64,000 bases of DNA from Solirubrobacter pauli (GTDB lineage Bacteria; Actinomycetota; Thermoleophilia; Solirubrobacterales; Solirubrobacteraceae): the NCBI RefSeq assembly GCF_003633755.1, contig NZ_RBIL01000001.1, positions 2,279,426 through 2,343,425 on the forward strand. The letters run 5' to 3'. Of this stretch, positions 1 through 64,000 are shown piece after piece. The notes under the pieces were generated by a model. It was not told the DNA's origin. It did no database searches and saw nothing but the letters and a program-made list of their open reading frames with translations. Made by a program: the position numbers and the translations under genes. Within the stretch, counting starts at the first letter, position 1, and each line of letters begins with the position of its first letter.

Positions 1-538
1 AGAGCGCGGGGTCGCGCGCGTCGCAGCCGTAGAAGTGACGCACGTAGGCCTCGCGGGCCCGGTCGCCGTCACGGCGGAGGCGCTCGGCGTCGCGCCGGTC
101 CAGACTCTCCAGCGCCATCGCCTGCGCCACGCGGCGCTCCGGCGGGCCGTCGAGGCGCACGTGCAGGGCGTCGGGGTCCTCGTGCAGGATCAGCGCGCCG
201 GCACGGCCGAGGATGACCGCGCCGCCCTTCGCGTGCTCGCGGATCAGGCTCTCGGTCTCGCGCCGGTAGTCCTCGCCGGCCAGCACGCCGGCCTGGACCA
301 TCGCGCCCGCCAGCTCCGGCAGCAGCGCGAACGAGGACGCGAGCCGGCCGATCGCGTCGCCGAGCGACTCGTCGTGGGCGAGCGCGTCGTCGAGCGAGCA
401 GCCGAGCTTCTCCGCGACGCGCGTCGGGATCGCGCGGTCGAGGAACTCGACCCCGAGGCGCTGGGCCACGGCGGGGCCGATCCGGCTTCCGCCGGCGCCG
501 TAGGAGGCGGAGATGGTGACGAGCGGCGGCGTACGCAG
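1..538 (-). CDS. Cytidylate kinase-like protein (3' end cut by window)
   Basis: The reading frame on the minus strand encodes VTISASYGAGGSRIG near its N-terminus, a nucleotide-kinase P-loop of the cytidylate-kinase-like type, then VILGRAGALIL and HVRLDGPPERRV, which fit the later strands and the arginine-rich lid of that family. These proteins transfer phosphate to a nucleotide or a similar small acceptor; the substrate is not known here. No ATG, GTG or TTG lies in frame between the upstream stop (544-542) and the P-loop. Only ATT (541) and CTG (538) are available. GGAGG at 549-545 sits six bases before the CTG, so CTG is chosen. The frame runs off the window, so length and C-terminus are unknown. 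It follows the winged-helix gene directly and is probably co-translated with it. Confidence 0.75.
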   Translation of the reverse strand, partial: MRTPPLVTISASYGAGGSRIGPAVAQRLGVEFLDRAIPTRVAEKLGCSLDDALAHDESLGDAIGRLASSFALLPELAGAMVQAGVLAGEDYRRETESLIREHAKGGAVILGRAGALILHEDPDALHVRLDGPPERRVAQAMALESLDRRDAERLRRDGDRAREAYVRHFYGCDARDPAL

Positions 539-541
539 AAT

Positions 542-1534
542 CTACCTCCAGACCAGGTCGTCCGCCAACCGCGCCGCTTCGGCCGCGGCGGCGGCGCGGG
601 CCTCCGCGCCGACGTCCGCGAACGGCTCGATCGTGACCACGCCGTCCTCCTGCGCCCACACGCCCGCCATCACGCCGTCCACGAGGAGGACGGGCGAGAA
701 CCACCCGCCGGGGCGGTAGATCCGCTCGGGGGCGACGGTCGCGCGGTCGTCGCGCGGCGCCGCCACGACGTACTGGTCGAACGCCGGCAGCAGGCGCACG
801 TGCCCTTCGGGCCGGGCCGCGGCGATCGCGTCCACGTCCTCCGCGAGCGCCAGGCCGAAGTCCGTCTCGACGACGTCGTCCGGGAACCACTTGCCGGCCT
901 GGGCGGGCGACGGGTGGCCGAACCACTTCGCCAGGTCCTCCCGCGTGGCCGGGCCGTAGCGCGTGAGGAACCGGCGCGCGACCTCCCGCGTGGCGGCCGC
1001 CGGGTCCATGCCCTCGAACGGCTCCGGGAGCGCGAAGCGGCCGTCCTGCGCGTAGATCAGCTCACCGCGGAACGCGACCGGCTTGAGCAGGTCGCCGTAC
1101 CCGCGCGCGAGGCCCGCGTGCACGGACGCCGCGAGCTCCTCGCGGCTCTTCGGGCCGTCCCGCAGCGCCTCCGGGACGCCGACGATGATCCGCTCCACGT
1201 CCTCCGGCGTGAGTTGGAAGTGCTTGAGCCACGACTTGACCTCGTACCGCGGCTTGAGCGCGGCCTGCGCGCCGACCCACAGCGGGAGCTCATCCGTGCG
1301 GTGCAGGTGCAGCGTGCCGCGCTGCGCCCACGTCTTCACCAGCGACCGATCGGCCCACAGCAGCGTCTCGACGTCCGGCGCGTCCTCGACGCGTGCGGCG
1401 AGCGTGAGCTGCGCGCTGGACAGCACCTGCGCGTGCAGGCCGCAGATGTCCGAGACGACCGCGAGCGGATCAGCCGCGCGCGCCGTCAGGTGCTGGCGCG
1501 CCATGCGCCACGCCAGGACCGACTCCCATTTCAC
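542..1534 (-). CDS. AlkZ-like winged-helix protein (HTH_42 family)
   Basis: The 330-residue product resembles the winged-helix HTH_42 family that includes the DNA glycosylases AlkZ and YcaQ, which remove alkylated bases and unhook crosslinks. The N-terminal segment carries ICGLHAQV at the place where AlkZ has its catalytic QxQ pair, so here the pair reads H-A-Q. Later segments (LAKWFGHPS, LLPAFDQYVV, ILVDGVMAGVW-like) match the family's winged-helix and C-terminal barrel. The GTG start at 1534 gives VKWESVLAWRMARQHL, the usual family start; upstream codons in this frame belong to pyrD in another frame. The gene overlaps the end of pyrD by 65 bases. DNA repair is a family-based inference; glycosylase activity of H-x-Q members cannot be judged from sequence. 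Confidence 0.75.
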   Translation of the reverse strand: MKWESVLAWRMARQHLTARAADPLAVVSDICGLHAQVLSSAQLTLAARVEDAPDVETLLWADRSLVKTWAQRGTLHLHRTDELPLWVGAQAALKPRYEVKSWLKHFQLTPEDVERIIVGVPEALRDGPKSREELAASVHAGLARGYGDLLKPVAFRGELIYAQDGRFALPEPFEGMDPAAATREVARRFLTRYGPATREDLAKWFGHPSPAQAGKWFPDDVVETDFGLALAEDVDAIAAARPEGHVRLLPAFDQYVVAAPRDDRATVAPERIYRPGGWFSPVLLVDGVMAGVWAQEDGVVTIEPFADVGAEARAAAAAEAARLADDLVWR

Positions 1535-2561
1535 TGCCGACCAGCTCCTGGATCGTGGTGGCGCCCGCCGCGCGCACGGCGCGGGCGAGCTCGGCGTTGA
1601 TGCGACGCGCCCACAGCGGCCCGCCGTAGACGAAGCCCGTGTACGCCTGGACGAGCGTCGCGCCGGCCCGCACCCGCTCGAGGACGTCGCCGGAGGTCTC
1701 GACGCCGCCGACGCTGACGAGCAGCACCTGGTCGCCCACACGCGCCCGCAGGCGCCGCAGGACCGCGAGCGAGCGGGCCTTGAGCGGGGCGCCGGAGACC
1801 CCGCCCGGCTTGGCCAGCAGCTCGGCGGGGGCGTGCAGGCCCTCGCGCGAGATCGTCGTGTTGGTGGCGATCAGCCCGTCCAGCTTCGCCTCCACGGCGA
1901 AGTCGGCGAGCTGGTCGAGCTGCTCGTCGGACAGGTCGGGTGCGAGCTTGACGAGGACGGGCTTGCCCTCCGCCTCACCGCGCACGGCGGCCAGCAGCTC
2001 GCGCAGGTGCTCGATCGTCTGCAGGTCCCGCAGGCCGGTCGTGTTGGGCGAGCTGACGTTGATGACGACGAAGTCGGCGTGCGGCGCGAGCAGCCTCGCC
2101 GAGGCGCGGTAGTCGTCGGCGGCCGCCTCGAGCGGGGCGACCTTGGACTTGCCGAGGTTGATGGCGACGATCCCGCGGCCGGACCGCGCGGCCAGCTTCG
2201 GCGCCACCGCTTCCGCACCGGGGTTGGGGAAGCCCATCGCGTTCATCAGCGCCCGGTCCTGGGCGAGCCGCCAGACGCGCGGCTTCGGGTTGCCGGGCTG
2301 GCCGATGGCGGTGATCGTCCCGACCTCGACGAACCCGAACCCGAGCGTGTTCAGGCCCTCGAACGCGGTCGCGTGCTTGTCCAGGCCCGCGGCGACGCCG
2401 AGCGGGCTGTCGAACTGCAGGCCCAAGGCGGAGACCCGCAGCGCGGGATCCAAGCGCGGACGCGGCGCCCTGGCGAGCAGCGCGAGGGCCCGCGTGGCGA
2501 GCAGGTGCGCCCGCTCGGCGTCGACACGCGAGAGGACACGGGAGTAGAGGGCGCCGTACAC
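1470..2561 (-). CDS. pyrD: Dihydroorotate dehydrogenase, class 2 (quinone)
   Basis: PyrD oxidises dihydroorotate to orotate in pyrimidine synthesis; class 2 enzymes sit on the membrane and pass electrons to quinone. The product of about 363 residues has the class 2 N-terminal helix (YSRVLSRVDAERAHLLA), the FMN-barrel start SPLGVAAGLDKHA, the active-site segment NVSSPNTTGLRDLQ with the class 2 serine, LVKLAPDLSDEQL, TNTTISREGL and the phosphate-binding VSVGGVETSGDVLERVRAGA. GTG at 2561 fits the family N-terminus; GTG at 2582 is the alternative. The gene is divergent from the transglycosylase, with only about 20 bases between starts and a shared -10 sequence. Its last 22 codons overlap the AlkZ-like gene and are probably a lineage-specific extension. 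Confidence 0.93.
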   Translation of the reverse strand: MYGALYSRVLSRVDAERAHLLATRALALLARAPRPRLDPALRVSALGLQFDSPLGVAAGLDKHATAFEGLNTLGFGFVEVGTITAIGQPGNPKPRVWRLAQDRALMNAMGFPNPGAEAVAPKLAARSGRGIVAINLGKSKVAPLEAAADDYRASARLLAPHADFVVINVSSPNTTGLRDLQTIEHLRELLAAVRGEAEGKPVLVKLAPDLSDEQLDQLADFAVEAKLDGLIATNTTISREGLHAPAELLAKPGGVSGAPLKARSLAVLRRLRARVGDQVLLVSVGGVETSGDVLERVRAGATLVQAYTGFVYGGPLWARRINAELARAVRAAGATTIQELVGSEMGVGPGVAHGAPAPDGARG

Positions 2562-2570
2562 GGTGCGGGT

Positions 2571-2577
2571 TAGCCTA
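2571..2577. promoter_or_regulatory. Shared symmetric -10 element for pyrD and the transglycosylase
   Basis: TAGCCTA reads TAGCCT on the plus strand, seven bases before GTG 2584, and TAGGCT on the minus strand, ten bases before GTG 2561. Both match TAnnnT. The spacing predicts a leaderless plus-strand mRNA and a nearly leaderless pyrD mRNA started from one stretch of melted DNA. Confidence 0.5.
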
Positions 2578-2583
2578 GTCACG

Positions 2584-3873
2584 GTGCTTCGCCTCCGCCT
2601 CGCGCTGGTCGCCGCCGTGCTCGTCGTGGCGGCCGCGCTGCTCTTCGTCGCCACCCAGGGCGGCGACGACGGCAACGTCCCGGTCATCCCGACGCCGCCG
2701 GGCGCCGAGCGCGGCGAGGCCGTGGCGGACCCGTTCGCCTGGACCGCGGAGCGCTCCGACGACCTGACCCGTCGCGCCGCCGCGGGTACGAGCCGCGTGC
2801 TCTACACCCGCTCGCCCGGCGGAGCGGCGGAGACCGCGAAGCGCGTCGCGACGTTCCGCAAGCCGGTGGAGGCGGCCGCCAAGCAGGCCGGCGTGAACCC
2901 GGACCTCCTCGAAGGCCTCGTGTTCCTCGAGAGCGCCGGACGGCCCGACGCCCGCGCCCCCGGCGGGATCGAGGGCGCCGCCGGGCTCACCCAGATCCTC
3001 GGCGAAACCGCCCAGAACCTGCTGCAGATGGACGTCGACCTCGAGCGCAGCGGCAGCTACACCCGCCGCCTGGAGCGCGCGCTGCGGGACGGCAACCTCA
3101 AGCGGGCCGCGGCGCTCAACCGCGCGCGGCGTCGTGTCGACGACCGCTTCGACCCGCCCAAGGCGCTCGCGGGCACCGCGCGCTACCTCAAGTTCGCGCT
3201 CGCGGAGCTCGGCGGCCGGGAGGACCTCGCGTTCGTCTCGTACCACATGGGCGTCGGCAACCTCAAGAACGTGCTCGAGGCGTTCGGCGGCGGCCCGCGG
3301 CCGTACGTCGAGCTCTACTTCGCCTCCTCGCCCACCCGCCACAAGCCGGCCTACGACAAGCTCGCCTCCTTCGGCGACGACTCGTCCAACTACTACTGGA
3401 AGCTCCTCGCCGCGCGGGACATCATGCGCGCCTACCGCCGGGACCCGGCCGCCGTCGCCCGCACCGCCGCCGAGCGCGCCCGCGACGAGAGCGGCCGCCA
3501 GGCGCTCCTGCGCACCGCCCCCCAGGGCGAGCCCCGAGCGGTCAAGGCGACGCCCGCGAACACCGGCCTCACCGTCCCGCCGGGCCTCGAGCTGCGCGAC
3601 GAGGCGGCCGCGGCGGCCGTCTACATCGGGGGCGAGGTCCGCGCCGTCCTCGGCCGCGGCGCCCTGAAGCTCACGAGCGCCACCGACGGCGGCTCGAGCT
3701 TCCGCATCTCCCGCGACTACGCCTCCGAGCAGCAGGCCCTGGCCTTCCAGTACGTCCTGGACCGCCTCACCGTGCTCAACGTGATCGCCTGGTCACGTTC
3801 CGAGCGCACCATCCGCGTCACCGCGGGCCGGGACGCGGAGGTGCTCAAGCCGCTGCTCGACCGGCTGGGCTGA
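2584..3873 (+). CDS. Membrane-anchored lytic transglycosylase (SLT domain)
   Basis: The 429-residue product starts with one membrane segment or uncleaved signal (LRLALVAAVLVVAAALLFVA) and is therefore exported. The segment DLLEGLVFLESAGRPDA supplies the SLT-type catalytic glutamate, followed by GAAGLTQILGETA and a second lobe with FVSYHMGVGNLKNVL, as in soluble lytic transglycosylases that cut peptidoglycan glycan strands to anhydro-muropeptides. The C-terminal 100 residues are less typical and may bind substrate. GTG 2584 was chosen because TAGCCT lies seven bases upstream and because the membrane segment follows at once; GTG 2563 would start upstream of that -10 element. The gene ends four bases before the convergent SDR gene. 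Confidence 0.82.
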   Translation: MLRLRLALVAAVLVVAAALLFVATQGGDDGNVPVIPTPPGAERGEAVADPFAWTAERSDDLTRRAAAGTSRVLYTRSPGGAAETAKRVATFRKPVEAAAKQAGVNPDLLEGLVFLESAGRPDARAPGGIEGAAGLTQILGETAQNLLQMDVDLERSGSYTRRLERALRDGNLKRAAALNRARRRVDDRFDPPKALAGTARYLKFALAELGGREDLAFVSYHMGVGNLKNVLEAFGGGPRPYVELYFASSPTRHKPAYDKLASFGDDSSNYYWKLLAARDIMRAYRRDPAAVARTAAERARDESGRQALLRTAPQGEPRAVKATPANTGLTVPPGLELRDEAAAAAVYIGGEVRAVLGRGALKLTSATDGGSSFRISRDYASEQQALAFQYVLDRLTVLNVIAWSRSERTIRVTAGRDAEVLKPLLDRLG

Positions 3874-3877
3874 GGCC

Positions 3878-4738
<861 letters not shown>

Positions 4739-4744
4739 GTGTCG

Positions 4745-4750
4745 ATTATG
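4745..4750 (-). promoter_or_regulatory. -10 element of the SDR gene
   Basis: CATAAT on the minus strand, five of six bases of TATAAT, ends six bases before ATG 4738. The spacing predicts a leaderless transcript. No -35 element stands out. Confidence 0.4.
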
Positions 4751-4783
4751 GCTGGTAAGTGCCTGGCCGATGGGCAAGATCGG

Positions 4784-5638
4784 TCACAGGAAGGCGCCGC
4801 TCGGCAGGTACGGCGTGAACGGCCCCACGTCTCCGTCCGTGAACACGCCGCCGGCCATGTGGGTCCGCAGCTCCAGGCCGGCTTCGAGCGCCGCCGCGAT
4901 CGCCCACTGCTGCTTGGCGGTCAGCCACTCGACCGTGATCTCGCCGGTGGCGCGGGCGAACACCGCCCGCAGGAGGTCGGTGGCCGCCGACTCGTCGGTC
5001 GCGGCCAGCACCCGCAGCGCGCCGTGCGCGTTGACCACGGCGTAGCCGCGCTCGGGCGCGACCAGCAGCGTCTGCCGCATCTCCAGCATCACCGCGATGT
5101 CCTGGCCGCGCGCCGCGCCGCGGACCGCGCGGTCGACGGCCTCGGTGAGCGGGATGTCGCTCGCGTCGCCGACCCGGACGCCGGCCGGCGCGTGGACGCC
5201 CTTGGGCGTGCCGGCCGCGTCCACGTGCGGGTGCAGCTCCAGTCCCAGCCGGAAGTAGGCCCGCAGCGCCCGCGGGTCGGGCGAGGCCAGGATGACGCGG
5301 CCGCGCGCGCCCTCGGCGTACGCGTGCGCGCGGGCGAGCAGCTGCCCGCCGATCCCCGTCGACTGCCGGTCGGGCCGCACGATCAGCAGCGAGAGCCCCC
5401 ACACGTCCTCACGCCGCAGCGCGAGCGCCGCGCCGACGATCACGCCGTCCTCCTCGGCGACCCACGCACCGTCCGGGTCGGTCGTGGCCAGGTGGCGGTA
5501 GCGCGGACGCGCGAGGACCGGGTCGGGTCGCTGCGGCGGCTCCTCGCCGCGGCTGACGTCGAGCGCCTCGAACGTCATGACGGAGAGGTCGTGGACCTCC
5601 GGCGCCTCGTCGGGGCGCATCGGGCGCAGCTGGGCCAT
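4784..5638 (-). CDS. Double GNAT-domain acetyltransferase
   Basis: The 284-residue product is about twice a single GNAT domain. The first domain carries the acetyl-CoA pyrophosphate loop RQSTGIGGQLLARA preceded by LSLLIVRP, the usual beta4-alpha3 signature. The second half (YAVVNAHGALRVLAATDESAATDLLRA, then ITVEWLTAKQQWAI) repeats the fold without an obvious acetyl-CoA loop, as in the degenerate second domain of two-domain GNATs. The substrate is unknown. ATG 5638 gives the common opening LRPMRPDEAPEVHDL. The gene stands alone between the SDR and the DUF3105 gene, with 172 bases of upstream space shared with the divergent DUF3105 gene. Confidence 0.75.
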   Translation of the reverse strand: MAQLRPMRPDEAPEVHDLSVMTFEALDVSRGEEPPQRPDPVLARPRYRHLATTDPDGAWVAEEDGVIVGAALALRREDVWGLSLLIVRPDRQSTGIGGQLLARAHAYAEGARGRVILASPDPRALRAYFRLGLELHPHVDAAGTPKGVHAPAGVRVGDASDIPLTEAVDRAVRGAARGQDIAVMLEMRQTLLVAPERGYAVVNAHGALRVLAATDESAATDLLRAVFARATGEITVEWLTAKQQWAIAAALEAGLELRTHMAGGVFTDGDVGPFTPYLPSGAFL

Positions 5639-5794
5639 GCCCACGATCCTCGCACGGCGAGCGTCGCCGTCGGCGGCTGGCTGCGGATCTTTCCTCTGCC
5701 TCTCACAAAGGCGATCGCCGAGTTCTTGACGCCTGCCGGCAACCCCGCTCGACCAAACTCCACGGGCGAGCGTCTTAAACACACGAACTGCCGC

Positions 5795-5800
5795 TACCAT
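5795..5800 (+). promoter_or_regulatory. -10 element of the DUF3105 gene
   Basis: TACCAT ends ten bases before ATG 5811. The rest of the 5639-5810 intergenic region is less GC-rich than its surroundings and shows no other clear signal. Confidence 0.35.
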
Positions 5801-5810
5801 CGCCCGCCGG

Positions 5811-6515
5811 ATGTCGAGTCGCCAAGAAGAAAAAGAACGTCGGAAGCGCGAGCGCCAGGAGCGCGAGGCTGCGGAGAAGGCGAAGGCCGCCGGCCGCAAG
5901 CGCATGCAGATGGTCCTCGGTGGCCTGCTCGGTGCGGGCGCGCTCGTAGCCGTGATCGTCGTCCTCGTCGTCGTGCTGTCCGGCGGCGACGGCAACGACG
6001 AGCAGGACCTCCCCGCCGGCGCCGCCGCCATCCCGGCGCAGAAGACGAGCGACGTCAAGGAAGCCGCGCAGCTCGCGGGCTGCACCTACGAGGCCAAGGT
6101 GCCCAACGAGGGCGCGGGCCACGAGGAGAAGGACTTCAAGCCGACGGACTACAAGCAGAACCCGCCGACGTCCGGCGCCCACTTCCCGGAGTGGTACGAC
6201 GACGGCATCTACGCGCCGGGTGACGTGCCCGAGCTCGGCAAGCTCGTCCACACGCTCGAGCACGGCCGGATCGACATCCAGTACAAGCCGGGCACGCCGA
6301 AGACGACCGTCGCCCAGCTCGAGACGCTCTACAACGAGATGGACGGCGGCCACCACCTGCTGCTGTTCGAGAACACGACCGGCATGAAGTACGCGATCGC
6401 GGCCACCGCCTGGGACGCCTCGCTCGGCTGCCCGGCGATGAAGCCCGAGGTGTTCGACGCGATCCGCGCGTTCCGCGCCGAGCACATCGACAAGGGCCCC
6501 GAGGTCGTGCCGTAG
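5811..6515 (+). CDS. DUF3105 membrane-anchored protein
   Basis: The product of 234 residues starts with a highly charged cytoplasmic segment (EEKERRKRERQERE), then one membrane helix (residues about 35-58), a short acidic linker and an extracytoplasmic DUF3105 domain. The domain shows the family signature NPPTSGAHFPEW, then VHTLEHGRIDIQY, and HHLLLFENTTG. DUF3105 proteins are common in actinobacteria and have no assigned function; the conserved histidines suggest metal or cofactor binding, which is inference. Two cysteines (LAGCTYEA and LGCPAM) could form a disulfide outside the membrane. A strong hairpin terminator follows at 6572. Confidence 0.8.
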   Translation: MSSRQEEKERRKRERQEREAAEKAKAAGRKRMQMVLGGLLGAGALVAVIVVLVVVLSGGDGNDEQDLPAGAAAIPAQKTSDVKEAAQLAGCTYEAKVPNEGAGHEEKDFKPTDYKQNPPTSGAHFPEWYDDGIYAPGDVPELGKLVHTLEHGRIDIQYKPGTPKTTVAQLETLYNEMDGGHHLLLFENTTGMKYAIAATAWDASLGCPAMKPEVFDAIRAFRAEHIDKGPEVVP

Positions 6516-6571
6516 GCATTTGAAGGCGGGGCAGCCCCTCCGCGCCACCCCGATCATCCGACCTTCATGGA

Positions 6572-6594
6572 GGGCGCGCCCGACAGGCGCGCCC
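6572..6594. terminator. Terminator between DUF3105 and sugar-transferase genes
   Basis: GGGCGCGCC, a five-base loop and GGCGCGCCC form a perfect nine-pair stem, followed on the plus strand by TTCGTCGTTCT. It lies between convergent genes and may serve both directions. Confidence 0.6.
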
Positions 6595-6603
6595 TTCGTC
6601 GTT

Positions 6604-7215
6604 CTAGCCCCGCCAGCCGCCGGTCTCGCCGCGGTACAGCCCGTGGCCGGTGACGGCCATCCGCGCGGTGAGCACCAGGATGCGCAGGTCCAGCCGCAGC
6701 GTCGCCCGCTCGATGTACTGCAGGTCGAGCTCGATCCGCTCGCTCCACGGCAGCGACGCGCGCCCGTTGACCTGCGCCCAGCCCGTCAGCCCGGGGCGGA
6801 CCGTGAGCCGCTCGCGCTGGCGGTCGGTGTACTGGTCGACCTGCACCTGGATCGTCGGCCGCGGGCCGACGAGCGACATCTCGCCGCGCAGGATGTTGAC
6901 CAGGTTGGGCAGCTCGTCGATCGAGGTGCGCCGCAGCAGCGCGCCGATCCTCGTGATCCGCGTGTCCCCCGCGTCGACGGCCATGCCGGCGCCCATGTGC
7001 TCGGCGCCGGAGACCATCGTGCGCAGCTTGATGACCTCGAACGCGTGGCCGTCCAGGCCGATCCGCCGCTGCTTGTAGATCGGGTGGCCCGGGCTCTCCA
7101 GCCGCACCGCGAGCGCGGCGAGCGCGACGATCGGCGCGCTGATCGTGAGCAGCGGCACCGCGACGGCGAGGTCGAGCGCGCGCTTGCGGCGGGAGTGCAG
7201 GTAGCGGTTCGTCAA
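6604..7215 (-). CDS. Bacterial sugar transferase (polyprenyl-phosphate phosphoglycosyltransferase)
   Basis: A 203-residue monotopic phosphoglycosyltransferase that would load the first sugar-1-phosphate onto undecaprenyl phosphate for a surface polysaccharide. The N-terminal membrane helix (LAVAVPLLTISAPIVALAAL) is followed by the family motifs KLRTM, TSIDELPNLVNILRGEM, SLVGPRP and PGLTGWAQVNGR. The acidic catalytic pair is probably the D-E of SIDELP. It is a short, PglC-like member without the N-terminal four-helix domain. The TTG start at 7215 is preceded by GGAGGGG and overlaps the stop of the upstream glycosyltransferase (TTGA), so the two are translationally coupled. The reader frame has no better ATG or GTG. 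Confidence 0.88.
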   Translation of the reverse strand: MTNRYLHSRRKRALDLAVAVPLLTISAPIVALAALAVRLESPGHPIYKQRRIGLDGHAFEVIKLRTMVSGAEHMGAGMAVDAGDTRITRIGALLRRTSIDELPNLVNILRGEMSLVGPRPTIQVQVDQYTDRQRERLTVRPGLTGWAQVNGRASLPWSERIELDLQYIERATLRLDLRILVLTARMAVTGHGLYRGETGGWRG

Positions 7216-8312
7216 CGGGTCCCCTCCGCGATCTCCCAGCCGACCTGCGTGCCGTGCCGGAGCCAGTCGTACAGGCCGAGCGCGAGCGCGGCGGTGGTCA
7301 GGACGTAGTAGCGGGCGACCAGCACCGGCTTGGCCTTCCGCCGGCTCGCCGCCGCCGCGGCCAACGCCGCCTGTGCGGCGGCCGCCGCCGTGTAGACACC
7401 GCCGCGACGCAGCAGCGCGACCGTGGCGAGCGCGAGCAGCACGTGCAGCAGCGGCGTGCCGTAGCGCAGGAGCCGGTGGCTGACGATCATCAGCGCGTAC
7501 AGCGGCGAGTACCCGCGGGGGTGCAGCAGCCCGCCCTTGAGCACGATCGGCCAGCCGTAGGACATCATCCGCCGCTTGCGGGCCCACTCGCCCTCGATCG
7601 ACGGCACCATCTTCTCGGTGGCGCGCGCCTCGGGCACGTAGACGGCGCGGAATCCCGCCTTGACCATCTGGAACGGCATCGCCAGGTCGTGGCCCATCGT
7701 CGGGTCGACGCGCTCGTAGGCCGCGCGCCGCACCGCGTAGATCGCGCCGTTGCCGCCCGTGACGCTCGCCAGCGCCGACTCCTGCGCGCGCAGGAACATC
7801 TCGTAGCGCCAGTACAGGCCTTCCTGGTTGGTGCCGGCGTCGTTGACGAACGTCACCTGGCCGCACGCGTAGCCGACGGCCGGGTCCGCGAAGGCGCGCA
7901 CGAGCGTGCGGAGCGCGGCCGGCTCCCACAGCGTGTTCGCGTCGCTGAAGGCGACGATCTCCCCGCGCGCCCGCTGGACCGCGGCGTCCTGCGCGCGGTA
8001 CTTGCCCGTCCGCGGCAGCGCGAGCACCTGGTCGGCGCCCTCGGCACCCGCGACCGTGCCCTCGTCGCCCCCGTCGACCGCGACGATCACCTCGAGGTCC
8101 GGGTAGTCGAGCGCGCGCGCGTTGGCGACCTTGGCCGCGATCACAGCCTCCTCGTTGTAGGCGGCGACGATCAGCGTGACGCTGGGCGTGATGTCCGCGC
8201 CGGGCGCCGTGGGCGGGTTGCCCTTGATCCGGCGCAGCAGGGCGAGCGCGGGCGCGTAGGCCGCCTGCGTCCAGACGATCAGGGCGGCGGAGATCCAGAA
8301 GAGCGCGCGCAT
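7212..8312 (-). CDS. Glycosyltransferase family 2, membrane-bound
   Basis: A GT-A fold processive-type glycosyltransferase of 366 residues. One N-terminal membrane helix (FWISAALIVWTQAAYAPALALL) precedes the catalytic domain with TLIVAAYNEEAVI, VIVAVDGGDEGT, FSDANTLWEP (the DxD-like metal site) and GGNGAIYAVRR; the later KRRMMSYGWP is in the place of the Q/RxxRW motif. Three membrane helices follow from about residue 270. Such proteins make membrane or secreted polysaccharide. The ATG at 8312 fits the membrane helix. It is coupled to the sugar transferase by a four-base overlap, and divergent from the GNAT gene at 8346. Confidence 0.85.
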   Translation of the reverse strand: MRALFWISAALIVWTQAAYAPALALLRRIKGNPPTAPGADITPSVTLIVAAYNEEAVIAAKVANARALDYPDLEVIVAVDGGDEGTVAGAEGADQVLALPRTGKYRAQDAAVQRARGEIVAFSDANTLWEPAALRTLVRAFADPAVGYACGQVTFVNDAGTNQEGLYWRYEMFLRAQESALASVTGGNGAIYAVRRAAYERVDPTMGHDLAMPFQMVKAGFRAVYVPEARATEKMVPSIEGEWARKRRMMSYGWPIVLKGGLLHPRGYSPLYALMIVSHRLLRYGTPLLHVLLALATVALLRRGGVYTAAAAAQAALAAAAASRRKAKPVLVARYYVLTTAALALGLYDWLRHGTQVGWEIAEGTR

Positions 8313-8345
8313 GAGGCGGCGAGAAGGGTGGCAGACTGCCGGGCC

Positions 8346-8828
8346 GTGCTGACCCTTCGCCCACCCCGCGTCGAGGACGCCGACGCCCTCGTGGCCGCCT
8401 GCCAGGACCCCGAGATCGCCCGCTGGACCAGCGTGCCGAGCCCGTACACGCGCGCGCACGCGCTGGAGTGGATCGGCCGCCGCCTCCCGACCGTGGAGTC
8501 GTACCTCGGCTTCGAGGACGACGTGCTGGTCGGGTCCTTCAGCCTGCTCGAGATCGACGTCGAGCGCCGGTACGCCGAGATCGGCTACTGGGTGGCGAGG
8601 GAGGCGCGGGGCCGCGGCGTCGCCACCCGCGCGGTGGACTGGCTCCGCGCCCGCGGAGCCGAGCTGGGCCTGAGCACGTTCGAGCTGCTGATCCACCAGG
8701 ACAACCCGGCGTCCCAGGGGGTGGCGCGCCGCGCCGGGTTCACGGACACCGGGGAGCGCCGCCCGGCGCCGCGGGTGAGCCCGCCGACGCCGCCCGAGTG
8801 GATCGTCTACCGCCGCAACGACGCGTAG
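8346..8828 (+). CDS. GNAT acetyltransferase (RimJ/RimL type)
   Basis: A single GNAT domain of 160 residues that acetylates an amino group of a protein N-terminus or small molecule. The opening LTLRPPRVEDADALVAAC and the late segments YAEIGYWVAREARGRGVATRAV (acetyl-CoA loop), HQDNPASQGVARRAGF are typical of the RimJ/RimL subgroup. GTG 8346 matches the family N-terminus; CAGACT ends eight bases before it, consistent with leaderless transcription. The last 22 bases overlap the end of the convergent glycosyltransferase gene. The target is unknown. Confidence 0.8.
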   Translation: MLTLRPPRVEDADALVAACQDPEIARWTSVPSPYTRAHALEWIGRRLPTVESYLGFEDDVLVGSFSLLEIDVERRYAEIGYWVAREARGRGVATRAVDWLRARGAELGLSTFELLIHQDNPASQGVARRAGFTDTGERRPAPRVSPPTPPEWIVYRRNDA

Positions 8829-9871
8829 AGGTCGAGCGTACGGCGGGCGATGTCCTCCCAGCCGTACTCGCCGTCCGCCGCCGCGCGTGACGCCGCCGCC
8901 ATCCGGTCCAGCCGCCCCGGGTCGGCGAGCAGCGCGCGCAGCTCGGTCGCGAGCGCGTCCGGATCATCCGGCTCGACGATCGCCGCCGCTCCCGTGTCCG
9001 CCACCTCGGGGAACCCGCCCACGCGCGTGAGGAGCATCGGCTTGCCGAACGCGAGCGCCGTGAACAGCACGCCGCTCTGGTCGATCTCGCGGTAGGGCAG
9101 CACCACGAGGTCGGCCGCCCGGAACGCACCCGCGAGCTCCCCGGCGGAGACGAACCGCAGCGCCGTCCGCACGCCGGGACCGTGGATCGCCGACACGTCC
9201 ATGCGGGGCATGCCGATCACCCACAGCTCCGCGTCCACGTCCGCCCGGCGCCACGCCTCCAGCAGCACGTCGACGCCCTTGTACGGCCGGAGCAGGCCGA
9301 ACATCAGCACGACGGGCTTGTCGGGCTTCGCGAACGGCGCCTCGCCGGGCACGTCCAGGCCGGTCAGCGCGCCGTGGCGGATCACGTGCACGAGCGACGG
9401 GTCCAGCCCGAGCTCGTCGCGCAGCCGCGCCGCGCCGTGCTCGGAGTGCACGACCACCGCGTCCATCCGCTCGTAGAGCCGGCGCTGGCCGGCGAGCTGG
9501 CCGGGGCTGGGCTCGCGCGGGAGCACGTCGTGCGCGGTCAGCAGCCGCGGGTGCCGGTCGGGCAGCAGGCGCCCGTCGAGCTGCTGCACGGGCAGCCACT
9601 GGAAGTGCACGACGTCGGCGGCCTTCGCCGCCCGCCGGTACCGGAGCATGTCCGGCACGTGCTGCGCGAGCCGCGCGTACCGCCGCCCGCGCGCCGGCGC
9701 CCAGCGGTAGAAGTCCTCGACCACCCGCACCCCGGGCGCGTCCGGCACGTCGCCGTACCCGAACGCGCTGGTGTGCAGCTGCACCTCGGCGCCCGCCTGC
9801 GCGAGCGCCGAAGCCAACGCCCGGTCGTAGGGCGGCGTGTAGGCCGCCGGGTCGACCAGGTGGACGCGCAT
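8807..9871 (-). CDS. Glycosyltransferase family 4
   Basis: A 354-residue GT-B enzyme. The N-terminal acceptor lobe has VHFQWLPVQQL and LLTAHDVLPREP; the donor lobe has VVLMFGLLRPYKGVDVLLEAW, then LVVLPYREIDQSGVLFTALAFGKPML, the family's nucleotide-sugar site in which the second glutamate of the usual E-x7-E is replaced by alanine or nearby residues. This is expected to add a sugar to a polysaccharide or lipid acceptor on the inner face of the membrane. ATG 9871 gives MRVHLVDPAAYTPPYD. The gene is the only minus-strand member here besides the subtilase upstream and may be transcribed with it, as 28 bases separate them. Confidence 0.85.
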   Translation of the reverse strand: MRVHLVDPAAYTPPYDRALASALAQAGAEVQLHTSAFGYGDVPDAPGVRVVEDFYRWAPARGRRYARLAQHVPDMLRYRRAAKAADVVHFQWLPVQQLDGRLLPDRHPRLLTAHDVLPREPSPGQLAGQRRLYERMDAVVVHSEHGAARLRDELGLDPSLVHVIRHGALTGLDVPGEAPFAKPDKPVVLMFGLLRPYKGVDVLLEAWRRADVDAELWVIGMPRMDVSAIHGPGVRTALRFVSAGELAGAFRAADLVVLPYREIDQSGVLFTALAFGKPMLLTRVGGFPEVADTGAAAIVEPDDPDALATELRALLADPGRLDRMAAASRAAADGEYGWEDIARRTLDLYASLRR

Positions 9872-9883
9872 CGGCGCCCAAGA

Positions 9884-9902
9884 TAAACGTCCTGGACGTT
9901 TA
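9884..9902. repeat. Perfect palindrome at the subtilase stop codon
   Basis: TAAACGTCC, one base, GGACGTTTA: nine paired bases with a one-base centre. Its end is the TAA stop of the subtilase (9902-9900). It is the most AT-rich stretch locally. The loop is too short for a normal terminator, so it could be an operator or processing site. Confidence 0.55.
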
Positions 9903-11060
9903 AGAAAGCGCCTTAACCAGGTTCACGCGGCCGAAGCCGAATTGGGTGTCGCGGCCCGGGGTGCCGAGGTCGTCGACGGACGTGTCGAGCTTGGAGCGGA
10001 TCTGTGCCGCGGAGAAGGACGGGTTCTTCGCCGCGATCAGCGCCGCCACGCCCGCCACGTGCGGCGTCGCCATCGACGTGCCCGAGAAGGCCACGTACCC
10101 GCCGCCGCGCTTGGTGGAGAGGACGTCGACGCCCGCCGCGGCGATCTCGACGTCCGCGTTGGCGTTCGAGAACGAGGCGCGCGCGTCGTTGCGATCGGTC
10201 GCGGCCACGGAGACGACCTCCGGGTACGCGGCCGGGTAGTTGGCCGTGGCGTCACCGTCGTTGCCGGCCGCCGCGATGATCAGCGAGCCGCTGGAGGTGG
10301 CGTTGCGGACCGCCGTCTGGAGCGTCGTCGACGCGCCGCCGCCGAGCGACATCGAGATGACCTTCACGCCCTTGCCGGCGAGGTAGGTGATGCAGTTCGC
10401 CACGCCCGCCGTGCTGCCCGAGCCGAGCGCGTTGAGCGCCTTGCAGATCGCGAGGCTCGAGTTGAAGGACACGCCCGCCACGCCGACGCCGTTGTTGGCC
10501 TTCGCCGCGATCGTCCCCGCCACGTGCGTGCCGTGGTCGTTGTCGTCGTTGCACGAGCCCTCGCGGACGCGGCTGGTGAGCAGCTGGACCGACGCGCAGG
10601 CCACGACCTTCCCCGACAGGTCCTCGTGCGCCGCGTCGATGCCGGTGTCCACGATGCCGACGGTCGTCGCCGGCAGGCTCGGGTACCCCGCGAGGTCCCA
10701 GCCCTCGGGCGCGTCCATGTCCGCGTCGTTGGCGTTGTTGAGCCCGTAGAGCTCACCGAAGCGTGCGTCGTTGGGCACCCCGAGCGCCTTGAGCTCGACG
10801 TTCGGCTCCGCGTACTCGACGGTCGACGAGCGGTTGAGCACCGCCGCCGCCGCGGCCGCGTCGGCCACCTCGACGACCTGCGCGCCGTTCGCCGCCACCG
10901 TGCCGAGCACGGCCGACAGGCCCGCCCGGTCCGCCGCCGCCGACTTGGACGTGGCTGCCGCACCCGCCTTGTACTTGACGATCACGCTGTCCGCGCTCGC
11001 CGTGGCCGGAACGGTCAGCAGCGCGGCGACTCCCAGCGCCACGCACGTGCTTCGCTGCAT
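9900..11060 (-). CDS. Secreted subtilisin-like serine protease (S8)
   Basis: A secreted endopeptidase of 386 residues. A signal peptide occupies residues 1-23 (cleavage near ATASA), followed by a propeptide of about 70 residues that would act as an intramolecular inhibitor. The catalytic triad is visible: Asp138 in IVDTGID, His176 in NDHGTHVAG and Ser329 in SGTSMATPHVAG; the oxyanion asparagine is Asn267 in AAAGN. Four cysteines in the catalytic domain could form disulfides. GGGAGG lies seven bases before ATG 11060. The protein has no extra C-terminal domain. Neighbouring genes make polysaccharide, so a role in surface turnover or nutrition is only a guess. Confidence 0.92.
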   Translation of the reverse strand: MQRSTCVALGVAALLTVPATASADSVIVKYKAGAAATSKSAAADRAGLSAVLGTVAANGAQVVEVADAAAAAAVLNRSSTVEYAEPNVELKALGVPNDARFGELYGLNNANDADMDAPEGWDLAGYPSLPATTVGIVDTGIDAAHEDLSGKVVACASVQLLTSRVREGSCNDDNDHGTHVAGTIAAKANNGVGVAGVSFNSSLAICKALNALGSGSTAGVANCITYLAGKGVKVISMSLGGGASTTLQTAVRNATSSGSLIIAAAGNDGDATANYPAAYPEVVSVAATDRNDARASFSNANADVEIAAAGVDVLSTKRGGGYVAFSGTSMATPHVAGVAALIAAKNPSFSAAQIRSKLDTSVDDLGTPGRDTQFGFGRVNLVKALS

Positions 11061-11130
11061 TGGATTGCCTCCCTTGAGCTATCCCCTGTGGAGGCCGTGA
11101 ACGCAACGGGGCGGCGAGACTTGCGCGCAC

Positions 11131-11147
11131 GCTGACACGGTGTCAGC
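11131..11147. promoter_or_regulatory. Palindromic operator-like site between divergent genes
   Basis: GCTGACAC, G, GTGTCAGC is an eight-plus-eight perfect palindrome in the 149-base space between the divergent subtilase and glycosyltransferase genes. Position and symmetry fit a dimeric repressor site. No T-tract follows, so a terminator is less likely. Confidence 0.4.
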
Positions 11148-11209
11148 AATCTGGCATTCGGTCACAGAGGCGCATCTCACGCCGCGGTTGCGCCACACTG
11201 CAGACCTTC

Positions 11210-12172
11210 GTGCCCGTCGAGCTCTCCTTCTGCGTGGTCAACACCGAGCAGCGCGGTCTGCTGCGCTACTGCCTGGACTCGATCGCACGCGAGCGGGCGA
11301 CCGTCGACTTCGAGTCCGAGGTCATCGTGCTCGACAACGCGTCCCAGGACGGGTCGGTCGAGGTCGCCAGCCGCCATCCGGTGGTCAACGAGGTGATCGC
11401 GCTCCCGCAGCGCCAGGGCAAGGCCGCGAACGACTCGCTGCTGCTCGAGCGCGCGCGGGGCCGCTACTGCCTGCTGCTCAACGAGGACTCCGAGCTCGAG
11501 CCCGGCGCGACCGTCGCGCTGCACGCCGCGCTCGACGCCGACGACCGCGCGGGCGCGGCGGGCGCCATGCTCGTCCGGCCCGACGGCGCCCAGCAGCCCT
11601 CGGCCTGGCGCTTCCCGTCGGCCAGCACCGCGCTGTTCACGGCGCTGTGGCTGCACAAGTCGATGGTCGTCCAGAGCAGCGGCGAGGCCGTCAAGCGCGT
11701 CGACTGGGTGCAGTCGGCGGCGATGCTCGTGCGCCGCTCGGCCGCCGAGGAGATCGGCTACTTCGACACCGACTTCTTCGTCTACTCCGACGAGGTGGAC
11801 TTCTGCAAGCGGCTGCGCGACGCGGGCTGGCACACGCTGTACGTGCCCGACTCACGCGCCGTGCACCACGAGCAGCTGCAGACCGGCAACGTCCCGAGCC
11901 GCCGGATCGTCGAGTTCTCGCGCAACCGCGACCGCTACATGCGCAAGCACCACTCGTGGATCTCGGCACAGGCGGTCCGCTGGCTCACGGCCTGGACCTA
12001 CGCCGTCCGGGCCGCCGGCGCGCTCGTCATCCCCGGGCACAACCCCAAGCGCTACCTCAAGCACGTGAGCTCCACGCTCGCGCCCAGCCGCGGCGAGGGT
12101 CTGCGCGAGGGCGCGGAGGAGTTCAACCGGCGCTTGGCGCCTCCGATGGGGCCGGCCGGCTTCGACGACTGA
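11210..12172 (+). CDS. Glycosyltransferase family 2 (rhamnosyltransferase-like)
   Basis: A soluble GT-A glycosyltransferase of 320 residues. It begins ELSFCVVNTEQRGLLRYCLDSI, then VIVLDNASQDGSVEV, LLLNEDSELEPGA with the acidic metal site, WVQSAAMLVRRSA and GYFDTDFFVYSDEVDFCKRL, an order typical of WbbL-like rhamnosyltransferases that extend O-antigen or cell-wall arabinogalactan linkers. The donor sugar cannot be fixed from sequence. GTG 11210 fits the family N-terminus. The last 50 bases overlap the end of the convergent flippase gene. Confidence 0.85.
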   Translation: MPVELSFCVVNTEQRGLLRYCLDSIARERATVDFESEVIVLDNASQDGSVEVASRHPVVNEVIALPQRQGKAANDSLLLERARGRYCLLLNEDSELEPGATVALHAALDADDRAGAAGAMLVRPDGAQQPSAWRFPSASTALFTALWLHKSMVVQSSGEAVKRVDWVQSAAMLVRRSAAEEIGYFDTDFFVYSDEVDFCKRLRDAGWHTLYVPDSRAVHHEQLQTGNVPSRRIVEFSRNRDRYMRKHHSWISAQAVRWLTAWTYAVRAAGALVIPGHNPKRYLKHVSSTLAPSRGEGLREGAEEFNRRLAPPMGPAGFDD

Positions 12173-13598
12173 GCAGGCCACGGGCGGCGCGCAGCTCGCC
12201 CGGCCGGAAGAAGCGGGTCGCGACCAGGGCGACCGGCAGGGCGGCGAGGACGAGCGCGCGGGTGACGAAGCCGGCCGCGCCGTCCGTGGGCAGCAGCAGC
12301 TCGCCGGCCGCGGTCAGCCCGCCCACGACCACGACGACCTGCGCGAGCCTCGCCCACTCGAACGCGACCGGGAACAGCGAGTGGGTGAGCGCCCACATCG
12401 CGACGAGCATCACGGCGTACGCGCCCACGAGCGCGAGCCCCGCGCCGGCGATCCCGAGCGGGGGCACGAGCACCACCAACAGGACGACGTTGACCGCGAG
12501 CCCGCACAGCGCCGCGGGGGCGTTGCGGACCGTGACCTGCGCGCGGGCGGCCATCGCCACCAGCACGAGGAAGAGCCCGTAGAGCGCCCAGCCGAGCGCG
12601 ACCCAGGTGAGCGCCTCGTGCGCGGCGTAGAACTCCGGCGCGGCGAAGATCCGCACGAGCCAGCGGCCGAGCAGCGCGATGCCGGCCACGACGAGCCCGG
12701 TGAACAGGACGTAGTACGTGGTGATGCGGGCGTACACGCGCGCCGCCTCGGCGTCGTCGGCGATCGAGAAGGCCAGCGGCGGCCACGCCAGCTGGAACGC
12801 GCGGACCGTGAAGACCACGATGCCGGCGAGCTTGACGCTCAGCGAGTACAGGCCCGCGTCGTCGGGGCTCTCCGCCCGGTAGAGCCACAGCCGGTCGACG
12901 AAGAAGATCAGGAACACGGAGACCTCGGCGGGCACGGTCGGCAGCCCGAAGCGCAGCATCGGCGCGAGCTGCGGGCGGCTCGGTAGCCCGATCGCGTCGC
13001 GCTCCACCCACCACAGCCCGAGCAGCACCACGGCCGAGGCCGCGTAGTTGCCGAGCACGAGGCCGAACGCGCCCTGATCGGCGACGACCACCAGCAGCAC
13101 GGTCAGCAGGACCGTCAGCCCGACGTTGATCAGCGACGCGATCGCGAAGTCCCGCGCGCGCTCCTCCACCCGCAGCAGCGCGTAGACGAGCTCGAGGTTC
13201 GTGAACGCCCACAGGCCGAGCGCACCCGCGCGCACCACGTCGGCCTGCTCCGTACCGAGCAGGGCGCGGCTCACGGGGTCCGCGAAGACGGCGACCAGCA
13301 GCGCGGCCACGGTCGTGATCGCCAGCAGCGTCCCGATCGCCGTCCGCGCGAGCGTGCGCCGGCGCTCGGGGTCGGCGTCCAGGTAGTGGAAGCGCACGAA
13401 CGCCTCCCCCAGCCCGAGCCGCAGCACGATCGAGCTGAGGATGATCGTCGTCAGGATCAGCTCGGCCGTGCCGTAGTCCGCGCGCGTCAGATGGTGCGTG
13501 TAGACCGGCAGCAGCGCGAGGGCGACGACCTTGGAGACCGCGTCGGCGAGCTGATACGCCGCCCCGGTGCGCAGCAGCCGTCGCAGATACCCCGTCAT
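12123..13598 (-). CDS. Lipid-linked oligosaccharide flippase (Wzx/MVF type)
   Basis: A 491-residue integral membrane protein with about 12-14 helices. It opens with GAAYQLADAVSKVVALALLPVYTHHLTRADYGTAEL split over the first helices, the usual Wzx/RfbX opening, and contains GLPTVPAEVSVFLIFFVDRLWL and paired helices to the end, finishing in a charged cytoplasmic tail. Such proteins move undecaprenyl-linked repeat units across the membrane. ATG 13598 is chosen; GTG 13610 is possible. The gene is divergent from the next glycosyltransferase with a palindromic -10 region in the 29-base gap. Confidence 0.86.
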   Translation of the reverse strand: MTGYLRRLLRTGAAYQLADAVSKVVALALLPVYTHHLTRADYGTAELILTTIILSSIVLRLGLGEAFVRFHYLDADPERRRTLARTAIGTLLAITTVAALLVAVFADPVSRALLGTEQADVVRAGALGLWAFTNLELVYALLRVEERARDFAIASLINVGLTVLLTVLLVVVADQGAFGLVLGNYAASAVVLLGLWWVERDAIGLPSRPQLAPMLRFGLPTVPAEVSVFLIFFVDRLWLYRAESPDDAGLYSLSVKLAGIVVFTVRAFQLAWPPLAFSIADDAEAARVYARITTYYVLFTGLVVAGIALLGRWLVRIFAAPEFYAAHEALTWVALGWALYGLFLVLVAMAARAQVTVRNAPAALCGLAVNVVLLVVLVPPLGIAGAGLALVGAYAVMLVAMWALTHSLFPVAFEWARLAQVVVVVGGLTAAGELLLPTDGAAGFVTRALVLAALPVALVATRFFRPGELRAARGLLSRRSRPAPSEAPSAG

Positions 13599-13608
13599 TG
13601 TGTGGAGC

Positions 13609-13618
13609 ACGCTAGCGT
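13609..13618. promoter_or_regulatory. Palindromic -10 region shared by divergent flippase and glycosyltransferase
   Basis: ACGCTAGCGT is a perfect palindrome that contains TAGCGT on both strands. On the plus strand it ends nine bases before ATG 13628; on the minus strand ten bases before ATG 13598. Both fit short or absent leaders. Confidence 0.45.
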
Positions 13619-13627
13619 CCTTGCGCG

Positions 13628-14827
13628 ATGACCGACCCGGCCGGCGGCTACGGATGGCGAGCGGGACCCGCGGGCGCCGCGGCGCGCGCGGAGCGCTCGC
13701 ACGGCGACGAGCCGGCGGCGATCGGCGTGCTGCTGCTGCCACGCACGCTCGAGTCGTTCATCCTGCGTGACCAGGCCGAGGACCTGCTGAGCGCGCCCGG
13801 GATCGTCGCGGTCGAGCCGGCCCGGATCTCGTACGGCGCGTACCTGCGCCTGCCCGCCTCAGTCGGTGACGGGCTCGCCGCCACCCAGGCGAAGCGGCTC
13901 AAGCTGCCGGGCGTCCCGCGCCTGATCGTCATCTTCCACCCGCTGCAGTATCCGCTCGCGCGCGGGTTGATCGCCCAGCACCCGGACGTCGAGCTCTGGT
14001 ACTGGCAGTGGGACCGCTTCGACGCCGCCTACGACGCGTCGCCGCGCCAGCGCGACCGGCTCCAGGAGCTGCACCTGGCCGCCTCGCTGCGGGCGAAGAA
14101 GAACGTCGTCGTCACGGACGCGCTCGGCGCGCTCGTCGACGAGGAGGCGGGCCCGGCCCAGCTGATCCCGCTGGCTGCGGACTCGTTCCCCGCGCCCGAT
14201 CCCGGCGCGACGGTCGTCGCGGTGTCGCTCGGGCACCTGGGCCACCGGACCGACTGGAAGCTGCTGCGCGCGGTCGCCGAGGGCATGCCGGAGCTCGTGC
14301 TGCTGTTGATCGGCGCCTGGCACGAGGCCGAATCCGGCCACGACGAGGACTTCCAGGCCTGCCGGCGGGCGCCGAATCTGCTCTGGCTCGGGCACCGGTC
14401 CGACGAGGAGGCCGCGCGGCTGATCGCGCTGGCGGACGTCGGCATCGTGCCGTTCGAGCGCTCGGACTTCAACGAGACCGGCCTGCCGTACCGGATCCTC
14501 AAGTACGCGCGGCTCGGACGCCGCACCGTCTCGCGTGACCTGGCGGGCGTCCGCACGTGGGCGAACGCGGTCACGACCGCCGAGACGCCCGCCGCGTGGA
14601 TCGCCGCGTTGCGCGCGCACGCGGGCGCGCGGGTCAAGCCGGACGCCGAGCTGCGCGAATGGGCGTTCGCCCAGACCGCGCACGCGCAGAACCGCCCGCT
14701 GTGGGAACGGATCGAGGCACTGGGGATCGAGAGCGGACGGCTCGGCAGCGAGCGCGTCAGCAGCGACGATACGCCGTCAAGATCCCGGCGGAAGCGACGC
14801 GCTCGAACGCCGGATTCGGCAGGTTGA
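13628..14827 (+). CDS. GT-B glycosyltransferase, family uncertain
   Basis: The 399-residue product looks like a GT-B glycosyltransferase of the GT1/GT4 kind. The N-lobe contains RLIVIFHPLQYPLARGLI and DVELWYWQWDRFD, with KKNVVVTDALGALVDE marking the hinge. The C-lobe has VAVSLGHLGHRTDWKLL, LLLIGAWHEAE and ADVGIVPFERSDFNETGLPYRILKYARLGR, corresponding to the donor-binding acidic loop. Family members often add sugars to teichuronic-type or capsule chains. The first 30 residues are low-complexity and may be untranslated if a later start is used. The C-terminal 20 residues are basic and lie over the end of the convergent membrane glycosyltransferase gene (overlap 71 bases). Confidence 0.7.
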   Translation: MTDPAGGYGWRAGPAGAAARAERSHGDEPAAIGVLLLPRTLESFILRDQAEDLLSAPGIVAVEPARISYGAYLRLPASVGDGLAATQAKRLKLPGVPRLIVIFHPLQYPLARGLIAQHPDVELWYWQWDRFDAAYDASPRQRDRLQELHLAASLRAKKNVVVTDALGALVDEEAGPAQLIPLAADSFPAPDPGATVVAVSLGHLGHRTDWKLLRAVAEGMPELVLLLIGAWHEAESGHDEDFQACRRAPNLLWLGHRSDEEAARLIALADVGIVPFERSDFNETGLPYRILKYARLGRRTVSRDLAGVRTWANAVTTAETPAAWIAALRAHAGARVKPDAELREWAFAQTAHAQNRPLWERIEALGIESGRLGSERVSSDDTPSRSRRKRRARTPDSAG

Positions 14828-16190
14828 CCGTCGGCTTCGTGCCGTCGGCGAACCCGTAGCGGCGCAGCGCCTTCTGGCTCAGCGCGTAGACCTCGACCCC
14901 ACGGTCGCGGCGCAGCGCGCTGCGGGCGCCGATCCGCGCGTCCTCGAGGTGCCACTTGGCGTCCGGGACGAGCCGGTAGGTCGGGAACGTCAGCGTTCCG
15001 CAGGCCATGCCCTCGCGCACGGCGGGGTCGTCGAGCAGCGTGACGAGGCTGTCGTGCGTGGAGCGGATGAAGCGCATCTCCTCGGTCACGTTGGTGAGTG
15101 ACGGCGCGAGGATGACCATGCCGATCGCCCCGACCACGGTGGCGCCCGCGCTCACCCGCAGCCACAGCGCCCGGACGCGGCCCTCGGCCTCGGTGAAGCC
15201 GACCAGCGCGTAGCCCGCGAACAGGCACATCGCGACGGCCGGAACCGTGAGGTAGCGCGGCAGGATCGAGAGCCCGAGGATGCCGGTGCCGACGAAGGTG
15301 ATGATGCCGCCGGCCAGCAGCGCACCGGGCACGAGCAGCCGCCGCCACCCGAGCAACCGCCACGCCAGGTACGCGCCGATCGGGGCCAGCAGCGCGACCG
15401 GCGGGCGCACGGTCGAGCCGATGAACGTGACGAACGAGCCCGGGACGTGCTGGATCCCACGCACCCGTCCGAGGTCCTCGGCCAGCGCGGACGTCGCCTG
15501 GATCGAGTGCAACGGGTTGCCCGTGACGATCAGGTCGGTCAGGCACCACAGCGCCGGGGCCACGAAGACGATGGGCAGGTCGCGCGGACGGCGCTTCCAC
15601 AACCACCACAAGCCCGTGAGGACCCACGCCTCCGGGCGGAGCAGGCCGGCCAGCACGAGCAGGACGGGCACGCCCCGCCGGTCCTCGGCCGCCAGCACGC
15701 CCGCCCAGACGACGAGCGCGAGGAACGGCGGGTCCACGTACCCGCGCGCGGCGTAGAGCAGGAAGGACGCGGAGGCGGCCACGAACAGCGCGGCCAGCGC
15801 GCCGCTCCAGCGCCCGAACACCGCCGCGCCGAGCCGGTACGTGCCGAGCACCAGCGCCGCGTGCGCGAGGAAGCAGACGAGCACGAGCGCGCGGTCCCCG
15901 CCCTCGCCGAACACGAGCCCGAGCAGGGCGGCGAGCACGATGTAGAGCGGGTGCTGGGTCGGCGCCGCGTAGGCCTCGAAGGACGGCAGCGACCCGTTCA
16001 GCAGCTCCCGGCCCCAGACGAGGTGGTAGTAGGAGTCGTAGTTCGGATAGGTGCGCGTGAGCGCCCATACGAGCACGGCCGCACCGACCGCGAGCAGCGT
16101 GGCGGCGAGCTCGACGCGCCGCGAGAACCGCGAGCGGGCGGGGGACGGGGCCCGGGATGTTCGCCCCTCGGGCGAGCCGTCGCCACTCAT
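14757..16190 (-). CDS. Polytopic membrane glycosyltransferase (GT-C, PMT-like)
   Basis: A protein of 477 residues with about ten membrane helices. After the first helix the external loop reads TRTYPNYDSYYHLVWGRELL with the acidic residue expected for GT-C enzymes that use polyprenyl-phosphate sugars; a second loop has PTQHPLYIVLAALLG. The C-terminal 120 residues are soluble. It probably transfers a lipid-linked sugar to a glycan or protein outside the membrane. ATG 16190 overlaps the stop of the O-antigen-ligase-like gene by four bases (ATGA), making it the last gene of the operon that starts at 23711. Confidence 0.75.
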   Translation of the reverse strand: MSGDGSPEGRTSRAPSPARSRFSRRVELAATLLAVGAAVLVWALTRTYPNYDSYYHLVWGRELLNGSLPSFEAYAAPTQHPLYIVLAALLGLVFGEGGDRALVLVCFLAHAALVLGTYRLGAAVFGRWSGALAALFVAASASFLLYAARGYVDPPFLALVVWAGVLAAEDRRGVPVLLVLAGLLRPEAWVLTGLWWLWKRRPRDLPIVFVAPALWCLTDLIVTGNPLHSIQATSALAEDLGRVRGIQHVPGSFVTFIGSTVRPPVALLAPIGAYLAWRLLGWRRLLVPGALLAGGIITFVGTGILGLSILPRYLTVPAVAMCLFAGYALVGFTEAEGRVRALWLRVSAGATVVGAIGMVILAPSLTNVTEEMRFIRSTHDSLVTLLDDPAVREGMACGTLTFPTYRLVPDAKWHLEDARIGARSALRRDRGVEVYALSQKALRRYGFADGTKPTVNLPNPAFERVASAGILTAYRRC

Positions 16191-17743
16191 TGGGCGGTGC
16201 GCGCGACCGCCGCCGGCTCGGTGCGGTGCCCGTTCAGCGCCGCGGCCGCGTCGTCGTCGGGGCGGCGGCGCGAGCGCGGAGCCGAGGCGGCCAGCGCGGA
16301 GCCGAGCGCGAGCAACGTCCAGGTCACCGGGTCCTCGAGGAACGCGGCGTACATCCACGTGTGCAGGACGAGCGCCGCGAAGCCGGCCGCGATCGCGGCA
16401 CGGACCGGGTTCCCGCGCGCGCGGCTCAGCAGCCGCCGGAAGGCGAGCACGAGCAGGGCGACGTACAGCGCGAGCCCGACGAGGCCCTGCTCGGCGGCGA
16501 CGGTGATCGGGATCGTGTGGGAGGCCGAGACCGCCTCACGGCCCGACGCGCGCTCCGCCCGCCGGTACTCCGTGTTGAACGAGCCGGAGCCCCAGCCCGT
16601 CAGGAGCTTCTCCCCGGCCAGGTGGACGCCGCCCTCCATCAGCTCGACGCGGCCCGAGGTGGCGTCGTTGAGCGAGTCGGAGTCGAAGTCGAGCCGCAGC
16701 GCGCTCGGGAAGGCGAAGATGACGACCGCGGCGATCACGACCGCCAGCGCGACCGGGATCGCGACGAGCTTGGCGCTGTATTTCAGCGCCGCCAGCACGG
16801 CGAGCCCGAGCAGCAGCGCGGCGAAGCTCGACTGCGAGAGCGTGGTCAGCAGGCCGCCCCAGAGGACGACCAGCGCGGCGATCGCCAGCAGCAGGTTGCG
16901 CGGGCGCTTCGCCCACAGCAGCACGGACGCCAGCCCCAGCATCACCAGCGCGAGGAAGCGCCCGTAGATGTTCGGGTCGAAGAACAGCGAGTTGACCCGG
17001 AAGTACTCCTCGACCTGGTTGGACGCGATCACCTTCGGGTTCAGCAGCAGATGACGCGTCTGGAACTCCCAGAACCCGATGCCGGCGAAGATGAGCGCGA
17101 GCACGACGAGCGCGCCGCCGCCCCACAGCAGCCGCCGCGGCGTCCACTCCAGCCCGCGCAGCAACACGAACAGGAGCGCGAACGGGACGTAGAAGAAGAT
17201 CACCTGCTCGAAGGCCTTCGCGTGGCCGTCGCCGTAGATCGACTGGGCGGCGTAGAGCACGATCCCGCCCATCAGCACCCACTCCAGGCCGCCCGCGTTC
17301 TCGGCGGGCGTGCCGGCGTGCCGGGCGGCGAGCCTCGGGACCAGCCACGCCAGCGCGCCCGCGCCGATCACGACGTAGAGCGGTACGAGCAGGTTCGCGG
17401 TGCTGCCGCCGGCCTCGACCGGCACGCGGAACGGCAGCGCCGCCAGCGCGAGCACGGCGAAGAACCCCGGGCGACGCGCGAACAGCCAGGCGAGGCCACC
17501 CATCGCGACCACGCCGACGCACGCCGCGACCAGGCCGAGCACCGGCCGGTTGCGGACCGTCTCCACCTGCGGCGAGTTCCAGATGTCCCCGAACAGCAGG
17601 ACGGGCGTGAGGATCAGCGCGCCGAGCATCGCCCACGCGCGCCCGCGGACGGTGCGGCCAAGGACGGCGGCCGCGGCGAGCGCCGCGGCGACGACCATCC
17701 CCGCCAGCAGGACGGCTTCCGGGAAGGCGGCGGTCTCGCTCAT
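16187..17743 (-). CDS. O-antigen ligase family membrane protein (Wzy/WaaL-like)
   Basis: 518 residues with about twelve membrane helices and one large loop. The loop contains FDPNIYGRFLALVMLG and, further on, TGWGSGSFNTEY and SASHTIPITVAAEQGLVGLALY, matching the Wzy_C/O-antigen ligase family signature with its conserved histidine. These enzymes join lipid-linked glycans to an acceptor or polymerise repeat units. In a Gram-positive-type envelope a polymerase or cell-wall ligase role is more likely than LPS ligation. ATG 17743 overlaps the stop of the upstream gene (ATGA). The tail after the last helix is basic and disordered. Confidence 0.83.
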   Translation of the reverse strand: MSETAAFPEAVLLAGMVVAAALAAAAVLGRTVRGRAWAMLGALILTPVLLFGDIWNSPQVETVRNRPVLGLVAACVGVVAMGGLAWLFARRPGFFAVLALAALPFRVPVEAGGSTANLLVPLYVVIGAGALAWLVPRLAARHAGTPAENAGGLEWVLMGGIVLYAAQSIYGDGHAKAFEQVIFFYVPFALLFVLLRGLEWTPRRLLWGGGALVVLALIFAGIGFWEFQTRHLLLNPKVIASNQVEEYFRVNSLFFDPNIYGRFLALVMLGLASVLLWAKRPRNLLLAIAALVVLWGGLLTTLSQSSFAALLLGLAVLAALKYSAKLVAIPVALAVVIAAVVIFAFPSALRLDFDSDSLNDATSGRVELMEGGVHLAGEKLLTGWGSGSFNTEYRRAERASGREAVSASHTIPITVAAEQGLVGLALYVALLVLAFRRLLSRARGNPVRAAIAAGFAALVLHTWMYAAFLEDPVTWTLLALGSALAASAPRSRRRPDDDAAAALNGHRTEPAAVARTAQ

Positions 17744-19629
17744 CGGCCTTCGGACCTGATCCGCGGCTGCACGCCTCGGAGGATGTCGTAGATGTTCCGG
17801 GTCACCTGCGCCACGTTCGGATCGTCCAGCTTGGACGGCCATTCGGGAAGGCCGACGCGGATCACGGTGCCCTTGCCGAGCTGCACCGCCGACAGGGCCG
17901 GCCGGAGCTCGCGCGCGGGCTTGCCCGACTCGGCCGCCGCGGCTTCCTCCTCGGGCGTGAGCGGCTGCCCGACGCCCGACAGGAGCTTGCCCTTGCCGAT
18001 CGACGTGGCTTCTTCCAGGCGGGTGAAGTCCGGGAGGTCCAGCGCGCCCTCCATCAGGCCGTAGCTCGCGCTGGCGTCCGAGTACTCGCTCAGCGTCACC
18101 GGGCCGCTGGTCCTGCGCTCGCGCGCGACGCGCGTGCCGAACGGGTCGGCCGCGGCCGGCTGCGTCGGGCGCTCGAGCGTGCCCGAGTCGTCCGTGTTGA
18201 CCACGCGCAGGCGGACTCCGCGGCGCAGCGTGTCCGAGCCGAACACCGCGAGCTTGCCACCGTCCTCGACGTAGTCGCGCAGGCGGCGGCCGAGCGCGGT
18301 CGTCACCCACGTCATCGAGCCGGCGAGGATCACGCCCTCGCGGTCGGACGCGCGCGGGTTGCGCGTGAGGTCCAGGTCGATGTCACTCGTCAGGTCGTAC
18401 CGCAGCTTCCGGCGGTCCAGGAACACGAGCACCGGCGCGATGTCCTCGGCGAAGCCCGCCGGCAGGCCGTGATCGCCGGCGAACATCCGCGGCCAGCGCA
18501 CCTTGTCGCCGGTCAGCAGCGTGTTCGGGAGCCCGTCGAACGGCCGGTCGTCGACGCGGTCGCGGCCGATCCACGTCAGCGTCGGCATCACGACCAGCAC
18601 CTTCGCGCGCTCCTTGGCCTGCACGAGGAACGGCACGGTGGTCGACCAGCGCCCGGCGCGCAGCTCGAGCAGGTACACGCCCGAGTGGCTGTCCGGCGCC
18701 CGGAACACGAGCTTGGGGTCGGTCGCCGTGCCCCGCTTGACGATCCGGCGCTCACCCACGCGACGCACGCGCCAGCGGAACTCGGCCCCGCGCGCGTCGA
18801 CGAACACCTCGGTGCGCCCGCCCGCCGTCACCGGGCGCACGGGCGGCTCGGCGCTGATCCCGCGCACGGTCAGGCCGGGGCGGCCGGACACCGCGCCGGG
18901 CTCGAACTCCGAGGGCGAGACGCCGATGTTGCCGGCGGCGTCACGCACGCGGGCCTGGACGATGTAGGTGCCGGGCGGAAGCGGCTTGCCGGCCTCGTCG
19001 AGGCCGTCCCAGCGCTTGCGTGCGTACCGACCCTTGCGGTGCAGGGTCCGGACGAGCTTGGGCTCGCCGGCCAGGTCCGTCCGCAGGATCCGCAGCGTCG
19101 TCTCCGAGCGGGAGCGCCCGCGGATGTAGATGTCGATCGCGCGGTCGCCCTGCGAGACGATGTTCTGCAGCCGTGGATCGCGCTTCTGGCACGGATCGCC
19201 GAGGCACACCTGCGGGGTCGGCGCCTTCGTGTCCACGTTCATGGTCTTCTGCAGCACCGCCGAGCGTCCCTCGTCGCGGAGCGCGACGCGCAGGCGGTAG
19301 CGGCCGTCGGGCACGACGGCGCCGTCGTCGTCCTTGCCGTCCCAGACGAGCCGGAGCGGCCGGTACGGCGCCATCGGGACCGCCTCGCGCAGCCGGCGGA
19401 CGCGGTCACCGTCGATGTCGACGACGTCGACCGTGGCCACGTCCTCGACCTTGGTGGAGATCGAGAGGTTGCTGACGTCCTTGGAGCCGTCGCCGTTGGG
19501 TGAGAAGAACTGCGTGATCGCCCGGACGGTGATCACCGGCGGCTCGCTCTTGAGCCGCTGGGCCACGAAGAACGCCGCGAACGTCGCGCCCACCAGGATC
19601 ACGAACGTGATCCGGGCGACGAGCGTCAT
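17740..19629 (-). CDS. Large exported protein with FlgD-Ig-like repeats and DUF6605-like C-terminus
   Basis: The 629-residue product has an N-terminal signal anchor (LVARITFVILVGATFAAFFVA) followed by two or three Ig-like repeats of the FlgD C-terminal kind: FFSPNGDGSKDVSNLSIS, LRLVWDGKDDDGAVVPDG, then KRWDGLDEAGKPLPPGTYIVQARV. The C-terminal 300 residues (VLVVMPTLTWIGRDRVDD, ILAGSMTWVTTALGRRLRDYV) resemble the domain seen in N,N-dimethylformamidase large-subunit-like proteins. It probably acts at the cell surface with the polysaccharide enzymes encoded by the same operon, perhaps as an accessory to polymerisation or attachment. The molecular role is unknown. The gene is joined to the ligase gene by an ATGA overlap. 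Confidence 0.65.
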   Translation of the reverse strand: MTLVARITFVILVGATFAAFFVAQRLKSEPPVITVRAITQFFSPNGDGSKDVSNLSISTKVEDVATVDVVDIDGDRVRRLREAVPMAPYRPLRLVWDGKDDDGAVVPDGRYRLRVALRDEGRSAVLQKTMNVDTKAPTPQVCLGDPCQKRDPRLQNIVSQGDRAIDIYIRGRSRSETTLRILRTDLAGEPKLVRTLHRKGRYARKRWDGLDEAGKPLPPGTYIVQARVRDAAGNIGVSPSEFEPGAVSGRPGLTVRGISAEPPVRPVTAGGRTEVFVDARGAEFRWRVRRVGERRIVKRGTATDPKLVFRAPDSHSGVYLLELRAGRWSTTVPFLVQAKERAKVLVVMPTLTWIGRDRVDDRPFDGLPNTLLTGDKVRWPRMFAGDHGLPAGFAEDIAPVLVFLDRRKLRYDLTSDIDLDLTRNPRASDREGVILAGSMTWVTTALGRRLRDYVEDGGKLAVFGSDTLRRGVRLRVVNTDDSGTLERPTQPAAADPFGTRVARERRTSGPVTLSEYSDASASYGLMEGALDLPDFTRLEEATSIGKGKLLSGVGQPLTPEEEAAAAESGKPARELRPALSAVQLGKGTVIRVGLPEWPSKLDDPNVAQVTRNIYDILRGVQPRIRSEGR

Positions 19630-19645
19630 CGCGCCGGCCCGCGGC

Positions 19646-20752
19646 TCAGCCGGTGGACTTGTCTTGGCCAATGATCGCGACCACGTTCCACTCGCGGCCG
19701 TCCGCGACGGCGCTCGCCTGGCCCTGGATCTCCTCCGAGAGCTGCTCGACACGCTCGATCCCGAGCACGTCGGCGACCTGCTCGGCGGCGGCCTTGTCGC
19801 CGCGGGCGTACATCACGGTGGAAGTGGTGGTCTGACCGGCCTCGCCGAGCGTGGCGGGCTCGATGTTGCCGTCGGGGTAGCCGTCGGCGACGAGCTCGCG
19901 CTTGTACTTGGCGGCGAGCTGGCCGGTGGTGGTGGCGTTGAAGACGACGATCTGCGCGTCTTCCTTGGTCACGCCCGGCGCCGGCGTCGGCGTCGCGTCG
20001 GCCGCACCCTCGCCGTCGCCCTCCGGCGTCGGCGTGCTCGTGACGTTCGGCTGGCGCGCGTTCGGGTCGTCGTCGCCGCCCATCTGCATGAAGCCGTAGG
20101 CGACCGCGGCGATCACCAGCACCGCGAGGATCGCGCCGATGATGATCCCGCGCGCGCCGTTGTCACGGCGTGGTGGCGGAGCAGCGCCGCCACGACGGGG
20201 CGGCGGCTGCTGCGTGCGTCGCGGCGGGAGCGGCTCGACCCGGCGGGCCGCCGGCGTGGCCGGAGGCGGCGGCACGTGCCCGCCACCGCCGTTGGTGGAC
20301 GGCGTCGGCGCCGGGGGGACGTCCGCGACGGTCTGGGAGGCCGCGACGGCGCTGGCGGCCACGGCGGCCGGGGCCGCGTGGTGCTTGGGCTCGTGCGGCT
20401 CGTGCACGCCGGCGGCACGCGCGAACGCGAGCGCGGCGACCTCTTCCGGCTTGAGCTGGACCGTGCCGTTCGCGGGCGCGGCCGTGACGGGCTGCGCCTG
20501 CACGACGCGCTGCGGCTGCGCCGCGACGGGCTGCGCGGCCGGGGCGCGACGCACCTCCTGCGCGTAGCCGGCCTGCTCGAGCTCCGCGGCCCGCTCCGGG
20601 GCACGCCCCGCCCATTCACGCAGGCGCTTGACCTCGCGCGCCTGGGCGAAGTAGAGCAGCGTGAGCACAGCAAGGCCGAAGAAGGCGGCGATGCCGATGT
20701 AGGCACCGTACTTCTCGACCTGCTCCTGGAGCGAGAACGCGAGGAAGACCAT
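19646..20752 (-). CDS. LytR C-terminal domain membrane protein
   Basis: A 368-residue bitopic protein. It has two membrane helices, at residues about 15-32 (YIGIAAFFGLAVLTLLYFAQ) and about 205-225 (GIIIGAILAVLVIAAVAYGF), with a long Pro/Ala-rich linker between them. The C-terminal 90 residues form the LytR_C domain (AQIVVFNATTTGQLAAKYKREL, TSTVMYARGDKAAAEQVADVLG). LytR_C domains often accompany LCP phosphotransferases that attach polymers to peptidoglycan; this protein lacks the LCP domain itself. Its place in the O-antigen-like operon agrees with a role in glycopolymer attachment, which is inference. ATG 20752 starts just ahead of the first helix. Confidence 0.75.
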   Translation of the reverse strand: MVFLAFSLQEQVEKYGAYIGIAAFFGLAVLTLLYFAQAREVKRLREWAGRAPERAAELEQAGYAQEVRRAPAAQPVAAQPQRVVQAQPVTAAPANGTVQLKPEEVAALAFARAAGVHEPHEPKHHAAPAAVAASAVAASQTVADVPPAPTPSTNGGGGHVPPPPATPAARRVEPLPPRRTQQPPPRRGGAAPPPRRDNGARGIIIGAILAVLVIAAVAYGFMQMGGDDDPNARQPNVTSTPTPEGDGEGAADATPTPAPGVTKEDAQIVVFNATTTGQLAAKYKRELVADGYPDGNIEPATLGEAGQTTTSTVMYARGDKAAAEQVADVLGIERVEQLSEEIQGQASAVADGREWNVVAIIGQDKSTG

Positions 20753-20772
20753 GGGAGCCGGAGCCCAGAAGT

Positions 20773-22674
20773 CTAGGAGGCCGCGTCGCCGGACGGCTGT
20801 GCGGGCGTCGTCCGGCCGGTCGAGAGCTCCGCCACGGCGACCGCGAGAGCGGCCGCGTCGCCTTCCGCGACGAGCAGTCCGACCTTGTCGAACACGTACT
20901 CCACCCATGCGGGATCCACGGCCGGACGGGCGGCGCGGCGGATGCGCTCGGCCGGGGTCGGCTCAGGGGTCTCGTACGAGTTGAAGAGCTGCTCGTGCAA
21001 CTTCTCGCCCGGACGCCGGCCGATGATCTCGATGCCGATGTCCTCGCCGACCTTCAGGCCCGAGAACTCGATCATCTGCTTGGCCAGCTCCATGATCGCC
21101 ACCGGCTCGCCCATGTCCAGCGCGTAGACCTCGCCACCGCGGGCCAGCGAGCCGGAGCGGATGACGAGCTGGACGGCCTCCGGGATGGTCATGAAGAACC
21201 GGGTCATCTCCGGGTCGGTCACCGTCAGCGGACCGCCCGCCGCGATCTGGCGCCGGAAGATCGGCACGACCGAGCCGGAGGAGCCGAGCACGTTGCCGAA
21301 GCGCACCGCGCAGAAGCTCGTCTCCGGGAAGCGCGCGTTCGCGGCCTCCACGGCCCACTCGGCGAGCGCCTTGGACGCGCCCATGACGGTCGCCGGGGCG
21401 ACGGCCTTGTCGGTGGAGATGAGCACGAAGGTGTCGACGCCCGCGTCGCCCGCGACCGTCGTCAGCGCGCGGGTGGCCAGCGCGTTGTTGCGCACGGCCT
21501 CGATCGGGTTGGACTCCATCAGCCCCACGTGCTTGTACGCGGCGGCGTGGAAGACGACGTCGGGCCGGTGCTCGGCGAACACCTCGCGCATGCGCTCCTC
21601 GTCCTTGACGTCCGCGAGGACGGAGACGGTGGTGAGCACGTGCCGCTCGTCGACGAGCTCGCGCTCGATCTCGAACAGGTTCGCCTCGCTGTGGTCGACC
21701 AGCACGATCCGGCTCGGGTTCACACGGGCGATCTGGCGGCAGATCTCCGCGCCGATCGACCCGCCCGCGCCCGTGACGAGCACGCGCTGGTCACGCAGGT
21801 AGTTGCCGACCGCCTCGATCTCCATCCGCACCGGGTTGCGGCCGAGCACGTCCTCGACGCGCACCTCGCGCAGCTGGCGGGTGAGCCGGTTGCCGTTCTG
21901 CAGCAGCTCGAACACCGTGGGGACCGTCCGCACCGGCACGCCGCGCTCCCGGCACGCCCGGACGACGCGTCCGCGCAACTCGCCGGAAGCCGACGGGATG
22001 GCGATCATCACCTCGTCGGGCTCGACGTCCTCGAGCACCTCGTCGAGCTGGAAGGTGGTGCCGAAGACGTCCGGCCCCTTCTTGTTGTCGTCGACGAAGC
22101 CGACCGGGCGGTAGCCGAGGTCCGGGTTCTTGCGCAGCTCGCCGTCGAGGAGATGGCCGCCGCTGCCGGCGCCGATGATCAGGACCTTGCGGCCGTTGCG
22201 ACGCGTGCGCCAGCCGGAGATCCCGCGCATGAAGATCAGGTGGGCGACGAAGCGCGAGCCCGTGAGCAGCGCGCCCAGCAGCAGCCCGTACCCGAGCAGC
22301 ACGCCGGCCGGGATCGACAGCGGGCGCAGGCCGTCCGTGGAGACGACGAGCACGGGCTGGACGATCGCGACGTAGCCGACCAGCACGAGGACGGCGATGA
22401 CCGTGCCCTCGGCGATCTTCAGGTACTCGCGCTGCGACGAGTACCGCATCCAGTGCCGGTACATGCCGACGACCGCGAAGCAGACGATCGAGCCGACGAT
22501 CGCGAACGTGAGCGTCCGCCAGAACAAGCTGGAATACCGGGACGGCAGATCGCCGTCGAAGCGGAACCAGAAGGCAAGGTAGTAAGCCAGCGCGACCAGC
22601 CCTGCGTCCAAGGCCACCTGCGGAACAGCGTGGCGATGGATCGGAAAGGCCGCGCTACGGAGCCGGCGGCGCAT
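20773..22674 (-). CDS. Nucleotide-sugar 4,6-dehydratase, WbpM/CapD family
   Basis: A 633-residue membrane-bound enzyme. Four membrane helices cover residues 20-130, then a Rossmann-like domain starts at KVLIIGAGSGG. The catalytic SDR domain begins near residue 290 with VLVTGAGGSIGAEICRQI and contains LADVKD, HAAAYKHV, STDKAV and GASK, where methionine takes the place of the classical tyrosine (VMGASK), as in WbpM and FlaA1 relatives. The product is probably UDP-2-acetamido-2,6-dideoxy-4-ketohexose from UDP-GlcNAc, a precursor of N-acetylfucosamine or bacillosamine-type sugars in the polysaccharide. It is separate from the pseB-like gene at 38226. ATG 22674 precedes the first helix. Confidence 0.9.
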   Translation of the reverse strand: MRRRLRSAAFPIHRHAVPQVALDAGLVALAYYLAFWFRFDGDLPSRYSSLFWRTLTFAIVGSIVCFAVVGMYRHWMRYSSQREYLKIAEGTVIAVLVLVGYVAIVQPVLVVSTDGLRPLSIPAGVLLGYGLLLGALLTGSRFVAHLIFMRGISGWRTRRNGRKVLIIGAGSGGHLLDGELRKNPDLGYRPVGFVDDNKKGPDVFGTTFQLDEVLEDVEPDEVMIAIPSASGELRGRVVRACRERGVPVRTVPTVFELLQNGNRLTRQLREVRVEDVLGRNPVRMEIEAVGNYLRDQRVLVTGAGGSIGAEICRQIARVNPSRIVLVDHSEANLFEIERELVDERHVLTTVSVLADVKDEERMREVFAEHRPDVVFHAAAYKHVGLMESNPIEAVRNNALATRALTTVAGDAGVDTFVLISTDKAVAPATVMGASKALAEWAVEAANARFPETSFCAVRFGNVLGSSGSVVPIFRRQIAAGGPLTVTDPEMTRFFMTIPEAVQLVIRSGSLARGGEVYALDMGEPVAIMELAKQMIEFSGLKVGEDIGIEIIGRRPGEKLHEQLFNSYETPEPTPAERIRRAARPAVDPAWVEYVFDKVGLLVAEGDAAALAVAVAELSTGRTTPAQPSGDAAS

Positions 22675-22715
22675 CCCGAGCAGTGTATTGGGCGGCGCGG
22701 CGCGAAGACGCTGCG

Positions 22716-23711
22716 CTAACGCGCGCCAACAAACAGGTCCGTGAAGACCTTCGGGTCGCGCCGGACACGCTCCGGAGCGGTCGCCGGGTCGCGCTTGGCG
22801 AACACCACGTCCTCCGCGCGCTCGAGGTGCCGCAGGCGCCCGGTGGCGATCAGCGCCTCGTCGACGGCGCCGAGCGTGCCCTCGAACGTCGTCCACACGG
22901 GCGTGCCGAGCGCGACCGCCTCGCGGTTCATCGTCCCGCCCGCGGAGATCACCAGGTCGGCGTAGGCGATCAGCGACTGCGCGTCGATCGCGCGCTCGGG
23001 GACGATGAAGCCCCCCTCACGCGCCAGCTCGGCGCGCTGCTCCTCCGTCCGCGGCAGCACGACCACCTGCCCGCCCTTCAGCCGGTGCAGCACCTGCGTG
23101 AACACGGGCGCGTCGAAGCGGTGGTAGAGCGAGACCGCGGGCGGGGTGCGCACGACCGCGATCGGCAGCGCGGAGTCCAGCGAGAGCTCGGCGAGCACCG
23201 CCGGGTCCGGCTCGAAGTCGGCGAGGTAGTACTCCTCCTTCAGCCCCGCGTAGGCGCGGATCTTCTGCGGCGTCGCCCCGTACGGCTTCAAGCGCTCGAG
23301 CGGGATCACGTCCGGGACGACGATCCCCGACGCCAGCCGGCAGTTGATCGCGTGCTGCTGGCGGGCCCACTCGTAGTCGAACGCGGTCACCGACGGGATC
23401 CGCAGCAGCTTGGCCGCCACCGAGATGTCGTTGGACCCGTGACCGAGCGCCAGGTCGATCCTGCGCCCGCTCGCCCAGCGCGTGAGCGCGCCCGAGCGCG
23501 AGACCAGGCCGAGGCCCTTGGCCGCGAGCCGGCCGCCGCGGTGATGGCCGATCGCCGTGTGGTCGAGCCGGAAGCGCTCGAGCAGCCCGAGCGTCTGGGC
23601 GAAGTCCCGCGCGGTGATCAGCACCTCGTCGCCGCGGCGGCGGAGCTCCTCGATCACGGGCCGCATCACCAGCACGTGCGGGGAGTTCGTGAGGTCGATC
23701 CAGACGCGCAC
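22716..23711 (-). CDS. DUF354 protein (GT-B-like)
   Basis: The 331-residue product opens with VRVWIDLTNSPHVLVMRPVIEEL, the DUF354 signature, and continues with VLITARDFAQTLGLL, LALGHGSNDISVAAKLL and, in the C-lobe, SLIAYADLVISAGGTMNREAVALGTPVWTTFEG. The pattern is that of a GT-B enzyme such as UDP-sugar 2-epimerase or MurG-like transferases; DUF354 proteins are frequent in polysaccharide loci but lack a settled reaction. GTG 23711 is preferred over GTG 23720 because TACAGT ends exactly seven bases upstream. It is the first gene of the minus-strand operon running to 14757. Confidence 0.78.
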   Translation of the reverse strand: MRVWIDLTNSPHVLVMRPVIEELRRRGDEVLITARDFAQTLGLLERFRLDHTAIGHHRGGRLAAKGLGLVSRSGALTRWASGRRIDLALGHGSNDISVAAKLLRIPSVTAFDYEWARQQHAINCRLASGIVVPDVIPLERLKPYGATPQKIRAYAGLKEEYYLADFEPDPAVLAELSLDSALPIAVVRTPPAVSLYHRFDAPVFTQVLHRLKGGQVVVLPRTEEQRAELAREGGFIVPERAIDAQSLIAYADLVISAGGTMNREAVALGTPVWTTFEGTLGAVDEALIATGRLRHLERAEDVVFAKRDPATAPERVRRDPKVFTDLFVGAR

Positions 23712-23718
23712 GGCGTGC

Positions 23719-23724
23719 ACTGTA
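23719..23724 (-). promoter_or_regulatory. Leaderless promoter of the polysaccharide operon
   Basis: TACAGT on the minus strand, followed by exactly seven bases and GTG 23711. It matches the TAnnnT-N7-start pattern seen at 2571 and 24283 and decides the start of the DUF354 gene. Confidence 0.55.
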
Positions 23725-23820
23725 GTTGCGGCAAGTTCGCTTGCGGACGCGCCCAGGCTTGACGGCCGAGCCGCGCGCGCCATACGCTCTCGGGGCCGGC
23801 CCGCGCCGCACCGTCCAGCC

Positions 23821-24276
23821 ATGTTCACGTCTCAGTCCCTGCGAGCCGTACCCAAGCCCGGCTCCGTTGGCTTCAAGGAGCACCGGCTCGACGACGTCGT
23901 GCACCAGATCGACGTCGCGGGGGCGCTGGAGGACATCTCCGAGCTGAGCCGCCGGATCGAGGCCGCGCTCGCCGGGGGCGTGCGCTGGCTGATCCTCGAC
24001 CTGAGCGAGGCGGCCGTCGTGTCCGACCTCGTGCTCGAGGGCCTCGTCGACGCCGCGGGCGCGCTGCGCTCGCGCAAGGGCGAGTTGATCGTCGCGGGCG
24101 CCCAGCGGCACGTCGCGCAGCGCCTCGCCGCCTACGACGTCGCGCACCGCCCGGCGGTCGCCGCGAACGTCGACCAGGCCGTGATGATCCTCAAGATGCT
24201 GCGCCCCAAGACGGACATCCGCCGCGCCAAGCAGCGGATCACGTCTTTGCAACTCCCAAGGATCGAACCGCACTAG
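23821..24276 (+). CDS. STAS-domain protein
   Basis: A 151-residue protein with a STAS fold, as in anti-anti-sigma factors: DDVVHQIDVAGALEDISELSRRIEAAL, then WLILDLSEAAVVSDLVLEGLVDAA and GELIVAGAQRHVAQRL. In SpoIIAA-type proteins the conserved DS pair before helix 2 carries the phosphorylated serine. Here the order is S-D (VVSDL) and no serine occupies the usual site, so regulation by an anti-sigma kinase is doubtful. No kinase or sigma gene is adjacent. ATG 23821 is used. The next gene begins 19 bases later and has its own promoter. Confidence 0.65.
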   Translation: MFTSQSLRAVPKPGSVGFKEHRLDDVVHQIDVAGALEDISELSRRIEAALAGGVRWLILDLSEAAVVSDLVLEGLVDAAGALRSRKGELIVAGAQRHVAQRLAAYDVAHRPAVAANVDQAVMILKMLRPKTDIRRAKQRITSLQLPRIEPH

Positions 24277-24282
24277 CTGCTC

Positions 24283-24288
24283 TACCCT
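24283..24288 (+). promoter_or_regulatory. Leaderless promoter of the DedA-uppP-purM genes
   Basis: TACCCT, seven bases, GTG 24296. The spacing fits transcription starting on the first base of the start codon. Confidence 0.5.
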
Positions 24289-24295
24289 GCGGCGC

Positions 24296-24946
24296 GTGCT
24301 TCTCGCGTCCATAACCGATCCGATCGTCAATGTCGCCGTGGACGTCGTCCGCGAGATGGGGCTGGTCGGCGTGTTCCTGCTCATGCTGGGCGAGAGCGCG
24401 TGCCTGCCGATCCCGTCGGAGGCGACGATGCTGTTCGCCGGCTTCAACGTCGCCGAGGGTGAGTACTCGCTGCTCCTGGCGACGTTCGTGGGCGTCGCGG
24501 CGAACGTCGTCGGCTCGTGGATCGCGTACGCAGTCGGCTACTTCGGGCGCGTGGACCTGATCGAGAAGCACGGCCGCAAGGTCCTGATCAAGCAGCACCA
24601 CCTCGCGACCGCGGACCGCTGGTTCGAGCGCCACGGCGACGCGACCGTGTTCTTCTCGCGGATGCTGCCGATCGTGCGGACGTTCATCTCGCTGCCCGCC
24701 GGCGTGGCCAAGATGCCGTTCTGGCGCTTCACGCTGCTGACCACGCTCGGCTGCATCCCGTGGGTGTTCGCGCTCGTGTTCATCGGCCAGCAGGCCGGTG
24801 ACCGCTGGGAGTCCTGGAAGGACAGCCTGCACTACATCGACTACGCGGTGGTCGCGGTGATCATCGTCGGCGCCGCGTGGCTGTTCTTCCGGTGGCGGCG
24901 CGGGCGTGGGGACGCCGGGCCGGCCGCCGATGCGCCGTCCGCCTGA
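24296..24946 (+). CDS. DedA family membrane protein
   Basis: A 216-residue DedA/SNARE-associated membrane protein. It has the family's first helix and re-entrant loop GLVGVFLLMLGESACLPIPSEA, the arginine-containing motif FFSRMLPIVRTFISLPAGVAKM and C-terminal helices. DedA proteins support envelope homeostasis, and several bacterial members recycle undecaprenyl phosphate across the membrane. The gene sits directly before uppP (16-base overlap), so a shared role in undecaprenyl carrier recycling is a reasonable inference here. GTG 24296 follows a leaderless promoter. Confidence 0.88.
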   Translation: MLLASITDPIVNVAVDVVREMGLVGVFLLMLGESACLPIPSEATMLFAGFNVAEGEYSLLLATFVGVAANVVGSWIAYAVGYFGRVDLIEKHGRKVLIKQHHLATADRWFERHGDATVFFSRMLPIVRTFISLPAGVAKMPFWRFTLLTTLGCIPWVFALVFIGQQAGDRWESWKDSLHYIDYAVVAVIIVGAAWLFFRWRRGRGDAGPAADAPSA

Positions 24947-25661
24947 GCTCGCGCAGGTCGCGGCGCTCGGGCTGATCCAGGGCGCCGCCGAGCTGCTGCC
25001 GGTCTCGTCCTCCGCGCACGTCGCGGCGGTGCCGCGGCTGCTCGGGTGGGACGTGGCCACGTGGGACGCGGCGCGGCGCAAGGAGCTCGAGGTGGCGCTG
25101 CACGCCGGCGCGGCGCTCGCGCTCGCCCCGGAGTTGCTGCGTCTGCTGCCGGACGCGCGCACGCTCGCGCTGTCGCTGGCGCCGCCCGTGGTCGTCGGCG
25201 GGCTGTTCGAGCGGGCGATCGAGGAGCGCATGGGCGGCCTCGTGCCGGGGCTGCTGCTGGGGGCCGCCGCGCTGGCCCTCGCCGACTCGCGACCCGTGCG
25301 GGAGTCCCCGGGTGAGCCCGGGTGGTGGCTCGGGCTCGCGCAGGCCTTGGCGCTGATCCCGGGCGTGTCGCGGTCCGGCGCGACCCTGGCCGCGGCCCGC
25401 GCGCTCGGCTACTCGCGCGCCGAGGCGTCGCGGCTGTCGTTCGGGGTGGCCGGGCCCGTGCTCGTCGGCGCGACCGCGCTGAAGGCCTGGCGCGGACGCC
25501 GGACCGCCGATCCGCAGGTGCTGGCCGTCGGCGTGGCGGCGTCGTTCGCGGGAACGCGGATCGCGCTGGGGGCGTTCGGGCTCGAGCGTGGCCGGTTGTG
25601 GCCGTTCGCCCTCGAACGGACCGCGCTCGCGGCACTCGTGCGCTACGGTCGGCGATCGTGA
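24930..25661 (+). CDS. uppP: Undecaprenyl-diphosphatase
   Basis: UppP (BacA) removes a phosphate from undecaprenyl diphosphate to return the lipid carrier for peptidoglycan and polysaccharide synthesis. The 243-residue membrane protein has both family motifs: GLIQGAAELLPVSSSAHV near residue 15 and PGVSRSGATLAAARALGYSR near residue 150. It is slightly short compared with the usual 265-280 residues. ATG 24930 is chosen; GTG 24906 would add eight residues. The TGA stop overlaps the GTG of purM (GTGA), so purM translation is coupled to it, an unusual partner for a purine gene. Confidence 0.9.
   Translation: MRRPPELAQVAALGLIQGAAELLPVSSSAHVAAVPRLLGWDVATWDAARRKELEVALHAGAALALAPELLRLLPDARTLALSLAPPVVVGGLFERAIEERMGGLVPGLLLGAAALALADSRPVRESPGEPGWWLGLAQALALIPGVSRSGATLAAARALGYSRAEASRLSFGVAGPVLVGATALKAWRGRRTADPQVLAVGVAASFAGTRIALGAFGLERGRLWPFALERTALAALVRYGRRS
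25644..25649 (+). promoter_or_regulatory. Possible internal -10 element before purM
   Basis: TACGGT ends eight bases before GTG 25658, inside the end of uppP. It would allow leaderless purM transcription apart from the upstream genes. Confidence 0.35.
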
Positions 25662-26683
25662 GCACCGACGCGTACGCCCAGGCAGGAGTCGACCAACACG
25701 GAGCCGACCGCGCCGTCACGGCGTTGGTGTCCGTCCTCAAGACCATCGATCCGGGTCGGGCGTCACGCTCGCGCCTCGCCAGCGGCCACTACGCCGCCGT
25801 GCTGGAGGTGGCGCCGAACCTCGGCATCGCGGTCGGGACGGACGGCGTCGGCTCCAAGCTGATCCTGGCCGAGCAGACCGGGCGCTACGACACCGTCGGC
25901 ATCGACTGCGTGGCGATGAACGTCAACGACGTCGTCTGCGTGGGCGCGGAGCCGATCGCGCTGCTGGACTACCTCGCGGTCGAGCAGGCCGACCCGGCCG
26001 TGATGGAGCAGATCGGCGTCGGCCTCAAGCGCGGCGCCGAGCTCGCGGGCGTGGAGATCCCGGGCGGCGAGGTCGCGATCCTGCCCGAGCTGATCCGCGG
26101 CCATCCGTCACCGAACGGCTTCGACCTGACCGCCACGTGCTTCGGCACGGTCGCGCTGGACGCGATGGTCACGGGCGAGACGATCGCGTCGGGCGACGCG
26201 CTGATCGGCGTGCCGTCGAGCGGGCTGCACTCGAACTCGTACACGCTCGCGCGCAAGGTCGTCGAAGGGCTGCCGCTCGACCAGGCGTTCGAGGGCGGCA
26301 CGCTCGCGGACGCGCTGCTCGAGCCGACCGTGATCTACGTCCGCGCGGCGCTCGAGCTCGTGCGCAGCGACGTGGACGTCCGCGGCCTCGCCCACATCAC
26401 GGGTGGCGGGCTGCTGAACCTCAAGCGCCTCAACGAGCGCGTCGGCTTCGCGATCGAGGACCCGTTGCCGAACGCCCCGATCATCGCCTTCGTCATGGAG
26501 CGCGGCAAGATCTCCACGTCCGAGGCGTGGGAGGTCTTCAACATGGGCTGCGGCTTCGTCGCCGTCGTCCCCGCCGACCAGGCCGACGCCGCGACGGCGA
26601 TCCTCGCCCAGCACCACCCCGGCGCCCGCCGGATCGGCACGGTCACCGACCAGGCCGGCACCGTGACCGCACCCGGCTACTAG
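25658..26683 (+). CDS. purM: Phosphoribosylformylglycinamidine cyclo-ligase
   Basis: PurM (AIR synthetase) closes the imidazole ring in purine synthesis using ATP. The 341-residue product carries the family segments AQAGVDQHGADRAV, GVGSKLILAEQTGRYDTVGIDCVAMNVNDV, LDYLAVEQADP, GVPSSGLHSNSYTLARKVV, HITGGGLLNLKRL and FNMGCGFVAVV. The active-site and dimer residues of these motifs are intact. The GTG start overlaps the uppP stop. Its TAG stop shares the palindrome CTAG (26680-26683) with the stop of the convergent methyltransferase gene. No other purine gene lies in the window. Confidence 0.95.
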   Translation: MSTDAYAQAGVDQHGADRAVTALVSVLKTIDPGRASRSRLASGHYAAVLEVAPNLGIAVGTDGVGSKLILAEQTGRYDTVGIDCVAMNVNDVVCVGAEPIALLDYLAVEQADPAVMEQIGVGLKRGAELAGVEIPGGEVAILPELIRGHPSPNGFDLTATCFGTVALDAMVTGETIASGDALIGVPSSGLHSNSYTLARKVVEGLPLDQAFEGGTLADALLEPTVIYVRAALELVRSDVDVRGLAHITGGGLLNLKRLNERVGFAIEDPLPNAPIIAFVMERGKISTSEAWEVFNMGCGFVAVVPADQADAATAILAQHHPGARRIGTVTDQAGTVTAPGY

Positions 26684-27519
26684 CGGAAGCGCCAGGCGGC
26701 GAACGAGCCCGGCAGCAGCGCGTTCGTCCCGATCACGTTCGGCCGCAGCTCGAGGACCTCGACGTCGTCGCGCGCGTCGAGCACCTCGAGCAGATCCCAG
26801 CTGTAGTGGTTGAGCTCGATGTAGCGGCGGCGCAGGAGCCCGAGCAGCGAGTCGGGCTGCACGCCGGCGAGCGCGTCGTAGACCAGGACGCGGTCGATCT
26901 TGTCGCGGTGGCGGGCGAGCGTCTCCACGGCCGTGGCGGCGGTGGGGAGCTGATGGAGGACCATCGAGAGCACCACGACGACCGGTCCGGTCGCCTGCTC
27001 GAGCGGCTCCGCGTCACCGGCGACGAGGTCCACCGGCCCGACCGGGAACGTGTGCAGGCGCTGCGCGAGCGCGCGGCCGGCGGGAGCGAACTCGCCGCCC
27101 GCGACGTGCAGCTCGGGCGCCAGCTCGGCGATCCGCGCCAGGTGGTAGCCGTAGCCGCAGCCCAGGTCGACCACGGAGGCGGCGCCGGCCAGGTGCGGGC
27201 CGACGAAGTCGAGCAGCAGCGCGGTCGCGCGGTCGAACGCCGCGCCGATCGGCTCGACGAGCAGCTGCTCGTCGAGCGAGACCGCGACCGGCGTCTCCGG
27301 GTCCCCCAGCTCGAGCCGCTTGATCGCCTCCAAGCTCAGCGACGGGTCGGCGTCCAGGGCGCGCATGAGCGTGCCGTACTTGTCGCGGTCGTACTCGCGC
27401 AGGATGCTCTCGGGCGTCCGCGGCTCGCGGGCCTGGCCCGTCAATCCCAGCAGTCGTGCGGGCCACGGGGACCAGCGCGGCAGGTCGTCAAGGGCGATCT
27501 CGGTGCGCGTCACGCTCAT
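26680..27519 (-). CDS. SAM-dependent methyltransferase (class I)
   Basis: A 279-residue protein with the class I SAM site VVDLGCGYGYHLARIAEL near residue 120, an acidic residue at the end of strand 2 (VAGGEFAPA) and VVVLSMVLHQLPTAATAVE in the post-III region. The N-terminal 100 residues are helical and not typical of a named subfamily. The acceptor is unknown. It lies next to the divergent gene at 27546, which is also unassigned, in a surface-glycan neighbourhood, so a sugar or glycolipid substrate is possible. On the minus strand CATTCT ends eight bases before ATG 27519. CCTGGCA...TGCCAGG (27522-27538) is a small inverted repeat between the divergent starts. Confidence 0.7.
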   Translation of the reverse strand: MSVTRTEIALDDLPRWSPWPARLLGLTGQAREPRTPESILREYDRDKYGTLMRALDADPSLSLEAIKRLELGDPETPVAVSLDEQLLVEPIGAAFDRATALLLDFVGPHLAGAASVVDLGCGYGYHLARIAELAPELHVAGGEFAPAGRALAQRLHTFPVGPVDLVAGDAEPLEQATGPVVVVLSMVLHQLPTAATAVETLARHRDKIDRVLVYDALAGVQPDSLLGLLRRRYIELNHYSWDLLEVLDARDDVEVLELRPNVIGTNALLPGSFAAWRFR

Positions 27520-27545
27520 CGCCTGGCAGAATGCCAGGCCGAACT

Positions 27546-28814
27546 GTGAGTCGTCGCCTCAAGATCGCCGTAAAAGACCACCGGGGCGAGTCTCGCTTCC
27601 TGACGAGCGCGTTGCACGCCGGTAGCCACGAGTTCACGGGCCAGCCGCCCGCGGACCTGCTGCTCATCGACCTCGACGTGCCGGGCTACCAGTACGAGCC
27701 GATCATCGAGAGCTTCGCCGAGGCGGGCTCGAAGCTGATCCTGTACCCGCACGGCGCGGGCTCGGCGATGCTCAGCTACGACGGGCTGTTCGACCCCGAC
27801 CCGCGCTTCCTCGCCAACCTGGTCACCGGCGTCGGCCAGGCCGAGGTGATGCGCCGGCTCGGCGACCCGCGCGAGGTGCACGTGATCGGCTGGCACCAGT
27901 GCGAGCAGCGGCCGTTCCGCGCCTGCACCGACGTGCGCAACGTCGTCTTCGCCCCGACGCACCCCAACGGGGACGGCTCGATGATGGAGCACCGGCGCGA
28001 GATGAACCGCCAGGTCTTCAGCGAGCTGCTCAAGGGCCCGTGGAACCTCACGGTCCGGCACATCAACTCGCTCGAGTCCAATGGCCTGTGGGAGGCGGAT
28101 GGCGTCACCTACGTCAACGGCCGCGGGCGCGCCGAGTTCGTCGAGATCGACTCGGCGGACGCGATCGTCGCCGGCGACGGCACCTTCCCGACGCTGGCGA
28201 TCGCGCGCGGCACGCCGACCGTGATCTACGGCCAGCACGAGCTCGCGTGGGGCCTGCCGGACGAGGAGCCGGTCCCGCCGAAGCGGCTCGCGCTCTACGA
28301 GGACTACAACGGCTACCCGCTGGACCCGAAGCACGGCCCGCTCGACGAGCTGCTGCACGTCGCGGCCCGCAGCGAGGACGCGATCGCGCACTGGAAGCGC
28401 CGGTTCGTCGGCAAGCCGTACGACCCGTACGCGGTAGTGCAGCTGCTCGAGCGGCTCGTGATCGGCGGCCCGACGCCGGTCCGGATCGACCCGACGCGCT
28501 CGGTCGCCACCCTCGCGCTCGCCGACGAGCTGGCCGAGAAGCCGGAGCTGCTGCGCGCCTACGCCGAGAAGGTCGGCCCGGACGACGACGCCACGCTCAT
28601 GCTGTGGGCGCCCGGCCTGCCCGCCGAGGACCTGCTGGCGCTGGCGCAGGACGCGCTCACGGCCTCAGGCCTCGACGACGCCCGCGTGCCGGACATCCTG
28701 CTCGTGCCGCTGCCCAGCTCACCCGCGGTCGACCGTGCCCTCGCCGAGCGCGCGGATGCGCTGCTCAGCGAGTGGCCGTCCGCGGGCGAGATCGGCAAGC
28801 TCCCGCGCTTCTAG
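27546..28814 (+). CDS. Unassigned GT-B-like protein
   Basis: I do not recognise the family. The 422-residue product begins LKIAVKDHRGESRFLTSALHAG and contains LILYPHGAGSAML, VVFAPTHPNGDGSMMEHRREMNRQVFSE, DAIVAGDGTFPTLAIARGTPTVIYGQ and a C-terminal 100-residue tail. The alternation of strands, a PHGAG-like loop and the GDGTFPTLAIARG segment resemble CDP-glycerol glycerophosphotransferase-type or TagB-like GT-B folds, in which a surface glycan or teichoic-like chain is extended. That is inference from pattern only. The gene sits between two methyltransferase genes, ending with CTAG shared with the next stop. GTG 27546 is the only nearby start. Confidence 0.55.
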   Translation: MSRRLKIAVKDHRGESRFLTSALHAGSHEFTGQPPADLLLIDLDVPGYQYEPIIESFAEAGSKLILYPHGAGSAMLSYDGLFDPDPRFLANLVTGVGQAEVMRRLGDPREVHVIGWHQCEQRPFRACTDVRNVVFAPTHPNGDGSMMEHRREMNRQVFSELLKGPWNLTVRHINSLESNGLWEADGVTYVNGRGRAEFVEIDSADAIVAGDGTFPTLAIARGTPTVIYGQHELAWGLPDEEPVPPKRLALYEDYNGYPLDPKHGPLDELLHVAARSEDAIAHWKRRFVGKPYDPYAVVQLLERLVIGGPTPVRIDPTRSVATLALADELAEKPELLRAYAEKVGPDDDATLMLWAPGLPAEDLLALAQDALTASGLDDARVPDILLVPLPSSPAVDRALAERADALLSEWPSAGEIGKLPRF

Positions 28815-29434
28815 CGCTTCTCGAAGAGCCAGAACGTCACGTCGTCCCAGCCGCTGCCGTCCGGCTGGGCCGCCTCGAAGCGCTTGTCGAGGAGCTTCAG
28901 CTCCGGGAACAGGTGCTGGTAGAGCGCGCCCCAGTCGCGCTTGAAGAGCGCCCCGCGCTCGCCGCGGTAGGGCACCTCCTCGAGCTCGTCCGCGTGGTAC
29001 TCGCCGCACAGCACGTAGCGCCGCGACGTCCGCACGACCTCGTTCATGACGATCGGCAGCGCGTCCGGCGGCTGGTGGATCAGCACGGTCGTGGTGAACG
29101 TCAGGTCGAACTGCGCGTCCCGGAAGGGCAGCGAGCGGGCCGAGGCCTTGACCGCGTTGACGTCCGGCAGCGTCTGCCGCACCTCGCGCAGCGCCTGGGC
29201 GTTGATGTCCACGCCGACGACCCGAGTCGGGTCCACGAGCTGGGCGAGCCAGTGCAGGTTCCCGCCCAGGTTGCACCCGACCTCGAGCACGCTCTCGAAC
29301 GGGAACGCCTCGTGCAGCCACTTCCAGAACGGCTCGCGGTGCTCAGCCGCAGCCCGGTTGCGCTCGACGTAGCGATCTCCGAAATCGTCGCGCCAGAGCG
29401 CCTCGAGGCGCTCGACTTCACCGCTTTCACTCAT
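28811..29434 (-). CDS. Pseudaminic acid-associated methyltransferase
   Basis: A 207-residue class I SAM methyltransferase with VLEVGCNLGGNLHWLAQL, VVGVDINAQALREVR and FDLTFTTTVLIHQPPDALPIV, then RRYVLCGEYHADELEEVPYRG. This last segment and the overall layout match proteins annotated as pseudaminic-acid-biosynthesis-associated methylases. It would methylate the nonulosonic acid or a precursor. It is the last gene of the minus-strand operon beginning at 38165, coupled by an ATGA overlap to the gene before it. Its TAG stop shares CTAG with the convergent gene at 27546-28814. Confidence 0.78.
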   Translation of the reverse strand: MSESGEVERLEALWRDDFGDRYVERNRAAAEHREPFWKWLHEAFPFESVLEVGCNLGGNLHWLAQLVDPTRVVGVDINAQALREVRQTLPDVNAVKASARSLPFRDAQFDLTFTTTVLIHQPPDALPIVMNEVVRTSRRYVLCGEYHADELEEVPYRGERGALFKRDWGALYQHLFPELKLLDKRFEAAQPDGSGWDDVTFWLFEKR

Positions 29435-30267
29435 GCGCCGGATGATGCCACGAACAACCGCTCGATCTCGGTGAAGGGCAAGGTGAGCGGCCGGCCGCCC
29501 GGCGGGATCGCCGACACGACGCGCCGGCCCGCGGCGAGCGCGACCGCCATCGCCATCGTGTCGCAGCCGACGACGGTGTCCGCCCAGGCGATGTCCTGCG
29601 CCAGCGAGCGCCCGGCGCTCAGCTCCAGCCCGTGCTCGGCGACGATGTCGGCGTACTTGCCCTCGGGCTCCGCCGGGTGCGTGCGCAGGCGCAGCGGGCC
29701 CGGACGCGCCGCCAGGTAGCCGCGCAGCGCGGCCCGCTCCTCATAGCCCCAGCCGAGCGGATCGCCCGTGGCGCGCTCGGCCGCGACCGACGTCGGCTCC
29801 GTGACGTACAGGACGCTGCGTCCCGTGCGCGGCGTCTCCAGCGCGCGGATCTCGGCCGCCGCGTCCTCCACGTACGGGTTGCCGCGCACGATCACCGGCG
29901 GGCCGGGCACCGTCTCGCGGGCGATCCGCTCGGCGTGCTCGTCGCAGACCCACAGCTCGTCGGGCAGCGCGTCGAAGCGCGCCGGGTAGTTCATCCAGTG
30001 GTCCAGCCAGACCGCGCAGCGCACGCCCGCGGCCCGCGCTTCCGCGACCGCGTCACGTTCGAGCGTGGAGGAGACGCTCGAGCCGCACAGGACCAGGTCG
30101 AACGCGCCGGTCGGCTCCTCCTGCTCGGGCAGCGCCGGCAGCTTGCGGGCGAAGATGCCGCGCGCCGGCCCGTCGAGGCGGAACGACGCGTCGGCGTCGC
30201 GACGGCGCAGCCAGGCCGAGATCACCTCGGCCCCGCCGGCGTCGTGGGCTACGACGAGGAGCTTCAG
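29431..30267 (-). CDS. Unassigned nonulosonate-operon protein with CTG start
   Basis: The 278-residue product starts LKLLVVAHDAGGAEVISAWL and contains FDLVLCGSSVSSTLERDAV, CAVWLDHWMNYPARFD, PVIVRGNPYVEDAA, VLYVTEPTSV and ADTVVGCDTMAMAVALAAGRRVVSAIPPG. The pattern is a two-lobe nucleotide-sugar-binding fold similar to PseG/UDP-sugar hydrolases or GT-B proteins, but I cannot name the family. No ATG, GTG or TTG exists in its frame for at least ten codons upstream, while the next gene's stop TGA overlaps a CTG (CTGA, 30267-30264) in the correct position; CTG is therefore the probable start, translated by coupling. Neighbours make the flagellin sugar, so it is probably a step or transferase of that pathway. 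Confidence 0.65.
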   Translation of the reverse strand: MKLLVVAHDAGGAEVISAWLRRRDADASFRLDGPARGIFARKLPALPEQEEPTGAFDLVLCGSSVSSTLERDAVAEARAAGVRCAVWLDHWMNYPARFDALPDELWVCDEHAERIARETVPGPPVIVRGNPYVEDAAAEIRALETPRTGRSVLYVTEPTSVAAERATGDPLGWGYEERAALRGYLAARPGPLRLRTHPAEPEGKYADIVAEHGLELSAGRSLAQDIAWADTVVGCDTMAMAVALAAGRRVVSAIPPGGRPLTLPFTEIERLFVASSGA

Positions 30268-31538
30268 CGCACCAGCGCGCCCCGCCGGGCGTGCACCTTG
30301 CGGAAGGCGGCGACGATGTCGTCGACGTCGGCGTCGCTCAGGCCGCCGTGGACGAGCGGGTGGAAGAGCACCTCGTGATCGCGCATGCGCTCGCACGTCG
30401 GGCACTCGCCGTCGTCGTAGCGGCCGAGCCCGTCGTTGCGCGGGTCCGAGAACGCCCACGCCGCGCGCTGCCGGTACAGCGGCTGCCGGTACAGCGGGTC
30501 CACGTAGCCCTCGGTCACGGGCACGCCCTCGGCCTTGAGCGCCGCCGCGAACGCGGCGCGCGGCACGCCCAGCGCCTGCTCGTCCAACCGCACCACGTGC
30601 AGGTAGTAGACGTGCTTGGCGCCCTCGGGCACGTGCGGCGGGACGACGCCCTCGAGGTCGGCGAGCCCGGCGGTGAGCCGGTCCGCGTTGGCGATCCGCG
30701 GGGCGGTGAGCTCGTCCAGGCGCGCGAGCTGCTGCTCGGCGATCGCCGCCTCCAGCTCGCCCATCCGGTAGTTGAAACCGAGGATGTCCGCGTGCGGTGA
30801 GCCCATGTCGCCGACGACGGCCTCGCCGTGGTTGCGCGCCAGCGCGAGCCGCTCGGCCAGCGCGTCGTCGTTCGTGACGGCCACGCCGCCCTCGCCGCAC
30901 TGGATCGTCTTGTGGTAGTTGAGGCTGAAGACGCCGATGTGCCCGAGCGTCCCCGCCGGACGCCCGTTCAGCTCGGCGCCCGGGGCCTGCGCGGCGTCCT
31001 CGATCACGACCAGGCCGTGCTCGTCGGCGATCCGCATGATCGCGTCCCAGTCGGCCGGGCAGCCGAAGATGTCGACCGCGACGATCGCCTTGGTGCGCGG
31101 CGTGATGCGCGCGCGGATCGACTCGGGGTCGAGGCAGAACGTGCGCTCGTCGATGTCGGCGAAGACCGGGATCGCGCCGTGCACGAGCGCGCACACCGCG
31201 GACGCGGACATCGTGTAGGGCGAGACGATGACCTCGTCGCCGGGACCGACGCCGGCCGCCGCGGCCGCCGCGTTGAGCGCGGACGTCGCGGAGTTCAGCG
31301 ACAGCGCGTGGCGCACGCCGAAGCGCTCGCGCCACGCCCGCTCGAGCGACTGCACGCGCGGCCCGCCGGCGAAGTCCTCGCCCCATGCGCCGATGAACTG
31401 GGACAGGACGCCGGACTCCATCACCTCGGCGACGGCCCGGCGTTCGGCCTCGCCCACTCCGGGGCGCGGCGGGAAGGGCTGCGAGCGGACGGGCGTGCCG
31501 CCGTGGATCGCGAGGGTGGTGTCGGCGGTGGCGGTCAT
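30264..31538 (-). CDS. DegT/DnrJ/EryC1 aminotransferase
   Basis: A PLP-dependent sugar aminotransferase of 424 residues. It has the fold's opening AIHGGTPVRSQPFPPRP, ALSLNSATSALNAA, VIEDAAQAPGA with the PLP-pyridine aspartate and the Schiff-base lysine in SLNYHKTIQCGEGGV. In a pseudaminic pathway the expected enzyme is PseC, which aminates C4 after PseB; the N-terminal extension and the late segment here differ from typical PseC, so the exact keto-sugar is uncertain. A 15-base tandem duplication (30468-30497) encodes LYRQPLYRQ. It overlaps the next gene upstream by ATGA. Confidence 0.85.
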   Translation of the reverse strand: MTATADTTLAIHGGTPVRSQPFPPRPGVGEAERRAVAEVMESGVLSQFIGAWGEDFAGGPRVQSLERAWRERFGVRHALSLNSATSALNAAAAAAGVGPGDEVIVSPYTMSASAVCALVHGAIPVFADIDERTFCLDPESIRARITPRTKAIVAVDIFGCPADWDAIMRIADEHGLVVIEDAAQAPGAELNGRPAGTLGHIGVFSLNYHKTIQCGEGGVAVTNDDALAERLALARNHGEAVVGDMGSPHADILGFNYRMGELEAAIAEQQLARLDELTAPRIANADRLTAGLADLEGVVPPHVPEGAKHVYYLHVVRLDEQALGVPRAAFAAALKAEGVPVTEGYVDPLYRQPLYRQRAAWAFSDPRNDGLGRYDDGECPTCERMRDHEVLFHPLVHGGLSDADVDDIVAAFRKVHARRGALVR

Positions 31539-32479
31539 GGCTGGGCGAAGGCTAGCTCGCGGACGGCCTCGACCAGCTCCAGGGCGGCGACGCCGTCCTC
31601 ACCCGTGCAGGCGGTCTCGCCGCGCACGAGCTGGGTGACGGCGTGCAGCGTCGTGTCGCGCAGCGCGCCGGTCGTCCGCTCGTCCGCCACCAGCACGCGA
31701 TAGCCGGGGTGACGCGGGTCGTCGGCGACGGCGAACCGCTCGATGACGTGGCCGGACTCGGTGATCCGCACACGCCCCAGGGTGCCCACCAGGTCCATCT
31801 CGAACGCGGTGAATCGCTGCGTGTCGAGCCCGGCGAGCCGCGCGTGCGCGCCCCCGGGCAGCGCGAGCTCGGCGTCGAGGGTCGGGTCCGGGCCGGGTTC
31901 GCCCAACCGGTCGCGTCCGCTGGTCACGACGGGGTCGCCGGCCAGCATCCGCAGCAGGTCCAGCCAGTGCGTGCCGTTGTGGGCGAGGCCTTTGACGTAG
32001 AGCCCGCTCACGTGCTGCAGGGTGCCGATCCCCAGGTCCGCGCGCAGGCGCTGGAACGCGGGCGCGAAGCGGCGGCTGTAGTTGACGGCCAGCGCGACGC
32101 CGCGCTCGCGCGCCAGGGCGACGAGCGCCCGCGCCGTCTCGACCTCCAGCGCGAGCGGCTTCTCGGCGAGCACGGCTCGCACCCCGGGCGCGCGCAGGCA
32201 TCGCTCGAGCAGCTCGGCGTGCGTGGGATCGGGGGTGGCGACGGAGACGAGCTCCGGCCGCGCCTCGGCCAGCAGCTCCGCGACGTCCGTGTAGGCGCGC
32301 GCGCCCCAGCGCCGCGCCGCGGCCTCGGCGCGGACGGGGTCGGCGTCGCAGACGGCGACGAGCTCCGTGTCCGCGCACGCCTGGTAGGCGCCCGCGTGGG
32401 TGATCACGCCGACGTCCGGGTGCGGGTCGGCGCCGCTGCCGGCGCCGATCGCCCCGCAGCCGAGCACCGCGGCCCTCAC
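31535..32479 (-). CDS. Gfo/Idh/MocA-family oxidoreductase
   Basis: A 314-residue NAD(P)-dependent dehydrogenase. The Rossmann site is AAVLGCGAIGAGS, followed by LVAVCDAD, SVATPDPTHAELL and the conserved VLAEKPLALEVE, in which the EKP lysine is catalytic. The second domain starts at GLYVKGLAHNGTHWLDLLRML, with H-x3-H-like residues near the sugar site. Such enzymes oxidise or epimerise sugar nucleotides; with its place between the aminotransferase and a cytidylyltransferase it may tailor the nonulosonic acid. GTG 32479 overlaps the previous stop (GTGA). Confidence 0.83.
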   Translation of the reverse strand: MRAAVLGCGAIGAGSGADPHPDVGVITHAGAYQACADTELVAVCDADPVRAEAAARRWGARAYTDVAELLAEARPELVSVATPDPTHAELLERCLRAPGVRAVLAEKPLALEVETARALVALARERGVALAVNYSRRFAPAFQRLRADLGIGTLQHVSGLYVKGLAHNGTHWLDLLRMLAGDPVVTSGRDRLGEPGPDPTLDAELALPGGAHARLAGLDTQRFTAFEMDLVGTLGRVRITESGHVIERFAVADDPRHPGYRVLVADERTTGALRDTTLHAVTQLVRGETACTGEDGVAALELVEAVRELAFAQP

Positions 32480-33213
32480 GTGGGCCGGATCGCCTTCTGC
32501 TCGATGTGCTGGTTGATCGCGGCGAGCTCGGGCCGCGCGTCGAGCAGCGCGAGGATCTCGGTCAGGCCGAACGCCGGGTTCGCGGGGTACAGCTCGTCGA
32601 AGATCGTCCGCACGAGCTCGTAGTCCTCCTCCGTGTCCACCGTCAGCCGCAACGCGCCGGTCTCGGGCCGCTCGAACCGGACGGTCTCCAGCGAGTAGCG
32701 CTCCGGGTGCTCGTAGATGTAGAGCGACACGTGCTCGCGGTCGTGCGGGTCCTGCGTCAACGTGGCGACCTCGGCCAGCACCGCGGTCGGGAAGGCCTGG
32801 GTGTCCATCCCGCGCGGGAACGTCCGCTCCAGGTTGTTGGAGCAGTAGTCGACGCCGGTGGCGTGGAAGCGCTCGATCACGCGCGAGACCGTCGCCGGGT
32901 CGATCAGCGGGCAGTCGCCGGTGGTCTCGACGATCAGCTCGGCGTCGTACGCCTGCGCCGCGCCCAGCACCCGCGCCAGCACGTCGTCCTCGCTGCCGCG
33001 GAAGCAGCCGACGCCGAGCCGGTCGGCCAGCTCCTGCAGCGGCTCCGACGACGCATCCTCGGTCGTCGCGATCACGACCTCGTCCAGCTCGGGAACGCGT
33101 CGCAGCCGTTCGATCATGTGCTCGAGCAGCGGCTTGCCGGCGGCCGGAAGCAGCACCTTCCCGGGCAACCGGCTGGACGTCATCCGCGCCTCGATCGTGG
33201 CGACGGTCCTCAC
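32476..33213 (-). CDS. CMP-nonulosonate cytidylyltransferase-like protein (SpsF family), copy 1
   Basis: A nucleotidyltransferase of 245 residues, SpsF type. The N-terminus ATIEARMTSSRLPGKVLLPAAGKPLL is the CTP-binding signature; VIATTEDASSEPL and LIVETTGDCPLIDP continue the fold, the latter with the metal-binding aspartate. Expected reaction: activation of a nonulosonic acid with CMP. A paralogue lies at 36308 with the same opening and ending (INxHIEQK), so two sugars may be activated. GTG 33213 overlaps the synthase stop (GTGA). Confidence 0.8.
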   Translation of the reverse strand: MRTVATIEARMTSSRLPGKVLLPAAGKPLLEHMIERLRRVPELDEVVIATTEDASSEPLQELADRLGVGCFRGSEDDVLARVLGAAQAYDAELIVETTGDCPLIDPATVSRVIERFHATGVDYCSNNLERTFPRGMDTQAFPTAVLAEVATLTQDPHDREHVSLYIYEHPERYSLETVRFERPETGALRLTVDTEEDYELVRTIFDELYPANPAFGLTEILALLDARPELAAINQHIEQKAIRPT

Positions 33214-34277
33214 GCGAGGCCCTCCAGCCGCACCAGGGAGTCGCCGCTGACGGCCTCGGTCAGGTCGCGGCCCAGCACGTCGGCGATCCGGTACGGCGGC
33301 AGGCCGTCGGCCGGGCACGGGCGCGTGGGGATGACGTCGTCCGGACCGAGGCGGTGGCCGGCGGGCAGGTCACGGGCGAAGCGCAACGCGCGGCGCTGGA
33401 CGACGGCGGCCTCGAGCTCGTTCGCCTCGACGCGCTTGACGCCGTCGCCGAGCGCGGCGTCGGTCTCGCGCGCCCGGTCGACCATCTCGCGCCAGCTCGC
33501 CGGCGTCATGGCGAACGCGTGGTCGGGGCCTTCGCGGTCGTTGTCGTCGGTGAAGTGCTTCTCGAACACGCGCGCGCCGAGCGCCACCGCCGCGCACACG
33601 GTGACGTGCCCCGCGGTGTGGTCGGAGAGGCCCAGCACGGCGTCCGGGTAGCGCACCGCCCAGTCGGCCAGCACGGCGAGGTTGACGTGGTGCAGGTTCG
33701 CCGGGTCCGCCGTGTAGTTCGTGTTGCACTGCATCAGGACGATGTCGTCGGTCCGCTCGCGCAGGGCGGCGAGCGCGCGGTCGACGTCCAGCTGGTCGGA
33801 GGCGCCGGCCGCGATCAGCACCGGCTTGCCCTTCCCGCCGATGTGACGCACGATCTCCAGCCAGGTGATGTCGCCCGATCCGATCTTGAACGCGGGCACG
33901 TGGGCGTCGACGGCGTCGACCGTCGCGAGGTCGTACGGGCTCGTGAAGTAGTCGACGCCGACCTCGCGGCAGCGCTCGGCCAGCAGCGGCGTCCAGTCCT
34001 CGGGGACACTCGCGTCCTCGTAGACCTCGAACACCGGCTTGGCCCACTTGGACTGGTGCGCGACCTGCGCGCCGAGCTCCTCGAAGCCACGGCGCGAGAC
34101 GATCTTGGGGGCGATGAAGTTCTGGAACTTCGCGGCGTCGGCGCCGGCCTCCGCCGCGAGCTCGATCAGGCGGTAGGCGCGATCGAGGCTGCCGTCGTGG
34201 TTCGCACCGACGTCGGCGACGAAGTACAGCGGTTCACCCGGGCCGATCTTCCGGCTGCCGATGGTCACATGGCTCAT
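33210..34277 (-). CDS. Nonulosonic acid synthase (NeuB/PseI family)
   Basis: A 355-residue enzyme that condenses phosphoenolpyruvate with a six-carbon amino sugar. The NeuB barrel begins FVADVGANHDGSLDRAYRLIELAAEAGADAAKFQ, quoted here in parts, with IGSGDITWLEIV, LMQCNTNYTADPANLHHVN, GLSDHTAG and VFEKHFTDDNDREGPDHAFAMTP. The C-terminal SAF antifreeze-like domain has RRALRFARDLPAGHRLGPDDV. The usual AEIG at the start is ADVG here. Sequence cannot separate the pseudaminic from the legionaminic product, but the neighbouring hydrolase and methylase point to the pseudaminic type. ATG 34277 overlaps the upstream stop (ATGA). Confidence 0.86.
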   Translation of the reverse strand: MSHVTIGSRKIGPGEPLYFVADVGANHDGSLDRAYRLIELAAEAGADAAKFQNFIAPKIVSRRGFEELGAQVAHQSKWAKPVFEVYEDASVPEDWTPLLAERCREVGVDYFTSPYDLATVDAVDAHVPAFKIGSGDITWLEIVRHIGGKGKPVLIAAGASDQLDVDRALAALRERTDDIVLMQCNTNYTADPANLHHVNLAVLADWAVRYPDAVLGLSDHTAGHVTVCAAVALGARVFEKHFTDDNDREGPDHAFAMTPASWREMVDRARETDAALGDGVKRVEANELEAAVVQRRALRFARDLPAGHRLGPDDVIPTRPCPADGLPPYRIADVLGRDLTEAVSGDSLVRLEGLA

Positions 34278-35209
34278 AGTCGTCCTTGATCATCCACCAG
34301 ATCGCGCAGCTCGGGCCGCGCGGACGCGATCGTCTCGCGCAGCCGGCGCACGCCGGCGGCGACGGTGGGCGGCTCGGCGCCCAGCGCGGCCGTGAGCCGC
34401 GTGGTGTCGAGCGCGGTGTTCCGCGGGCGCGCCGCGGTGAGGTCGCGGCTCGCGAGCGTCACCCCTTGGATCGGGTCCGCCGGCAGGCCGAAGACCTCCG
34501 CCACCAGGTGCCCGAAGGCCTCCTTGGTGACCGCGTCGGCGGCGCCGAAGTTCAGGATGCCGGACGCGCCGCGATCGACGAGCGCGCCGATCAGCCGTGC
34601 GTGGTCGGAGACGACGAGCGGCGAGAACGTGACGTCGCTGAACAGCGTGAGCGGCTCACCGTGCGCCAGGCCGCGCAGGATCACCTCGGAAAAGCTGAGC
34701 CGCCCGCGCGGCGTCCAGCCGTGCATGTTCGTGCGCAGGACGAGCGCGGCGGGGTGCGCGTCGAGCACCAGCTGCTCGCCCTCGAGCTTGGTCTGGGCGT
34801 ACACGTTGCACGGCCCGGGCGCATCGTCCTCGGCGTGCTCGCCCGGCCGCTCTCCGTCGTACACGGCGTCGGTGGAGATGTGCACGAACCCGGCGCCCAG
34901 GGCGGCCGCGGCCGCGGCGAGCCTTCCCGGCGCGAGCGCGTTGAGCGCGCGTGCGGCCTCGGGGTCGCGCTCGCAGCCGTCGACGTCGGTCAGCGCGGCG
35001 CAGTGCACGACCAGATCGGGCCGCGCCGCCGCCAGCGCGGCCTCGGGCACGTCGGGCGTGGTCAGGTCGAGCGGCCGCAACGACGTGCCGTCAGGCAACG
35101 AGCGCGTGGTCTGCGACCAGCCCTCGACCGCGTCCAGCCGCTCACGGAAGTGCCGCGCGACGGCCGCGCCGAGCAGCCCGCCGGCGCCGGTGACGACGAC
35201 GCGCCTCAC
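34274..35209 (-). CDS. RmlD-like NAD(P)-dependent sugar reductase
   Basis: A 311-residue SDR of the dTDP-4-dehydrorhamnose-reductase (RmlD) branch: VVVTGAGGLLGAAVARHF, HCAALTDVDGCERDPEAARALN, ISTDAVYDG, then YAQTKLEGEQLVL with the catalytic Tyr and Lys, and PLVVSDHARLIGALVD. It reduces a keto-sugar. It is not one of the classical pseudaminic steps, so it could modify the nonulosonic acid, supply a second sugar, or act on the acceptor. GTG 35209 begins the gene, 58 bases after the PseG stop, the largest gap in the operon. Confidence 0.82.
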   Translation of the reverse strand: MRRVVVTGAGGLLGAAVARHFRERLDAVEGWSQTTRSLPDGTSLRPLDLTTPDVPEAALAAARPDLVVHCAALTDVDGCERDPEAARALNALAPGRLAAAAAALGAGFVHISTDAVYDGERPGEHAEDDAPGPCNVYAQTKLEGEQLVLDAHPAALVLRTNMHGWTPRGRLSFSEVILRGLAHGEPLTLFSDVTFSPLVVSDHARLIGALVDRGASGILNFGAADAVTKEAFGHLVAEVFGLPADPIQGVTLASRDLTAARPRNTALDTTRLTAALGAEPPTVAAGVRRLRETIASARPELRDLVDDQGRL

Positions 35210-35267
35210 GCGGGCGCCCCAGCGGGACGGGCGCGGCGCGGGCCGCGGCCGGTGCGGCGCGCCCCGC

Positions 35268-36311
35268 TCATGCCGCGCTCCCCGTGCGGACGAGGCCCAT
35301 GGCGTCGAGCACGCGGGCCGGGCCGCGGCCGTCGATCAGCGCGCGGCCGCGGGCGGCGAGGTCCGCCCGGGTCGCGGCGTCGTCGACGAGGCGCGTGATC
35401 GTCCGGGCTACGGCGGTCTCCGACAGGTCGGCGTGCCAGCCGAGGCCGACCGCCACGCCCCGCTCGGCCAGCGCGGCGGCCGCCGGACGCTGGTTGTCGG
35501 CGATCGCGACCGACAGCTGCGGCGTGCCGACGCGCGCGAGCTCCCAGGCCGTGCCGCCGGCGGCGGCCAAGGCGAGGTCGGCCCCGGCCATCCGGGCGGC
35601 CATGTCGTGCGCGTCCACCACGAGCGTGACCGCGTGCGGCGAGACCGCCGCCGCCTCTTCGAGGGCGGCGCGGTGCGGGTTCGCCCCGCCGATCAGGACC
35701 TCGACGGCCAGCGGGCCAGGCACCAGCGCGAGGCTCTTCAGCAGCTGCGTCGAGGTGTTGGCCGGGTCACTGCCCCCGAGCGTGATGAGCACGGTGCGCG
35801 CGCGGGCCGGCACCGGTCGCGGCGCGGCGTCCCAGGCGCGGAACTCACGGCGCAGCAGCACGTGGTCGACGCCCAGCAGCAGCCGCGTGTAGGGCTCGCG
35901 CGCGGCGTAGGCGTCCGCGTCTGCCCCAAGGTTCTGGTTGAGGACCAGGTGCGCCCAGTAGTGCTCGGCGTGCCCGTGGTCGTCGAAGGCGAGCACCTGC
36001 ACGCCGGCGTCGACGAGCGCGCGCTGGTACTCGGCGCCGAAGTGGTAGCCGTCGACCACGACCCAGCGCGCGCCGACGGCACGCGCGTGCTCGACCGTCT
36101 CGGCGGCGTCGGCGGCGGACCCGGGCTGCGCGGCCAGCGCGGCCACGGGTACCTCCTCGGCGGCGGCGCGCACGGCGAACGCGGGCGGCGCGCCGGCCAT
36201 CAGGAACGTGGCCTCGCCGCCCTCGTCGCGCAGCGCCTGCACGAGCGCGAGGCAGCGCATCGCGTGCCCGAGGCCGATGGCGACGCTCGCGTCGGCGCGG
36301 ACGAGGATCAC
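35268..36311 (-). CDS. pseG: UDP-sugar hydrolase PseG-like
   Basis: PseG removes UDP from the diacetamido-altrose intermediate of pseudaminic acid. The 347-residue product opens ILVRADASVAIGLGHAMRCLALVQAL, split by family position into the conserved GLGHAMRC loop that carries the catalytic histidine. The C-lobe has VLITLGGSDPANTSTQLL and ADLALAAAGGTAWELARVGTPQLSV, the nucleotide-binding loops also found in MurG-like GT-B proteins. The length is somewhat above the usual 275-340. GTG 36311 overlaps the previous stop (GTGA), so it is coupled to the cytidylyltransferase. Best single marker for a pseudaminic-type route here. Confidence 0.82.
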   Translation of the reverse strand: MILVRADASVAIGLGHAMRCLALVQALRDEGGEATFLMAGAPPAFAVRAAAEEVPVAALAAQPGSAADAAETVEHARAVGARWVVVDGYHFGAEYQRALVDAGVQVLAFDDHGHAEHYWAHLVLNQNLGADADAYAAREPYTRLLLGVDHVLLRREFRAWDAAPRPVPARARTVLITLGGSDPANTSTQLLKSLALVPGPLAVEVLIGGANPHRAALEEAAAVSPHAVTLVVDAHDMAARMAGADLALAAAGGTAWELARVGTPQLSVAIADNQRPAAAALAERGVAVGLGWHADLSETAVARTITRLVDDAATRADLAARGRALIDGRGPARVLDAMGLVRTGSAA

Positions 36312-37048
36312 GCGGTCGGGTCCTTCTGCTCGATGTGCCCGTTGATGGCCGCGATCTCCGGGTGCGTCCGGACGAACGCGAGCACCTCGGCCAGGGCCAC
36401 CGGCCGATCGGCGAGGCCGAGCGCGTCGTAGAGCGCGCGGACCATCTCGAGGTCGTCCGGGGTGTCGACCGTCCAGCGCAGATCGTGCGCGTCGACGCCG
36501 CGCAGCACCGAGTGCAGCGCGAACAGCTCGGGCCGCTCGGCGTAGCAGAACCAGGTCACGTGCTCGCGCGCGGGCCTGGACGTCGCCATCCGGTCCATCC
36601 GCTCCAGCGTGTCCCGCCACAGCGCTTCGGTGTCCAACCCGCGCGGGAGGTGCGGCTCGAGCCGGTTGGACGCGTAGTCGCTCCCGTCGCGGCGCTCCTC
36701 GAGCGCCGCGATCACGGCGTCGGTCTCCTCGGGGTCGATCAGCGGGCAGTCCGAGGTCACCCGGACGACCAGATCCGCCCGGGCCTCACGCGCCGCGCCG
36801 ACGTAGCGGCCCAGCACGTCGTGCTCGCTCCCGCGATGGCACGGCACGCCGTAGCGGCGCGCGAAGTCCACCAGCGGGTCGTCCGCGGCGTTCTCGGTGA
36901 CCGCGAGCATCACCTCGTCGGCGTGCTCGCAACGCTGCAGGCGGTCGAGCTGACGCTCCAGCATCGGCTTGCCGGCCAGGTCCATCAGCACTTTCCCGGG
37001 CAGGCGCGTGGACGTCATCCGCGCCTGCACCACGATCACCCGCCGCAA
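36308..37048 (-). CDS. CMP-nonulosonate cytidylyltransferase-like protein (SpsF family), copy 2
   Basis: Paralogue of the gene at 32476, 246 residues. It shares VVQARMTSTRLPGKVLMDLAGKP, MLAVTENAADDPL and LVVRVTSDCPLIDP, and ends INGHIEQKDPTA. TTG 37048 has a GAGG ribosome site eight bases upstream; GTG 37039 is an alternative. One of the two copies is likely the CMP-pseudaminate synthetase (PseF role); the other may act on a related acid. It is coupled to the PseG-like gene and follows two small charged proteins in the same operon. Confidence 0.8.
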   Translation of the reverse strand: MRRVIVVQARMTSTRLPGKVLMDLAGKPMLERQLDRLQRCEHADEVMLAVTENAADDPLVDFARRYGVPCHRGSEHDVLGRYVGAAREARADLVVRVTSDCPLIDPEETDAVIAALEERRDGSDYASNRLEPHLPRGLDTEALWRDTLERMDRMATSRPAREHVTWFCYAERPELFALHSVLRGVDAHDLRWTVDTPDDLEMVRALYDALGLADRPVALAEVLAFVRTHPEIAAINGHIEQKDPTA

Positions 37049-37058
37049 TCGCGCCGCC

Positions 37059-37319
37059 TCAGTCGGTCTCGTCCGGCTCGGGCGCCGGGAGGTCTCCGTC
37101 GCCGGGGCCCTCGGGCGGCTGGTCGCCGCGGGTGGTGTAGTTGGCCTCGGGCGGGAGCCCGCTCTCGGGCGTGTCCGCGGTCGGCACGGTCTCGTCCTGG
37201 CGCATCTCCTCGACCTTCTCCTTGGCGCCGGCGATGTCCTCGCCGAGCCGGTCGGAGCGTTGCTCGAGGGAGTCGGCCTCGTGTTCGAGGCGGTCGGCCT
37301 GCTTGTCGTGCTCGGTCAT
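37059..37319 (-). CDS. Small acidic hypothetical protein
   Basis: An 86-residue product, MTEHDKQADRLEHEADSLEQ at its start, strongly helical in the first half with heptad-like spacing and probable coiled-coil character, then an acidic, proline-rich tail. No membrane segment or known domain is visible. It lies 10 bases upstream of the cytidylyltransferase and 12 downstream of another small gene, so it is in the sigma-28-linked operon. Function unknown. Confidence 0.6.
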   Translation of the reverse strand: MTEHDKQADRLEHEADSLEQRSDRLGEDIAGAKEKVEEMRQDETVPTADTPESGLPPEANYTTRGDQPPEGPGDGDLPAPEPDETD

Positions 37320-37331
37320 GGTGAGAGGGGA

Positions 37332-37514
37332 CTACCCCTCCTCCTCCGAGCGCGCACGCTCCTCCAGCTTCTCGCGCAGGTAGGCGTGCTTGTCGGCGCG
37401 GCGGAGGGCCGTGCGCTCCTCGGTCGACAGCTCGGCGTCGCGCGCGTGCTCGCGCTCGGCACGCTCGCGGTCGGCTTCCTCGATCCGGAGCTCACGGGTC
37501 TCAGGGTCCTCCAT
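37332..37514 (-). CDS. Small charged hypothetical protein
   Basis: A 60-residue protein made almost only of Glu, Arg, Lys, Asp and Ala residues, likely one or two long helices. The start ATG 37514 comes 12 bases after the stop of the CHAP-domain gene. Spacing of 12 bases to each neighbour and the same strand suggest it is translated, but there is no recognised family. High charge and shortness make it the weakest protein call of the operon. Confidence 0.5.
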   Translation of the reverse strand: MEDPETRELRIEEADRERAEREHARDAELSTEERTALRRADKHAYLREKLEERARSEEEG

Positions 37515-37526
37515 GGGCCCCGGACG

Positions 37527-38165
37527 TTACCCCAGTCGGACGTAGCCGATGGCGGGGCGCGACCCGGGCGGGTAGGACCGGGTGGAGACCTTGTCGGACG
37601 AGTTGCCCTCGATCGTGTTGATCGTGCCGTCGGCGCCGACGGACTCCACGACGCCGATGTGCTCGTCCCAGACGATCAGGTCGCCCGGCTGCGGCTTGAC
37701 GTCGCCGCCGGTGTTCGGGATCGCCTTGCCGGCCTTCTGCGCCCACGCGTAGACGTCGTCCACGCGGCCGAAGCCCTGGCCGTTGTCGCCGAGCGGCACG
37801 CCCGCTTCACGGGCGGCCCAGGAGGTGAAGTACGCGCACCACGGGCCGACGCCGGACCCGGCGGTGGCCTGGCGGAACTGCGCGATCCGCGGCGAGTCGT
37901 TGGAGCCGGGCGGCTGCTCGGCCACGCCGACCTCGCTTCTGACGAGGTTCACGATCGCCTGCCCCGCCGAGGTCGGCGCGGGCGCGGGGGTCAGCGTCGC
38001 CGACGAGGCGCTCTGGAGCTGGGAGGCGAAGGCGGCGGGCGTCGTCGCCGCCGCCGCGGGCGCCGTCTTCGCGGGCGTGGCCTGCGCGGCCGGCGCGGGC
38101 GCGGCGGCCGGGTTGAAGAAGCTCTGGAGCTGGGCCATGCGGGCGAGTGCGACGTCGTAGCTCAT
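37527..38165 (-). CDS. CHAP-domain peptidoglycan hydrolase, flagella-linked
   Basis: The 212-residue protein has a CHAP amidase/endopeptidase domain in its second half: the catalytic cysteine in GPWCAYFTSWAAREAG, the histidine in WDEHIGVVESV and the following TIEGNSS segment. The N-terminus SYDVALARMAQLQSFFNP looks like a short rod- or hook-binding helix; there is no signal peptide, which suggests export by the flagellar system or another route. An Ala/Pro-rich linker joins the parts. A TAAA-N16-GCCGATGG element nine bases before ATG 38165 is a candidate sigma-28 promoter. By analogy with FlgJ it may open peptidoglycan for the rod. It leads the nonulosonate operon. Confidence 0.7.
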   Translation of the reverse strand: MSYDVALARMAQLQSFFNPAAAPAPAAQATPAKTAPAAAATTPAAFASQLQSASSATLTPAPAPTSAGQAIVNLVRSEVGVAEQPPGSNDSPRIAQFRQATAGSGVGPWCAYFTSWAAREAGVPLGDNGQGFGRVDDVYAWAQKAGKAIPNTGGDVKPQPGDLIVWDEHIGVVESVGADGTINTIEGNSSDKVSTRSYPPGSRPAIGYVRLG

Positions 38166-38174
38166 GCACGAATC

Positions 38175-38202
38175 CCATCGGCCCCTCGCAGCGCCGACTT
38201 TA
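38175..38202 (-). promoter_or_regulatory. Candidate sigma-28 promoter of the CHAP/nonulosonate operon
   Basis: TAAA (38202-38199), 16 bases, GCCGATGG (38182-38175), then nine bases to ATG 38165. It matches the flagellin promoters in this window and predicts an almost leaderless mRNA. Confidence 0.6.
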
Positions 38203-38211
38203 GGCCCTGGC

Positions 38212-38217
38212 TACACT
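38212..38217 (+). promoter_or_regulatory. -10 element of pseB
   Basis: TACACT ends eight bases before GTG 38226, a TAnnnT leaderless arrangement, so pseB is probably read by the housekeeping sigma while the divergent operon uses sigma-28. Confidence 0.45.
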
Positions 38218-38225
38218 CGCGCATC

Positions 38226-39266
38226 GTGATCGACCTGACCGGAAAGACCTTGCTCGTTACAGGAGGAACGGGGTCCTTCGGCACCGCGTTCATCAAGACC
38301 GTGCTCGCGCGGCACGATGTCGCGGCGATCCGCGTCTTCAGCCGCGACGAGCTCAAGCAGTCCGAGCTGCAGCAGTCCATGCGCGACAGCCGCCTCCGCT
38401 GGCTGCTCGGCGATGTGCGCGACGGCGAGCGGCTGAAGGTGGCCACGCGCGGCGCCGACGTGATCGTCCACGCCGCCGCGCTCAAGCAGGTCCCCGCCTG
38501 CGAGTACAACCCGTTCGAAGCGGTCCAGACCAACATCATGGGCGCGCAGAACGTCATCTCCGCCGCGATCGAGAACGACGTCCCGCTGACGATCGCGCTC
38601 AGCACGGACAAGGCCGTCAACCCGGCCAACCTGTACGGCGCGACCAAGCTGTGCGCCGAGAAGATCGTGGCCCAGGCCGGCGTCTACTCGGGCGGCAGCG
38701 GCTCCAAGTTCGCCTCGGTGCGCTACGGCAACGTGGTCGGCAGCCGCGGCAGCGTCGTCCCGATCTTCAAGGCGCAGGCGCTCAGCGGGAAGCTCAGCAT
38801 CACCGACGAGCGCATGACCCGGTTCTGGATCACGCTCGACGCCGCCGTCGAGTTCGTGCTCAGCTCGATGGGCCTGGTCCAGGGCGGCGAGACGTTCGTG
38901 CCCAAGATCCCGAGCATGAAGATCGTCGACCTCGCGAAGGCGCTCGCGCCCGACGCGGAGCTCGAGGTGGTCGGCATCCGCCCCGGCGAGAAGCTGCACG
39001 AGGTGCTGCTGACCGAGGACGAGGCGCGTCAGTCCTACGACATCGGCGACCGCTACGCGATCATGCCGTCGCGCGAGCACCCGCTGCCCGCCCCGGAGAA
39101 CGGCGTCGCCCTCGAGGACGGCTTCCACTACTCGTCCGACAACAACCACGAGTGGCTGGACACCGAGCAGCTGCTGGCGATGACGGACTCGGTCGCGCCG
39201 GCGCGACGCGCCGCGGATCGTCGCGACATCGGCGACGGCGTCGAAGTCGCCCCCACCGACCGCTAG
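38226..39266 (+). CDS. pseB: UDP-GlcNAc 4,6-dehydratase (inverting)
   Basis: PseB converts UDP-GlcNAc to the 4-keto-altrose intermediate that starts pseudaminic acid synthesis. The 346-residue SDR has LLVTGGTGSFGTAFI, ALKQVPACEYNPFEAVQTNI, LSTDKAVNPANLYGATKLCAEKI with the Tyr-Lys pair, and GNVVGSRGSVVPIF. The tyrosine is present (LYGATK), unlike the WbpM-like gene at 20773. GTG 38226 is read from the plus strand, divergent from the operon. The C-terminal extension contains no known domain. A hairpin terminator follows at 39281. Confidence 0.9.
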   Translation: MIDLTGKTLLVTGGTGSFGTAFIKTVLARHDVAAIRVFSRDELKQSELQQSMRDSRLRWLLGDVRDGERLKVATRGADVIVHAAALKQVPACEYNPFEAVQTNIMGAQNVISAAIENDVPLTIALSTDKAVNPANLYGATKLCAEKIVAQAGVYSGGSGSKFASVRYGNVVGSRGSVVPIFKAQALSGKLSITDERMTRFWITLDAAVEFVLSSMGLVQGGETFVPKIPSMKIVDLAKALAPDAELEVVGIRPGEKLHEVLLTEDEARQSYDIGDRYAIMPSREHPLPAPENGVALEDGFHYSSDNNHEWLDTEQLLAMTDSVAPARRAADRRDIGDGVEVAPTDR

Positions 39267-39280
39267 CCCTTAACGCAGAC

Positions 39281-39302
39281 GGGCGGCCTCGAAAGGCCGC
39301 CC
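39281..39302 (+). terminator. Terminator after pseB
   Basis: GGGCGGCCT, CGAA loop, AGGCCGCCC: nine pairs, GNRA-type loop. No T-run follows. Confidence 0.55.
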
Positions 39303-39350
39303 GCGCGATCCGTCCCTCGGTGGGGTATGTGTGGGTCGCCCTCCAGCAAC

Positions 39351-39441
39351 CCGTATGAACCGCGAACCGCGTGCGGAGGAGGGCGGGAGAGCCCTTTGAG
39401 TAACTCCTGCAGCGCCATCCGTGGCTAACCGGGGTAATCGG
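39351..39441 (+). ncRNA. Structured RNA resembling a c-di-AMP (ydaO) riboswitch, orphan
   Basis: The 207-base tail-to-tail gap between pseB and the next gene carries a non-coding stretch with blocks similar to the ydaO/yuaA aptamer: GAACCGCGAACCGCG, GTGCGGAGGA, then AGTAACTCC and ATCCGTGGCTAACC followed by GGTAATCGG. The last block corresponds to the conserved CCGUCAGCUAACC-GUAAGCG segment of that aptamer. The usual GGGGUGAAUC block is not clear and P1 would be short. No plus-strand gene follows within the window. It may be a diverged aptamer, a trans-acting RNA or chance similarity. Confidence 0.28.
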
Positions 39442-39459
39442 CAGCCTTCGGAGGACCTG

Positions 39460-39476
39460 TAGGGAACTTTTCCCTA
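39460..39476. repeat. Palindrome at a glycosyltransferase stop codon
   Basis: TAGGGAA, CTT, TTCCCTA: seven pairs and a three-base loop. Its last three bases are the stop codon of the minus-strand glycosyltransferase (39476-39474). A comparable palindrome covers the subtilase stop at 9900. Confidence 0.5.
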
Positions 39477-40538
39477 GACGTGCTGGCGGTCTCCCGCGAC
39501 GACTTCCCGCAGGACCTCGCCCCAGCTCTCCGCCGCGACCTCGATGCGACGGTGGTCGCGCACGTACTCGTGCGCCGTGCGCCCGATCCGCTGACGCTCC
39601 TCGGGGTTGTCGATCAGCCGCAGCAGCGCCACCTCGACCTCTTCGAGCTCACGCGCGTGGACGCCCGTGACCCCGTCCTCGATGTCCGGGTACACGTCCG
39701 GGTGCGCGACGAGCGGGATGCCCAGCGCGCTCGCCTCGAGCCAACGCAGGTCGCTCTTGCCGCGGAACTGGTTGTTCTCGGCCGACGGCGCGAAGGCGAT
39801 GTCGAACAGCGTCATCGACGCGGGGTAGATCTCGATGCCGGAGCTCGGGTACGAGACGGCACGCTCACGGCCGAACTCCTCCACGTACGCCGCCGCGGCC
39901 GCGTGGCCGACCGACACGAAGCGCACGTTCTCGCGCTGACGCAGGACCGAGCGGATCGCCGGCTCCCAGCGGGCGAGCGAGGCCTTGTGGCCGACGCCGC
40001 CGGCGAAGCCGAGCGTGACCACGTCGTCCTTGCGGGCGGGCTTCTTGTAGTCGTAGCGGTTGAGGTCGATGCCGTTGCGGCACTCCCACGTGTGGTCGTT
40101 GAACGCGCGGTAGCGACGGGCGATGAAGTTGGTCGAGCAGATCATGCCGTCGACCGCCCGCATGCCCATCTCCAGGTCGCGGACGCGGTCCTGGCCGAAC
40201 TTGTGCGCGAGCTCGTGCATCTTCGCCTTGCGGGCGGCCTGCACGTAGTCGTCGATCTCGTACAGGACCTTCACGCCGCGGTCCTGCAGCTCGCGGATCT
40301 TCTTCAGCCAGGCGCGGCCGTTCGCGTACTGGACGACGACGACCTCGTAGTTCGGGAGGTCCTCGACCGACGGCGGCGGGTTGCCGAGGCCGCCGGTGAG
40401 GACCAGCGTCGTCTCGTCGGCCAGCGTGCCCCAGGTCGCGTACTCCGCACCCAGCGCCATGGCCGGGAGGAAGCACCGGTAGTAGGACACCACGCTCGTG
40501 CCGAGGCCGAGGAACAGGGTCTTCGGGATATCCGTCAT
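39474..40538 (-). CDS. GT-B glycosyltransferase, probable flagellin modification
   Basis: A 354-residue GT-B protein. The opening KTLFLGLGTSVVSYYRCFLPAMAL, VVVVQYANGRAWLKKI, VLYEIDDYVQAA, MICSTNFIARRYRAF and ITLGFAGGVGHKASL-like C-lobe segments, with FDIAFAPSAENNQFRGKSDLRWLEASALGIPLVA near the donor site, are typical of GT1/GT4-like enzymes. Located beside the flagellins and coupled to the next gene (TGATG), it probably transfers the nonulosonic acid or another sugar to flagellin in the cytoplasm. The acceptor is inferred from position. Confidence 0.75.
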   Translation of the reverse strand: MTDIPKTLFLGLGTSVVSYYRCFLPAMALGAEYATWGTLADETTLVLTGGLGNPPPSVEDLPNYEVVVVQYANGRAWLKKIRELQDRGVKVLYEIDDYVQAARKAKMHELAHKFGQDRVRDLEMGMRAVDGMICSTNFIARRYRAFNDHTWECRNGIDLNRYDYKKPARKDDVVTLGFAGGVGHKASLARWEPAIRSVLRQRENVRFVSVGHAAAAAYVEEFGRERAVSYPSSGIEIYPASMTLFDIAFAPSAENNQFRGKSDLRWLEASALGIPLVAHPDVYPDIEDGVTGVHARELEEVEVALLRLIDNPEERQRIGRTAHEYVRDHRRIEVAAESWGEVLREVVAGDRQHV

Positions 40539-41314
40539 CAGATGACCTCCGGGCTCCAGCGCTGGAAGCTCATGTTCGCGTGCTTGAGGCGCAGCCGCCG
40601 CTCGGACGGAGCGGCCGGATCGGGCTCGCCGTCGACGTTCCGGATCGCGCGGGCGCGCACCGTCGGCTCCAGGACGCACTGCCCGCCGGCCTCCTGGATG
40701 CGCAGGCAGTAGTCGAGCGCCGCGTGCGGGCCCTCGAGCAGCTCGTCGTAGTGGCCGACCTTCTCGATCCAGCTCCGGCGCAGGAACTGCAGCTCGGAGC
40801 TGACGGGGCACAGCAGCGGCTCGTGCACGTCGAGGAGCTCCTCCGGCACGTGACGCAGGCGCGCGCCCCAGGCGCGGCGGAAGAGCGAGAAGAAGTAGCC
40901 CGCCTGGCGGATCACGCGGGTGGACTCGAGGACCGCGCCGCCGGTGACGGCGGCGGGGGTGCCGTCGGTGCCGGTGCGCGCGCGCAGGTTGTCGAGCCAG
41001 CCGGCGGTCTCGAACAGCAGGCCGGGCGAGACGAGGCAGACGTCCATGCCGTGCTCGACGGCGGCGGACAGCCCGACGTTGACGGCGGCCGAATGGCCTT
41101 CACCGTCCTGCTGCAGGACGTACGCGCAGTTGAGCTCGGCCGCGGCGGCCTCGATCAGCTGGGCCTGAGGTGCGGGCGAGCGGTCGTCGACGACGAGCAC
41201 CATCGTTTCGGGTGCGCTCGCCTGGAGGGAGACGAGCGTCTGGAGGATCGGGTCGATGTCCTCCGCGCTGTCGGCCCGGACAGGGCAGACGATGAGGGTC
41301 GGATCGGATTCCAC
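40538..41314 (-). CDS. Glycosyltransferase family 2-like protein
   Basis: A 258-residue GT-A protein with TLIVCPVRADSAEDIDPIL, ETMVLVVDDRSPAP, VSPGLLFETAGW and PHAALDYCLRI. The DDRSP pair is in the position of the nucleotide-sugar/metal aspartates. Its small size and lack of membrane helices suggest a soluble enzyme that may act on flagellin together with the downstream GT. GTG 41314 lies seven bases after ACCGATGG of a candidate sigma-28 promoter, so the mRNA would be leaderless; GGGAGAG just upstream would then not be transcribed. Confidence 0.72.
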   Translation of the reverse strand: MESDPTLIVCPVRADSAEDIDPILQTLVSLQASAPETMVLVVDDRSPAPQAQLIEAAAAELNCAYVLQQDGEGHSAAVNVGLSAAVEHGMDVCLVSPGLLFETAGWLDNLRARTGTDGTPAAVTGGAVLESTRVIRQAGYFFSLFRRAWGARLRHVPEELLDVHEPLLCPVSSELQFLRRSWIEKVGHYDELLEGPHAALDYCLRIQEAGGQCVLEPTVRARAIRNVDGEPDPAAPSERRLRLKHANMSFQRWSPEVI

Positions 41315-41321
41315 GTCTCTC

Positions 41322-41349
41322 CCATCGGTTGCCCGGAAGCAGACCTTGA
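41322..41349 (-). promoter_or_regulatory. Candidate sigma-28 promoter of the glycosyltransferase pair
   Basis: TCAA (41349-41346), 16 bases, ACCGATGG (41329-41322), seven bases, GTG 41314. It differs from the flagellin promoters at one position of each element. Confidence 0.45.
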
Positions 41350-41372
41350 GAGACGCGGTCTTTAAATGTTGT

Positions 41373-41402
41373 GAGCCGGCCCCCCGAGCGGGGGACCGGC
41401 TC
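41373..41402 (-). terminator. Terminator after the last flagellin
   Basis: GAGCCGG...CCGGCTC with an inner CCCCC/GGGGG stem, just downstream of the flagellin ending at 41421. The T-run after it is weak. Confidence 0.5.
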
Positions 41403-41420
41403 AAAACGACGGCGACTGAC

Positions 41421-42278
41421 CTAGCGGAGCAGCGACAGGACGCCCTGCGGCGCCTGGTTGGCCTGCGCGAGCATGCTCGTGCCGGCCTGCTGGAGGATGT
41501 TCAGCTTCGTGAACTTCGTCATCTCCGCCGCCATGTCCACGTCGCGGATCCGCGACTCGGAGGCGGTGAGGTTCTCCTGGTAGGTCGCCAGGTTCGTCAG
41601 GCGATGCTCCAGACGGTTCTGGACGGCGCCGAAGTTGCCACGGACCTTGGAGATGTTCTCGATCATGTCGTCGAGCTGGCCGACGTCGCACATGGCGCCG
41701 GTGGCGAGCACCGCCGCCGCGTCGGACGCGACGGTCAGCGTCGACGCCGCCGTCAGGTTGTTCAGGCCGCCGGCCGAAGCCGCAGCGTTGAACGAGATGG
41801 CGGCCATCGAGATGGTCTCGCCCTGGTTCGCGCCGACCTGGAACGTGAACGAGTCGGCCGGGCCGAAGAGGCCCTTCCCGTTGAACTTGGTGTCGGTCAG
41901 GATGTTGCTGACCTCCTTGGCGATCTCGATGACCTCGGCGCCGATCGCGTTCTTGTCGTTCGCGTCCAGCGTGCCGTTGTTGATCTGAACCTTCAGGTCA
42001 CGGACACGCTGCAGCATCGAGTGCACCTCGGAGAGGGCACCTTCCGCCGTCTGGACGAGCGAGATGCCGTCCTGCGCGTTGCGCTGCGCCTGAGCGAGGC
42101 CACCGATCTGCCCGCGCATCTTCTCCGAGATGCCCAGGCCGGCAGCATCGTCCGCGGCGCGGTTGATGCGGTAGCCAGAGGAGAGCTTCTCCATGGCCTT
42201 GGAAGCCTGCGACGACGTCGCCGTCAGCTGACGGTGCGTGTTGAAGGCTTCGATGTTGTTCTGGATACGGAGGCCCAT
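41421..42278 (-). CDS. fliC: Flagellin, copy 1
   Basis: A short flagellin of 285 residues with only the D0/D1 core. N-terminal helices begin MGLRIQNNIEAFNTHRQL, with SSGYRINRAADDAAGLGI, and the C-terminus ends NILQQAGTSMLAQANQ plus GVLSLLR. The D2/D3 domains of enteric flagellins are absent. The variable stretch, residues about 155-205, has one cysteine (Cys197, AMCDVG), rare in flagellins. It has a GAGGAGAC-type leader and a fully palindromic promoter. As the last copy of the array it is followed by a separate hairpin. Confidence 0.93.
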   Translation of the reverse strand: MGLRIQNNIEAFNTHRQLTATSSQASKAMEKLSSGYRINRAADDAAGLGISEKMRGQIGGLAQAQRNAQDGISLVQTAEGALSEVHSMLQRVRDLKVQINNGTLDANDKNAIGAEVIEIAKEVSNILTDTKFNGKGLFGPADSFTFQVGANQGETISMAAISFNAAASAGGLNNLTAASTLTVASDAAAVLATGAMCDVGQLDDMIENISKVRGNFGAVQNRLEHRLTNLATYQENLTASESRIRDVDMAAEMTKFTKLNILQQAGTSMLAQANQAPQGVLSLLR

Positions 42279-42339
42279 GATCTAACGCTCCTTGTTGATC
42301 GGGTTGAAGGGCTGTACCGAGGTGACTCCATGTCTCCTC
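42279..42339 (-). promoter_or_regulatory. Two-hairpin mRNA leader, copy 1
   Basis: GAGGAGAC, ATGGA loop, GTCACCTC (42339-42319), then AAC, AAGGAGC, GTT with GATC arms around the ribosome site. Both loops present AnGGA. Confidence 0.6.
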
Positions 42340-42347
42340 AAGCACGA

Positions 42348-42374
42348 AGATCGGCCCCGAGGGGCCGATCTTTA
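42348..42374 (-). promoter_or_regulatory. Palindromic sigma-28 promoter/terminator, copy 1
   Basis: TAAA (42374-42371), 15 bases, GCCGATCT (42355-42348). The spacer begins GATCGGCCCC and the element pairs with itself over about 11 bases each side, so it can also form a hairpin in the upstream transcript. Confidence 0.72.
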
Positions 42375-42397
42375 GCGAGCGGTGGTCAGCCCGGCGA

Positions 42398-43246
42398 CTA
42401 GCGCAGGAGGCTCAGGACGCCCTGCGGGGCCTGGTTGGCCTGGGCCAGCATCGAGGTGCCGGCCTGCTGCAGGATGTTGAGCTTCGTGAACTTGGTCATC
42501 TCGGCGGCCATGTCCACGTCACGGATCCGCGACTCGGACGCCGTCAGGTTCTCCTGGTAGGTGGCCAGGTTCGTCAGACGGTGCTCCAGACGGTTCTGGA
42601 CCGCGCCGTAGCTGCCGCGCAGCTTGGACACGTTCTCGATCGCGGTGTCGATGTCGGAGATCACCGACAGGTCGCCGGTCGACAGCGCCGCGGCGACGTC
42701 GCTGACCTGGCACGCGGCCAGGGCGATCGTCGTCGAGAGGCCACCGGCGGTCGCCGCGCCGCTGAGCACGGTCGACGCCATCGTGATCGTCTCGCCCTGG
42801 TTGGCGCCGACCTGGAACGAGAAGCTGTTCCCGAACACGGCGGTGCCGTTGAACTTCGTGTCGGTCGAGATCGACTTGACTTCCTTGGTGATCTCGAGGA
42901 CCTCGGCGGCGATGGCCGTCTTGTCGTTCGCGTCGAGGGTGCCGTTGTTGTACTGCACCTTCAGGTCACGGACGCGCTCGAGCATCGAGTGGACCTCGGC
43001 CAGCGCGCCTTCCGCGGTCTGGACGAGCGAGATGCCGTCCTGCGCGTTGCGCTGGGCCTGGGCGAGACCGCCGATCTGCCCGCGCATCTTCTCGGAGATG
43101 CCGAGGCCGGCGGCGTCGTCGGCCGCGCGGTTGATGCGGTAGCCGCTGGAGAGCTTCTCCATGGCCTTGGAAGCCTGCGACGACGTCGCCGTCAGCTGAC
43201 GGTGCGTGTTGAAGGCTTCGATGTTGTTCTGAATGCGAAGGCCCAT
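42398..43246 (-). CDS. fliC: Flagellin, copy 2
   Basis: 282 residues. It differs from copy 1 mainly at residues 115-200: LEITKEVKSISTDTKFNGTAVFGN, then STVLSGAATAGGLSTTIALAAC with a single cysteine at 179 and DIDTAIENVSKLRG. The length is the second shortest of the array. The true start is ATG 43246; an upstream in-frame extension reaches only non-coding leader. Its leader carries AAGGA in the first loop. Ribosome site is TCAACA, AGGAG, TGTTGA. Confidence 0.93.
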   Translation of the reverse strand: MGLRIQNNIEAFNTHRQLTATSSQASKAMEKLSSGYRINRAADDAAGLGISEKMRGQIGGLAQAQRNAQDGISLVQTAEGALAEVHSMLERVRDLKVQYNNGTLDANDKTAIAAEVLEITKEVKSISTDTKFNGTAVFGNSFSFQVGANQGETITMASTVLSGAATAGGLSTTIALAACQVSDVAAALSTGDLSVISDIDTAIENVSKLRGSYGAVQNRLEHRLTNLATYQENLTASESRIRDVDMAAEMTKFTKLNILQQAGTSMLAQANQAPQGVLSLLR

Positions 43247-43302
43247 GGTCAACACTCCTTGTTGATCGGGGGGAGGGCATCTGGCGGCGACTCCTTGTCG
43301 CC
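43247..43302 (-). promoter_or_regulatory. Two-hairpin mRNA leader, copy 2
   Basis: GGCGAC, AAGGA, GTCGCC (43302-43286), followed by TCAACA, AGGAG, TGTTGA. The loop base N of AnGGA is A here. Confidence 0.6.
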
Positions 43303-43312
43303 TTAACCGCAA

Positions 43313-43339
43313 AGATCGGCCACGAAGGGCCGATCTTTA
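43313..43339 (-). promoter_or_regulatory. Palindromic sigma-28 promoter/terminator, copy 2
   Basis: TAAA (43339-43336), 15 bases, GCCGATCT (43320-43313). The inner part of the stem (CCCTTCGTGG) has one mismatch; the GATCGGCC/GGCCGATC arms are intact. Confidence 0.7.
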
Positions 43340-43361
43340 GCGAACTGCTTCGGGTGCTGAC

Positions 43362-44216
43362 TTAGCGGAGCAGCGACAGGACGCCCTGCGGCGCCTGGTT
43401 GGCCTGCGCGAGCATGCTCGTGCCGGCCTGCTGGAGGATGTTCAACTTCGTGAACTTCGTCATCTCCGCCGCCATGTCCACGTCACGGATCCGCGACTCG
43501 GACGCCGTCAGGTTCTCCTGGTAGGTCGCCAGGTTCGTCAGACGGTGCTCCAGACGGTTCTGGACCGCGCCGTACTGGCCGCGGACCTTCGAGACGTTCT
43601 CGATCATCTGGTCGACGCTCGAGATCACCGACAGGTCGCCGCTGCACAGCGCCGTCGCCACGGCCGAAGCCGCGGACACGCCGACCGCCGTGAGGTTCGA
43701 CAGACCGCCGGCGGTCTTGTCACCGCTCAGCGTCGTCGCGGCCAGGGCGATCGTCTCGCCCTGGTTGGCGCCGACCTGGAACGTGAACGAGTCGGACGTG
43801 CCGAACACGCTCTTGCCGTTGAACTTGGTGTCGCTCAGGATGTTGCTGACTTCCTTGGCGATCTCCACGACCTCGGCGCCGATGGCGTTCTTGTCGTTGT
43901 CGTCGAGCGTGCCGTTGTTGATCTGGACCTTGAGGTCACGAACGCGCTCGAGCATCGAGTGCACCTCACCGAGGGCACCTTCCGCCGTCTGGACGAGCGA
44001 GATGCCGTCCTGCGCGTTGCGCTGCGCCTGGGCCAGGCCGCCGATCTGGCCGCGCATCTTCTCCGAGATGCCCAGGCCGGCGGCGTCGTCCGCGGCGCGG
44101 TTGATGCGGTAGCCGCTGGAGAGCTTCTCCATGGCCTTCGAGGCCTGCGACGACGTCGCCGTCAGCTGACGGTGCGTGTTGAAGGCTTCGATGTTGTTCT
44201 GAATGCGAAGGCCCAT
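43362..44216 (-). CDS. fliC: Flagellin, copy 3
   Basis: 284 residues. Central segment: GKSVFGTSDSFTFQ, LAATTLSGDKTAGGLSNLTAVGVS, SAVATALCSGDLSVISSVDQMIENVSKVRGQYG. Cys191 is five residues nearer the N-terminus than the cysteine of copies 1, 4 and 9, so it arose separately or was shifted by exchange. Shares the GAGGAGAC leader type with copy 1 although copy 2 lies between them. Confidence 0.93.
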   Translation of the reverse strand: MGLRIQNNIEAFNTHRQLTATSSQASKAMEKLSSGYRINRAADDAAGLGISEKMRGQIGGLAQAQRNAQDGISLVQTAEGALGEVHSMLERVRDLKVQINNGTLDDNDKNAIGAEVVEIAKEVSNILSDTKFNGKSVFGTSDSFTFQVGANQGETIALAATTLSGDKTAGGLSNLTAVGVSAASAVATALCSGDLSVISSVDQMIENVSKVRGQYGAVQNRLEHRLTNLATYQENLTASESRIRDVDMAAEMTKFTKLNILQQAGTSMLAQANQAPQGVLSLLR

Positions 44217-44281
44217 GATCGAACGCTCCTTGTCTGATCGGGTTGCAGAAGGGCTTTGCCGAGGTGACTCCGTGTCTCCTC
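44217..44281 (-). promoter_or_regulatory. Two-hairpin mRNA leader, copy 3
   Basis: GAGGAGAC, ACGGA, GTCACCTC (44281-44261); N of AnGGA is C. The ribosome-site hairpin is weak here (AGAC before AAGGAGC). Confidence 0.55.
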
Positions 44282-44289
44282 AAGCCAAA

Positions 44290-44316
44290 AGATCGGCCCC
44301 GAGGGGCCGATCTTTA
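44290..44316 (-). promoter_or_regulatory. Palindromic sigma-28 promoter/terminator, copy 3
   Basis: TAAA (44316-44313), 15 bases, GCCGATCT (44297-44290), followed by TTTTGG. The A and T flanks extend the symmetry, making this the best terminator of the set. Confidence 0.75.
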
Positions 44317-44346
44317 GCGACGCGGGTTCGAGCTCTCGGCTGCGGC

Positions 44347-45207
44347 TTAGCGCAGGAGGCTCAGGACGCCCTGGGGCGCCTGGTTGGCCTGCGCGAGCAT
44401 GCTCGTGCCGGCCTGCTGCAGGATGTTCAACTTCGTGAACTTCGTCATCTCCGCCGCCATGTCCACATCGCGGATCCGCGACTCGGAGGCGGTGAGGTTC
44501 TCCTGGTACGTGGCCAGGTTCGTCAGGCGATGCTCCAGACGGTTCTGGACCGCGCCGAGCTGGCCGCGGACCTTCGACACGTTCTCGATCATGTCGTCGA
44601 TGCGGTCGATGTCGCACAGCGCGCCACCGATGAGCGCGGACGCCGCGACCGAGGCCGTGGCGGCCGACGACTGCGCCGTCAGGTCGGTGAGCCCACCGGC
44701 GCCGGACGACAGCGAGCCCAGCGACGTCGCCGTCATCGAGATCGTCTCGCCCTGGTTGGCGCCCACCTGGAAGGTGAAGTTGTTGGTGCCGTTCAGCAGC
44801 GCCTTGCCGTTGAACTTGGTGTCGCTGAGGATGTTGCTGACTTCCTTGGCGATCTCCACGACCTCGGCGCCGATGGCGTTCTGATCGTTGGTGTCGAGCG
44901 TGCCGTTGTTGATCTGGACCTTCAGATCACGCACGCGCTGCAGCATCGAGTGCACCTCGGAGAGGGCACCTTCCGCCGTCTGGACCAGGGAGATCGCGTC
45001 CTGCGCGTTGCGCTGGGACTGCGCCAGACCACCGATCTGACCGCGCATCTTCTCGGAGATGCCGAGGCCGGCGGCGTCGTCGGCGGCACGGTTGATGCGG
45101 TAGCCGCTGGAGAGCTTCTCCATCGCCTTCGAGGCCATCGACGACGTCGCCGTCAGCTGACGGTGCGTGTTGAACGCCTCGATGTTGTTCTGAATGCGAA
45201 GGCCCAT
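44347..45207 (-). CDS. fliC: Flagellin, copy 4
   Basis: 286 residues, the longest copy. The central part reads GKALLNGTNNFTFQ, TSLGSLSSGAGGLTDLTAQSS, ASALIGGALCDIDRIDDMIENVSKVRGQLG. Cys198 sits at the same place as in copies 1 and 9. The N-terminal helix has ATSSMASKAM instead of SQASKAM, shared with copy 5. It carries QSQRNAQDAISL where other copies have AQRNAQDGISL. Confidence 0.93.
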   Translation of the reverse strand: MGLRIQNNIEAFNTHRQLTATSSMASKAMEKLSSGYRINRAADDAAGLGISEKMRGQIGGLAQSQRNAQDAISLVQTAEGALSEVHSMLQRVRDLKVQINNGTLDTNDQNAIGAEVVEIAKEVSNILSDTKFNGKALLNGTNNFTFQVGANQGETISMTATSLGSLSSGAGGLTDLTAQSSAATASVAASALIGGALCDIDRIDDMIENVSKVRGQLGAVQNRLEHRLTNLATYQENLTASESRIRDVDMAAEMTKFTKLNILQQAGTSMLAQANQAPQGVLSLLR

Positions 45208-45267
45208 GATTCAACACTCCTTGTTGATCGGGGGTGTGGGCAATGTCCGGGCGACTCCATGTCGCCC
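45208..45267 (-). promoter_or_regulatory. Two-hairpin mRNA leader, copy 4
   Basis: GGGCGAC, ATGGA, GTCGCCC (45267-45249), then CAACA, AGGAG, TGTTG with flanking GAT/ATC. This is the commonest form of the leader. Confidence 0.65.
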
Positions 45268-45277
45268 TTAACCGCAA

Positions 45278-45304
45278 AGATCGGCCCCGAGGGACCGATC
45301 TTTA
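45278..45304 (-). promoter_or_regulatory. Palindromic sigma-28 promoter/terminator, copy 4
   Basis: TAAA (45304-45301), 15 bases, GCCGATCT (45285-45278). The spacer base T in GATCGGTCCC keeps pairing as a G-U wobble in RNA. Confidence 0.72.
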
Positions 45305-45332
45305 GCGACTACGTCGGATTCGGCTGAGCCGG

Positions 45333-46190
45333 CTAGCGCAGGAGGCTGAGGACGCCCTGCGGGGCCTGGTTGGCCTGCGCGAGCATGCTCGTGCCGGCCT
45401 GCTGGAGGATGTTCAGCTTCGTGAACTTCGTCATCTCCGCCGCCATGTCCACGTCACGGATCCGCGACTCGGACGCCGTCAGGTTCTCCTGGTAGGTCGC
45501 CAGGTTCGTCAGACGGTGCTCCAGGCGGTTCTGCACGGCGCCGTAGACGCCACGCTGCTTGGAGACGTTCTCGATCATGTCGTCGATCATGTCGAGGTCG
45601 GACAGCCCGTTGCCGATCAGGGCGGAAGCCGCAGCGGAAGCCGTCGCGGCCGCCGACAGGCTGGTGAGCTGCGAGAGGCCGCCGCCCGCCGCGTTGGCGC
45701 TGAGCGGCGTCGCCGCGATCGAGATGGTCTCGCCCTGGTTGGCGCCGACCTGGAACGTGAACGAGTTGTCGCCGTCCAGCAGCGTCTTGCCGTTGAACTT
45801 GGTGTCGCTGAGGATGCTGCTGACCTCCTTGGCGATCTCGATGACCTCGGCGCCGATGGCGTTCTGGTCGTTGGTGTCGAGCGTGCCGTTGTTGATCTGG
45901 ACCTTCAGATCACGGACGCGCTGCAGCATCGAGTGCACCTCGGCCAGCGCGCCTTCCGCGGTCTGGACGAGCGAGATGCCGTCCTGCGCGTTGCGCTGGG
46001 CCTGGGCGAGACCGCCGATCTGCCCGCGCATCTTCTCGGAGATGCCGAGGCCGGCGGCATCGTCAGCGGCGCGGTTGATGCGGTAGCCGCTGGAGAGCTT
46101 CTCCATGGCCTTCGAAGCCATCGACGACGTCGCCGTCAGCTGACGGTGCGTGTTGAAGGCTTCGATGTTGTTCTGAATGCGAAGGCCCAT
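45333..46190 (-). CDS. fliC: Flagellin, copy 5
   Basis: 285 residues without cysteine. The variable part is GKTLLDGDNSFTFQ, IAATPLSANAAGGGLSQLTSLSAAATASAAASALIG in pieces, then NGLSDLDMIDDMIENVSKQRGVYG. The N-terminal SSMASKAM variant matches copy 4, suggesting recent exchange of the 5' third. Aligned to copy 4, Ser replaces the cysteine (GLSDLD against ALCDID). Confidence 0.93.
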   Translation of the reverse strand: MGLRIQNNIEAFNTHRQLTATSSMASKAMEKLSSGYRINRAADDAAGLGISEKMRGQIGGLAQAQRNAQDGISLVQTAEGALAEVHSMLQRVRDLKVQINNGTLDTNDQNAIGAEVIEIAKEVSSILSDTKFNGKTLLDGDNSFTFQVGANQGETISIAATPLSANAAGGGLSQLTSLSAAATASAAASALIGNGLSDLDMIDDMIENVSKQRGVYGAVQNRLEHRLTNLATYQENLTASESRIRDVDMAAEMTKFTKLNILQQAGTSMLAQANQAPQGVLSLLR

Positions 46191-46250
46191 GATTCAACAC
46201 TCCTTGTTGATCGGGGGAAGGGCGGACGTGCGGGCGACTCCATGTCGCCC
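46191..46250 (-). promoter_or_regulatory. Two-hairpin mRNA leader, copy 5
   Basis: GGGCGAC, ATGGA, GTCGCCC (46250-46232); CAACA, AGGAG, TGTTG at the ribosome site. Confidence 0.65.
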
Positions 46251-46261
46251 CTTAAACGCAA

Positions 46262-46288
46262 AGATCGGCCCCGAAGAGCCGATCTTTA
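46262..46288 (-). promoter_or_regulatory. Palindromic sigma-28 promoter/terminator, copy 5
   Basis: TAAA (46288-46285), 15 bases, GCCGATCT (46269-46262). Spacer GATCGGCTCT opposite GGGG keeps wobble pairs, so the RNA hairpin survives base changes. Confidence 0.72.
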
Positions 46289-46309
46289 GCGAGCGGTGGT
46301 GAGCGGTGA

Positions 46310-47152
46310 CTAGCGCAGGAGGCTCAGGACGCCCTGGGGCGCCTGGTTGGCCTGCGCGAGCATGCTCGTGCCGGCCTGCTGGAGGATGTTCAACTTCGTG
46401 AACTTGGTCATCTCCGCCGCCATGTCCACGTCACGGATCCGCGACTCGGACGCCGTCAGGTTCTCCTGGTACGTGGCCAGGTTCGTCAGACGGTGCTCCA
46501 GACGGTTCTGCACGGCGCCGTAGCTGCCGCGCAGCTTGGAGACGTTCTCGATCATCGTGTCGATCGTCGAGATCGCGGTCAGCGTGCCGGCCGCGGCGCT
46601 CAGCGCGTTGGTGGTGTCGCTGACGACGCTGACGGCGAGGCCCGTCAGGTCGGAGACGACGCCGAAGGACGCCGCGCCCATGGAGATCGTCTCGCCCTGG
46701 TTCGCGCCGACCTGGAACGAGAACGTATCGCTCGAGGTGAACAGCGTCTTGCCGTTGAACTTGGTGTCGTCGAAGATGTCCTTGACCTCCTTGGCGATCT
46801 CGAACACCTCCGCGCTGATGGCCTTCTTGTCGTTGTCGTCAAGCGTGCCGTTGTTGAACTGCACCTTCAGGTCACGGACGCGCTCGAGCATCGAGTGAAC
46901 CTCGGCCAGCGCGCCTTCCGCCGTCTGGACGAGCGAGACGCCGTCCTGCGCGTTGCGCTGCGCCTGAGCCAGACCACCGATCTGACCGCGCATCTTCTCG
47001 GAGATGCCCAGACCCGCCGCGTCATCGGCCGCGCGGTTGATCCGGTAGCCGCTGGAGAGCTTCTCCATCGACTTGGAAGCCTGCGTCGACGTCGCCGTCA
47101 GCTGACGGTGCGTGTTGAAGGCTTCGATGTTGTTCTGAATGCGAAGGCCCAT
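46310..47152 (-). CDS. fliC: Flagellin, copy 6
   Basis: 280 residues, the shortest copy, no cysteine. N-terminal differences: TATSTQASKSMEK, where other copies have SSQASKAMEK. Central: GKTLFTSSDTFSFQ, GAASFGVVSDLTGLAVSVVSD, AAAGTLTAISTIDTMIENVSKLRG. FEIAKEVKDIFDDTKF is shared in type with copy 7. Promoter is the TCAA type. Confidence 0.93.
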   Translation of the reverse strand: MGLRIQNNIEAFNTHRQLTATSTQASKSMEKLSSGYRINRAADDAAGLGISEKMRGQIGGLAQAQRNAQDGVSLVQTAEGALAEVHSMLERVRDLKVQFNNGTLDDNDKKAISAEVFEIAKEVKDIFDDTKFNGKTLFTSSDTFSFQVGANQGETISMGAASFGVVSDLTGLAVSVVSDTTNALSAAAGTLTAISTIDTMIENVSKLRGSYGAVQNRLEHRLTNLATYQENLTASESRIRDVDMAAEMTKFTKLNILQQAGTSMLAQANQAPQGVLSLLR

Positions 47153-47212
47153 GATTCAACGCTCCTTGTTGATCGGGGGTGTGGGCAATGTCCGGGCGAC
47201 TCCTTGTCGCCC
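47153..47212 (-). promoter_or_regulatory. Two-hairpin mRNA leader, copy 6
   Basis: GGGCGAC, AAGGA, GTCGCCC (47212-47194); CAAC, AAGGAGC, GTTG around the ribosome site. Confidence 0.63.
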
Positions 47213-47222
47213 TTAAACGCCA

Positions 47223-47249
47223 AGATCGGCCGCGACGGACCGATCTTGA
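47223..47249 (-). promoter_or_regulatory. Palindromic sigma-28 promoter/terminator, copy 6
   Basis: TCAA (47249-47246), 15 bases, GCCGATCT (47230-47223). Arms GATCGG/CCGATC and CCG/CGG are kept around a one-base bulge. Confidence 0.68.
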
Positions 47250-47277
47250 GCGACCACCTTCAAAATGGCTGAGCGAT

Positions 47278-48135
47278 CTAGCGCAGGAGGCTCAGGACGC
47301 CCTGCGGGGCCTGGTTGGCCTGGGCCAGCATCGACGTGCCGGCCTGCTGCAGGATGTTCAGCTTCGTGAACTTGGTCATCTCCGCCGCCATGTCCACATC
47401 GCGGATCCGCGACTCAGAGGCGGTGAGGTTCTCCTGGTAGGTCGCCAGGTTCGTCAGGCGATGCTCCAGACGGTTCTGGACCGCGCCGAGGCTGCCGCGG
47501 ACCTTGGAGACGTTCTCGATCATCTTGTCGATGTCGGAGACCACGGACATGTTGTTCGTGGCGAGGGCCGAGACGGCGTCGCTGACGAGCTTGTTCGTGG
47601 CGAGCTGCGTCAGGTTCGAGAGGCCGCCGACGCTCGAGTCGCCGGCCAGCGAGATCGCGTCGAGCGTGATCTTCTCGCCCTGGTTGGCACCGACCTGGAA
47701 GTCGAACGAGCTCGAGGCGCTGAAGAGCGTCTTGCCGTTGAACTTCGTGTCGTCGAGGATGTCCTGGACCTCCTTGGCGATCTCGAGGACCTCGGCGCCG
47801 ATGGCCGTCTTGTCGTTCGTGTCCAGCGTGCCGTTGTTGAACTGCACCTTCAGGTCACGGACGCGAGCGAGCATCGAGTGCACCTCGGAGAGGGCCCCTT
47901 CCGCGGTCTGGACGAGCGAGATGCCGTCCTGCGCGTTGCGCTGCGCCTGGGCGAGGCCGCCGATCTGGCCACGCATCTTCTCGGAGATGCCCAGGCCCGC
48001 CGCGTCGTCGGCGGCACGGTTGATGCGGTAGCCGCTGGAGAGCTTCTCCATCGCCTTCGAGGCCTGCGACGACGTCGCCGTCAGCTGGCGATGCGTGTTG
48101 AACGCCTCGATGTTGTTCTGAATGCGAAGGCCCAT
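47278..48135 (-). CDS. fliC: Flagellin, copy 7
   Basis: 285 residues, no cysteine. The middle reads GKTLFSASSSFDFQ, LDAISLAGDSSVGGLSNLTQLATNKLVSDAVSAL in pieces, then ATNNMSVVSDIDKMIENVSKVRGSLG. It keeps the canonical core ends and has MLARVRDLKVQFNNG near residue 90. VGANQGEKITL differs from the VGANQGETI of all the others. Confidence 0.93.
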   Translation of the reverse strand: MGLRIQNNIEAFNTHRQLTATSSQASKAMEKLSSGYRINRAADDAAGLGISEKMRGQIGGLAQAQRNAQDGISLVQTAEGALSEVHSMLARVRDLKVQFNNGTLDTNDKTAIGAEVLEIAKEVQDILDDTKFNGKTLFSASSSFDFQVGANQGEKITLDAISLAGDSSVGGLSNLTQLATNKLVSDAVSALATNNMSVVSDIDKMIENVSKVRGSLGAVQNRLEHRLTNLATYQENLTASESRIRDVDMAAEMTKFTKLNILQQAGTSMLAQANQAPQGVLSLLR

Positions 48136-48191
48136 GATTCAACACTCCTTGTTGATCGGGGGAAGGCCGGACGGGCGACTCCATGTCGCCC
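48136..48191 (-). promoter_or_regulatory. Two-hairpin mRNA leader, copy 7
   Basis: GGGCGAC, ATGGA, GTCGCCC (48191-48173); CAACA, AGGAG, TGTTG at the ribosome site. Confidence 0.63.
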
Positions 48192-48201
48192 TTAACCGCA
48201 G

Positions 48202-48228
48202 AGATCGGCCCCGGAGGGCCGACCTTGA
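48202..48228 (-). promoter_or_regulatory. Palindromic sigma-28 promoter/terminator, copy 7
   Basis: TCAA (48228-48225), 15 bases, GCCGATCT (48209-48202); stem GGTCGGCCC against GGGCCGATC, one G-U pair. Confidence 0.66.
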
Positions 48229-48263
48229 GGTACCGCGTGAATTCGGGGGCGAAGCCCTGAGCT

Positions 48264-49118
48264 TTAGCCCTTCAGCAGCGAGAGGACGCCCTGCGGCGCC
48301 TGGTTGGCCTGCGCCAGCATCGACGTGCCGGCCTGCTGCAGGATGTTCAGCTTCGTGAACTTGGTCATCTCCTGCGCCATGTCCACGTCGCGGATGCGCG
48401 ACTCCGACGCCGTCAGGTTCTCCTGGTAGGTCGCCAGGTTCGTCAGACGGTGCTCGAGCCGGTTCTGGACCGCGCCGAGCTGTCCACGGATCTTGGAGAC
48501 GTTCTCGATCGCCTTGTCCAGGTTGCCGAGGTCGGAGAGGCCACCCGAGGACAGCGCCGCGACGGTGGCCGACACGGCGCTGGCCGCGAGGCTGGTGAGG
48601 TCGGAGAGACCGCCGGCGGCGATGCCGCCGCTGAGGCCGACCGGGGAGACCGAGACGGTCTCGCCCTGGTTCGCGCCCACCTGGAAGACGAAGCCGGTGG
48701 CACCGAACAGCGCCTGGCCGTTGAACTTCGTCTCGCTGATGATCGACGAGACCTCCTTGGAGATCTCGAGGACCTCGGCGGCGATGGCCTCCTGGCCGCC
48801 GGTGTCGAGCGTGCCGTTGTTGAACTGGACCTTCAGGTCACGGACGCGCTCGAGCATCGAGTGGACCTCGGCGAGCGAGCCTTCCGCGGTCTGGACGAGC
48901 GAGATGCCGTCCTGCGCGTTGCGCTGCGCCTGAGCCAGACCACTGATCTGGCCGCGCATCTTCTCCGAGATGCCCAGGCCGGCGGCGTCGTCGGCAGCGC
49001 GGTTGATGCGATAGCCGGAGGAGAGCTTCTCCATCGCCTTCGAGGCCTGCATCGACGTCGCCGAAAGCTGGCGATGCGTGTTGAAGGCTTCGATGTTGTT
49101 CTGGATGCGCAGGCCCAT
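48264..49118 (-). CDS. fliC: Flagellin, copy 8 (divergent)
   Basis: 284 residues. It is the most divergent copy: N-terminal RQLSATSMQASKAM, GQISGLAQAQ, DVDMAQEMTKF instead of AAEMTKF, and a C-terminus ending LLKG instead of LLR. Middle: TGGQEAIAAEVLEISKEVSSIISETKFNGQ in pieces, GATGFVFQVGANQGETVSV, GLSGGIAAGGLSDLTSL, GLSDLGNLDKAIENVSK. No cysteine. Promoter spacing is 16 and not palindromic. It may be a minor filament or cap-proximal subunit. Confidence 0.93.
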   Translation of the reverse strand: MGLRIQNNIEAFNTHRQLSATSMQASKAMEKLSSGYRINRAADDAAGLGISEKMRGQISGLAQAQRNAQDGISLVQTAEGSLAEVHSMLERVRDLKVQFNNGTLDTGGQEAIAAEVLEISKEVSSIISETKFNGQALFGATGFVFQVGANQGETVSVSPVGLSGGIAAGGLSDLTSLAASAVSATVAALSSGGLSDLGNLDKAIENVSKIRGQLGAVQNRLEHRLTNLATYQENLTASESRIRDVDMAQEMTKFTKLNILQQAGTSMLAQANQAPQGVLSLLKG

Positions 49119-49164
49119 GGCCGGGGATACTCCTTGTGAGGAACTGGACGACTCCGTGTCGTCC
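49119..49164 (-). promoter_or_regulatory. Two-hairpin mRNA leader, copy 8
   Basis: GGACGAC, ACGGA, GTCGTCC (49164-49146): the stem differs from the other copies at paired positions and still closes. The ribosome site is CACAAGGAGTATCC without a clear second stem. Confidence 0.6.
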
Positions 49165-49180
49165 CGGACGGATACGACGT

Positions 49181-49208
49181 CTGTCGGCCGCCTCGCAAGG
49201 GAGCTTTA
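49181..49208 (-). promoter_or_regulatory. Non-palindromic sigma-28 promoter, copy 8
   Basis: TAAA (49208-49205), 16 bases, GCCGACAG (49188-49181). The spacer does not mirror the -10. A separate terminator lies upstream at 49237-49272. Confidence 0.6.
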
Positions 49209-49236
49209 GCCTGCGTGAGATTTGGGGGAACGCGGT

Positions 49237-49272
49237 CCGGCCCCCTGGTCCGCGTGCGAACCAGAGGGCCGG
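49237..49272 (-). terminator. Terminator after flagellin copy 9
   Basis: CCGGCCC with ACCAG/CTGGT-type stem on both sides of a ten-base loop, downstream of the flagellin ending at 49285. Confidence 0.6.
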
Positions 49273-49284
49273 GAGAAGCGCGAT

Positions 49285-50139
49285 CTAGCGCAGGAGGCTG
49301 AGGACGCCCTGCGGAGCCTGGTTGGCCTGGGCCAGCATCGAGGTGCCGGCCTGCTGCAGGATGTTCAACTTCGTGAACTTGGTCATCTCCGCCGCCATGT
49401 CCACATCGCGGATCCGCGACTCGGAGGCGGTGAGGTTCTCCTGGTACGTGGCCAGGTTCGTCAGGCGATGCTCCAGGCGGTTCTGGATCGCGCCGTACGC
49501 GCCACGCTGCTTGGAGACGTTCTCGATCATGTCGTCGATGCGATCGATGTCGCAGAGGCTGCCCGACGAGAGCGCGGTGGCCGCGGCGGTGGCCGTGGAC
49601 GCCGAGAGGCTGGTCAGGTTGGCGAGGCTGTCGGAGACGACGGCACCGTCGAGGGTAGCCGCGGCCACGTCGATCGTCTCGCCCTGGTTGGCGCCGACCT
49701 GGAACTTGAACGTGTCGCCCGTGCCGAACACGGTCTTGCCGTTGAACTTGGTGTCGTTCAGGATGCTGCGGACTTCCTTGGCGATCTCCACGACCTCGGC
49801 GCCGATGGCCTCGCGGTCGTTGGTGTCCATCGTGCCGTTGTTGGCCTGGACCTTGAGATCGCGCACGCGCTGCAGCATCGAGTGCACCTCACCGAGGGCA
49901 CCTTCCGCCGTCTGGACGAGCGAGATGCCGTCCTGCGCGTTGCGCTGCGCCTGAGCCAGACCACCGATCTGCCCACGCATCTTCTCCGAGATGCCCAGGC
50001 CGGCGGCATCGTCAGCGGCGCGGTTGATGCGGTAGCCGGAGGAGAGCTTCTCCATGGCCTTCGAGGCCAGCGACGACGTCGCCGTCAGCTGACGGTGCGT
50101 GTTGAACGCCTCGATGTTGTTCTGAATGCGAAGGCCCAT
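49285..50139 (-). CDS. fliC: Flagellin, copy 9
   Basis: 284 residues, upstream end of the array. ATG 50139 is preferred to the upstream in-frame ATG at 50148 because the conserved MGLRIQNN start and ribosome site follow it. Middle: DTNDREAIGAEVVEIAKEVRSI, GKTVFGTGDTFKFQ, VAAATLDGAVVSDSLANLTSL, SSGSLCDIDRIDDMIENVSKQRGAYG; Cys196 matches copies 1 and 4. Uses a promoter located inside the preceding small gene. Confidence 0.92.
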   Translation of the reverse strand: MGLRIQNNIEAFNTHRQLTATSSLASKAMEKLSSGYRINRAADDAAGLGISEKMRGQIGGLAQAQRNAQDGISLVQTAEGALGEVHSMLQRVRDLKVQANNGTMDTNDREAIGAEVVEIAKEVRSILNDTKFNGKTVFGTGDTFKFQVGANQGETIDVAAATLDGAVVSDSLANLTSLSASTATAAATALSSGSLCDIDRIDDMIENVSKQRGAYGAIQNRLEHRLTNLATYQENLTASESRIRDVDMAAEMTKFTKLNILQQAGTSMLAQANQAPQGVLSLLR

Positions 50140-50196
50140 GGTCAACACTCCTTGTTGATCGGGGGAAGGGCGTTACGACGGCGACTCCTTGTCGCC
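50140..50196 (-). promoter_or_regulatory. Two-hairpin mRNA leader, copy 9
   Basis: GGCGAC, AAGGA, GTCGCC (50196-50180) starts one base after the stop of the small upstream gene; then TCAACA, AGGAG, TGTTGA. Confidence 0.62.
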
Positions 50197-50197
50197 A

Positions 50198-50401
50198 CTA
50201 AGCCGAGTAATCGACTCCGCGACCCGAACCTTGAGGGGGCGTCTTCGGCACGGCGCGGCGCTTCTGCTCGCGCTTCTCCTCCCGCCGGCGCCGCGCTTCC
50301 TCGCGCTCGACCGGCGTCAGCAGCCGCGGGCGTTCGACGCGGTCCACGCGCGGCGTGCCGGTCTCGCCCGGCTCGATCCGGTAGATCGGCGGGTTCTCCA
50401 T
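50198..50401 (-). CDS. Small basic/acidic hypothetical protein before the flagellin array
   Basis: A 67-residue product with ENPPIYRIEPGETGTP and a strongly charged helix REEARRRREEKREQKRR, then a short tail ending VDYSA. No recognised family. ATG 50401 shares one base with the stop of the upstream gene (TGATG). Its 3' part contains the copy-9 flagellin promoter, so the two are physically interlocked. Confidence 0.6.
   Translation of the reverse strand: MENPPIYRIEPGETGTPRVDRVERPRLLTPVEREEARRRREEKREQKRRAVPKTPPQGSGRGVDYSA
50208..50234 (-). promoter_or_regulatory. Sigma-28 promoter of flagellin copy 9, inside a gene
   Basis: TCAA (50234-50231), 15 bases, GTCGATTA (50215-50208). It is not palindromic and lies in the coding 3' end of the 67-codon gene. 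Confidence 0.55.
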
Positions 50402-50772
50402 CAGGAGGCGGCCTGCTGCTCGGCGCGCTCGGCGGCCATCTGCTCCAGGCGCTCCTGCTGCAGGCGCCGCTGCTCGAGCCGGTGCTCCTCGACCTGCTTG
50501 AGCTCGTTGAGCACGATGTGCCGCCACGCGATGATCGCGCAGCGCCAGACGACGATGTTGACGACGATGCCCGCGAGGAGCGCGCGCCAAACGGCGTCGA
50601 ACGGGTCCTGGTCGCCGACCAGGTTGAGGATCAGCACGAGCAGGAACGACAGGAACGCCGCGCGCGTGCGGGCGCGGCGGATGCCGGCCTTCGCGCGCGG
50701 ATGCTGCGACAGCGTGACCAGGGCCTCGGGCTTGTCGGCCTTCTTGCCCTTCTTGTCTTTCTTGTCGCTCAT
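50401..50772 (-). CDS. Two-helix membrane protein of the flagellar operon
   Basis: 123 residues: a lysine-rich start (MSDKKDKKGKKADKPE), two membrane helices at about 45-62 (AAFLSFLLVLILNLVG) and 70-92 (LLAGIVVNIVVWRCAIIAW), and a long charged amphipathic C-terminal helix (EEHRLEQRRLQQERLEQMAAE). It resembles no named flagellar protein. The fixed place between the PilZ gene and the flagellins, with ATGA coupling, suggests a flagellar role, for example placement or scaffolding, but this is unproven. Confidence 0.65.
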   Translation of the reverse strand: MSDKKDKKGKKADKPEALVTLSQHPRAKAGIRRARTRAAFLSFLLVLILNLVGDQDPFDAVWRALLAGIVVNIVVWRCAIIAWRHIVLNELKQVEEHRLEQRRLQQERLEQMAAERAEQQAAS

Positions 50773-51389
50773 CGTTCTCGCGAGGCGCGCAGCGCCTGCA
50801 CTTCCCGGTCGCGGATGTAACGCATGAGCCGATCTTCGTCGGCGCGGGCGATCCCGTCCATCCGGATGCCCTTCTGCTCGGCGTCGCTGCCCACGCGCAC
50901 GACCCGGCCGAGCGCGCGCAGCGGCGGCCCGTCGGGCAGCTGGAGCTCGACGCGCACGTCGATGCCCAGCGGCAGATCCCACTTGTCCTGGATCTGGATG
51001 CCCGAGCCGGAGATGTCGACGGTCGTGGTGTCCCCGCCGACGGGCTCGTCGACGCCGCGGACGGTCACGTCCAGGAAGGCGTCGATGCGGACGAACTCGC
51101 GCCGCTGGATGCGCTCGACGTCGCCGCTCAGCGCGATCGTCAACGAGCCGTTGCGCTCGGCGGTGAGCGTGCCGGGGAAGCGGAAGATGCCGCGCCCGGA
51201 GGTCGCCTCGACCGCCCAGTCGTGCCCGACGGTGCGGGCGATCCGCTCGTCCTTGACGGCCAGCGCCACGACGACGCCCGCGTCCGTCCCCGACTCGATC
51301 GTGCCCGGAAGCATCCCGACGTGCAGGTGGCGGACGACGACGTGCTGGCCGACGACCAGCTTGGAGACGGGAGCGGTCACAGCGGCCAT
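50769..51389 (-). CDS. PilZ-domain flagellar brake protein (YcgR-like)
   Basis: A 206-residue protein with an N-terminal YcgR-type domain (residues 1-100) and a C-terminal PilZ domain. The c-di-GMP-binding motifs are present: RREFVRI (RxxxR) and DISGSG (DxSxxG). Such proteins bind the flagellar motor when c-di-GMP is high and slow it. The gene lies between flhF and the flagellins, giving a regulatory link to motor function. It overlaps the next gene (ATGA) and is two bases from flhF. Confidence 0.8.
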   Translation of the reverse strand: MAAVTAPVSKLVVGQHVVVRHLHVGMLPGTIESGTDAGVVVALAVKDERIARTVGHDWAVEATSGRGIFRFPGTLTAERNGSLTIALSGDVERIQRREFVRIDAFLDVTVRGVDEPVGGDTTTVDISGSGIQIQDKWDLPLGIDVRVELQLPDGPPLRALGRVVRVGSDAEQKGIRMDGIARADEDRLMRYIRDREVQALRASRER

Positions 51390-51391
51390 TA

Positions 51392-52819
51392 TCAGGGAAG
51401 CAGCTGGGCGGCCAACGCGCCGGGATCGGCGGGGGTGGCCCCGTCACGCGAGCAGACGTAAGACAACGGACGGCCAGCGGCCAGCGCGAGCTCGAGCGGA
51501 GCGCCCGGGCGCGCGGTCTCGTCGGCATGGGTGAGCGTGACGTGGCTCGGGGTCAGCGGAGCGAGCGCGGCGGCGACCTCGCCGGCCGCGGCCGAGCTGA
51601 TCGTGGCGGGCAGCGCCATGTGGACCTCGGCGCCGAGCGCCTTCAGGTCGGCCGCGAGCGCCTTGACGTCCGCCGGCTTCGTGCTCGGCCCGGTCGCGGG
51701 CGTGTCGATCAGCGTGATCAGCGGCTCGCGCGCGCCCAGGCGCTCGGTCGCCTGCTCGGCGTCGGCGGCGGCGATCACGCCCACGCCCAGCGGCTGCAGG
51801 CGGTGCGAGAGGCTGCCGTTGCCACGCAGCTCGACGACCGCGACGTCCGCGCCGGCGGCGGCGTAGACGGCCGCGAGGTGCGCGACGGCCGAGGACTTGC
51901 CCGAGCCGCCGCCGCCGACGACCGCGATCGTGCGCGGACCGGGCCCGAGGGCGGTCGTGGTCGGGATCCGGCGCGCGAGCGCGGCCCGGACGAGGCGCTT
52001 CATGTTGCGCGGCGCGGAGAACGGCAGGCCGTGGACGACGGCCTCGGCGACCACGTCGGCGGCCAGCGCGGGGCTGATGCCGGCGGCGATCAGGCGCTCC
52101 TCGGCGGCGTCGGCCGACGGCGGGCGCGGGATGCCCGACGGGCGCGCGGCGGGGACCGGGGCGGCCGGGATCTCGAGCGCGGGCTCGGGCTCCGGCTCGG
52201 CGACGGGCGCGGGCGCTTCGACGACCGGCGGCGCGACCGGCTCGGCGGCGACCGGGGGCGGCGGCGGGGCGACGGGCTCCGGCGTGGGCTCGGCCACCAC
52301 GGGCCGGCCCGCCGTGTGCTCGATCGCGGACGCGTTCGGCTGCGGGCCGTAGAGGCCGGCGTTGGCCGCGGGCGCGGCGGGCGGCTCGGGCTGGGCGGCG
52401 CGCTCGCGCATGCGGCGCGGCGGCTCCTCGGCCTCGGGCGTCGCCGCGGGCTGTGCGGTGAAGCTCGCCGAGAACGTGTCCTGCTCCATGCGCGAGTCGC
52501 GCGCGGCGGCGGCCAGGGCGTCGGCGAACGGCGTCGCCTGCTCGAACAGGGCCTGCACGGCGGGGGACGAGAGGCCCTCGGCGGTCGCGCGGTCCGAGCG
52601 GATCTCGAGCGGGCGCTCATCCGCGTGCGGCGCCCGTGCGTCGACCTCGACGAACGGGCGCTGGAAGAAGCCGCCCGCCTTCTTGTCGCGCCCCTCGCGA
52701 CGACGCAGGACGATCGCGTCCGGGCCCAGCTCGGCCCGGATCTGCGGCAGCAGCTCTTCCAGGCTGCGCCCGCGGAACGTCTTGACGTCGTCGGAACCTT
52801 GGCTCGTCGAGGCTTCCAT
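51392..52819 (-). CDS. flhF: FlhF-like SRP-family GTPase with altered motifs
   Basis: FlhF places or counts flagella. The 475-residue product has the family N-terminus VKTFRGRSLEELLPQIRAEL and the SRP GTPase N domain and G domain (P-loop GGGGSGKSS, VAVVEL...). A linker of roughly 150 residues is rich in Pro, Ala and Glu. The G motifs depart from the standard: DTPATG replaces DTAGR and THADE replaces TKxD. GTP handling may be altered or lost. The partner flhG was not seen in this window. It ends two bases before the PilZ gene and starts 21 bases after flhA. Confidence 0.82.
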   Translation of the reverse strand: MEASTSQGSDDVKTFRGRSLEELLPQIRAELGPDAIVLRRREGRDKKAGGFFQRPFVEVDARAPHADERPLEIRSDRATAEGLSSPAVQALFEQATPFADALAAAARDSRMEQDTFSASFTAQPAATPEAEEPPRRMRERAAQPEPPAAPAANAGLYGPQPNASAIEHTAGRPVVAEPTPEPVAPPPPPVAAEPVAPPVVEAPAPVAEPEPEPALEIPAAPVPAARPSGIPRPPSADAAEERLIAAGISPALAADVVAEAVVHGLPFSAPRNMKRLVRAALARRIPTTTALGPGPRTIAVVGGGGSGKSSAVAHLAAVYAAAGADVAVVELRGNGSLSHRLQPLGVGVIAAADAEQATERLGAREPLITLIDTPATGPSTKPADVKALAADLKALGAEVHMALPATISSAAAGEVAAALAPLTPSHVTLTHADETARPGAPLELALAAGRPLSYVCSRDGATPADPGALAAQLLP

Positions 52820-52840
52820 TCGTGTTCAGCGCCCTTTCTT

Positions 52841-54946
52841 CTACGCGGCGATGGCCTGCGGCTGCAGCGCCGCGCTGATCACACCGGTCGTCTCCACTCC
52901 GATACCCGGAGCGATCTCGTTGTACGAGCAGACCGACATCTGCGGCAGGCGCTGCTCGCACAGCATCCGCAGGTGACGGCGCACGCGCGCCGAGCACAGG
53001 AGCACCGGACGGCCGCCGCCGGCGAGCGCCAGCTCGACCTGCTCGGCGGCGGAGTCCACGACCATCGCCGCCAGGTTCGGGTCCATCGCGAGGAACTCGC
53101 CGTCGGCCGTCTGCACGAGCGCCTCGGCCATCGTCTGCTCGAGCGACGGGTCGAGCGCGATCACGCGCAGCGTGCCCTCGGCGTCGAGGAACGGCGCGGT
53201 GATCGTGCGGCCGAGCGCCTGGCGGGCGTACTCGGCGAGCATCGCGGGGTCCCGCGTGAGGCGGGCCTTGTCGCCGATCGCCTCGAGGATCGAGCCCAGG
53301 TCGCGGATCGAGACGCTCTCGCGCAGCAGGGTCTGCAGCACGCGCTGGACCTCGCCGAGCGACAGCACGTCCGGCACGACCTCGGTGACGACCGCCTCGT
53401 TGTACTCCTTGAGCTGGTCGAGCAGCTGGCGCGTCTCCTGGCGGGAGAGCAGCTCGGAGGCGTGGGCGCGGATCATCTCGGTGAGGTGGGTGACGACGAC
53501 GGACTCGGCGTCGACCACGGTCCAGCCCAGGGCCTCCGCCTCGGCGCGGCCCGTCTCCGGGATCCAGACCGCGGGCAGGCCGAAGGCCGGCTCGGTGGTC
53601 GGGATGCCGGGGAGCTGGCCCATGGCGTCGCCCGGGTTCATGGCCATATAGTGGCCCGCCATCACGCCGGCGCGCGCAACTTCCGTACCACGGACGCGCA
53701 TGACGTACTCGTGCGAGTCCAGGCCGACGTCGTCGCGGATGCGGACGGGCGGGATGACCATGCCGAGCTCGGAGGCGATCTGGCGGCGGATCGTGCCGAC
53801 GCGGGCGAGGAGCGTGCCGCCCGCCTGCGTGTCGACCATCGGCACCAGGCCGAAGCCGATCGCGAGCTCGATCGGGTCGAGCGCGAGCGCGTCGATCGCG
53901 GCGTCGCGCGGCGCGGGCAGCGCGCCCTGCGCGGCGGGACCCTCGGCCGCGGCGCGCTCGGCCTCGAGCGCCGCGAGCTCGTGCGACGTGGGCTTGTTGC
54001 GCAGCGACCAGCCGACCGCGAAGAAGAGGGCGCCGATGACGAAGAACGGGAGCTTCGGGAGGCCGGGCACGAGGCCGAAGACCATCACCATCACGCCGGC
54101 GACGAGCGGCGCCTTGCGCTGGTCGAGGATCTGCTTGGAGACCGTGGTGCCGAGGTCCTTGTCCGCGCCCGAGGAGCGCGTGACCAGGATGCCGGTGGCG
54201 ACCGAGATCAGGAGCGCCGGGATCTGCGCGCACAGGCCGTCGCCGATCGACATCAGCGAGAAGTGGTGGCCGGCCTCGGAGAACGGCATGCCCATCTGGA
54301 CGACGCCGATGACGATGCCGCCGAGCAGGTTGATGCCGGTGATCAGGATGCCCGCCATCGCGTCGCCCTTGACGAACTTCGAGGCACCGTCCATCGCGCC
54401 GTAGAAGTCGGCCTCCTGGGAGACCTCCGCGCGGCGCTTGCGCGCTTCCTCGTCGGTGATCTGGCCCGTGTTGAGGTCGGCGTCGATCGCCATCTGCTTG
54501 CCGGGCATCGAGTCGAGGGTGAAGCGGGCGCCGACCTCGGCCACGCGGCCCGCGCCGTTCGTGATCACGACGAACTGGATCACGATCAGGATCAGGAAGA
54601 TCACGAGGCCGACGACGATGTTGCCGCCGACCACGAAGTTGCCGAACGCCTCGACCACGTGGCCCGCGTCGCCTTCGAGCAGGATCAGACGCGTCACGGA
54701 CACGTTGATCGCGAGGCGGAAGAGCGTCGTGAGGAGGAGGATCGTCGGGAACGACGAGAAGTCCAGCGCGCGCGGCACGTACATCGTGGCCACGACGATC
54801 ATCAGCGCCGCCGAGATGTTGAGCGTGATGAAGAAGTCGATCAGCAGCGGCGGCAGCGGGATGATCAGCATCGCCACGATCAGGACGACGCCACCCGCGG
54901 CGAGCAGGTCGGCCTTCTTGCCGATCTTGGACAGGGCGTTGTTCAT
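52841..54946 (-). CDS. flhA: Flagellar export apparatus protein FlhA
   Basis: FlhA is the export-gate protein that accepts substrates and uses the proton gradient. The 701-residue product has the N-terminal eight-helix region ([20 protein letters not shown] onwards), the FHIPEP signature region [30 protein letters not shown] in parts, [24 protein letters not shown]-type loop, and a C-terminal cytoplasmic domain with the [16 protein letters not shown] and [13 protein letters not shown] segments. Length is normal. ATG 54946 overlaps the flhB stop (ATGA). Confidence 0.96.
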   Translation of the reverse strand: [701 protein letters not shown]

Positions 54947-56007
54947 GCAGCACTCCGGAGGCCGGCGACGCGGTAGACGTAGGCGAGAAGCTGTGCCACG
55001 GCGTGGAACAGGTCTTCGGGGATCTGACGCCCGACGTCGACGTTGGCGTACAGCGTGCGCGCCAGCGGCGGGTCGGGGACGATCATGACGCCGGCGTCCT
55101 TGGCGGCCTCACGGATCTTTGCGGCGATGATGTCGACGCCCTTGGCGACGACGATGGGTGCCGAGGTGCCGCTCTCGTACTTGAGCGCGACGGCGTAGTG
55201 GGAGGGATTCGTGACGATCACGTCTGCGGAGGGAACGGCTTCCATCATGCGGCTGCGGGACATCTCCATCGCCCGTCGCCGCTGCTGAGACTTGATTTCG
55301 GCAGGAAGCTCCTGTTGCTTGAATTCCTGCTTGATCTCCTCTTTGTCCATCTTCAGCGACTTCTCGTGCTTGTGCTTCTGCCAGGCGAAGTCGAGGGCCG
55401 CGAGGGCGAGATAGGCCATCGCCGCGCGCGTGGCGATCATCATCACCAGGTGCGCGATCTCGGGGATGATGTCCGCCGGCGGCGTGCCCACCAGCGCGGC
55501 GAACTCGTCCAGCTTCGGGAACACGGCCAGCGCCGTGATCGCGCCGACGGCGACCGTCTTGGCGACGTTCTTGAAGGTCTCGACCGCGAAGTGCTGCGGG
55601 TTGAAGAGGTTCTTGAAGCCGGACGCCGGGTTGAGCTTCTTGAACTCCGGCTTGATCGCGCCGGGCATCGGCTTCAGGCCGACCTGCGCGGCTGAGGCGA
55701 CGAAGCCCGCGACGAGGCAGATGAGCATGATCGGCGCCGCCGCGAGCGCGACGTGCTGGCCGACGAGCATGAACAGCGTGCCGATGCCCTTCTGGTCGAC
55801 GACCTGCGGGGTCTTCATCAGGTCGATGACCTGGACCATGGCCAGCTTGCACTGCTCCATGATCTTCGGCCCGAACGCGTTCAGCGCCAGGATCGACGCC
55901 AGCAGCACGGCCGCGCCGTTGATGTCCACCGAGCGCGCGACCTGGCCCTTCTTGCGGGCGTCCTCGCGCTTCTTCGGTGTTGCCTTCTCGGTCTTGTCGT
56001 TGGCCAT
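54943..56007 (-). CDS. flhB: Flagellar export apparatus protein FlhB
   Basis: FlhB switches export specificity by cleaving itself. The 354-residue protein has four membrane helices and a cytoplasmic domain beginning with SRMMEAVPSADVIVTNPSHYAVAL. The autocleavage site is NPSH at residues 267-270 where most FlhB proteins have NPTH; the cleavage mechanism requires Asn and Pro, both present. The N-terminus EKATPKKREDARKKGQVARS is the usual basic start. It is coupled to flhA and ends 16 bases after fliR. Confidence 0.95.
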   Translation of the reverse strand: MANDKTEKATPKKREDARKKGQVARSVDINGAAVLLASILALNAFGPKIMEQCKLAMVQVIDLMKTPQVVDQKGIGTLFMLVGQHVALAAAPIMLICLVAGFVASAAQVGLKPMPGAIKPEFKKLNPASGFKNLFNPQHFAVETFKNVAKTVAVGAITALAVFPKLDEFAALVGTPPADIIPEIAHLVMMIATRAAMAYLALAALDFAWQKHKHEKSLKMDKEEIKQEFKQQELPAEIKSQQRRRAMEMSRSRMMEAVPSADVIVTNPSHYAVALKYESGTSAPIVVAKGVDIIAAKIREAAKDAGVMIVPDPPLARTLYANVDVGRQIPEDLFHAVAQLLAYVYRVAGLRSAA

Positions 56008-56023
56008 GGCGGACGCTCACCCC

Positions 56024-56800
56024 CTACTTGAGGGTCTGCACGGCCTGCCAGACCGTCGACTCGACCGAGTTGCCCATGAAGCCGGCGACGAACGGCAGCG
56101 TGGCGCCGATGAGCGTCAGGCCGACGATCATCTTGGCCGGGAAGCCGACCGCGAAGATGTTCATCTGCGGGACGACCTTCGTCACGACGCCGAACGCGGC
56201 GTCGACGATGATCAGCGCGATGATGACCGGCGCGCCGATCATGAAGGCGGACACGAAGATGCCCGAGAACGCCACCTGCGCGCCCTGGACCATCGAGGTG
56301 ATGGCCGGCGCGTCGAGCAGCGGCACGGCCTCGTAGGTCCGGCCGAGGCCCGCGATCACGAGCGCGTCGCCGTTGAGGGCGATGAAGATCGCCACGCCGA
56401 AGAGGCTGTACATCTGCTGGATGACGGCGGACTGCGTGCCGGTGACCGGGTCGACGATCGCGCCGAACGAGAAGCCGATCAGCGTGTCGAGCAGCGTGCC
56501 GGCGACCTGCAGCGCCGCGAACATCGCGTGCAGCGCGTAGGCGAACGCCAGGCCGACGATGACCTCCTTGACCAGCAGCCCGAAGTAGGGCAGCACGTCG
56601 AGGTCGATCTCGCCGCGCTTGACCACCGGCATCAGGCCGACGGCGAGCGCGACGGCCACGATCCCGCGCACGCGGGGGTTGACCATCTTGCTCGAGAACA
56701 GCGGCGCCAGGATGAACAGCGGCGAGACGCGGGCCAGGACCAGGAAGAAGGCCGCGACCTGCTGCTCGGAGAAGTGCGCGAGGAGCGTATTAGGGTCCAT
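56024..56800 (-). CDS. fliR: Flagellar export apparatus protein FliR
   Basis: A 258-residue polytopic protein of the export gate complex (FliP5-FliQ4-FliR1). It shows six membrane helices, LARVSPLFILAPLFSSKMVNPRVR, FAYALHAMFAALQVAGTLLDTLIGFSFGAIVDPVTG in parts, and LIGATLPFVAGFMGNSVE near the end. Length matches the family. The start ATG 56800 lies within the last 11 bases of fliQ, so it is coupled. Confidence 0.93.
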   Translation of the reverse strand: MDPNTLLAHFSEQQVAAFFLVLARVSPLFILAPLFSSKMVNPRVRGIVAVALAVGLMPVVKRGEIDLDVLPYFGLLVKEVIVGLAFAYALHAMFAALQVAGTLLDTLIGFSFGAIVDPVTGTQSAVIQQMYSLFGVAIFIALNGDALVIAGLGRTYEAVPLLDAPAITSMVQGAQVAFSGIFVSAFMIGAPVIIALIIVDAAFGVVTKVVPQMNIFAVGFPAKMIVGLTLIGATLPFVAGFMGNSVESTVWQAVQTLK

Positions 56801-57089
56801 CAGAGCCGCCGACGGGCTTGAAGTCGACGGTCTGAGGGATGCCGCCCCAGAGGTTGCTGGTCCAGTCCGTGATCGAGTTGAGCATCCACGGGCCGGCGAC
56901 GATGAGCACCACGACCAGGGCGACGATCTTCGGGATGAAGGAGAGCGTCTGCTCCTGGATCTGGGTGACGGCCTGGAAGATCGAGATGAGCAGGCCGACG
57001 ATCAGCGCCGCCAGCAGCATCGGCATGGCGACCTTGACCGTGATGCCCATCATGTCGACGAGCAGCGAGGTGACGGTGTCCTGGGTCAT
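56790..57089 (-). CDS. fliQ: Flagellar export apparatus protein FliQ
   Basis: A 99-residue protein with two membrane helices: VKVAMPMLLAALIVGLLISIFQAVTQIQEQ and IVALVVVLIVAGPWML. Typical FliQ proteins are 88-92 residues; the C-terminus is slightly extended (PQTVDFKPVGGSDGP). ATG 57089 gives MTQDTVTSLLVDMM, the family opening, and overlaps the fliP stop (ATGA). Upstream in-frame ATG 57131 would add fourteen unsupported residues. Confidence 0.92.
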   Translation of the reverse strand: MTQDTVTSLLVDMMGITVKVAMPMLLAALIVGLLISIFQAVTQIQEQTLSFIPKIVALVVVLIVAGPWMLNSITDWTSNLWGGIPQTVDFKPVGGSDGP

Positions 57090-57727
57090 GTGTGGAAGCT
57101 CTGCACGAGGGAACCGCAGACCAGGTTCCACCCGTCGACGAGGATGAACAGAAGGATCTTGAACGGGAGGGAGATGAAGACCGGTGGCAGCATCATCATG
57201 CCCATCGCCATCAACGTGGACGAGACCACGAGGTCGATGATCAGGAACGGCAGGAAGATCAGGAAGCCGATCTGGAAGGCCGTCTTGAGCTCGGAGATGA
57301 TGAAGGCGGGGATCAGGACCTGGGTCGGGACCTCCTTGCGGGTCTCCGGCTGCTTCTTCATGTCGGCGAGGCCGATGAACAGCTCCAGGTCCTTCGAGCG
57401 CGTCTGGTCGAACATGAACTCGCGCAGCGGCGCCTCGGCCTTCTTGAGCGCCACCTCCTGCGTGATCGCGCCCTTCTGCATCGGGTCGTAGGCCTCGGTC
57501 TTGATCTCCTTGAGCGTCGGGCTCATGACGAACAGCGTCAGGAAGAAGGCGATGCCCACGAGCACCTGGTTCGGCGGCGCGGTCGGCGTGCCGAGGCCCG
57601 AGCGGATGAAGCCCAGGACGATCAGGATGCGCGTGAAGCCCGTGACCGTGAAGAGGAGGGCCGGGACCAGCGAGATGCCGCCGATGAACAGCAGCAGCTG
57701 GACGGCGTTCTGGCCGTCGGCCTTCAC
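57086..57727 (-). CDS. fliP: Flagellar export apparatus protein FliP
   Basis: 213 residues. After the first helix comes RILIVLGFIRSGLGTPTAPPNQVLVGIAFFLTLFVMSP, quoted by parts, then the family signature LIPAFIISELKTAFQIGFLIFLPFLIIDLV, and KILLFILVDGWNLVC. No separate signal peptide is apparent, unlike many FliP proteins, so the mature protein may begin directly. GTG 57727 overlaps the fliO stop (GTGA-type). Confidence 0.94.
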   Translation of the reverse strand: MKADGQNAVQLLLFIGGISLVPALLFTVTGFTRILIVLGFIRSGLGTPTAPPNQVLVGIAFFLTLFVMSPTLKEIKTEAYDPMQKGAITQEVALKKAEAPLREFMFDQTRSKDLELFIGLADMKKQPETRKEVPTQVLIPAFIISELKTAFQIGFLIFLPFLIIDLVVSSTLMAMGMMMLPPVFISLPFKILLFILVDGWNLVCGSLVQSFHT

Positions 57728-58248
57728 TTGACCACCGTCTTCGCGCGCAGCACGCTCATCAGGCCGCGCGGCTGCTCGACCTCGGCCTCGAGGCTCGCCA
57801 GCGTCATCGACGGCGGCTCGAGCAGGCCGAGCGAGTAGGCCTCGGCCTCGCTGTAGCGGCGGATCGGCGTGACCTGGTGCTCGGCGGCGCCCAGCAGGAC
57901 GATCTCCCCACCGACGCGCACGAGGTGCAGCGAGCGGTTGGTGCCGAGATTCAGCGTCGCGATGGTCTCGAGCGCCTCACCGCTGTCGGTGGAGTCCTTG
58001 GCCTTCTTGACCTGCTTGAGTACCCAGTGGAGGCCGTAGATCACGCCCAGCACGACGGCCAGCCCGAAGATCGTCCGGACGATGCTGCCACCGGAGGCGC
58101 CCGAAGCGGTCTCCGCGGCCTTGCCGGCCTCGTTGTCGAGGTTCAGCTTGGTGTTCTCCCCGTCGGCCGCGAAGGCGACGGGGGCGGTGAGCAGGCAGCC
58201 GAAGGTGGCTGCGGCAGCCGCAGGGAAGATGGCGTGGAGGGTCCGCAT
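57724..58248 (-). CDS. fliO: Flagellar protein FliO
   Basis: 174 residues. A signal peptide or first helix (LHAIFPAAAAATFGCLLTAPVAFAA) is followed by a short external part, a membrane helix (IVRTIFGLAVVLGVIYGLHWVLKQVKK) and a cytoplasmic beta domain with ALETIATLNLGTNRSLHLVRVGGEIVLLGAAEHQVTPI, in pieces, typical of FliO/MopB. FliO helps FliP assemble. The gene begins the fliOPQR-flhBA run. Confidence 0.85.
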   Translation of the reverse strand: MRTLHAIFPAAAAATFGCLLTAPVAFAADGENTKLNLDNEAGKAAETASGASGGSIVRTIFGLAVVLGVIYGLHWVLKQVKKAKDSTDSGEALETIATLNLGTNRSLHLVRVGGEIVLLGAAEHQVTPIRRYSEAEAYSLGLLEPPSMTLASLEAEVEQPRGLMSVLRAKTVVK

Positions 58249-58284
58249 AACCGAGGAGGCGAGCCCGGATCAGGCTCACGGCTC

Positions 58285-58311
58285 GTATCGGCACCTGGGG
58301 TCCAGACCTGA
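58285..58311 (-). promoter_or_regulatory. Possible sigma-28-like promoter before fliO
   Basis: TCAG (58311-58308), 15 bases, GCCGATAC (58292-58285), about 37 bases before ATG 58248. One mismatch in the -35 makes this weaker than the flagellin examples. The rest of the 136-base gap holds small GAGCC/GGCTC inverted repeats. Confidence 0.35.
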
Positions 58312-58384
58312 AGTCCACTTCCGGACCTTCAGCTTCCGCCCGCCGGTCCGATCACGCGCGGGCGTCTAACTGGTCTGCTGCGGC

Positions 58385-59350
58385 CTATGGCTGAGACGAC
58401 GAACTCGCGGGCCCGTCCGGCCCGCCACCAGATGTACCCGCGGGCGCCGTTGCGCCCGGCATCGGTGCTGGCACGACGGGTCGATCCGTGGCAGCGCGCG
58501 GTACCCCCACATCGACAGTTCCCCCGCGGCGGTACCGGAGCCGTTCAAACCGCAGCTCGTTGATCACCGCGCCGGAGAGCACGATCAGCGCCAGCACGTA
58601 GAACCACACGAGCGCGATCAGCACGAACACGGCGCTCGTGCCGATCCGGAGCGTGGAGATGTTCGTCAGGTAGACCGGGAACGTGACGTCCACGATCCCG
58701 GTCGCCAGCGTCGCGCCGAGCGCGCCCGGCCACACGCACGCCCACGGGATCGGGCCCTTCGGCACCGCGGCGTAGGTGATGCAGAGCGCGCCGAACAGCA
58801 CCAGCAGGCCGAGCCCGACCGACGCGAAGTAGACGACGTCGTCGGTCCCGGCGAGGCCGAACGGCAGGTCCTTGGCGCTCGACACCAGCAGCGCCTGCAC
58901 GGTCGGCACCGCGACGCTCGCCGCGATGAAGACGAGCACGACCGCCAGCATCGCGAAGCCGAACAGCTTCTGGTGCACCCAGGAGCGGCACGGCCGGTGG
59001 TAGATCCGGCAGAACGCGGTGTCCAGCGCGCCCCAGAAGGACGCGCCGACCCACAGCGAGGAGACGACGGCGACGATGCCGACCGTCGTCGAGGACTCCT
59101 GGAGCCGGCGGATGCCGTCCACCAGCGTGCTCTCCGCGGCGGTCGGGAAGATCGTGCGCGCGTCGTTGATGACGGACGCGGCGAGCTCCGGGGAGCGCAC
59201 GACGCGGCTCGCGACGAACAGCGAGATCAGCGCGAGCGGGAAGATCGACAGCAGCAGGTTGTACGCCACCATCGCGGCGAGGCCGGTGATCCCGTCCTCG
59301 TAGGCCTTGCGCCAGAAGGAGGCGACAGCACGGGCGGCGCGATGAACCAC
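58385..59350 (-). CDS. YihY/BrkB-family membrane protein inserted among flagellar genes
   Basis: A 321-residue protein with six membrane helices and the YihY family features: GLAAMVAYNLLLSIFPLALI, SLWVGASFWGALDTAFCRIYH, YAAVPKGPIPWACVWPGALGATLATGI. The tail is low complexity. YihY proteins have no settled function and are not flagellar. The gene separates fliN from fliO. TAGAAC lies seven bases before GTG 59350, a near-match to the leaderless -10 pattern, so it may have its own promoter. Confidence 0.88.
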   Translation of the reverse strand: MVHRAARAVASFWRKAYEDGITGLAAMVAYNLLLSIFPLALISLFVASRVVRSPELAASVINDARTIFPTAAESTLVDGIRRLQESSTTVGIVAVVSSLWVGASFWGALDTAFCRIYHRPCRSWVHQKLFGFAMLAVVLVFIAASVAVPTVQALLVSSAKDLPFGLAGTDDVVYFASVGLGLLVLFGALCITYAAVPKGPIPWACVWPGALGATLATGIVDVTFPVYLTNISTLRIGTSAVFVLIALVWFYVLALIVLSGAVINELRFERLRYRRGGTVDVGVPRAATDRPVVPAPMPGATAPAGTSGGGPDGPASSSSQP

Positions 59351-59357
59351 GCCGCCC

Positions 59358-59363
59358 GTTCTA
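59358..59363 (-). promoter_or_regulatory. -10-like element of the YihY gene
   Basis: TAGAAC on the minus strand, then exactly seven bases, then GTG 59350. It fits TAnnnT at five of six required spacing and base features (last base C). Confidence 0.35.
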
Positions 59364-59378
59364 GCCGATGTGCGAGTG

Positions 59379-59738
59379 CTAGGCGTCGTCCTCAGCGCCG
59401 TCAGCGGCCTGAGAGCCGGCCGGCGCGAGGACTTCAGTGACCCGCAGGCCGAACTCCTCGTCGATCACGACGACCTCGCCGCGGGCGATCGGCTTGCCGT
59501 TCACCAGCAGGTCGACGGGCTCGCCGGCCAGGCGGTTGAGGGTCACGATCGACCCCGGGCCGAGCGCGAGCGCCTCGCGGATGGTCATCTTCGTCCGACC
59601 GACCTCGACGGCGAGCTCCACCGGCACGTCGTGCAGGCGGGAGAGCTCCTCCGCGGTGACCGGCGCCGAGGGCGCCTCGGGCTCCGCGGGGCCGGCCGTG
59701 GTGGTCTCGAAGGGTGCGTAATCGACGTTCTCAGCCAT
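59379..59738 (-). CDS. fliN: Flagellar motor switch protein FliN
   Basis: 119 residues: a Pro/Ala-rich N-terminal segment, then one SpoA domain ([66 protein letters not shown] in parts). FliN forms the C-ring base with FliM and FliG. The usual fliM gene is missing from its normal place before fliN; fliL lies there instead. The gene starts seven bases after fliL. Confidence 0.93.
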
Positions 59739-59745
59739 TTCTGCC

Positions 59746-60198
59746 TTACTGGACCGTCAGGTCCGAGAAGATGACGTGCTCCACCTTCACATCGGTGTGC
59801 TTCTTGATGTCCTTGAGGATCTCTTCCTTGAGATGCTCGCGGCCCTTCTTCTCGATGAGCTCCTTGTCCGTCGCATCAGTGAGGGTATCCGTGATCACGT
59901 CGCGGACAACGCCTTCCTGATGCATCGCGCCGTAGCCCTCGGGGGGCGTCGGAGCGGCGCCGTGCCCACCCGCCGGAGCGGTCGACGTGTCGTCGTGGGC
60001 GAGGATCAGGCCGACCTGCAGCTTCGCGAAGCGGCCGTCGGCGAGGTTGACGAGGAACTCCTTCTCGAGCATGTAGACCGAGCCGTGGACCTTGGGCTCC
60101 GGCTTCTTCTCGGCCGCCGCCGGCTTGGCGAGGACGAACTTGTACGCCCCGCCGAGGATGGCGAGCAGGGCGATCACTGGGACGAGCTTCTTGACCAT
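59746..60198 (-). CDS. fliL: Flagellar basal-body protein FliL
   Basis: 150 residues with one N-terminal membrane helix ([21 protein letters not shown]) and a periplasm-side domain containing [26 protein letters not shown] and the C-terminal [14 protein letters not shown]. FliL surrounds the stator and supports motor torque. Its translation start lies just after two small hairpins (60205-60239) that resemble the flagellin leaders. Confidence 0.9.
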
Positions 60199-60204
60199 GG
60201 GTTC

Positions 60205-60239
60205 AGCGCCTCCATGCGCTAGGGATGTGACTCCGTGTC
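60205..60239 (-). promoter_or_regulatory. Two AnGGA hairpins before fliL
   Basis: GAC, ACGGA, GTC (60239-60229, in the end of motB) and AGCGC, ATGGAG, GCGCT (60220-60205) over the fliL ribosome site. They mirror the flagellin leaders, with a shorter first stem. Confidence 0.45.
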
Positions 60240-61070
60240 GGTGGGGACGGGCGAGTTGATGCGCGAGAGCACGATCTCCACCCGGCGGTTCTTCGCACGC
60301 CCGTCAGGCGTCGAGTTGGTGTCGATGGGCTCCTGGTTGGCGTACATGCCACCGGAGACCCGTCGGGCCAGGACGCCGTTCTGGACGAAGTCCCGGATCA
60401 CTGCGCCGGCGCGTGCGCCGGACAGCTCCCAGTTGCTGGGGTACTGCGACCCCGAGATCGGCTGCGAGTCGGTGTGACCCTCGACGACGATCGGATGCTC
60501 ACGCTCGTCGCCTACGACGACGGCGATCTTGTCCACGAGCTTCTTCGCGTACGGCTTCAGCTGGGCCGAGCCGGAATCGAAGAACACCTTGTCGGTCAGC
60601 AGCTGGATGACCAGGCCGCGGCGACGGATCGTCACGTTGACCTTGCCCTTCAGCCCTGCCTGCTGAGAGAGCTTGTCGATCCGGCGCTTGAGCGCGCGGA
60701 AGTCCTGCTCCTCCTGCTTGGCCTTCTTCTCGGCCTCGGCGGCGGTCTGCTTGGACGTCGTCGGCTGGATCTCGGTCAACGGCCGCAGCGAAGGCAACGG
60801 CGGCTGCACGGACGACTGCTCCGTGTCATCGGCGTCGGAGCCCGAGTTGAGCATCGACTTGCCGCCGTCCAGGACCGCGCCGGAGAACGCGTCGTTGAGG
60901 GACTTCTGGAGCGCCTCGAACTTCGACGTGTTCACGGACGAGATCGAGAAGAGCACCATGAAGAGCGCGAAGAGGAGCGTCATCATGTCCGCGAAGGACA
61001 CGAGCCAGCGTTCCTCGTTCTCGTGCTCCTCCTCGTGGTGCCCGCCCTTGTGTTTGCGGTGACCGGCCAT
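60219..61070 (-). CDS. motB: Flagellar motor stator protein MotB
   Basis: A 283-residue stator subunit. The N-terminal plug and single helix carry the proton-binding aspartate Asp28 in SFADMMTLLFALFMVLFS. The linker of about 80 residues is charged, and the C-terminal OmpA-like peptidoglycan-binding domain has FFDSGSAQLKPYAKKLV, VEGHTDSQPISG, NWELSGARAGAVI and KNRRVEIVL. Its TAG lies 20 bases before fliL. It is co-transcribed with motA from the flbD promoter. Confidence 0.95.
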   Translation of the reverse strand: MAGHRKHKGGHHEEEHENEERWLVSFADMMTLLFALFMVLFSISSVNTSKFEALQKSLNDAFSGAVLDGGKSMLNSGSDADDTEQSSVQPPLPSLRPLTEIQPTTSKQTAAEAEKKAKQEEQDFRALKRRIDKLSQQAGLKGKVNVTIRRRGLVIQLLTDKVFFDSGSAQLKPYAKKLVDKIAVVVGDEREHPIVVEGHTDSQPISGSQYPSNWELSGARAGAVIRDFVQNGVLARRVSGGMYANQEPIDTNSTPDGRAKNRRVEIVLSRINSPVPTDTESHP

Positions 61071-61076
61071 GGTGGA

Positions 61077-61883
61077 TTACGCGGCCGCCTTCTCGGCGCC
61101 GGCACCGGCCGTCACGGACTCGCCGTCGGCGGGCCGCTGCTTCGGCGGGACGAAGGTGAGGAGCTTCTCCTGGACGACGCGCGGGTTGTCGCCGGCCTGG
61201 ATCGAGAGGATGCCCTCGACGATCATCGCGCGGGCGTGGAGCTCCTCCTGCGAGAGCTGCTTCAGGCGCGCGCCGGCCGGGAGGAAGATGACGTTGGCCG
61301 AGGCCACGCCGATCAGCGTCGCGATGAACGCCGCGGCGATCATCGGGCCGAGCGTCTCGGGCTGGTCGAGGTTGCCGAGCACGTGGATGAGGCCGAAGAC
61401 GGTGCCGATGATGCCCATCGTCGGGGCGTAGCCACCGGCCTTCTCGAACGGCTGCGTAGCCGCCGCGTGGCGCTTCTGCATCGCGCTGTTCTCGGACTCG
61501 AGGATGTCGGCGACCAGATCCGGGTCCGTGCCGTCGACGACGAGCTGGAGGCCCTTCTTGGTGTACGGGTCCTCGATCGTGTTGGCGACCTCGTCGAGGG
61601 CGAGCAGGCCGTCGCGACGGGCGGCCTCGGCGTAGCCGACGAGCTCCGCGACCTTCGCGTTGAGGTCGGGCGCCTCCGACATGAAGATCCGCTTGTACTG
61701 CATCGGGATGTTCTTGACGGAGTCGAAGCTGGTGCCCATGACGGTGGCGCCGAGGGTGCCGCCGAGCACGATGAGCATGGCCGGCAGGTTGAGCACGGCC
61801 ATGGGGTTGGAGCCTTCGAGCGTGGCTCCGAGATAGAGACCGGCGATCCCGATGGCCAGGCCGATGAGCGAAGAGACCTTCAT
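61077..61883 (-). CDS. motA: Flagellar motor stator protein MotA
   Basis: 268 residues, four membrane helices, with SLIGLAIGIAGLYLGATLEG, LPAMLIVLGGTLGATVMG, GYAPTMGIIGTVFGLIHVLGNL and AAFIATLIGVASANVIFLPAGARLK. It forms the ion channel with MotB and contacts FliG through the cytoplasmic loop. The ion cannot be fixed from sequence. Start ATG 61883 overlaps the flbD stop (ATGA). Confidence 0.95.
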   Translation of the reverse strand: MKVSSLIGLAIGIAGLYLGATLEGSNPMAVLNLPAMLIVLGGTLGATVMGTSFDSVKNIPMQYKRIFMSEAPDLNAKVAELVGYAEAARRDGLLALDEVANTIEDPYTKKGLQLVVDGTDPDLVADILESENSAMQKRHAAATQPFEKAGGYAPTMGIIGTVFGLIHVLGNLDQPETLGPMIAAAFIATLIGVASANVIFLPAGARLKQLSQEELHARAMIVEGILSIQAGDNPRVVQEKLLTFVPPKQRPADGESVTAGAGAEKAAA

Positions 61884-62179
61884 CGGTCGTTCTCCTCGTG
61901 ATCAGTGTTTGGAGGGGGAGAGGCGGAGGTCGCGGCCACGAGCGTGAGGTTGGTGTCGTGGCTGCGGCGCTTGGGGGTGCTGGGCAGCGCGCTGGCGAGG
62001 ATGGACGAGCGCCAGGCCTGGATGGCGGCGACGATCACCTCGGGGGAGTCGGAGACCAGGACCTTCTGGTGCGTGGTCAGCGTCACCACCGTGTCCGGCG
62101 TCGAGTCGATGGCGACGATCAGGTCGGGGTTGAGGTAGAAGTCCTCAGCCCGCGCGGATAGGCGGTGGAGACGGATCAC
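61880..62179 (-). CDS. flbD: FlbD-family flagellar protein with C-terminal extension
   Basis: The 99-residue product carries the FlbD domain: IRLHRLSARAEDFYLNPDLIVAIDSTPDTVVTLTTHQKVLVSDSPEVIVAAI in parts. FlbD-type small proteins are about 60-80 residues; the 30-residue tail (SSILASALPSTPKRRSHD) is extra. GTG 62179 lies seven bases after GCCGATGA of a candidate sigma-28 promoter, so the motor operon transcript would be leaderless. Confidence 0.88.
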   Translation of the reverse strand: MIRLHRLSARAEDFYLNPDLIVAIDSTPDTVVTLTTHQKVLVSDSPEVIVAAIQAWRSSILASALPSTPKRRSHDTNLTLVAATSASPPPNTDHEENDR

Positions 62180-62186
62180 ACCCCTG

Positions 62187-62213
62187 TCATCGGCACATGT
62201 ACGACTGTTCTTA
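62187..62213 (-). promoter_or_regulatory. Candidate sigma-28 promoter of flbD-motAB
   Basis: TAAG (62213-62210), 15 bases, GCCGATGA (62194-62187), seven bases, GTG 62179. Confidence 0.62.
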
Positions 62214-62217
62214 AGCG

Positions 62218-62245
62218 AAAAAGCCCGCCGGATGGCGGGCTTTTT
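62218..62245 (-). terminator. Rho-independent terminator after flgE
   Basis: AAAAAGCCCGCC, four-base loop, GGCGGGCTTTTT: strong stem with an A run and a T5 tract on both sides. Confidence 0.88.
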
Positions 62246-62272
62246 GGCTCTACGTAAGGGAAAGAACGCGGA

Positions 62273-63130
62273 TTAGCGCTTCAGGTTCACCAGGTCCTGC
62301 AGCATCTCGTCGGCCGTGGAGATGACGCGCGAGTTGGCCTGGAAGCCGCGCTGGGCGGTGATCATGTTGGTGAACGTCTGCGAGAGGTCGACGTTGGACA
62401 TCTCGAGCGTGCCCGGGGACACGGGGCCGGCGCCGCCGATGCCCGGCGTGTTGACCGTCTTGGCGCCCGAGTTGGCGGAGACCGCCCAGGCGTTGCCGCC
62501 GACGCGCTCGAGGCCCGAGGCGTTCGCGAAGTTCGCGATCGTCAGGCGGTAGCCCGTCTGCCGCGTGCCCGTGGCGCCGTCGATCCACGACACACCGCCG
62601 GACGGGTCGATGGCCACGCTCGTGGCGTTGTCCGGGATCTTGACCGCGACGCCGGTCGTGATCGGGTTGCCCGTGCCCGGGTCCAGCTGGTAGCCGACGA
62701 CGTACTGGCCGGCCGAGTTGGTCAGGAAGCCGGCCGTCGAGACCGAGAAGTTGCCCGCGCGGGTGTAGGTCGTCGGGTTGATCGGCGAGTTGGACGCGGT
62801 GCCCGGGTTGCCCTCGCCGATCTGGAAGAAGCCTTCGCCCTGGATCGAGACGTCGAGCGGGCTGCCCGTCGTCTGCGACGTGCCGCCGGACATCAGGTTG
62901 TCGATCGAGCCGAGCTTCACGCCAAGACCAACCTGGGCGGCGTTCGTGCCGCCGGTGGCGGCGTTCGAGCCGGCCGCGCCGCGCTGAAGCTGGTTCAGGC
63001 TGTCCTGGAACGTGACGCGCGACGACTTGTAGCCGACCGTGTTCACGTTCGCGATGTCATTCGCGGTGACATCGAGCATGACCTGGTGCTGCTTCAGACC
63101 GCTGATCGCGGAAAACATGCCTCGCATCAT
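62273..63130 (-). CDS. flgE: Flagellar hook protein (FlgE, short)
   Basis: 285 residues with the rod/hook family ends: FSAISGLKQHQVMLDVTANDIANVNTVGYK at the N-terminus and FTNMITAQRGFQANSRVISTADEMLQDLVNLKR at the C-terminus, in parts, plus the central PLDVSIQGEGFFQIGEG loop. FlgE is usually over 400 residues; this length is close to FlgG. Position after flgD makes FlgE the most likely name; FlgG/FlgF remain possible. Confidence 0.85.
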   Translation of the reverse strand: MMRGMFSAISGLKQHQVMLDVTANDIANVNTVGYKSSRVTFQDSLNQLQRGAAGSNAATGGTNAAQVGLGVKLGSIDNLMSGGTSQTTGSPLDVSIQGEGFFQIGEGNPGTASNSPINPTTYTRAGNFSVSTAGFLTNSAGQYVVGYQLDPGTGNPITTGVAVKIPDNATSVAIDPSGGVSWIDGATGTRQTGYRLTIANFANASGLERVGGNAWAVSANSGAKTVNTPGIGGAGPVSPGTLEMSNVDLSQTFTNMITAQRGFQANSRVISTADEMLQDLVNLKR

Positions 63131-63178
63131 GAGAGGGGGAGCTCCTTGGGGATTCTCTTTGGAGGGGTTGACCGCGGG

Positions 63179-63610
63179 TTAGGCGGAGACTTCGGCGATC
63201 TTCGAGGCGTCGATGCCGTTCTTGCCACCGACGGTCAGGGTCGCCTGGCCGTCCTTGGTGGTGGACACGCGCTCGACCTTGCCGGTCTGCAGGTTGCCGT
63301 CGGCATCGAGGTAGGAGACCGTGCGGCCGATCAGGCCGACGGCCGAGGACGTCGTCAGCGACGAGGCGATCTTCGTGTTCGTCTGCTGCATGTTCGTCAT
63401 GCCCTCGACCATGGAGAACGAGGCCATCTGGTTGATGGAGTCGTTCGTGTCCATCGGGCTCGTCGGGTCCTGGTGCGTGAGCTGCGCCACGAACAGCTTC
63501 AGGAAGCCGTCCTTGTCGAGCGTGGAGGCCTTGTTCGTGACGGTGTTCGCGTCGGTGCCCTGGGTGGTGGCCGTGTGCTTGGTGTCGCCCGTGGCGTTGA
63601 TGGCGGTCAT
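63179..63610 (-). CDS. flgD: Flagellar hook capping protein FlgD, truncated form
   Basis: 143 residues that match the N-terminal FlgD scaffold: DKDGFLKLFVAQLTHQDPTSPMDTNDSINQMASFSMVEGMTNM in parts, followed by a short C-terminal beta part LIGRTVSYLDADGNLQTGKVERV. The Ig-like domain of longer FlgD proteins is absent. It guides FlgE assembly. The gene lies between fliK and flgE on the same strand. Confidence 0.9.
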   Translation of the reverse strand: MTAINATGDTKHTATTQGTDANTVTNKASTLDKDGFLKLFVAQLTHQDPTSPMDTNDSINQMASFSMVEGMTNMQQTNTKIASSLTTSSAVGLIGRTVSYLDADGNLQTGKVERVSTTKDGQATLTVGGKNGIDASKIAEVSA

Positions 63611-63631
63611 GAAGAGGGGGTGATCTCCGGA

Positions 63632-64000
63632 TCAGGCAAGGACGTCGACGAGCACGCCGTTGGGGAGGACAAGAGACGTGTCGGCAGGTGCAGGGGCTTC
63701 CGCGAGCCCTGCGTCACCCTGCGGACCAAAGCGCAGCGCACGCGCGCCGCCCGGCAGGTAGTCGTCGCCGAAGATGTCGGCCTGGGTCTGGCCGGCCTGC
63801 TGGTCCTGGAACTGCTGCTGCGTCGAGACGTCGAGCGAGAGCAGGTTCACGTCGCGGTCGGCGAGGTCCCGGCGCAGGTCGTCGGCGGCCTGCGTGAGCA
63901 GCTTCGCCGCCTCGGCGGAGTCGGCCACGAGCTGCGCCGTGACGCCCTGCGGCGTCGTCTTCAGGCGCACCTCGATGCCGCCGAGCTCGACCGGACGCAG
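63632..64000 (-). CDS. fliK: Flagellar hook-length control protein FliK (C-terminal part)
   Basis: The 5' end is beyond the window. The visible 122 codons read LRPVELGGIEVRLKTTPQG then VTAQLVADSAEAAKLLTQAADDLRRDLADRDVNLLSLDVS, the FliK C-terminal domain (ELGxIEVRL and the helix-strand pattern that contacts FlhB). The tail is rich in Ala and Gly. It measures hook length and switches export with FlhB. It ends 21 bases before flgD. Confidence 0.9.
   Translation of the reverse strand: MRPVELGGIEVRLKTTPQGVTAQLVADSAEAAKLLTQAADDLRRDLADRDVNLLSLDVSTQQQFQDQQAGQTQADIFGDDYLPGGARALRFGPQGDAGLAEAPAPADTSLVLPNGVLVDVLA

What the first reader, a model, noticed from the sequence alone, without database searches (positions are those of the whole stretch)
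37527..38165. CHAP hydrolase without signal peptide under a flagellar promoter
CHAP hydrolases are normally exported by Sec. This one has no signal peptide, starts with SYDVALARMAQLQSFFNP, which looks like a structural-binding helix, and sits behind a sigma-28 promoter. It may be exported by the flagellar system to open the wall, a role FlgJ or separate enzymes play elsewhere.
Basis: inference. Interest (0 to 1): 0.52.

Follow-up and report, generated by a model that had tools for sequence, protein, structure and literature searches.

The report
Flagellum-linked wall-cutting CHAP enzyme
In a group of soil actinobacteria, a cell-wall-cutting enzyme with no ordinary secretion signal appears to be made together with the flagellum and is probably sent out through the flagellum's own export channel, using the same N-terminal tag as a second, unrelated flagellar wall cutter.

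Summary
Observation confirmed. Window 37527-38165(-) encodes a 212-aa CHAP protein with no Sec signal and no earlier start codon that could hide one. It belongs to the flagellum: in 299 genomes of the class, all 45 with a strong relative carry FlhA (58 do), none of the 241 without; in 22 of 40 neighbourhoods it directly follows a flagellin on the same strand. A sigma-28-type promoter at a fixed place, its -10 box ending 9-12 nt before the start codon, precedes 27 of 39 relatives including this one; the mRNA should be nearly leaderless. The N-terminus is a conserved two-part module: a helix (consensus YETVLARISEIQQ) and, after a variable linker, F-x-x-x-L (33 of 33; shuffles at most 8), resembling the two-part export signal of early flagellar substrates. 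Flagellar SLT transglycosylases and a third, perhaps glucosaminidase-like, family share the module. Best reading: a flagellar type III substrate that cuts wall peptides while SLT cuts glycan. New variant of a known kind.

The parts
37527..38165 (-). CHAP-domain protein, 212 aa
38177..38202 (-). sigma-28-type promoter TAAAG-N15-GCCGAT, box ends 11 nt before the ATG
38115..38159 (-). N-terminal helix of the module (residues 3-17; R9 invariant)
38016..38030 (-). F-x-x-x-L element FASQL (residues 46-50), like a gate recognition motif
   Evidence: invariant F46 and L50 in 33 and 39 sequences; shuffle test
37602..37847 (-). CHAP catalytic domain (residues 107-188) with invariant C110, H169, E186, N188
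41421..50148 (-). context: nine tandem flagellin genes of the flagellar cluster (a flagellin stands directly before the CHAP gene in 22 of 40 related stretches)

Best explanation
The gene encodes a peptidoglycan peptide hydrolase (CHAP, Cys-His-Glu/Asn) of the flagellum. It is transcribed by the FliA/WhiG-type sigma factor from a promoter so close to the start codon that the mRNA is nearly leaderless. Its N-terminus is a two-part flagellar tag, shared with the SLT transglycosylase of the same cluster: a short helix at the very N-terminus and an F-x-x-x-L motif further on. The protein is probably docked at FlhB through F-x-x-x-L and passed out through the flagellar type III channel; outside the membrane it cuts stem peptides or cross-bridges next to the growing structure while SLT cuts glycan, so that the appendage can cross the thick wall. 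Shown by computation: family, catalytic residues, missing Sec signal, conserved promoter, flagellar linkage, conserved shared N-terminus. Inferred: export route, cleavage specificity, place and time of action.
For: CHAP domain and invariant catalytic residues, papain-like NlpC/P60-CHAP fold, best Z 13.3. No Sec-type N-terminus and no earlier start. 45 of 45 genomes with a strong relative are FlhA-positive; 0 of 241 FlhA-negative genomes have one. 22 of 40 directly downstream of flagellin, same strand. Promoter in 27 of 39 at a fixed distance. F-x-x-x-L in 33 of 33, shuffles mean 2.3, at most 8. A matrix trained on CHAP N-termini scores 21 of 29 SLT ORFs and 5 of 5 third-family ORFs at 9 or more, against 13 of 873 others (one of those 13, L136, is itself a third-family protein). 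Early flagellar substrates carry small non-polar N-terminal residues plus a gate recognition motif (FLTLL in FlgD) at least 30 residues in (PMC8983047, abstract and passages).
Against: No export or mutant data. The F-x-x-x-L match to the gate recognition motif is short, and 2 of 33 relatives have it at residue 28, a little nearer than 30. Other known flagellar SLT enzymes, BB0259 and SltF, are Sec-exported (PMC8517470, passages), so wall opening does not need flagellar export. Sigma-28 genes are often late, after the rod has crossed the wall; here the motif also precedes flgB, fliI, flgF and flgG, which eases but does not remove the objection, and a FlgM-like match exists in the genome. 11 of 40 stretches show no flagellar gene near by. 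13 of 58 FlhA-positive genomes lack a strong relative.
Confidence: 0.6

Rival explanations
1. A flagellum-exported hydrolase that acts late rather than on the rod: it leaves through the finished hook-basal body and acts on the wall from outside, for example in daughter-cell separation of motile cells.
For: Position directly after flagellin in 22 of 40 stretches and a sigma-28 promoter. B. subtilis sigma-D autolysins work in cell separation (recalled).
Against: The tag resembles that of early, not late, substrates and is shared with the SLT enzyme encoded between fliJ and fliK. In this genome the same promoter motif also precedes rod operons.
Confidence: 0.25
2. The N-terminal module binds a flagellar protein (rod, hook or motor) but is not an export signal; the enzyme is cytoplasmic or leaves by another route, for example lysis.
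For: The helix and F-x-x-x-L helix (3-17 and 43-54) could as well be docking helices; no export data.
Against: The same module sits on two or three unrelated wall-hydrolase folds, whose substrate lies outside the membrane, and none of the CHAP set has a Sec-type N-terminus (highest 12-residue mean 1.58).
Confidence: 0.12
3. An unrelated CHAP enzyme (phage lysin, toxin or general autolysin) that lies by a flagellar cluster by chance.
For: The CHAP fold is common in phage endolysins (several listed), and in this window other genes separate it from the flagellins.
Against: 45 of 45 strong relatives in FlhA-positive genomes; conserved neighbourhood, promoter and N-terminus.
Confidence: 0.03

Closest known systems
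FlgJ of beta/gammaproteobacteria (rod-binding domain plus glucosaminidase)
   Same: Flagellar wall hydrolase without Sec signal, carried to the wall by the flagellum (recalled; dual role stated in the abstract of PMC8517470).
   Different: No rod-binding domain and no glucosaminidase domain here; CHAP instead. This genome has a separate FlgJ-like rod-binding protein of 86 aa without enzyme domain.
Flagellar SLT transglycosylases with Sec signal (SltF, BB0259)
   Same: Separate wall hydrolase serving the flagellum.
   Different: Those are Sec-exported and cut glycan (PMC8517470, passages); here no Sec signal and a CHAP domain.
SLT protein between fliJ and fliK in this genome and in relatives
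   Same: Same N-terminal module, no Sec signal, flagellar linkage.
   Different: Catalytic domain SLT (PF01464, 99.8 bits) instead of CHAP; lies inside the structural cluster.
Sigma-D autolysins of Bacillus subtilis (LytC, LytD, LytF; recalled)
   Same: Wall hydrolase under the motility sigma factor.
   Different: Those carry Sec signals and wall-binding repeats (recalled); neither is seen here.
CwlQ of Bacillus subtilis
   Same: Motility-linked wall hydrolase.
   Different: [quoted passage not shown] its sequence was not compared.

Membership tests
CHAP peptidoglycan hydrolases (PF05257) | Domain match above the curated cut-off | tested here: met
   49.3 bits, cut-off 26
CHAP peptidoglycan hydrolases (PF05257) | Catalytic Cys, His and polar third residue | tested here: met
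   C110, H169, E186, N188 invariant in 33 and in 39 sequences
CHAP peptidoglycan hydrolases (PF05257) | Amidase or endopeptidase activity | not testable with these tools
   needs purified protein
FlgJ (dual-domain) | N-terminal rod-binding domain PF10135 | tested here: not met
   no match at E <= 1
FlgJ (dual-domain) | C-terminal glucosaminidase domain PF01832 | tested here: not met
   CHAP instead
Sec-exported flagellar SLT (SltF, BB0259) | Sec signal and SLT domain | tested here: not met
Sigma-D autolysins | Sec signal and wall-binding repeats (recalled) | tested here: not met
Sigma-28 regulon | Conserved sigma-28-type promoter; FliA/WhiG sigma in the genome | tested here: met
   27 of 39; FliA_WhiG TIGR02479 214.5 bits, cut-off 189.6, L007 1987-2805. 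Transcription not measured
Early flagellar type III substrates | Small non-polar residues at the N-terminus and a gate recognition motif about 30 or more residues in | tested here: met
   V5 A6 L7 A8 and FASQL at 46-50; F-x-x-x-L in 33 of 33, start 28-61; sequence resemblance only
Early flagellar type III substrates | FlhAB-FliPQR-dependent export | not testable with these tools
   needs export mutants

The most novel reading that the evidence does not exclude
A plug-in flagellar delivery tag: one two-part N-terminal module has been joined to three unrelated wall-cutting domains (SLT, CHAP and a glucosaminidase-like one), so that flagella of this class export a matched set of glycan- and peptide-cutting enzymes through their own channel; the CHAP genes are transcribed as nearly leaderless sigma-28 mRNAs.
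Probability: 0.55. Interest if true: 0.72.

Novelty: new variant of a known kind. Interest (0 to 1): 0.6.

Why it matters
[quoted passage not shown] A flagellum-exported peptide-cutting enzyme paired with a glycan-cutting one, both bearing one tag, would give a direct genetic handle on this, and the tag would be a marker for finding further flagellar export substrates.

Tried and rejected
Chance location or phage remnant: rejected by co-occurrence and synteny. Hidden signal peptide behind a wrong start: rejected, no earlier start codon in the frame. The flagellin-upstream TAAAGATCGGCCCCTCGGGGCCGATCTTT stretches as plain promoters: they are inverted repeats that look like terminators, so they were not used as proof of the motif. 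Relatives outside the class as carriers of the module: 13 of the 15 loci L205-L219 were read and show no such module; L211 and L214 were not read. A profile search of solved structures with A2 found nothing at E <= 0.01; fold comparison found the NlpC/P60-CHAP fold over residues 62-212, so the N-terminal helices were barely tested against known folds. The third family's C-terminus has no hit above a cut-off; 1 of 7 members reaches PF01832 at E 2.5e-4, 22.1 bits against a cut-off of 30.2, so 'glucosaminidase-like' is a lead only. The promoter count (40 of 56) is not used, because start choice there favoured the promoter. My first contrast of own CHAP proteins read wrong frames and was redone.

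Rows dropped: L072 and L074 before the promoter count (40 fetched loci less these 2, plus the window, is 39; their assumed starts were not start codons; L074 later showed the motif before a GTG). L067, L069, L070, L071, L072, L074, L077 and L080 before the 33-sequence tests (uncertain starts). A1 used 32 of the 38 references plus P0001; A2 used 38 of the 56 references plus P0001. Literature: ten searches in an open-licence library; none listed a CHAP enzyme exported by flagella, but most subscription journals are missing there.

Full report
The observation. The ORF at 37527-38165(-) is real: 212 aa, third-position GC of 0.97, CHAP domain at residues 107-188. It has no Sec-type N-terminus, and its frame offers no earlier start. 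Two other CHAP proteins of the same genome have clear hydrophobic N-termini. The promoter TAAAG-N15-GCCGAT ends 11 nt before the ATG.

The genome. The nearest named relatives in the genome collection are Solirubrobacter species at 74-77%; the window's own species was not identified. The window holds a flagellar cluster on the minus strand, continued outside in L006 and L007: flgB, flgC, fliE, fliF, fliG, fliH, fliI, fliJ, an SLT protein, fliK, flgD, flgE, motA, motB, fliL, fliO to fliR, flhB, flhA, flhF and nine flagellins, with sigD, flgF, flgG, a rod-binding-only FlgJ-like protein, flgN, flgK, flgL, fliW and csrA beyond. Most gene names in this list are mine, by order and sequence look; FliA/WhiG, SLT and the FlgJ-like rod-binding match were checked against families (the rod-binding match is just under its cut-off), FlhA. 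Sugar and glycosyltransferase genes separate the CHAP gene from the flagellins here.

Linkage to flagella. In one draw of 299 genomes of the class, 72 match the protein at E <= 1e-8: 45 at E <= 1e-29 and 27 weaker. All 45 are among the 58 with FlhA; none of the 241 FlhA-negative genomes is (the overlap was counted by hand from the two tables). Of the 13 FlhA-positive genomes without a strong match, six are one genus (g14, below), G015 has a weak match, G003 is 97% complete, and the other five are 73-92% complete. In 40 fetched neighbourhoods the gene follows a flagellin on the same strand within 1.2 kb in 22, is adjacent in another orientation in 3, has flagellar genes elsewhere in the stretch in 4, and shows none in 11, several of which lie on short contigs.

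Promoter. With starts chosen from the protein side, 27 of 39 relatives, window included, have T[ACG]AA, 15-16 nt, and at least 5 of the 6 letters GCCGAT with the box ending 9-12 nt before the start. In every other 4-nt bin from 1 to 84 nt there is at most one. Among 14,054 start codons in the same stretches 48 fit, 27 of them being the CHAP starts. The transcript would begin within a few nucleotides of the start codon (inference from usual sigma-28 geometry, recalled). In this genome the motif also stands before flgB (21 nt), fliI (11 nt), flgF and flgG (46 and 44 nt), flaG (14 nt), sigD (53 nt) and the flagellins. Sigma-28 control is therefore not by itself a sign of a late gene here, although a FlgM-like match exists (over the cut-off in 9 of 58 genomes, this one included).

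The N-terminal module. In 33 aligned relatives R9, F46 and L50 are invariant outside the catalytic part, and again in 39. The linker between them varies in length and sequence, yet F-x-x-x-L is found in 33 of 33 (start 28-61); linker shuffles give 2.3 on average and at most 8 in 1,000. The sequences are related, so this is conservation, not 33 independent events. The model (mean pLDDT 88.2) has helices 3-17 and 43-54, then the CHAP fold. Bryant et al. [quoted passage not shown]). The resemblance is in kind, order and spacing; the general form F-x-x-x-hydrophobic is recalled, and the function here is inferred.

Shared tag. The SLT enzyme between fliJ and fliK starts MSIEVAISRMSQIQ and has FSNAL at 34. 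A weight matrix made only from CHAP N-termini scores 21 of 29 SLT ORFs at 9 or more, against 13 of 873 other ORFs. SLT relatives were sought in the 58 FlhA-positive genomes: 56 match at E <= 1e-5, but in the six g14 genomes the best values are 1e-8 to 6e-12, the level that generic transglycosylases reach. All six g14 genomes carry instead a protein with the same module and another C-terminus; read by eye, five of the six have TCAAG (four) or TTAAG (one), 14 nt and GCCGAT, ending 15-18 nt before the start. One genome outside g14, G196, has this protein together with a CHAP and an SLT relative. One of seven such C-termini matches the glucosaminidase family weakly. Of 56 of 296 genomes of the phylum with an SLT match, 25 newly fetched loci were read; a strict pattern finds the module in 10, and more show module-like N-termini by eye, most beside FliI or FliJ. 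So the SLT form looks older and the CHAP form a later addition within this class. In the genome-collection scan the best 80 of 499 relatives were returned. Of L140-L204, 65 loci, 56 show the module by pattern, L145, L153, L170 and L192 by eye (two of them with F-x-x-x-M), and five could not be read because the contig ends or is masked. The 13 of L205-L219 that were read do not show it.

How it probably works. Docking by F-x-x-x-L and gate opening by the N-terminal residues, passage unfolded through the channel, refolding outside the membrane, and cutting of stem peptides near the growing rod or hook, with the SLT enzyme cutting the glycan. Only the anatomy is shown. A later, external role remains possible.

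Novelty. Flagellar wall hydrolases are a known kind. A CHAP enzyme without Sec signal that shares its N-terminal tag with the flagellar SLT enzyme, and the reuse of that tag on a third domain, did not turn up in ten searches of an open-licence library.

Noticed in passing
L252 793-1485(-) (G000:C1 near 1777614): A 230-aa protein without Sec-type N-terminus behind the same promoter motif (15 nt before the start), with F-x-x-x-L (FSSAL) near its N-terminus and two repeats around 'YHIYGTGKDRQVI'; possibly another flagellar export substrate.
   Followed up: no
L117 9867-10841(+), L130-L136: Third family with the same N-terminal module and a conserved C-terminus (NNDWLNIGYT) that no library recognises above cut-off; found in all six g14 genomes and in G196.
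   Followed up: partly
window 42350, 43315, 44292, 45280, 46264: Between tandem flagellins the sigma-28-like motif lies inside a near-perfect inverted repeat followed by T residues, as if terminator of one gene and promoter of the next were one element.
   Followed up: no
window 41421-50148: Nine tandem, very similar flagellin genes.
   Followed up: no
L055 12006 and 14160; L061 6543 and 4386; L058 9619; L065 164; L063 13965: Other genes with the same promoter 9-12 nt before the start, some looking like chemotaxis proteins and glycosyltransferases; nearly leaderless sigma-28 mRNAs may be common in this class.
   Followed up: no

What the first reader, a model, noticed from the sequence alone, without database searches (positions are those of the whole stretch)
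42348..48228. Sigma-28 promoters that are also terminators in the flagellin array
Seven junctions in the array (copies 1 to 7) hold TAAA or TCAA, 15 bases, GCCGATCT as a near-perfect inverted repeat: the spacer starts with the mirror of the -10. A DNA element of about 22-28 bases then folds into a hairpin in the upstream transcript and, read from the other side, starts the next. The two junctions where this is not needed are not palindromic: copy 8 has a separate terminator at 49237-49272, and copy 9 follows an unrelated gene. Base changes in the arms keep pairing as G-U in RNA. The symmetry and its link to terminator need are directly visible; the dual role is inference.
Basis: partly seen in the sequence, partly recalled or inferred. 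Interest (0 to 1): 0.86.

Follow-up and report, generated by a model that had tools for sequence, protein, structure and literature searches.

The report
Fused promoter-terminators between tandem flagellin genes
In a soil bacterium (Solirubrobacter), a run of nine flagellin genes is joined by 27-base DNA elements that look like the stop signal of one gene and the start signal of the next at once, because the start signal is itself one arm of the stop hairpin; relatives keep the pattern, and drop it where a separate stop signal exists.

Summary
Seven junctions of a nine-gene flagellin array carry TMAA-N15-GCCGATCT with the spacer opening as the mirror of the -10. There are 7 such promoter sites in the window against 0.06 expected, and the palindromic form occurs nowhere else in the 7.1 Mb genome. 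In four Solirubrobacter species 17 of 22 tandem junctions are fused in this way, and 16 of those 17 have no other hairpin between stop codon and -35. All 5 unfused junctions carry a separate strong hairpin. One orthologous junction is fused here but, in S. phytolaccae, has a separate terminator plus a decayed palindrome. Stem changes are 8 G-U, 0 A-C, plus two compensated pairs, which points to selection on the sense RNA. The last base of the -10 is T (15/17) instead of the usual A (T in 1/29 other promoters). There is no reverse-strand promoter.

Best reading: a genus-specific element whose -10 is the 3' arm of the upstream gene's terminator. Promoter identity is well supported. Termination is inferred: no transcript ends exist here, and the U-tract is modest. 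Overlapping terminator and promoter regions are known (ampC/frd), but I found no description of one hairpin doing both jobs along an array.

The parts
42348..42374 (-). fused element before flagellin copy 1: -35 TAAA, N15, -10 GCCGATCT; hairpin of the copy 2 transcript
   Evidence: 6/6 of -10 paired, -20.2 kcal/mol
43313..43339 (-). fused element before copy 2
   Evidence: -17.1 kcal/mol; innermost pair C-U mismatched
44290..44316 (-). fused element before copy 3
   Evidence: -20.4 kcal/mol, followed by TTTT
45278..45304 (-). fused element before copy 4
   Evidence: -17.7 kcal/mol, one U-G pair
46262..46288 (-). fused element before copy 5
   Evidence: -17.4 kcal/mol, one U-G pair
47223..47249 (-). 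fused element before copy 6; orthologous junction in S. phytolaccae (its copy 4) is unfused and has a separate hairpin
   Evidence: -16.6 kcal/mol
48202..48228 (-). fused element before copy 7
   Evidence: -18.7 kcal/mol, one G-U pair
49181..49208 (-). ordinary, non-palindromic sigma-28-type promoter of copy 8 (TAAA-N16-GCCGACAG)
   Evidence: only 2/6 of the -10 paired
49239..49270 (-). separate terminator-like hairpin after copy 9, before the copy 8 promoter
   Evidence: 14 bp, -29 kcal/mol; no U-tract
50208..50234 (-). ordinary sigma-28-type promoter of copy 9 (TCAA-N15-GTCGATTA), overlapping the 3' end of the preceding gene
41373..41402 (-). hairpin after copy 1 (end of array), not part of a promoter
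   Evidence: -35 kcal/mol; counterpart in S. phytolaccae
41421..42278 (-). flagellin copy 1
42398..43246 (-). flagellin copy 2
43362..44216 (-). flagellin copy 3
44347..45207 (-). flagellin copy 4
45333..46190 (-). flagellin copy 5
46310..47152 (-). flagellin copy 6
47278..48135 (-). flagellin copy 7
48264..49118 (-). flagellin copy 8
49285..50139 (-). flagellin copy 9 (first gene of the array in transcription order)

Best explanation
Each element is a fused terminator-promoter. Transcribed from the gene upstream, the 22-27 bases fold into a GC-rich hairpin followed by a T-rich tail and end that transcript. Read as double-stranded DNA, the same bases are a sigma-28 promoter (TMAA-N15/16-GCCGATCT) that starts the next flagellin about 60-75 bases before its start codon. 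The -10 is the 3' arm of the hairpin, the start of the spacer is the 5' arm, and the transcript end and the next transcript start fall within a few bases of each other. This turns each flagellin gene into a self-contained, compact cassette that keeps both signals when the array grows or shrinks by recombination. Shown: promoter motif, position, conservation, hairpin, RNA-type constraint, and link to absence of another hairpin. Inferred: that termination happens there, use of sigma-28, and the evolutionary advantage.
For: (1) 17 of 22 tandem junctions in four Solirubrobacter species are fused. 16 of the 17 have no other hairpin between stop codon and -35, and all 5 unfused junctions have one of -36 to -44 kcal/mol (Fisher p = 2.3e-4, not corrected for shared ancestry). 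(2) Orthologous junction switch: window copy 6 is fused; S. phytolaccae copy 4 keeps -35/-10-like elements on alignable sequence, has lost the palindrome (-7.9 kcal/mol, z = 0.09) and has a separate hairpin upstream. (3) None of six array-first or single promoters with a same-strand neighbour upstream is fused. (4) Stem departures are 8 G-U and 0 A-C; two pairs show changes on both sides; the covariation score exceeds all 500 shuffles. (5) -10 position 8 is T in 15/17 fused elements but in 1/29 other flagellin promoters of the class, where A dominates, and tails are T-rich (p = 6e-5). (6) Promoter: same distance to ATG in fused and unfused copies; 105 TMAA-N14-16-GCCGAT sites in the genome against 8 for the reversed control, including ones before fliS-like, flgB-like, flagellar rod, fliI-like and MCP genes; FliA-family genes over the curated cut-off, one in the flagellar region.
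Against: No RNA-seq, Term-seq or start-site data. The T-tract is modest (3-6 T in 8) and the generic terminator scan did not call these sites, although the separate hairpins have even poorer tails. S. deserti copy 5 has both a separate hairpin and a fused element. Three palindromic sigma-28 promoters sit next to divergent genes, where no terminator is needed: S. soli flagellin, the CHAP gene in the window, and an MCP gene; about 3% of other sites pair by chance. Copies are related and may be homogenised, so independent events are few, and the G in TMAAG is promoter-derived.
Confidence: 0.77

Rival explanations
1. Promoter only: an ancestral flagellin promoter happened to be palindromic and was spread through the array by duplication and gene conversion; the hairpin has no function.
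For: Copies are paralogous and species-wise clustering of deserti and taibaiensis genes suggests homogenisation; chance palindromes occur at about 3% of other sigma-28-like sites; S. soli shows a palindromic promoter without a same-strand neighbour.
Against: Element sequences vary yet keep pairing in four species with 8 G-U and 0 A-C; the palindrome decays where a separate hairpin exists; none of the array-first promoters has it.
Confidence: 0.12
2. The inverted repeat is the operator of a dimeric DNA-binding regulator overlapping the promoter.
For: Arms of 9-11 bp with a 4-base centre are a common operator shape (general knowledge).
Against: Departures from symmetry are all of the type that keeps RNA pairing (8 G-U, 0 A-C) and so break DNA symmetry; array-first and copy 8 promoters of the same regulon lack the repeat; no such palindrome at most other flagellar promoters.
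Confidence: 0.05
3. Bidirectional sigma-28 promoter: the symmetry serves to fire antisense RNA as well.
For: The reverse strand also carries GCCGAT (the mirror); symmetric promoters that fire both ways are known in E. coli (PMC12825309).
Against: A reverse -35 TMAA is absent in 18 of 18 elements at spacers of 14-16; the plus strand of the window has no match.
Confidence: 0.03
4. The hairpin is a 3' stabiliser or processing site of a long polycistronic flagellin mRNA rather than a terminator.
For: Hairpins at 3' ends also protect mRNA (general knowledge); the U-tract is modest.
Against: Each gene keeps its own promoter at constant distance, and unfused junctions carry a different, stronger hairpin instead. 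This does not exclude a mixed role.
Confidence: 0.1

Closest known systems
ampC/frd overlap of Escherichia coli (attenuator of ampC = terminator of the frd operon; ampC promoter in the last frd gene)
   Same: Terminator of the upstream transcription unit and promoter region of the downstream gene overlap (described in PMC6045580 and PMC11838884).
   Different: There the terminator hairpin lies downstream of the promoter and attenuates the downstream gene; here the -10 itself is an arm of the hairpin, so the element is not transcribed in the downstream mRNA and cannot attenuate it. It is also repeated along an array.
Synthetic terminator-promoter bifunctional elements of Saccharomyces cerevisiae
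   Same: One short element designed to end one gene and start the next (PMC10298055).
   Different: Engineered, RNA polymerase II signals (TATA/efficiency element), no hairpin; here natural, bacterial, hairpin-based.
Sigma-28 (FliA/SigD) flagellin promoters
   Same: TAAA-N15-GCCGAT layout; FliA-family sigma gene in the flagellar region.
   Different: Known sigma-28 promoters are not, to my knowledge, described as hairpin arms; -10 ends in CT here instead of the usual CA/GA of the class.
RNA polymerase recycling after intrinsic termination
   Same: Polymerase stays on DNA after releasing RNA and can restart at nearby promoters (PMC6978380, PMC6978322).
   Different: Shown in single-molecule work on other templates, with separate terminators and promoters; whether it occurs here is untested.

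Membership tests
sigma-28 (FliA-type) promoter | -35 TAAA-like and -10 CCGAT-like boxes 14-16 bases apart | tested here: met
sigma-28 (FliA-type) promoter | located at a fixed distance before flagellar late genes; sigma gene present | tested here: met
   60-75 bases before flagellin ATG in all copies; sites before other flagellar/MCP genes; FliA_WhiG hit over cut-off
sigma-28 (FliA-type) promoter | transcription starts there and depends on the sigma factor | not testable with these tools
   needs 5'-end mapping and a fliA deletion
intrinsic terminator | stable GC-rich stem-loop shortly after the stop codon | tested here: met
   9-13 bp, -16.5 to -22.9 kcal/mol, 19-56 nt after stop; z = -5.4
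intrinsic terminator | run of U directly after the stem | tested here: inconclusive
   3-6 T in 8; fails the 5-of-8 scan; T-richer than the separate hairpins of the same arrays
intrinsic terminator | transcripts end there in vivo or in vitro | not testable with these tools
   needs Term-seq or an in vitro assay
ampC/frd-type overlapping terminator-attenuator | hairpin lies inside the downstream transcript and attenuates it | tested here: not met
   hairpin ends at the -10, upstream of any expected start
bidirectional (symmetric) promoter | -35 and -10 on both strands | tested here: not met
   reverse TMAA in 0 of 18 elements

The most novel reading that the evidence does not exclude
The fusion is a relay: polymerase that stops at the hairpin stays on the DNA exactly over the next promoter, picks up sigma-28 and restarts, so that traffic on the first flagellin feeds the next ones along the array.
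Probability: 0.08. Interest if true: 0.88.

Novelty: new variant of a known kind. Interest (0 to 1): 0.63.

Why it matters
If true, the same 27 bases serve two opposite transcription signals, one read in RNA and one in DNA, and the two constraints can be seen in the sequence: -10 position 8 shifted from A to T, G-U changes confined to the non-promoter arm, decay when a second terminator relieves the RNA constraint. It would be a natural single-hairpin promoter-terminator, useful as a compact part for gene arrays, and a clean place to test whether polymerase that has just terminated restarts at a promoter on the spot.

Tried and rejected
A loose family-wide pattern gave mostly single chance-like matches. 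The class-wide strict pattern (399 genomes) found the element as a multi-copy array only in Solirubrobacter; six single hits elsewhere were not pursued. Rfam has no matching family above its gathering score. The generic terminator scan did not flag the sites. The bidirectional promoter idea was rejected. Paper searches for promoter/terminator overlap in flagellin arrays returned nothing on point. Considered whether the palindrome merely follows from an extended -35: only the G of TMAAG is shared with other promoters, and GNTCGG occurs in 1/93 and 2/29 other sites.

Full report
What is there. The window is from a Solirubrobacter (closest relatives S. phytolaccae, S. deserti, S. taibaiensis, S. 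soli; genome 7.1 Mb). Nine flagellin genes, 77-86% identical to copy 1 in protein, lie head to tail on the minus strand at 41421-50139, and they are the only matches to this flagellin profile in the genome. In transcription order copy 9 comes first. Seven junctions hold TMAA-N15-GCCGATCT whose spacer begins with the mirror of the -10: 7 matches against 0.06 expected, and the mirrored form occurs 7 times in the genome, all here. In each the six -10 core bases are paired in the predicted sense-RNA hairpin; shuffled spacers almost never reach the observed energy (9 of 27,000).

It is a promoter. The elements sit 68-75 bases before the flagellin start codon (core end to ATG), the same place as the non-palindromic promoters of copies 8 and 9 (64 and 70). 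TMAA-N14-16-GCCGAT occurs 105 times in the genome against 8 for the pattern read backwards. Near the array such sites precede genes whose products read as FliS, FlgB, a flagellar rod protein and FliI (named from their sequence), a CHAP-domain protein, and elsewhere an MCP. Two FliA/WhiG-family genes exceed the curated cut-off, one inside the flagellar region. That sigma-28 is used is therefore likely, though not shown.

It looks like a terminator. The table covers 22 tandem junctions from four species: 17 are fused and 16 of these have no other strong hairpin between stop codon and -35, while all 5 unfused junctions have one at -36 to -44 kcal/mol (Fisher 2.3e-4). Promoters of array-first or single copies with a same-strand neighbour upstream are never fused (0 of 6). 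Fused intergenic regions are mostly 110-140 bases; those with a separate hairpin are 160-214 (151 for the one with both). The p-value overstates the case because window copy 8, phytolaccae 3, and probably deserti 2 and taibaiensis 2 are one ancestral junction.

The most telling single case is an orthologous pair. A tree of the variable domain groups window copy 6 (WIN4 in transcription order) with S. phytolaccae copy 4, support 0.99. The window junction is fused. The phytolaccae junction has a separate hairpin (AAGGCCGGCCCCTCGGGGCCGGCCTTTG) and, on alignable sequence, a promoter that keeps the start AAGATCG and a GCCGAC -10 but no longer folds (-7.9 kcal/mol, z 0.09, against -23.5 and z -5.4 for a fused element). 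Where a second terminator exists the palindrome has been lost and the promoter kept, as expected if the palindrome serves termination.

RNA rather than DNA symmetry. Over 18 elements and 9 stem pairs there are 151 Watson-Crick, 8 G-U, 0 A-C and 3 other cells. A-C would be as easy to reach by transition in the non-promoter arm; only the type that pairs in the sense transcript is seen. The changes fall at four different pairs, so there are at least four events, not necessarily eight. Two pairs carry changes on both sides and the covariation score exceeds all 500 shuffles (the tool warns that relatedness alone can do this). Orthologous pairs differ: window copy 7 has the G-U at pair 4, its phytolaccae ortholog has a U-G at pair 9 instead.

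Traces of the double constraint. Outside the arrays the base at -10 position 8 is usually A; T occurs in 1 of 29 flagellin promoters of the class. In fused elements T occurs in 15 of 17, where it extends the stem into the -35 or starts the U-tail. Tails of fused elements hold more T than the same positions of unfused promoters (p 6e-5). The -35 (T[A/C]AA) and GCCGA remain invariant while the loop and the 5' arm vary.

Weak points. There are no transcript ends. The U-tract is short (TTTGCGGTT, TTTTGGCTT, TTTTTGTGTG), and the generic scan does not call it, but the separate and array-end hairpins of the genus are no better, so terminators here may not rely on long U-runs (inference). S. deserti copy 5 has both signals. 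Palindromic promoters also occur next to divergent genes: S. soli flagellin, the CHAP gene at 38177-38202, and the MCP on contig 2. The first of these lacks the T-tail. They are few (3 of 93 listed non-array sites pair fully at -9 kcal/mol or better) and fit chance, but they show that a palindrome alone is not proof of termination.

Distribution. In 399 genomes of the class the strict pattern occurs as an array only in Solirubrobacter. 0 of 60 flagellin promoters from other genera show a fully paired -10 at -9 kcal/mol or better. Several tandem arrays of related genera carry separate hairpins and separate promoters with longer junctions. The element thus looks like a genus-level invention, possibly from a chance-palindromic promoter that became useful when genes were duplicated in tandem (inference).

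Comparison. The ampC/frd overlap of E. coli (PMC6045580, PMC11838884) and engineered yeast bifunctional elements (PMC10298055) are the nearest cases I could cite. In ampC the hairpin is downstream of the promoter and attenuates it; here the hairpin arm is the -10. I found no paper describing this, but the library holds only open papers and the search was limited to ten queries. I therefore rate it a new variant of a known kind.

Noticed in passing
window 48173-48191 and the matching place before every flagellin copy; also around the ribosome-binding site: Each flagellin leader has a hairpin GGCGAC-ANGGA-GTCGCC (or close variant) with GGA in the loop, and in most copies a second weak one around the ribosome-binding site (CAACAAGGAGTGTTG). 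The first is found in many related genera with compensated stems. With fliW and csrA side by side 24 kb beyond the window (G000:C1:2367036-2367613) this looks like the CsrA-FliW-flagellin control known from Bacillus and Campylobacter (PMC4894983), here with about two sites per gene in nine genes.
   Followed up: partly
window 41322-41349, minus strand: A sigma-28-like site (TCAA-N16-ACCGATGG) just after the array-end hairpin, close to the start of a glycosyltransferase-family gene; a similar site is present in S. phytolaccae.
   Followed up: partly
window 38177-38202, minus strand: Palindromic sigma-28-like site directly before a CHAP-domain gene, in a short gap to a divergent nucleotide-sugar dehydratase-like gene; no terminator is needed there.
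   Followed up: partly
L163 (locus coordinates about 2376-3354): In the array of L163 (genome G040, another genus of the family) two flagellin junctions of 90-92 bases have a hairpin but no sigma-28 site found by eye, so these copies may depend on read-through from the first promoter.
   Followed up: no
G000:C2:2063512-2064192 and G000:C1:2360019-2360696: Two sigma genes exceed the FliA/WhiG cut-off, one far from the flagellar region and with the better score; which one drives flagellin is unknown.
   Followed up: no
L155 / L156: Flagellin arrays of S. deserti and Solirubrobacter sp. CPCC 204708 are identical in the junctions, so they were counted once.
   Followed up: yes
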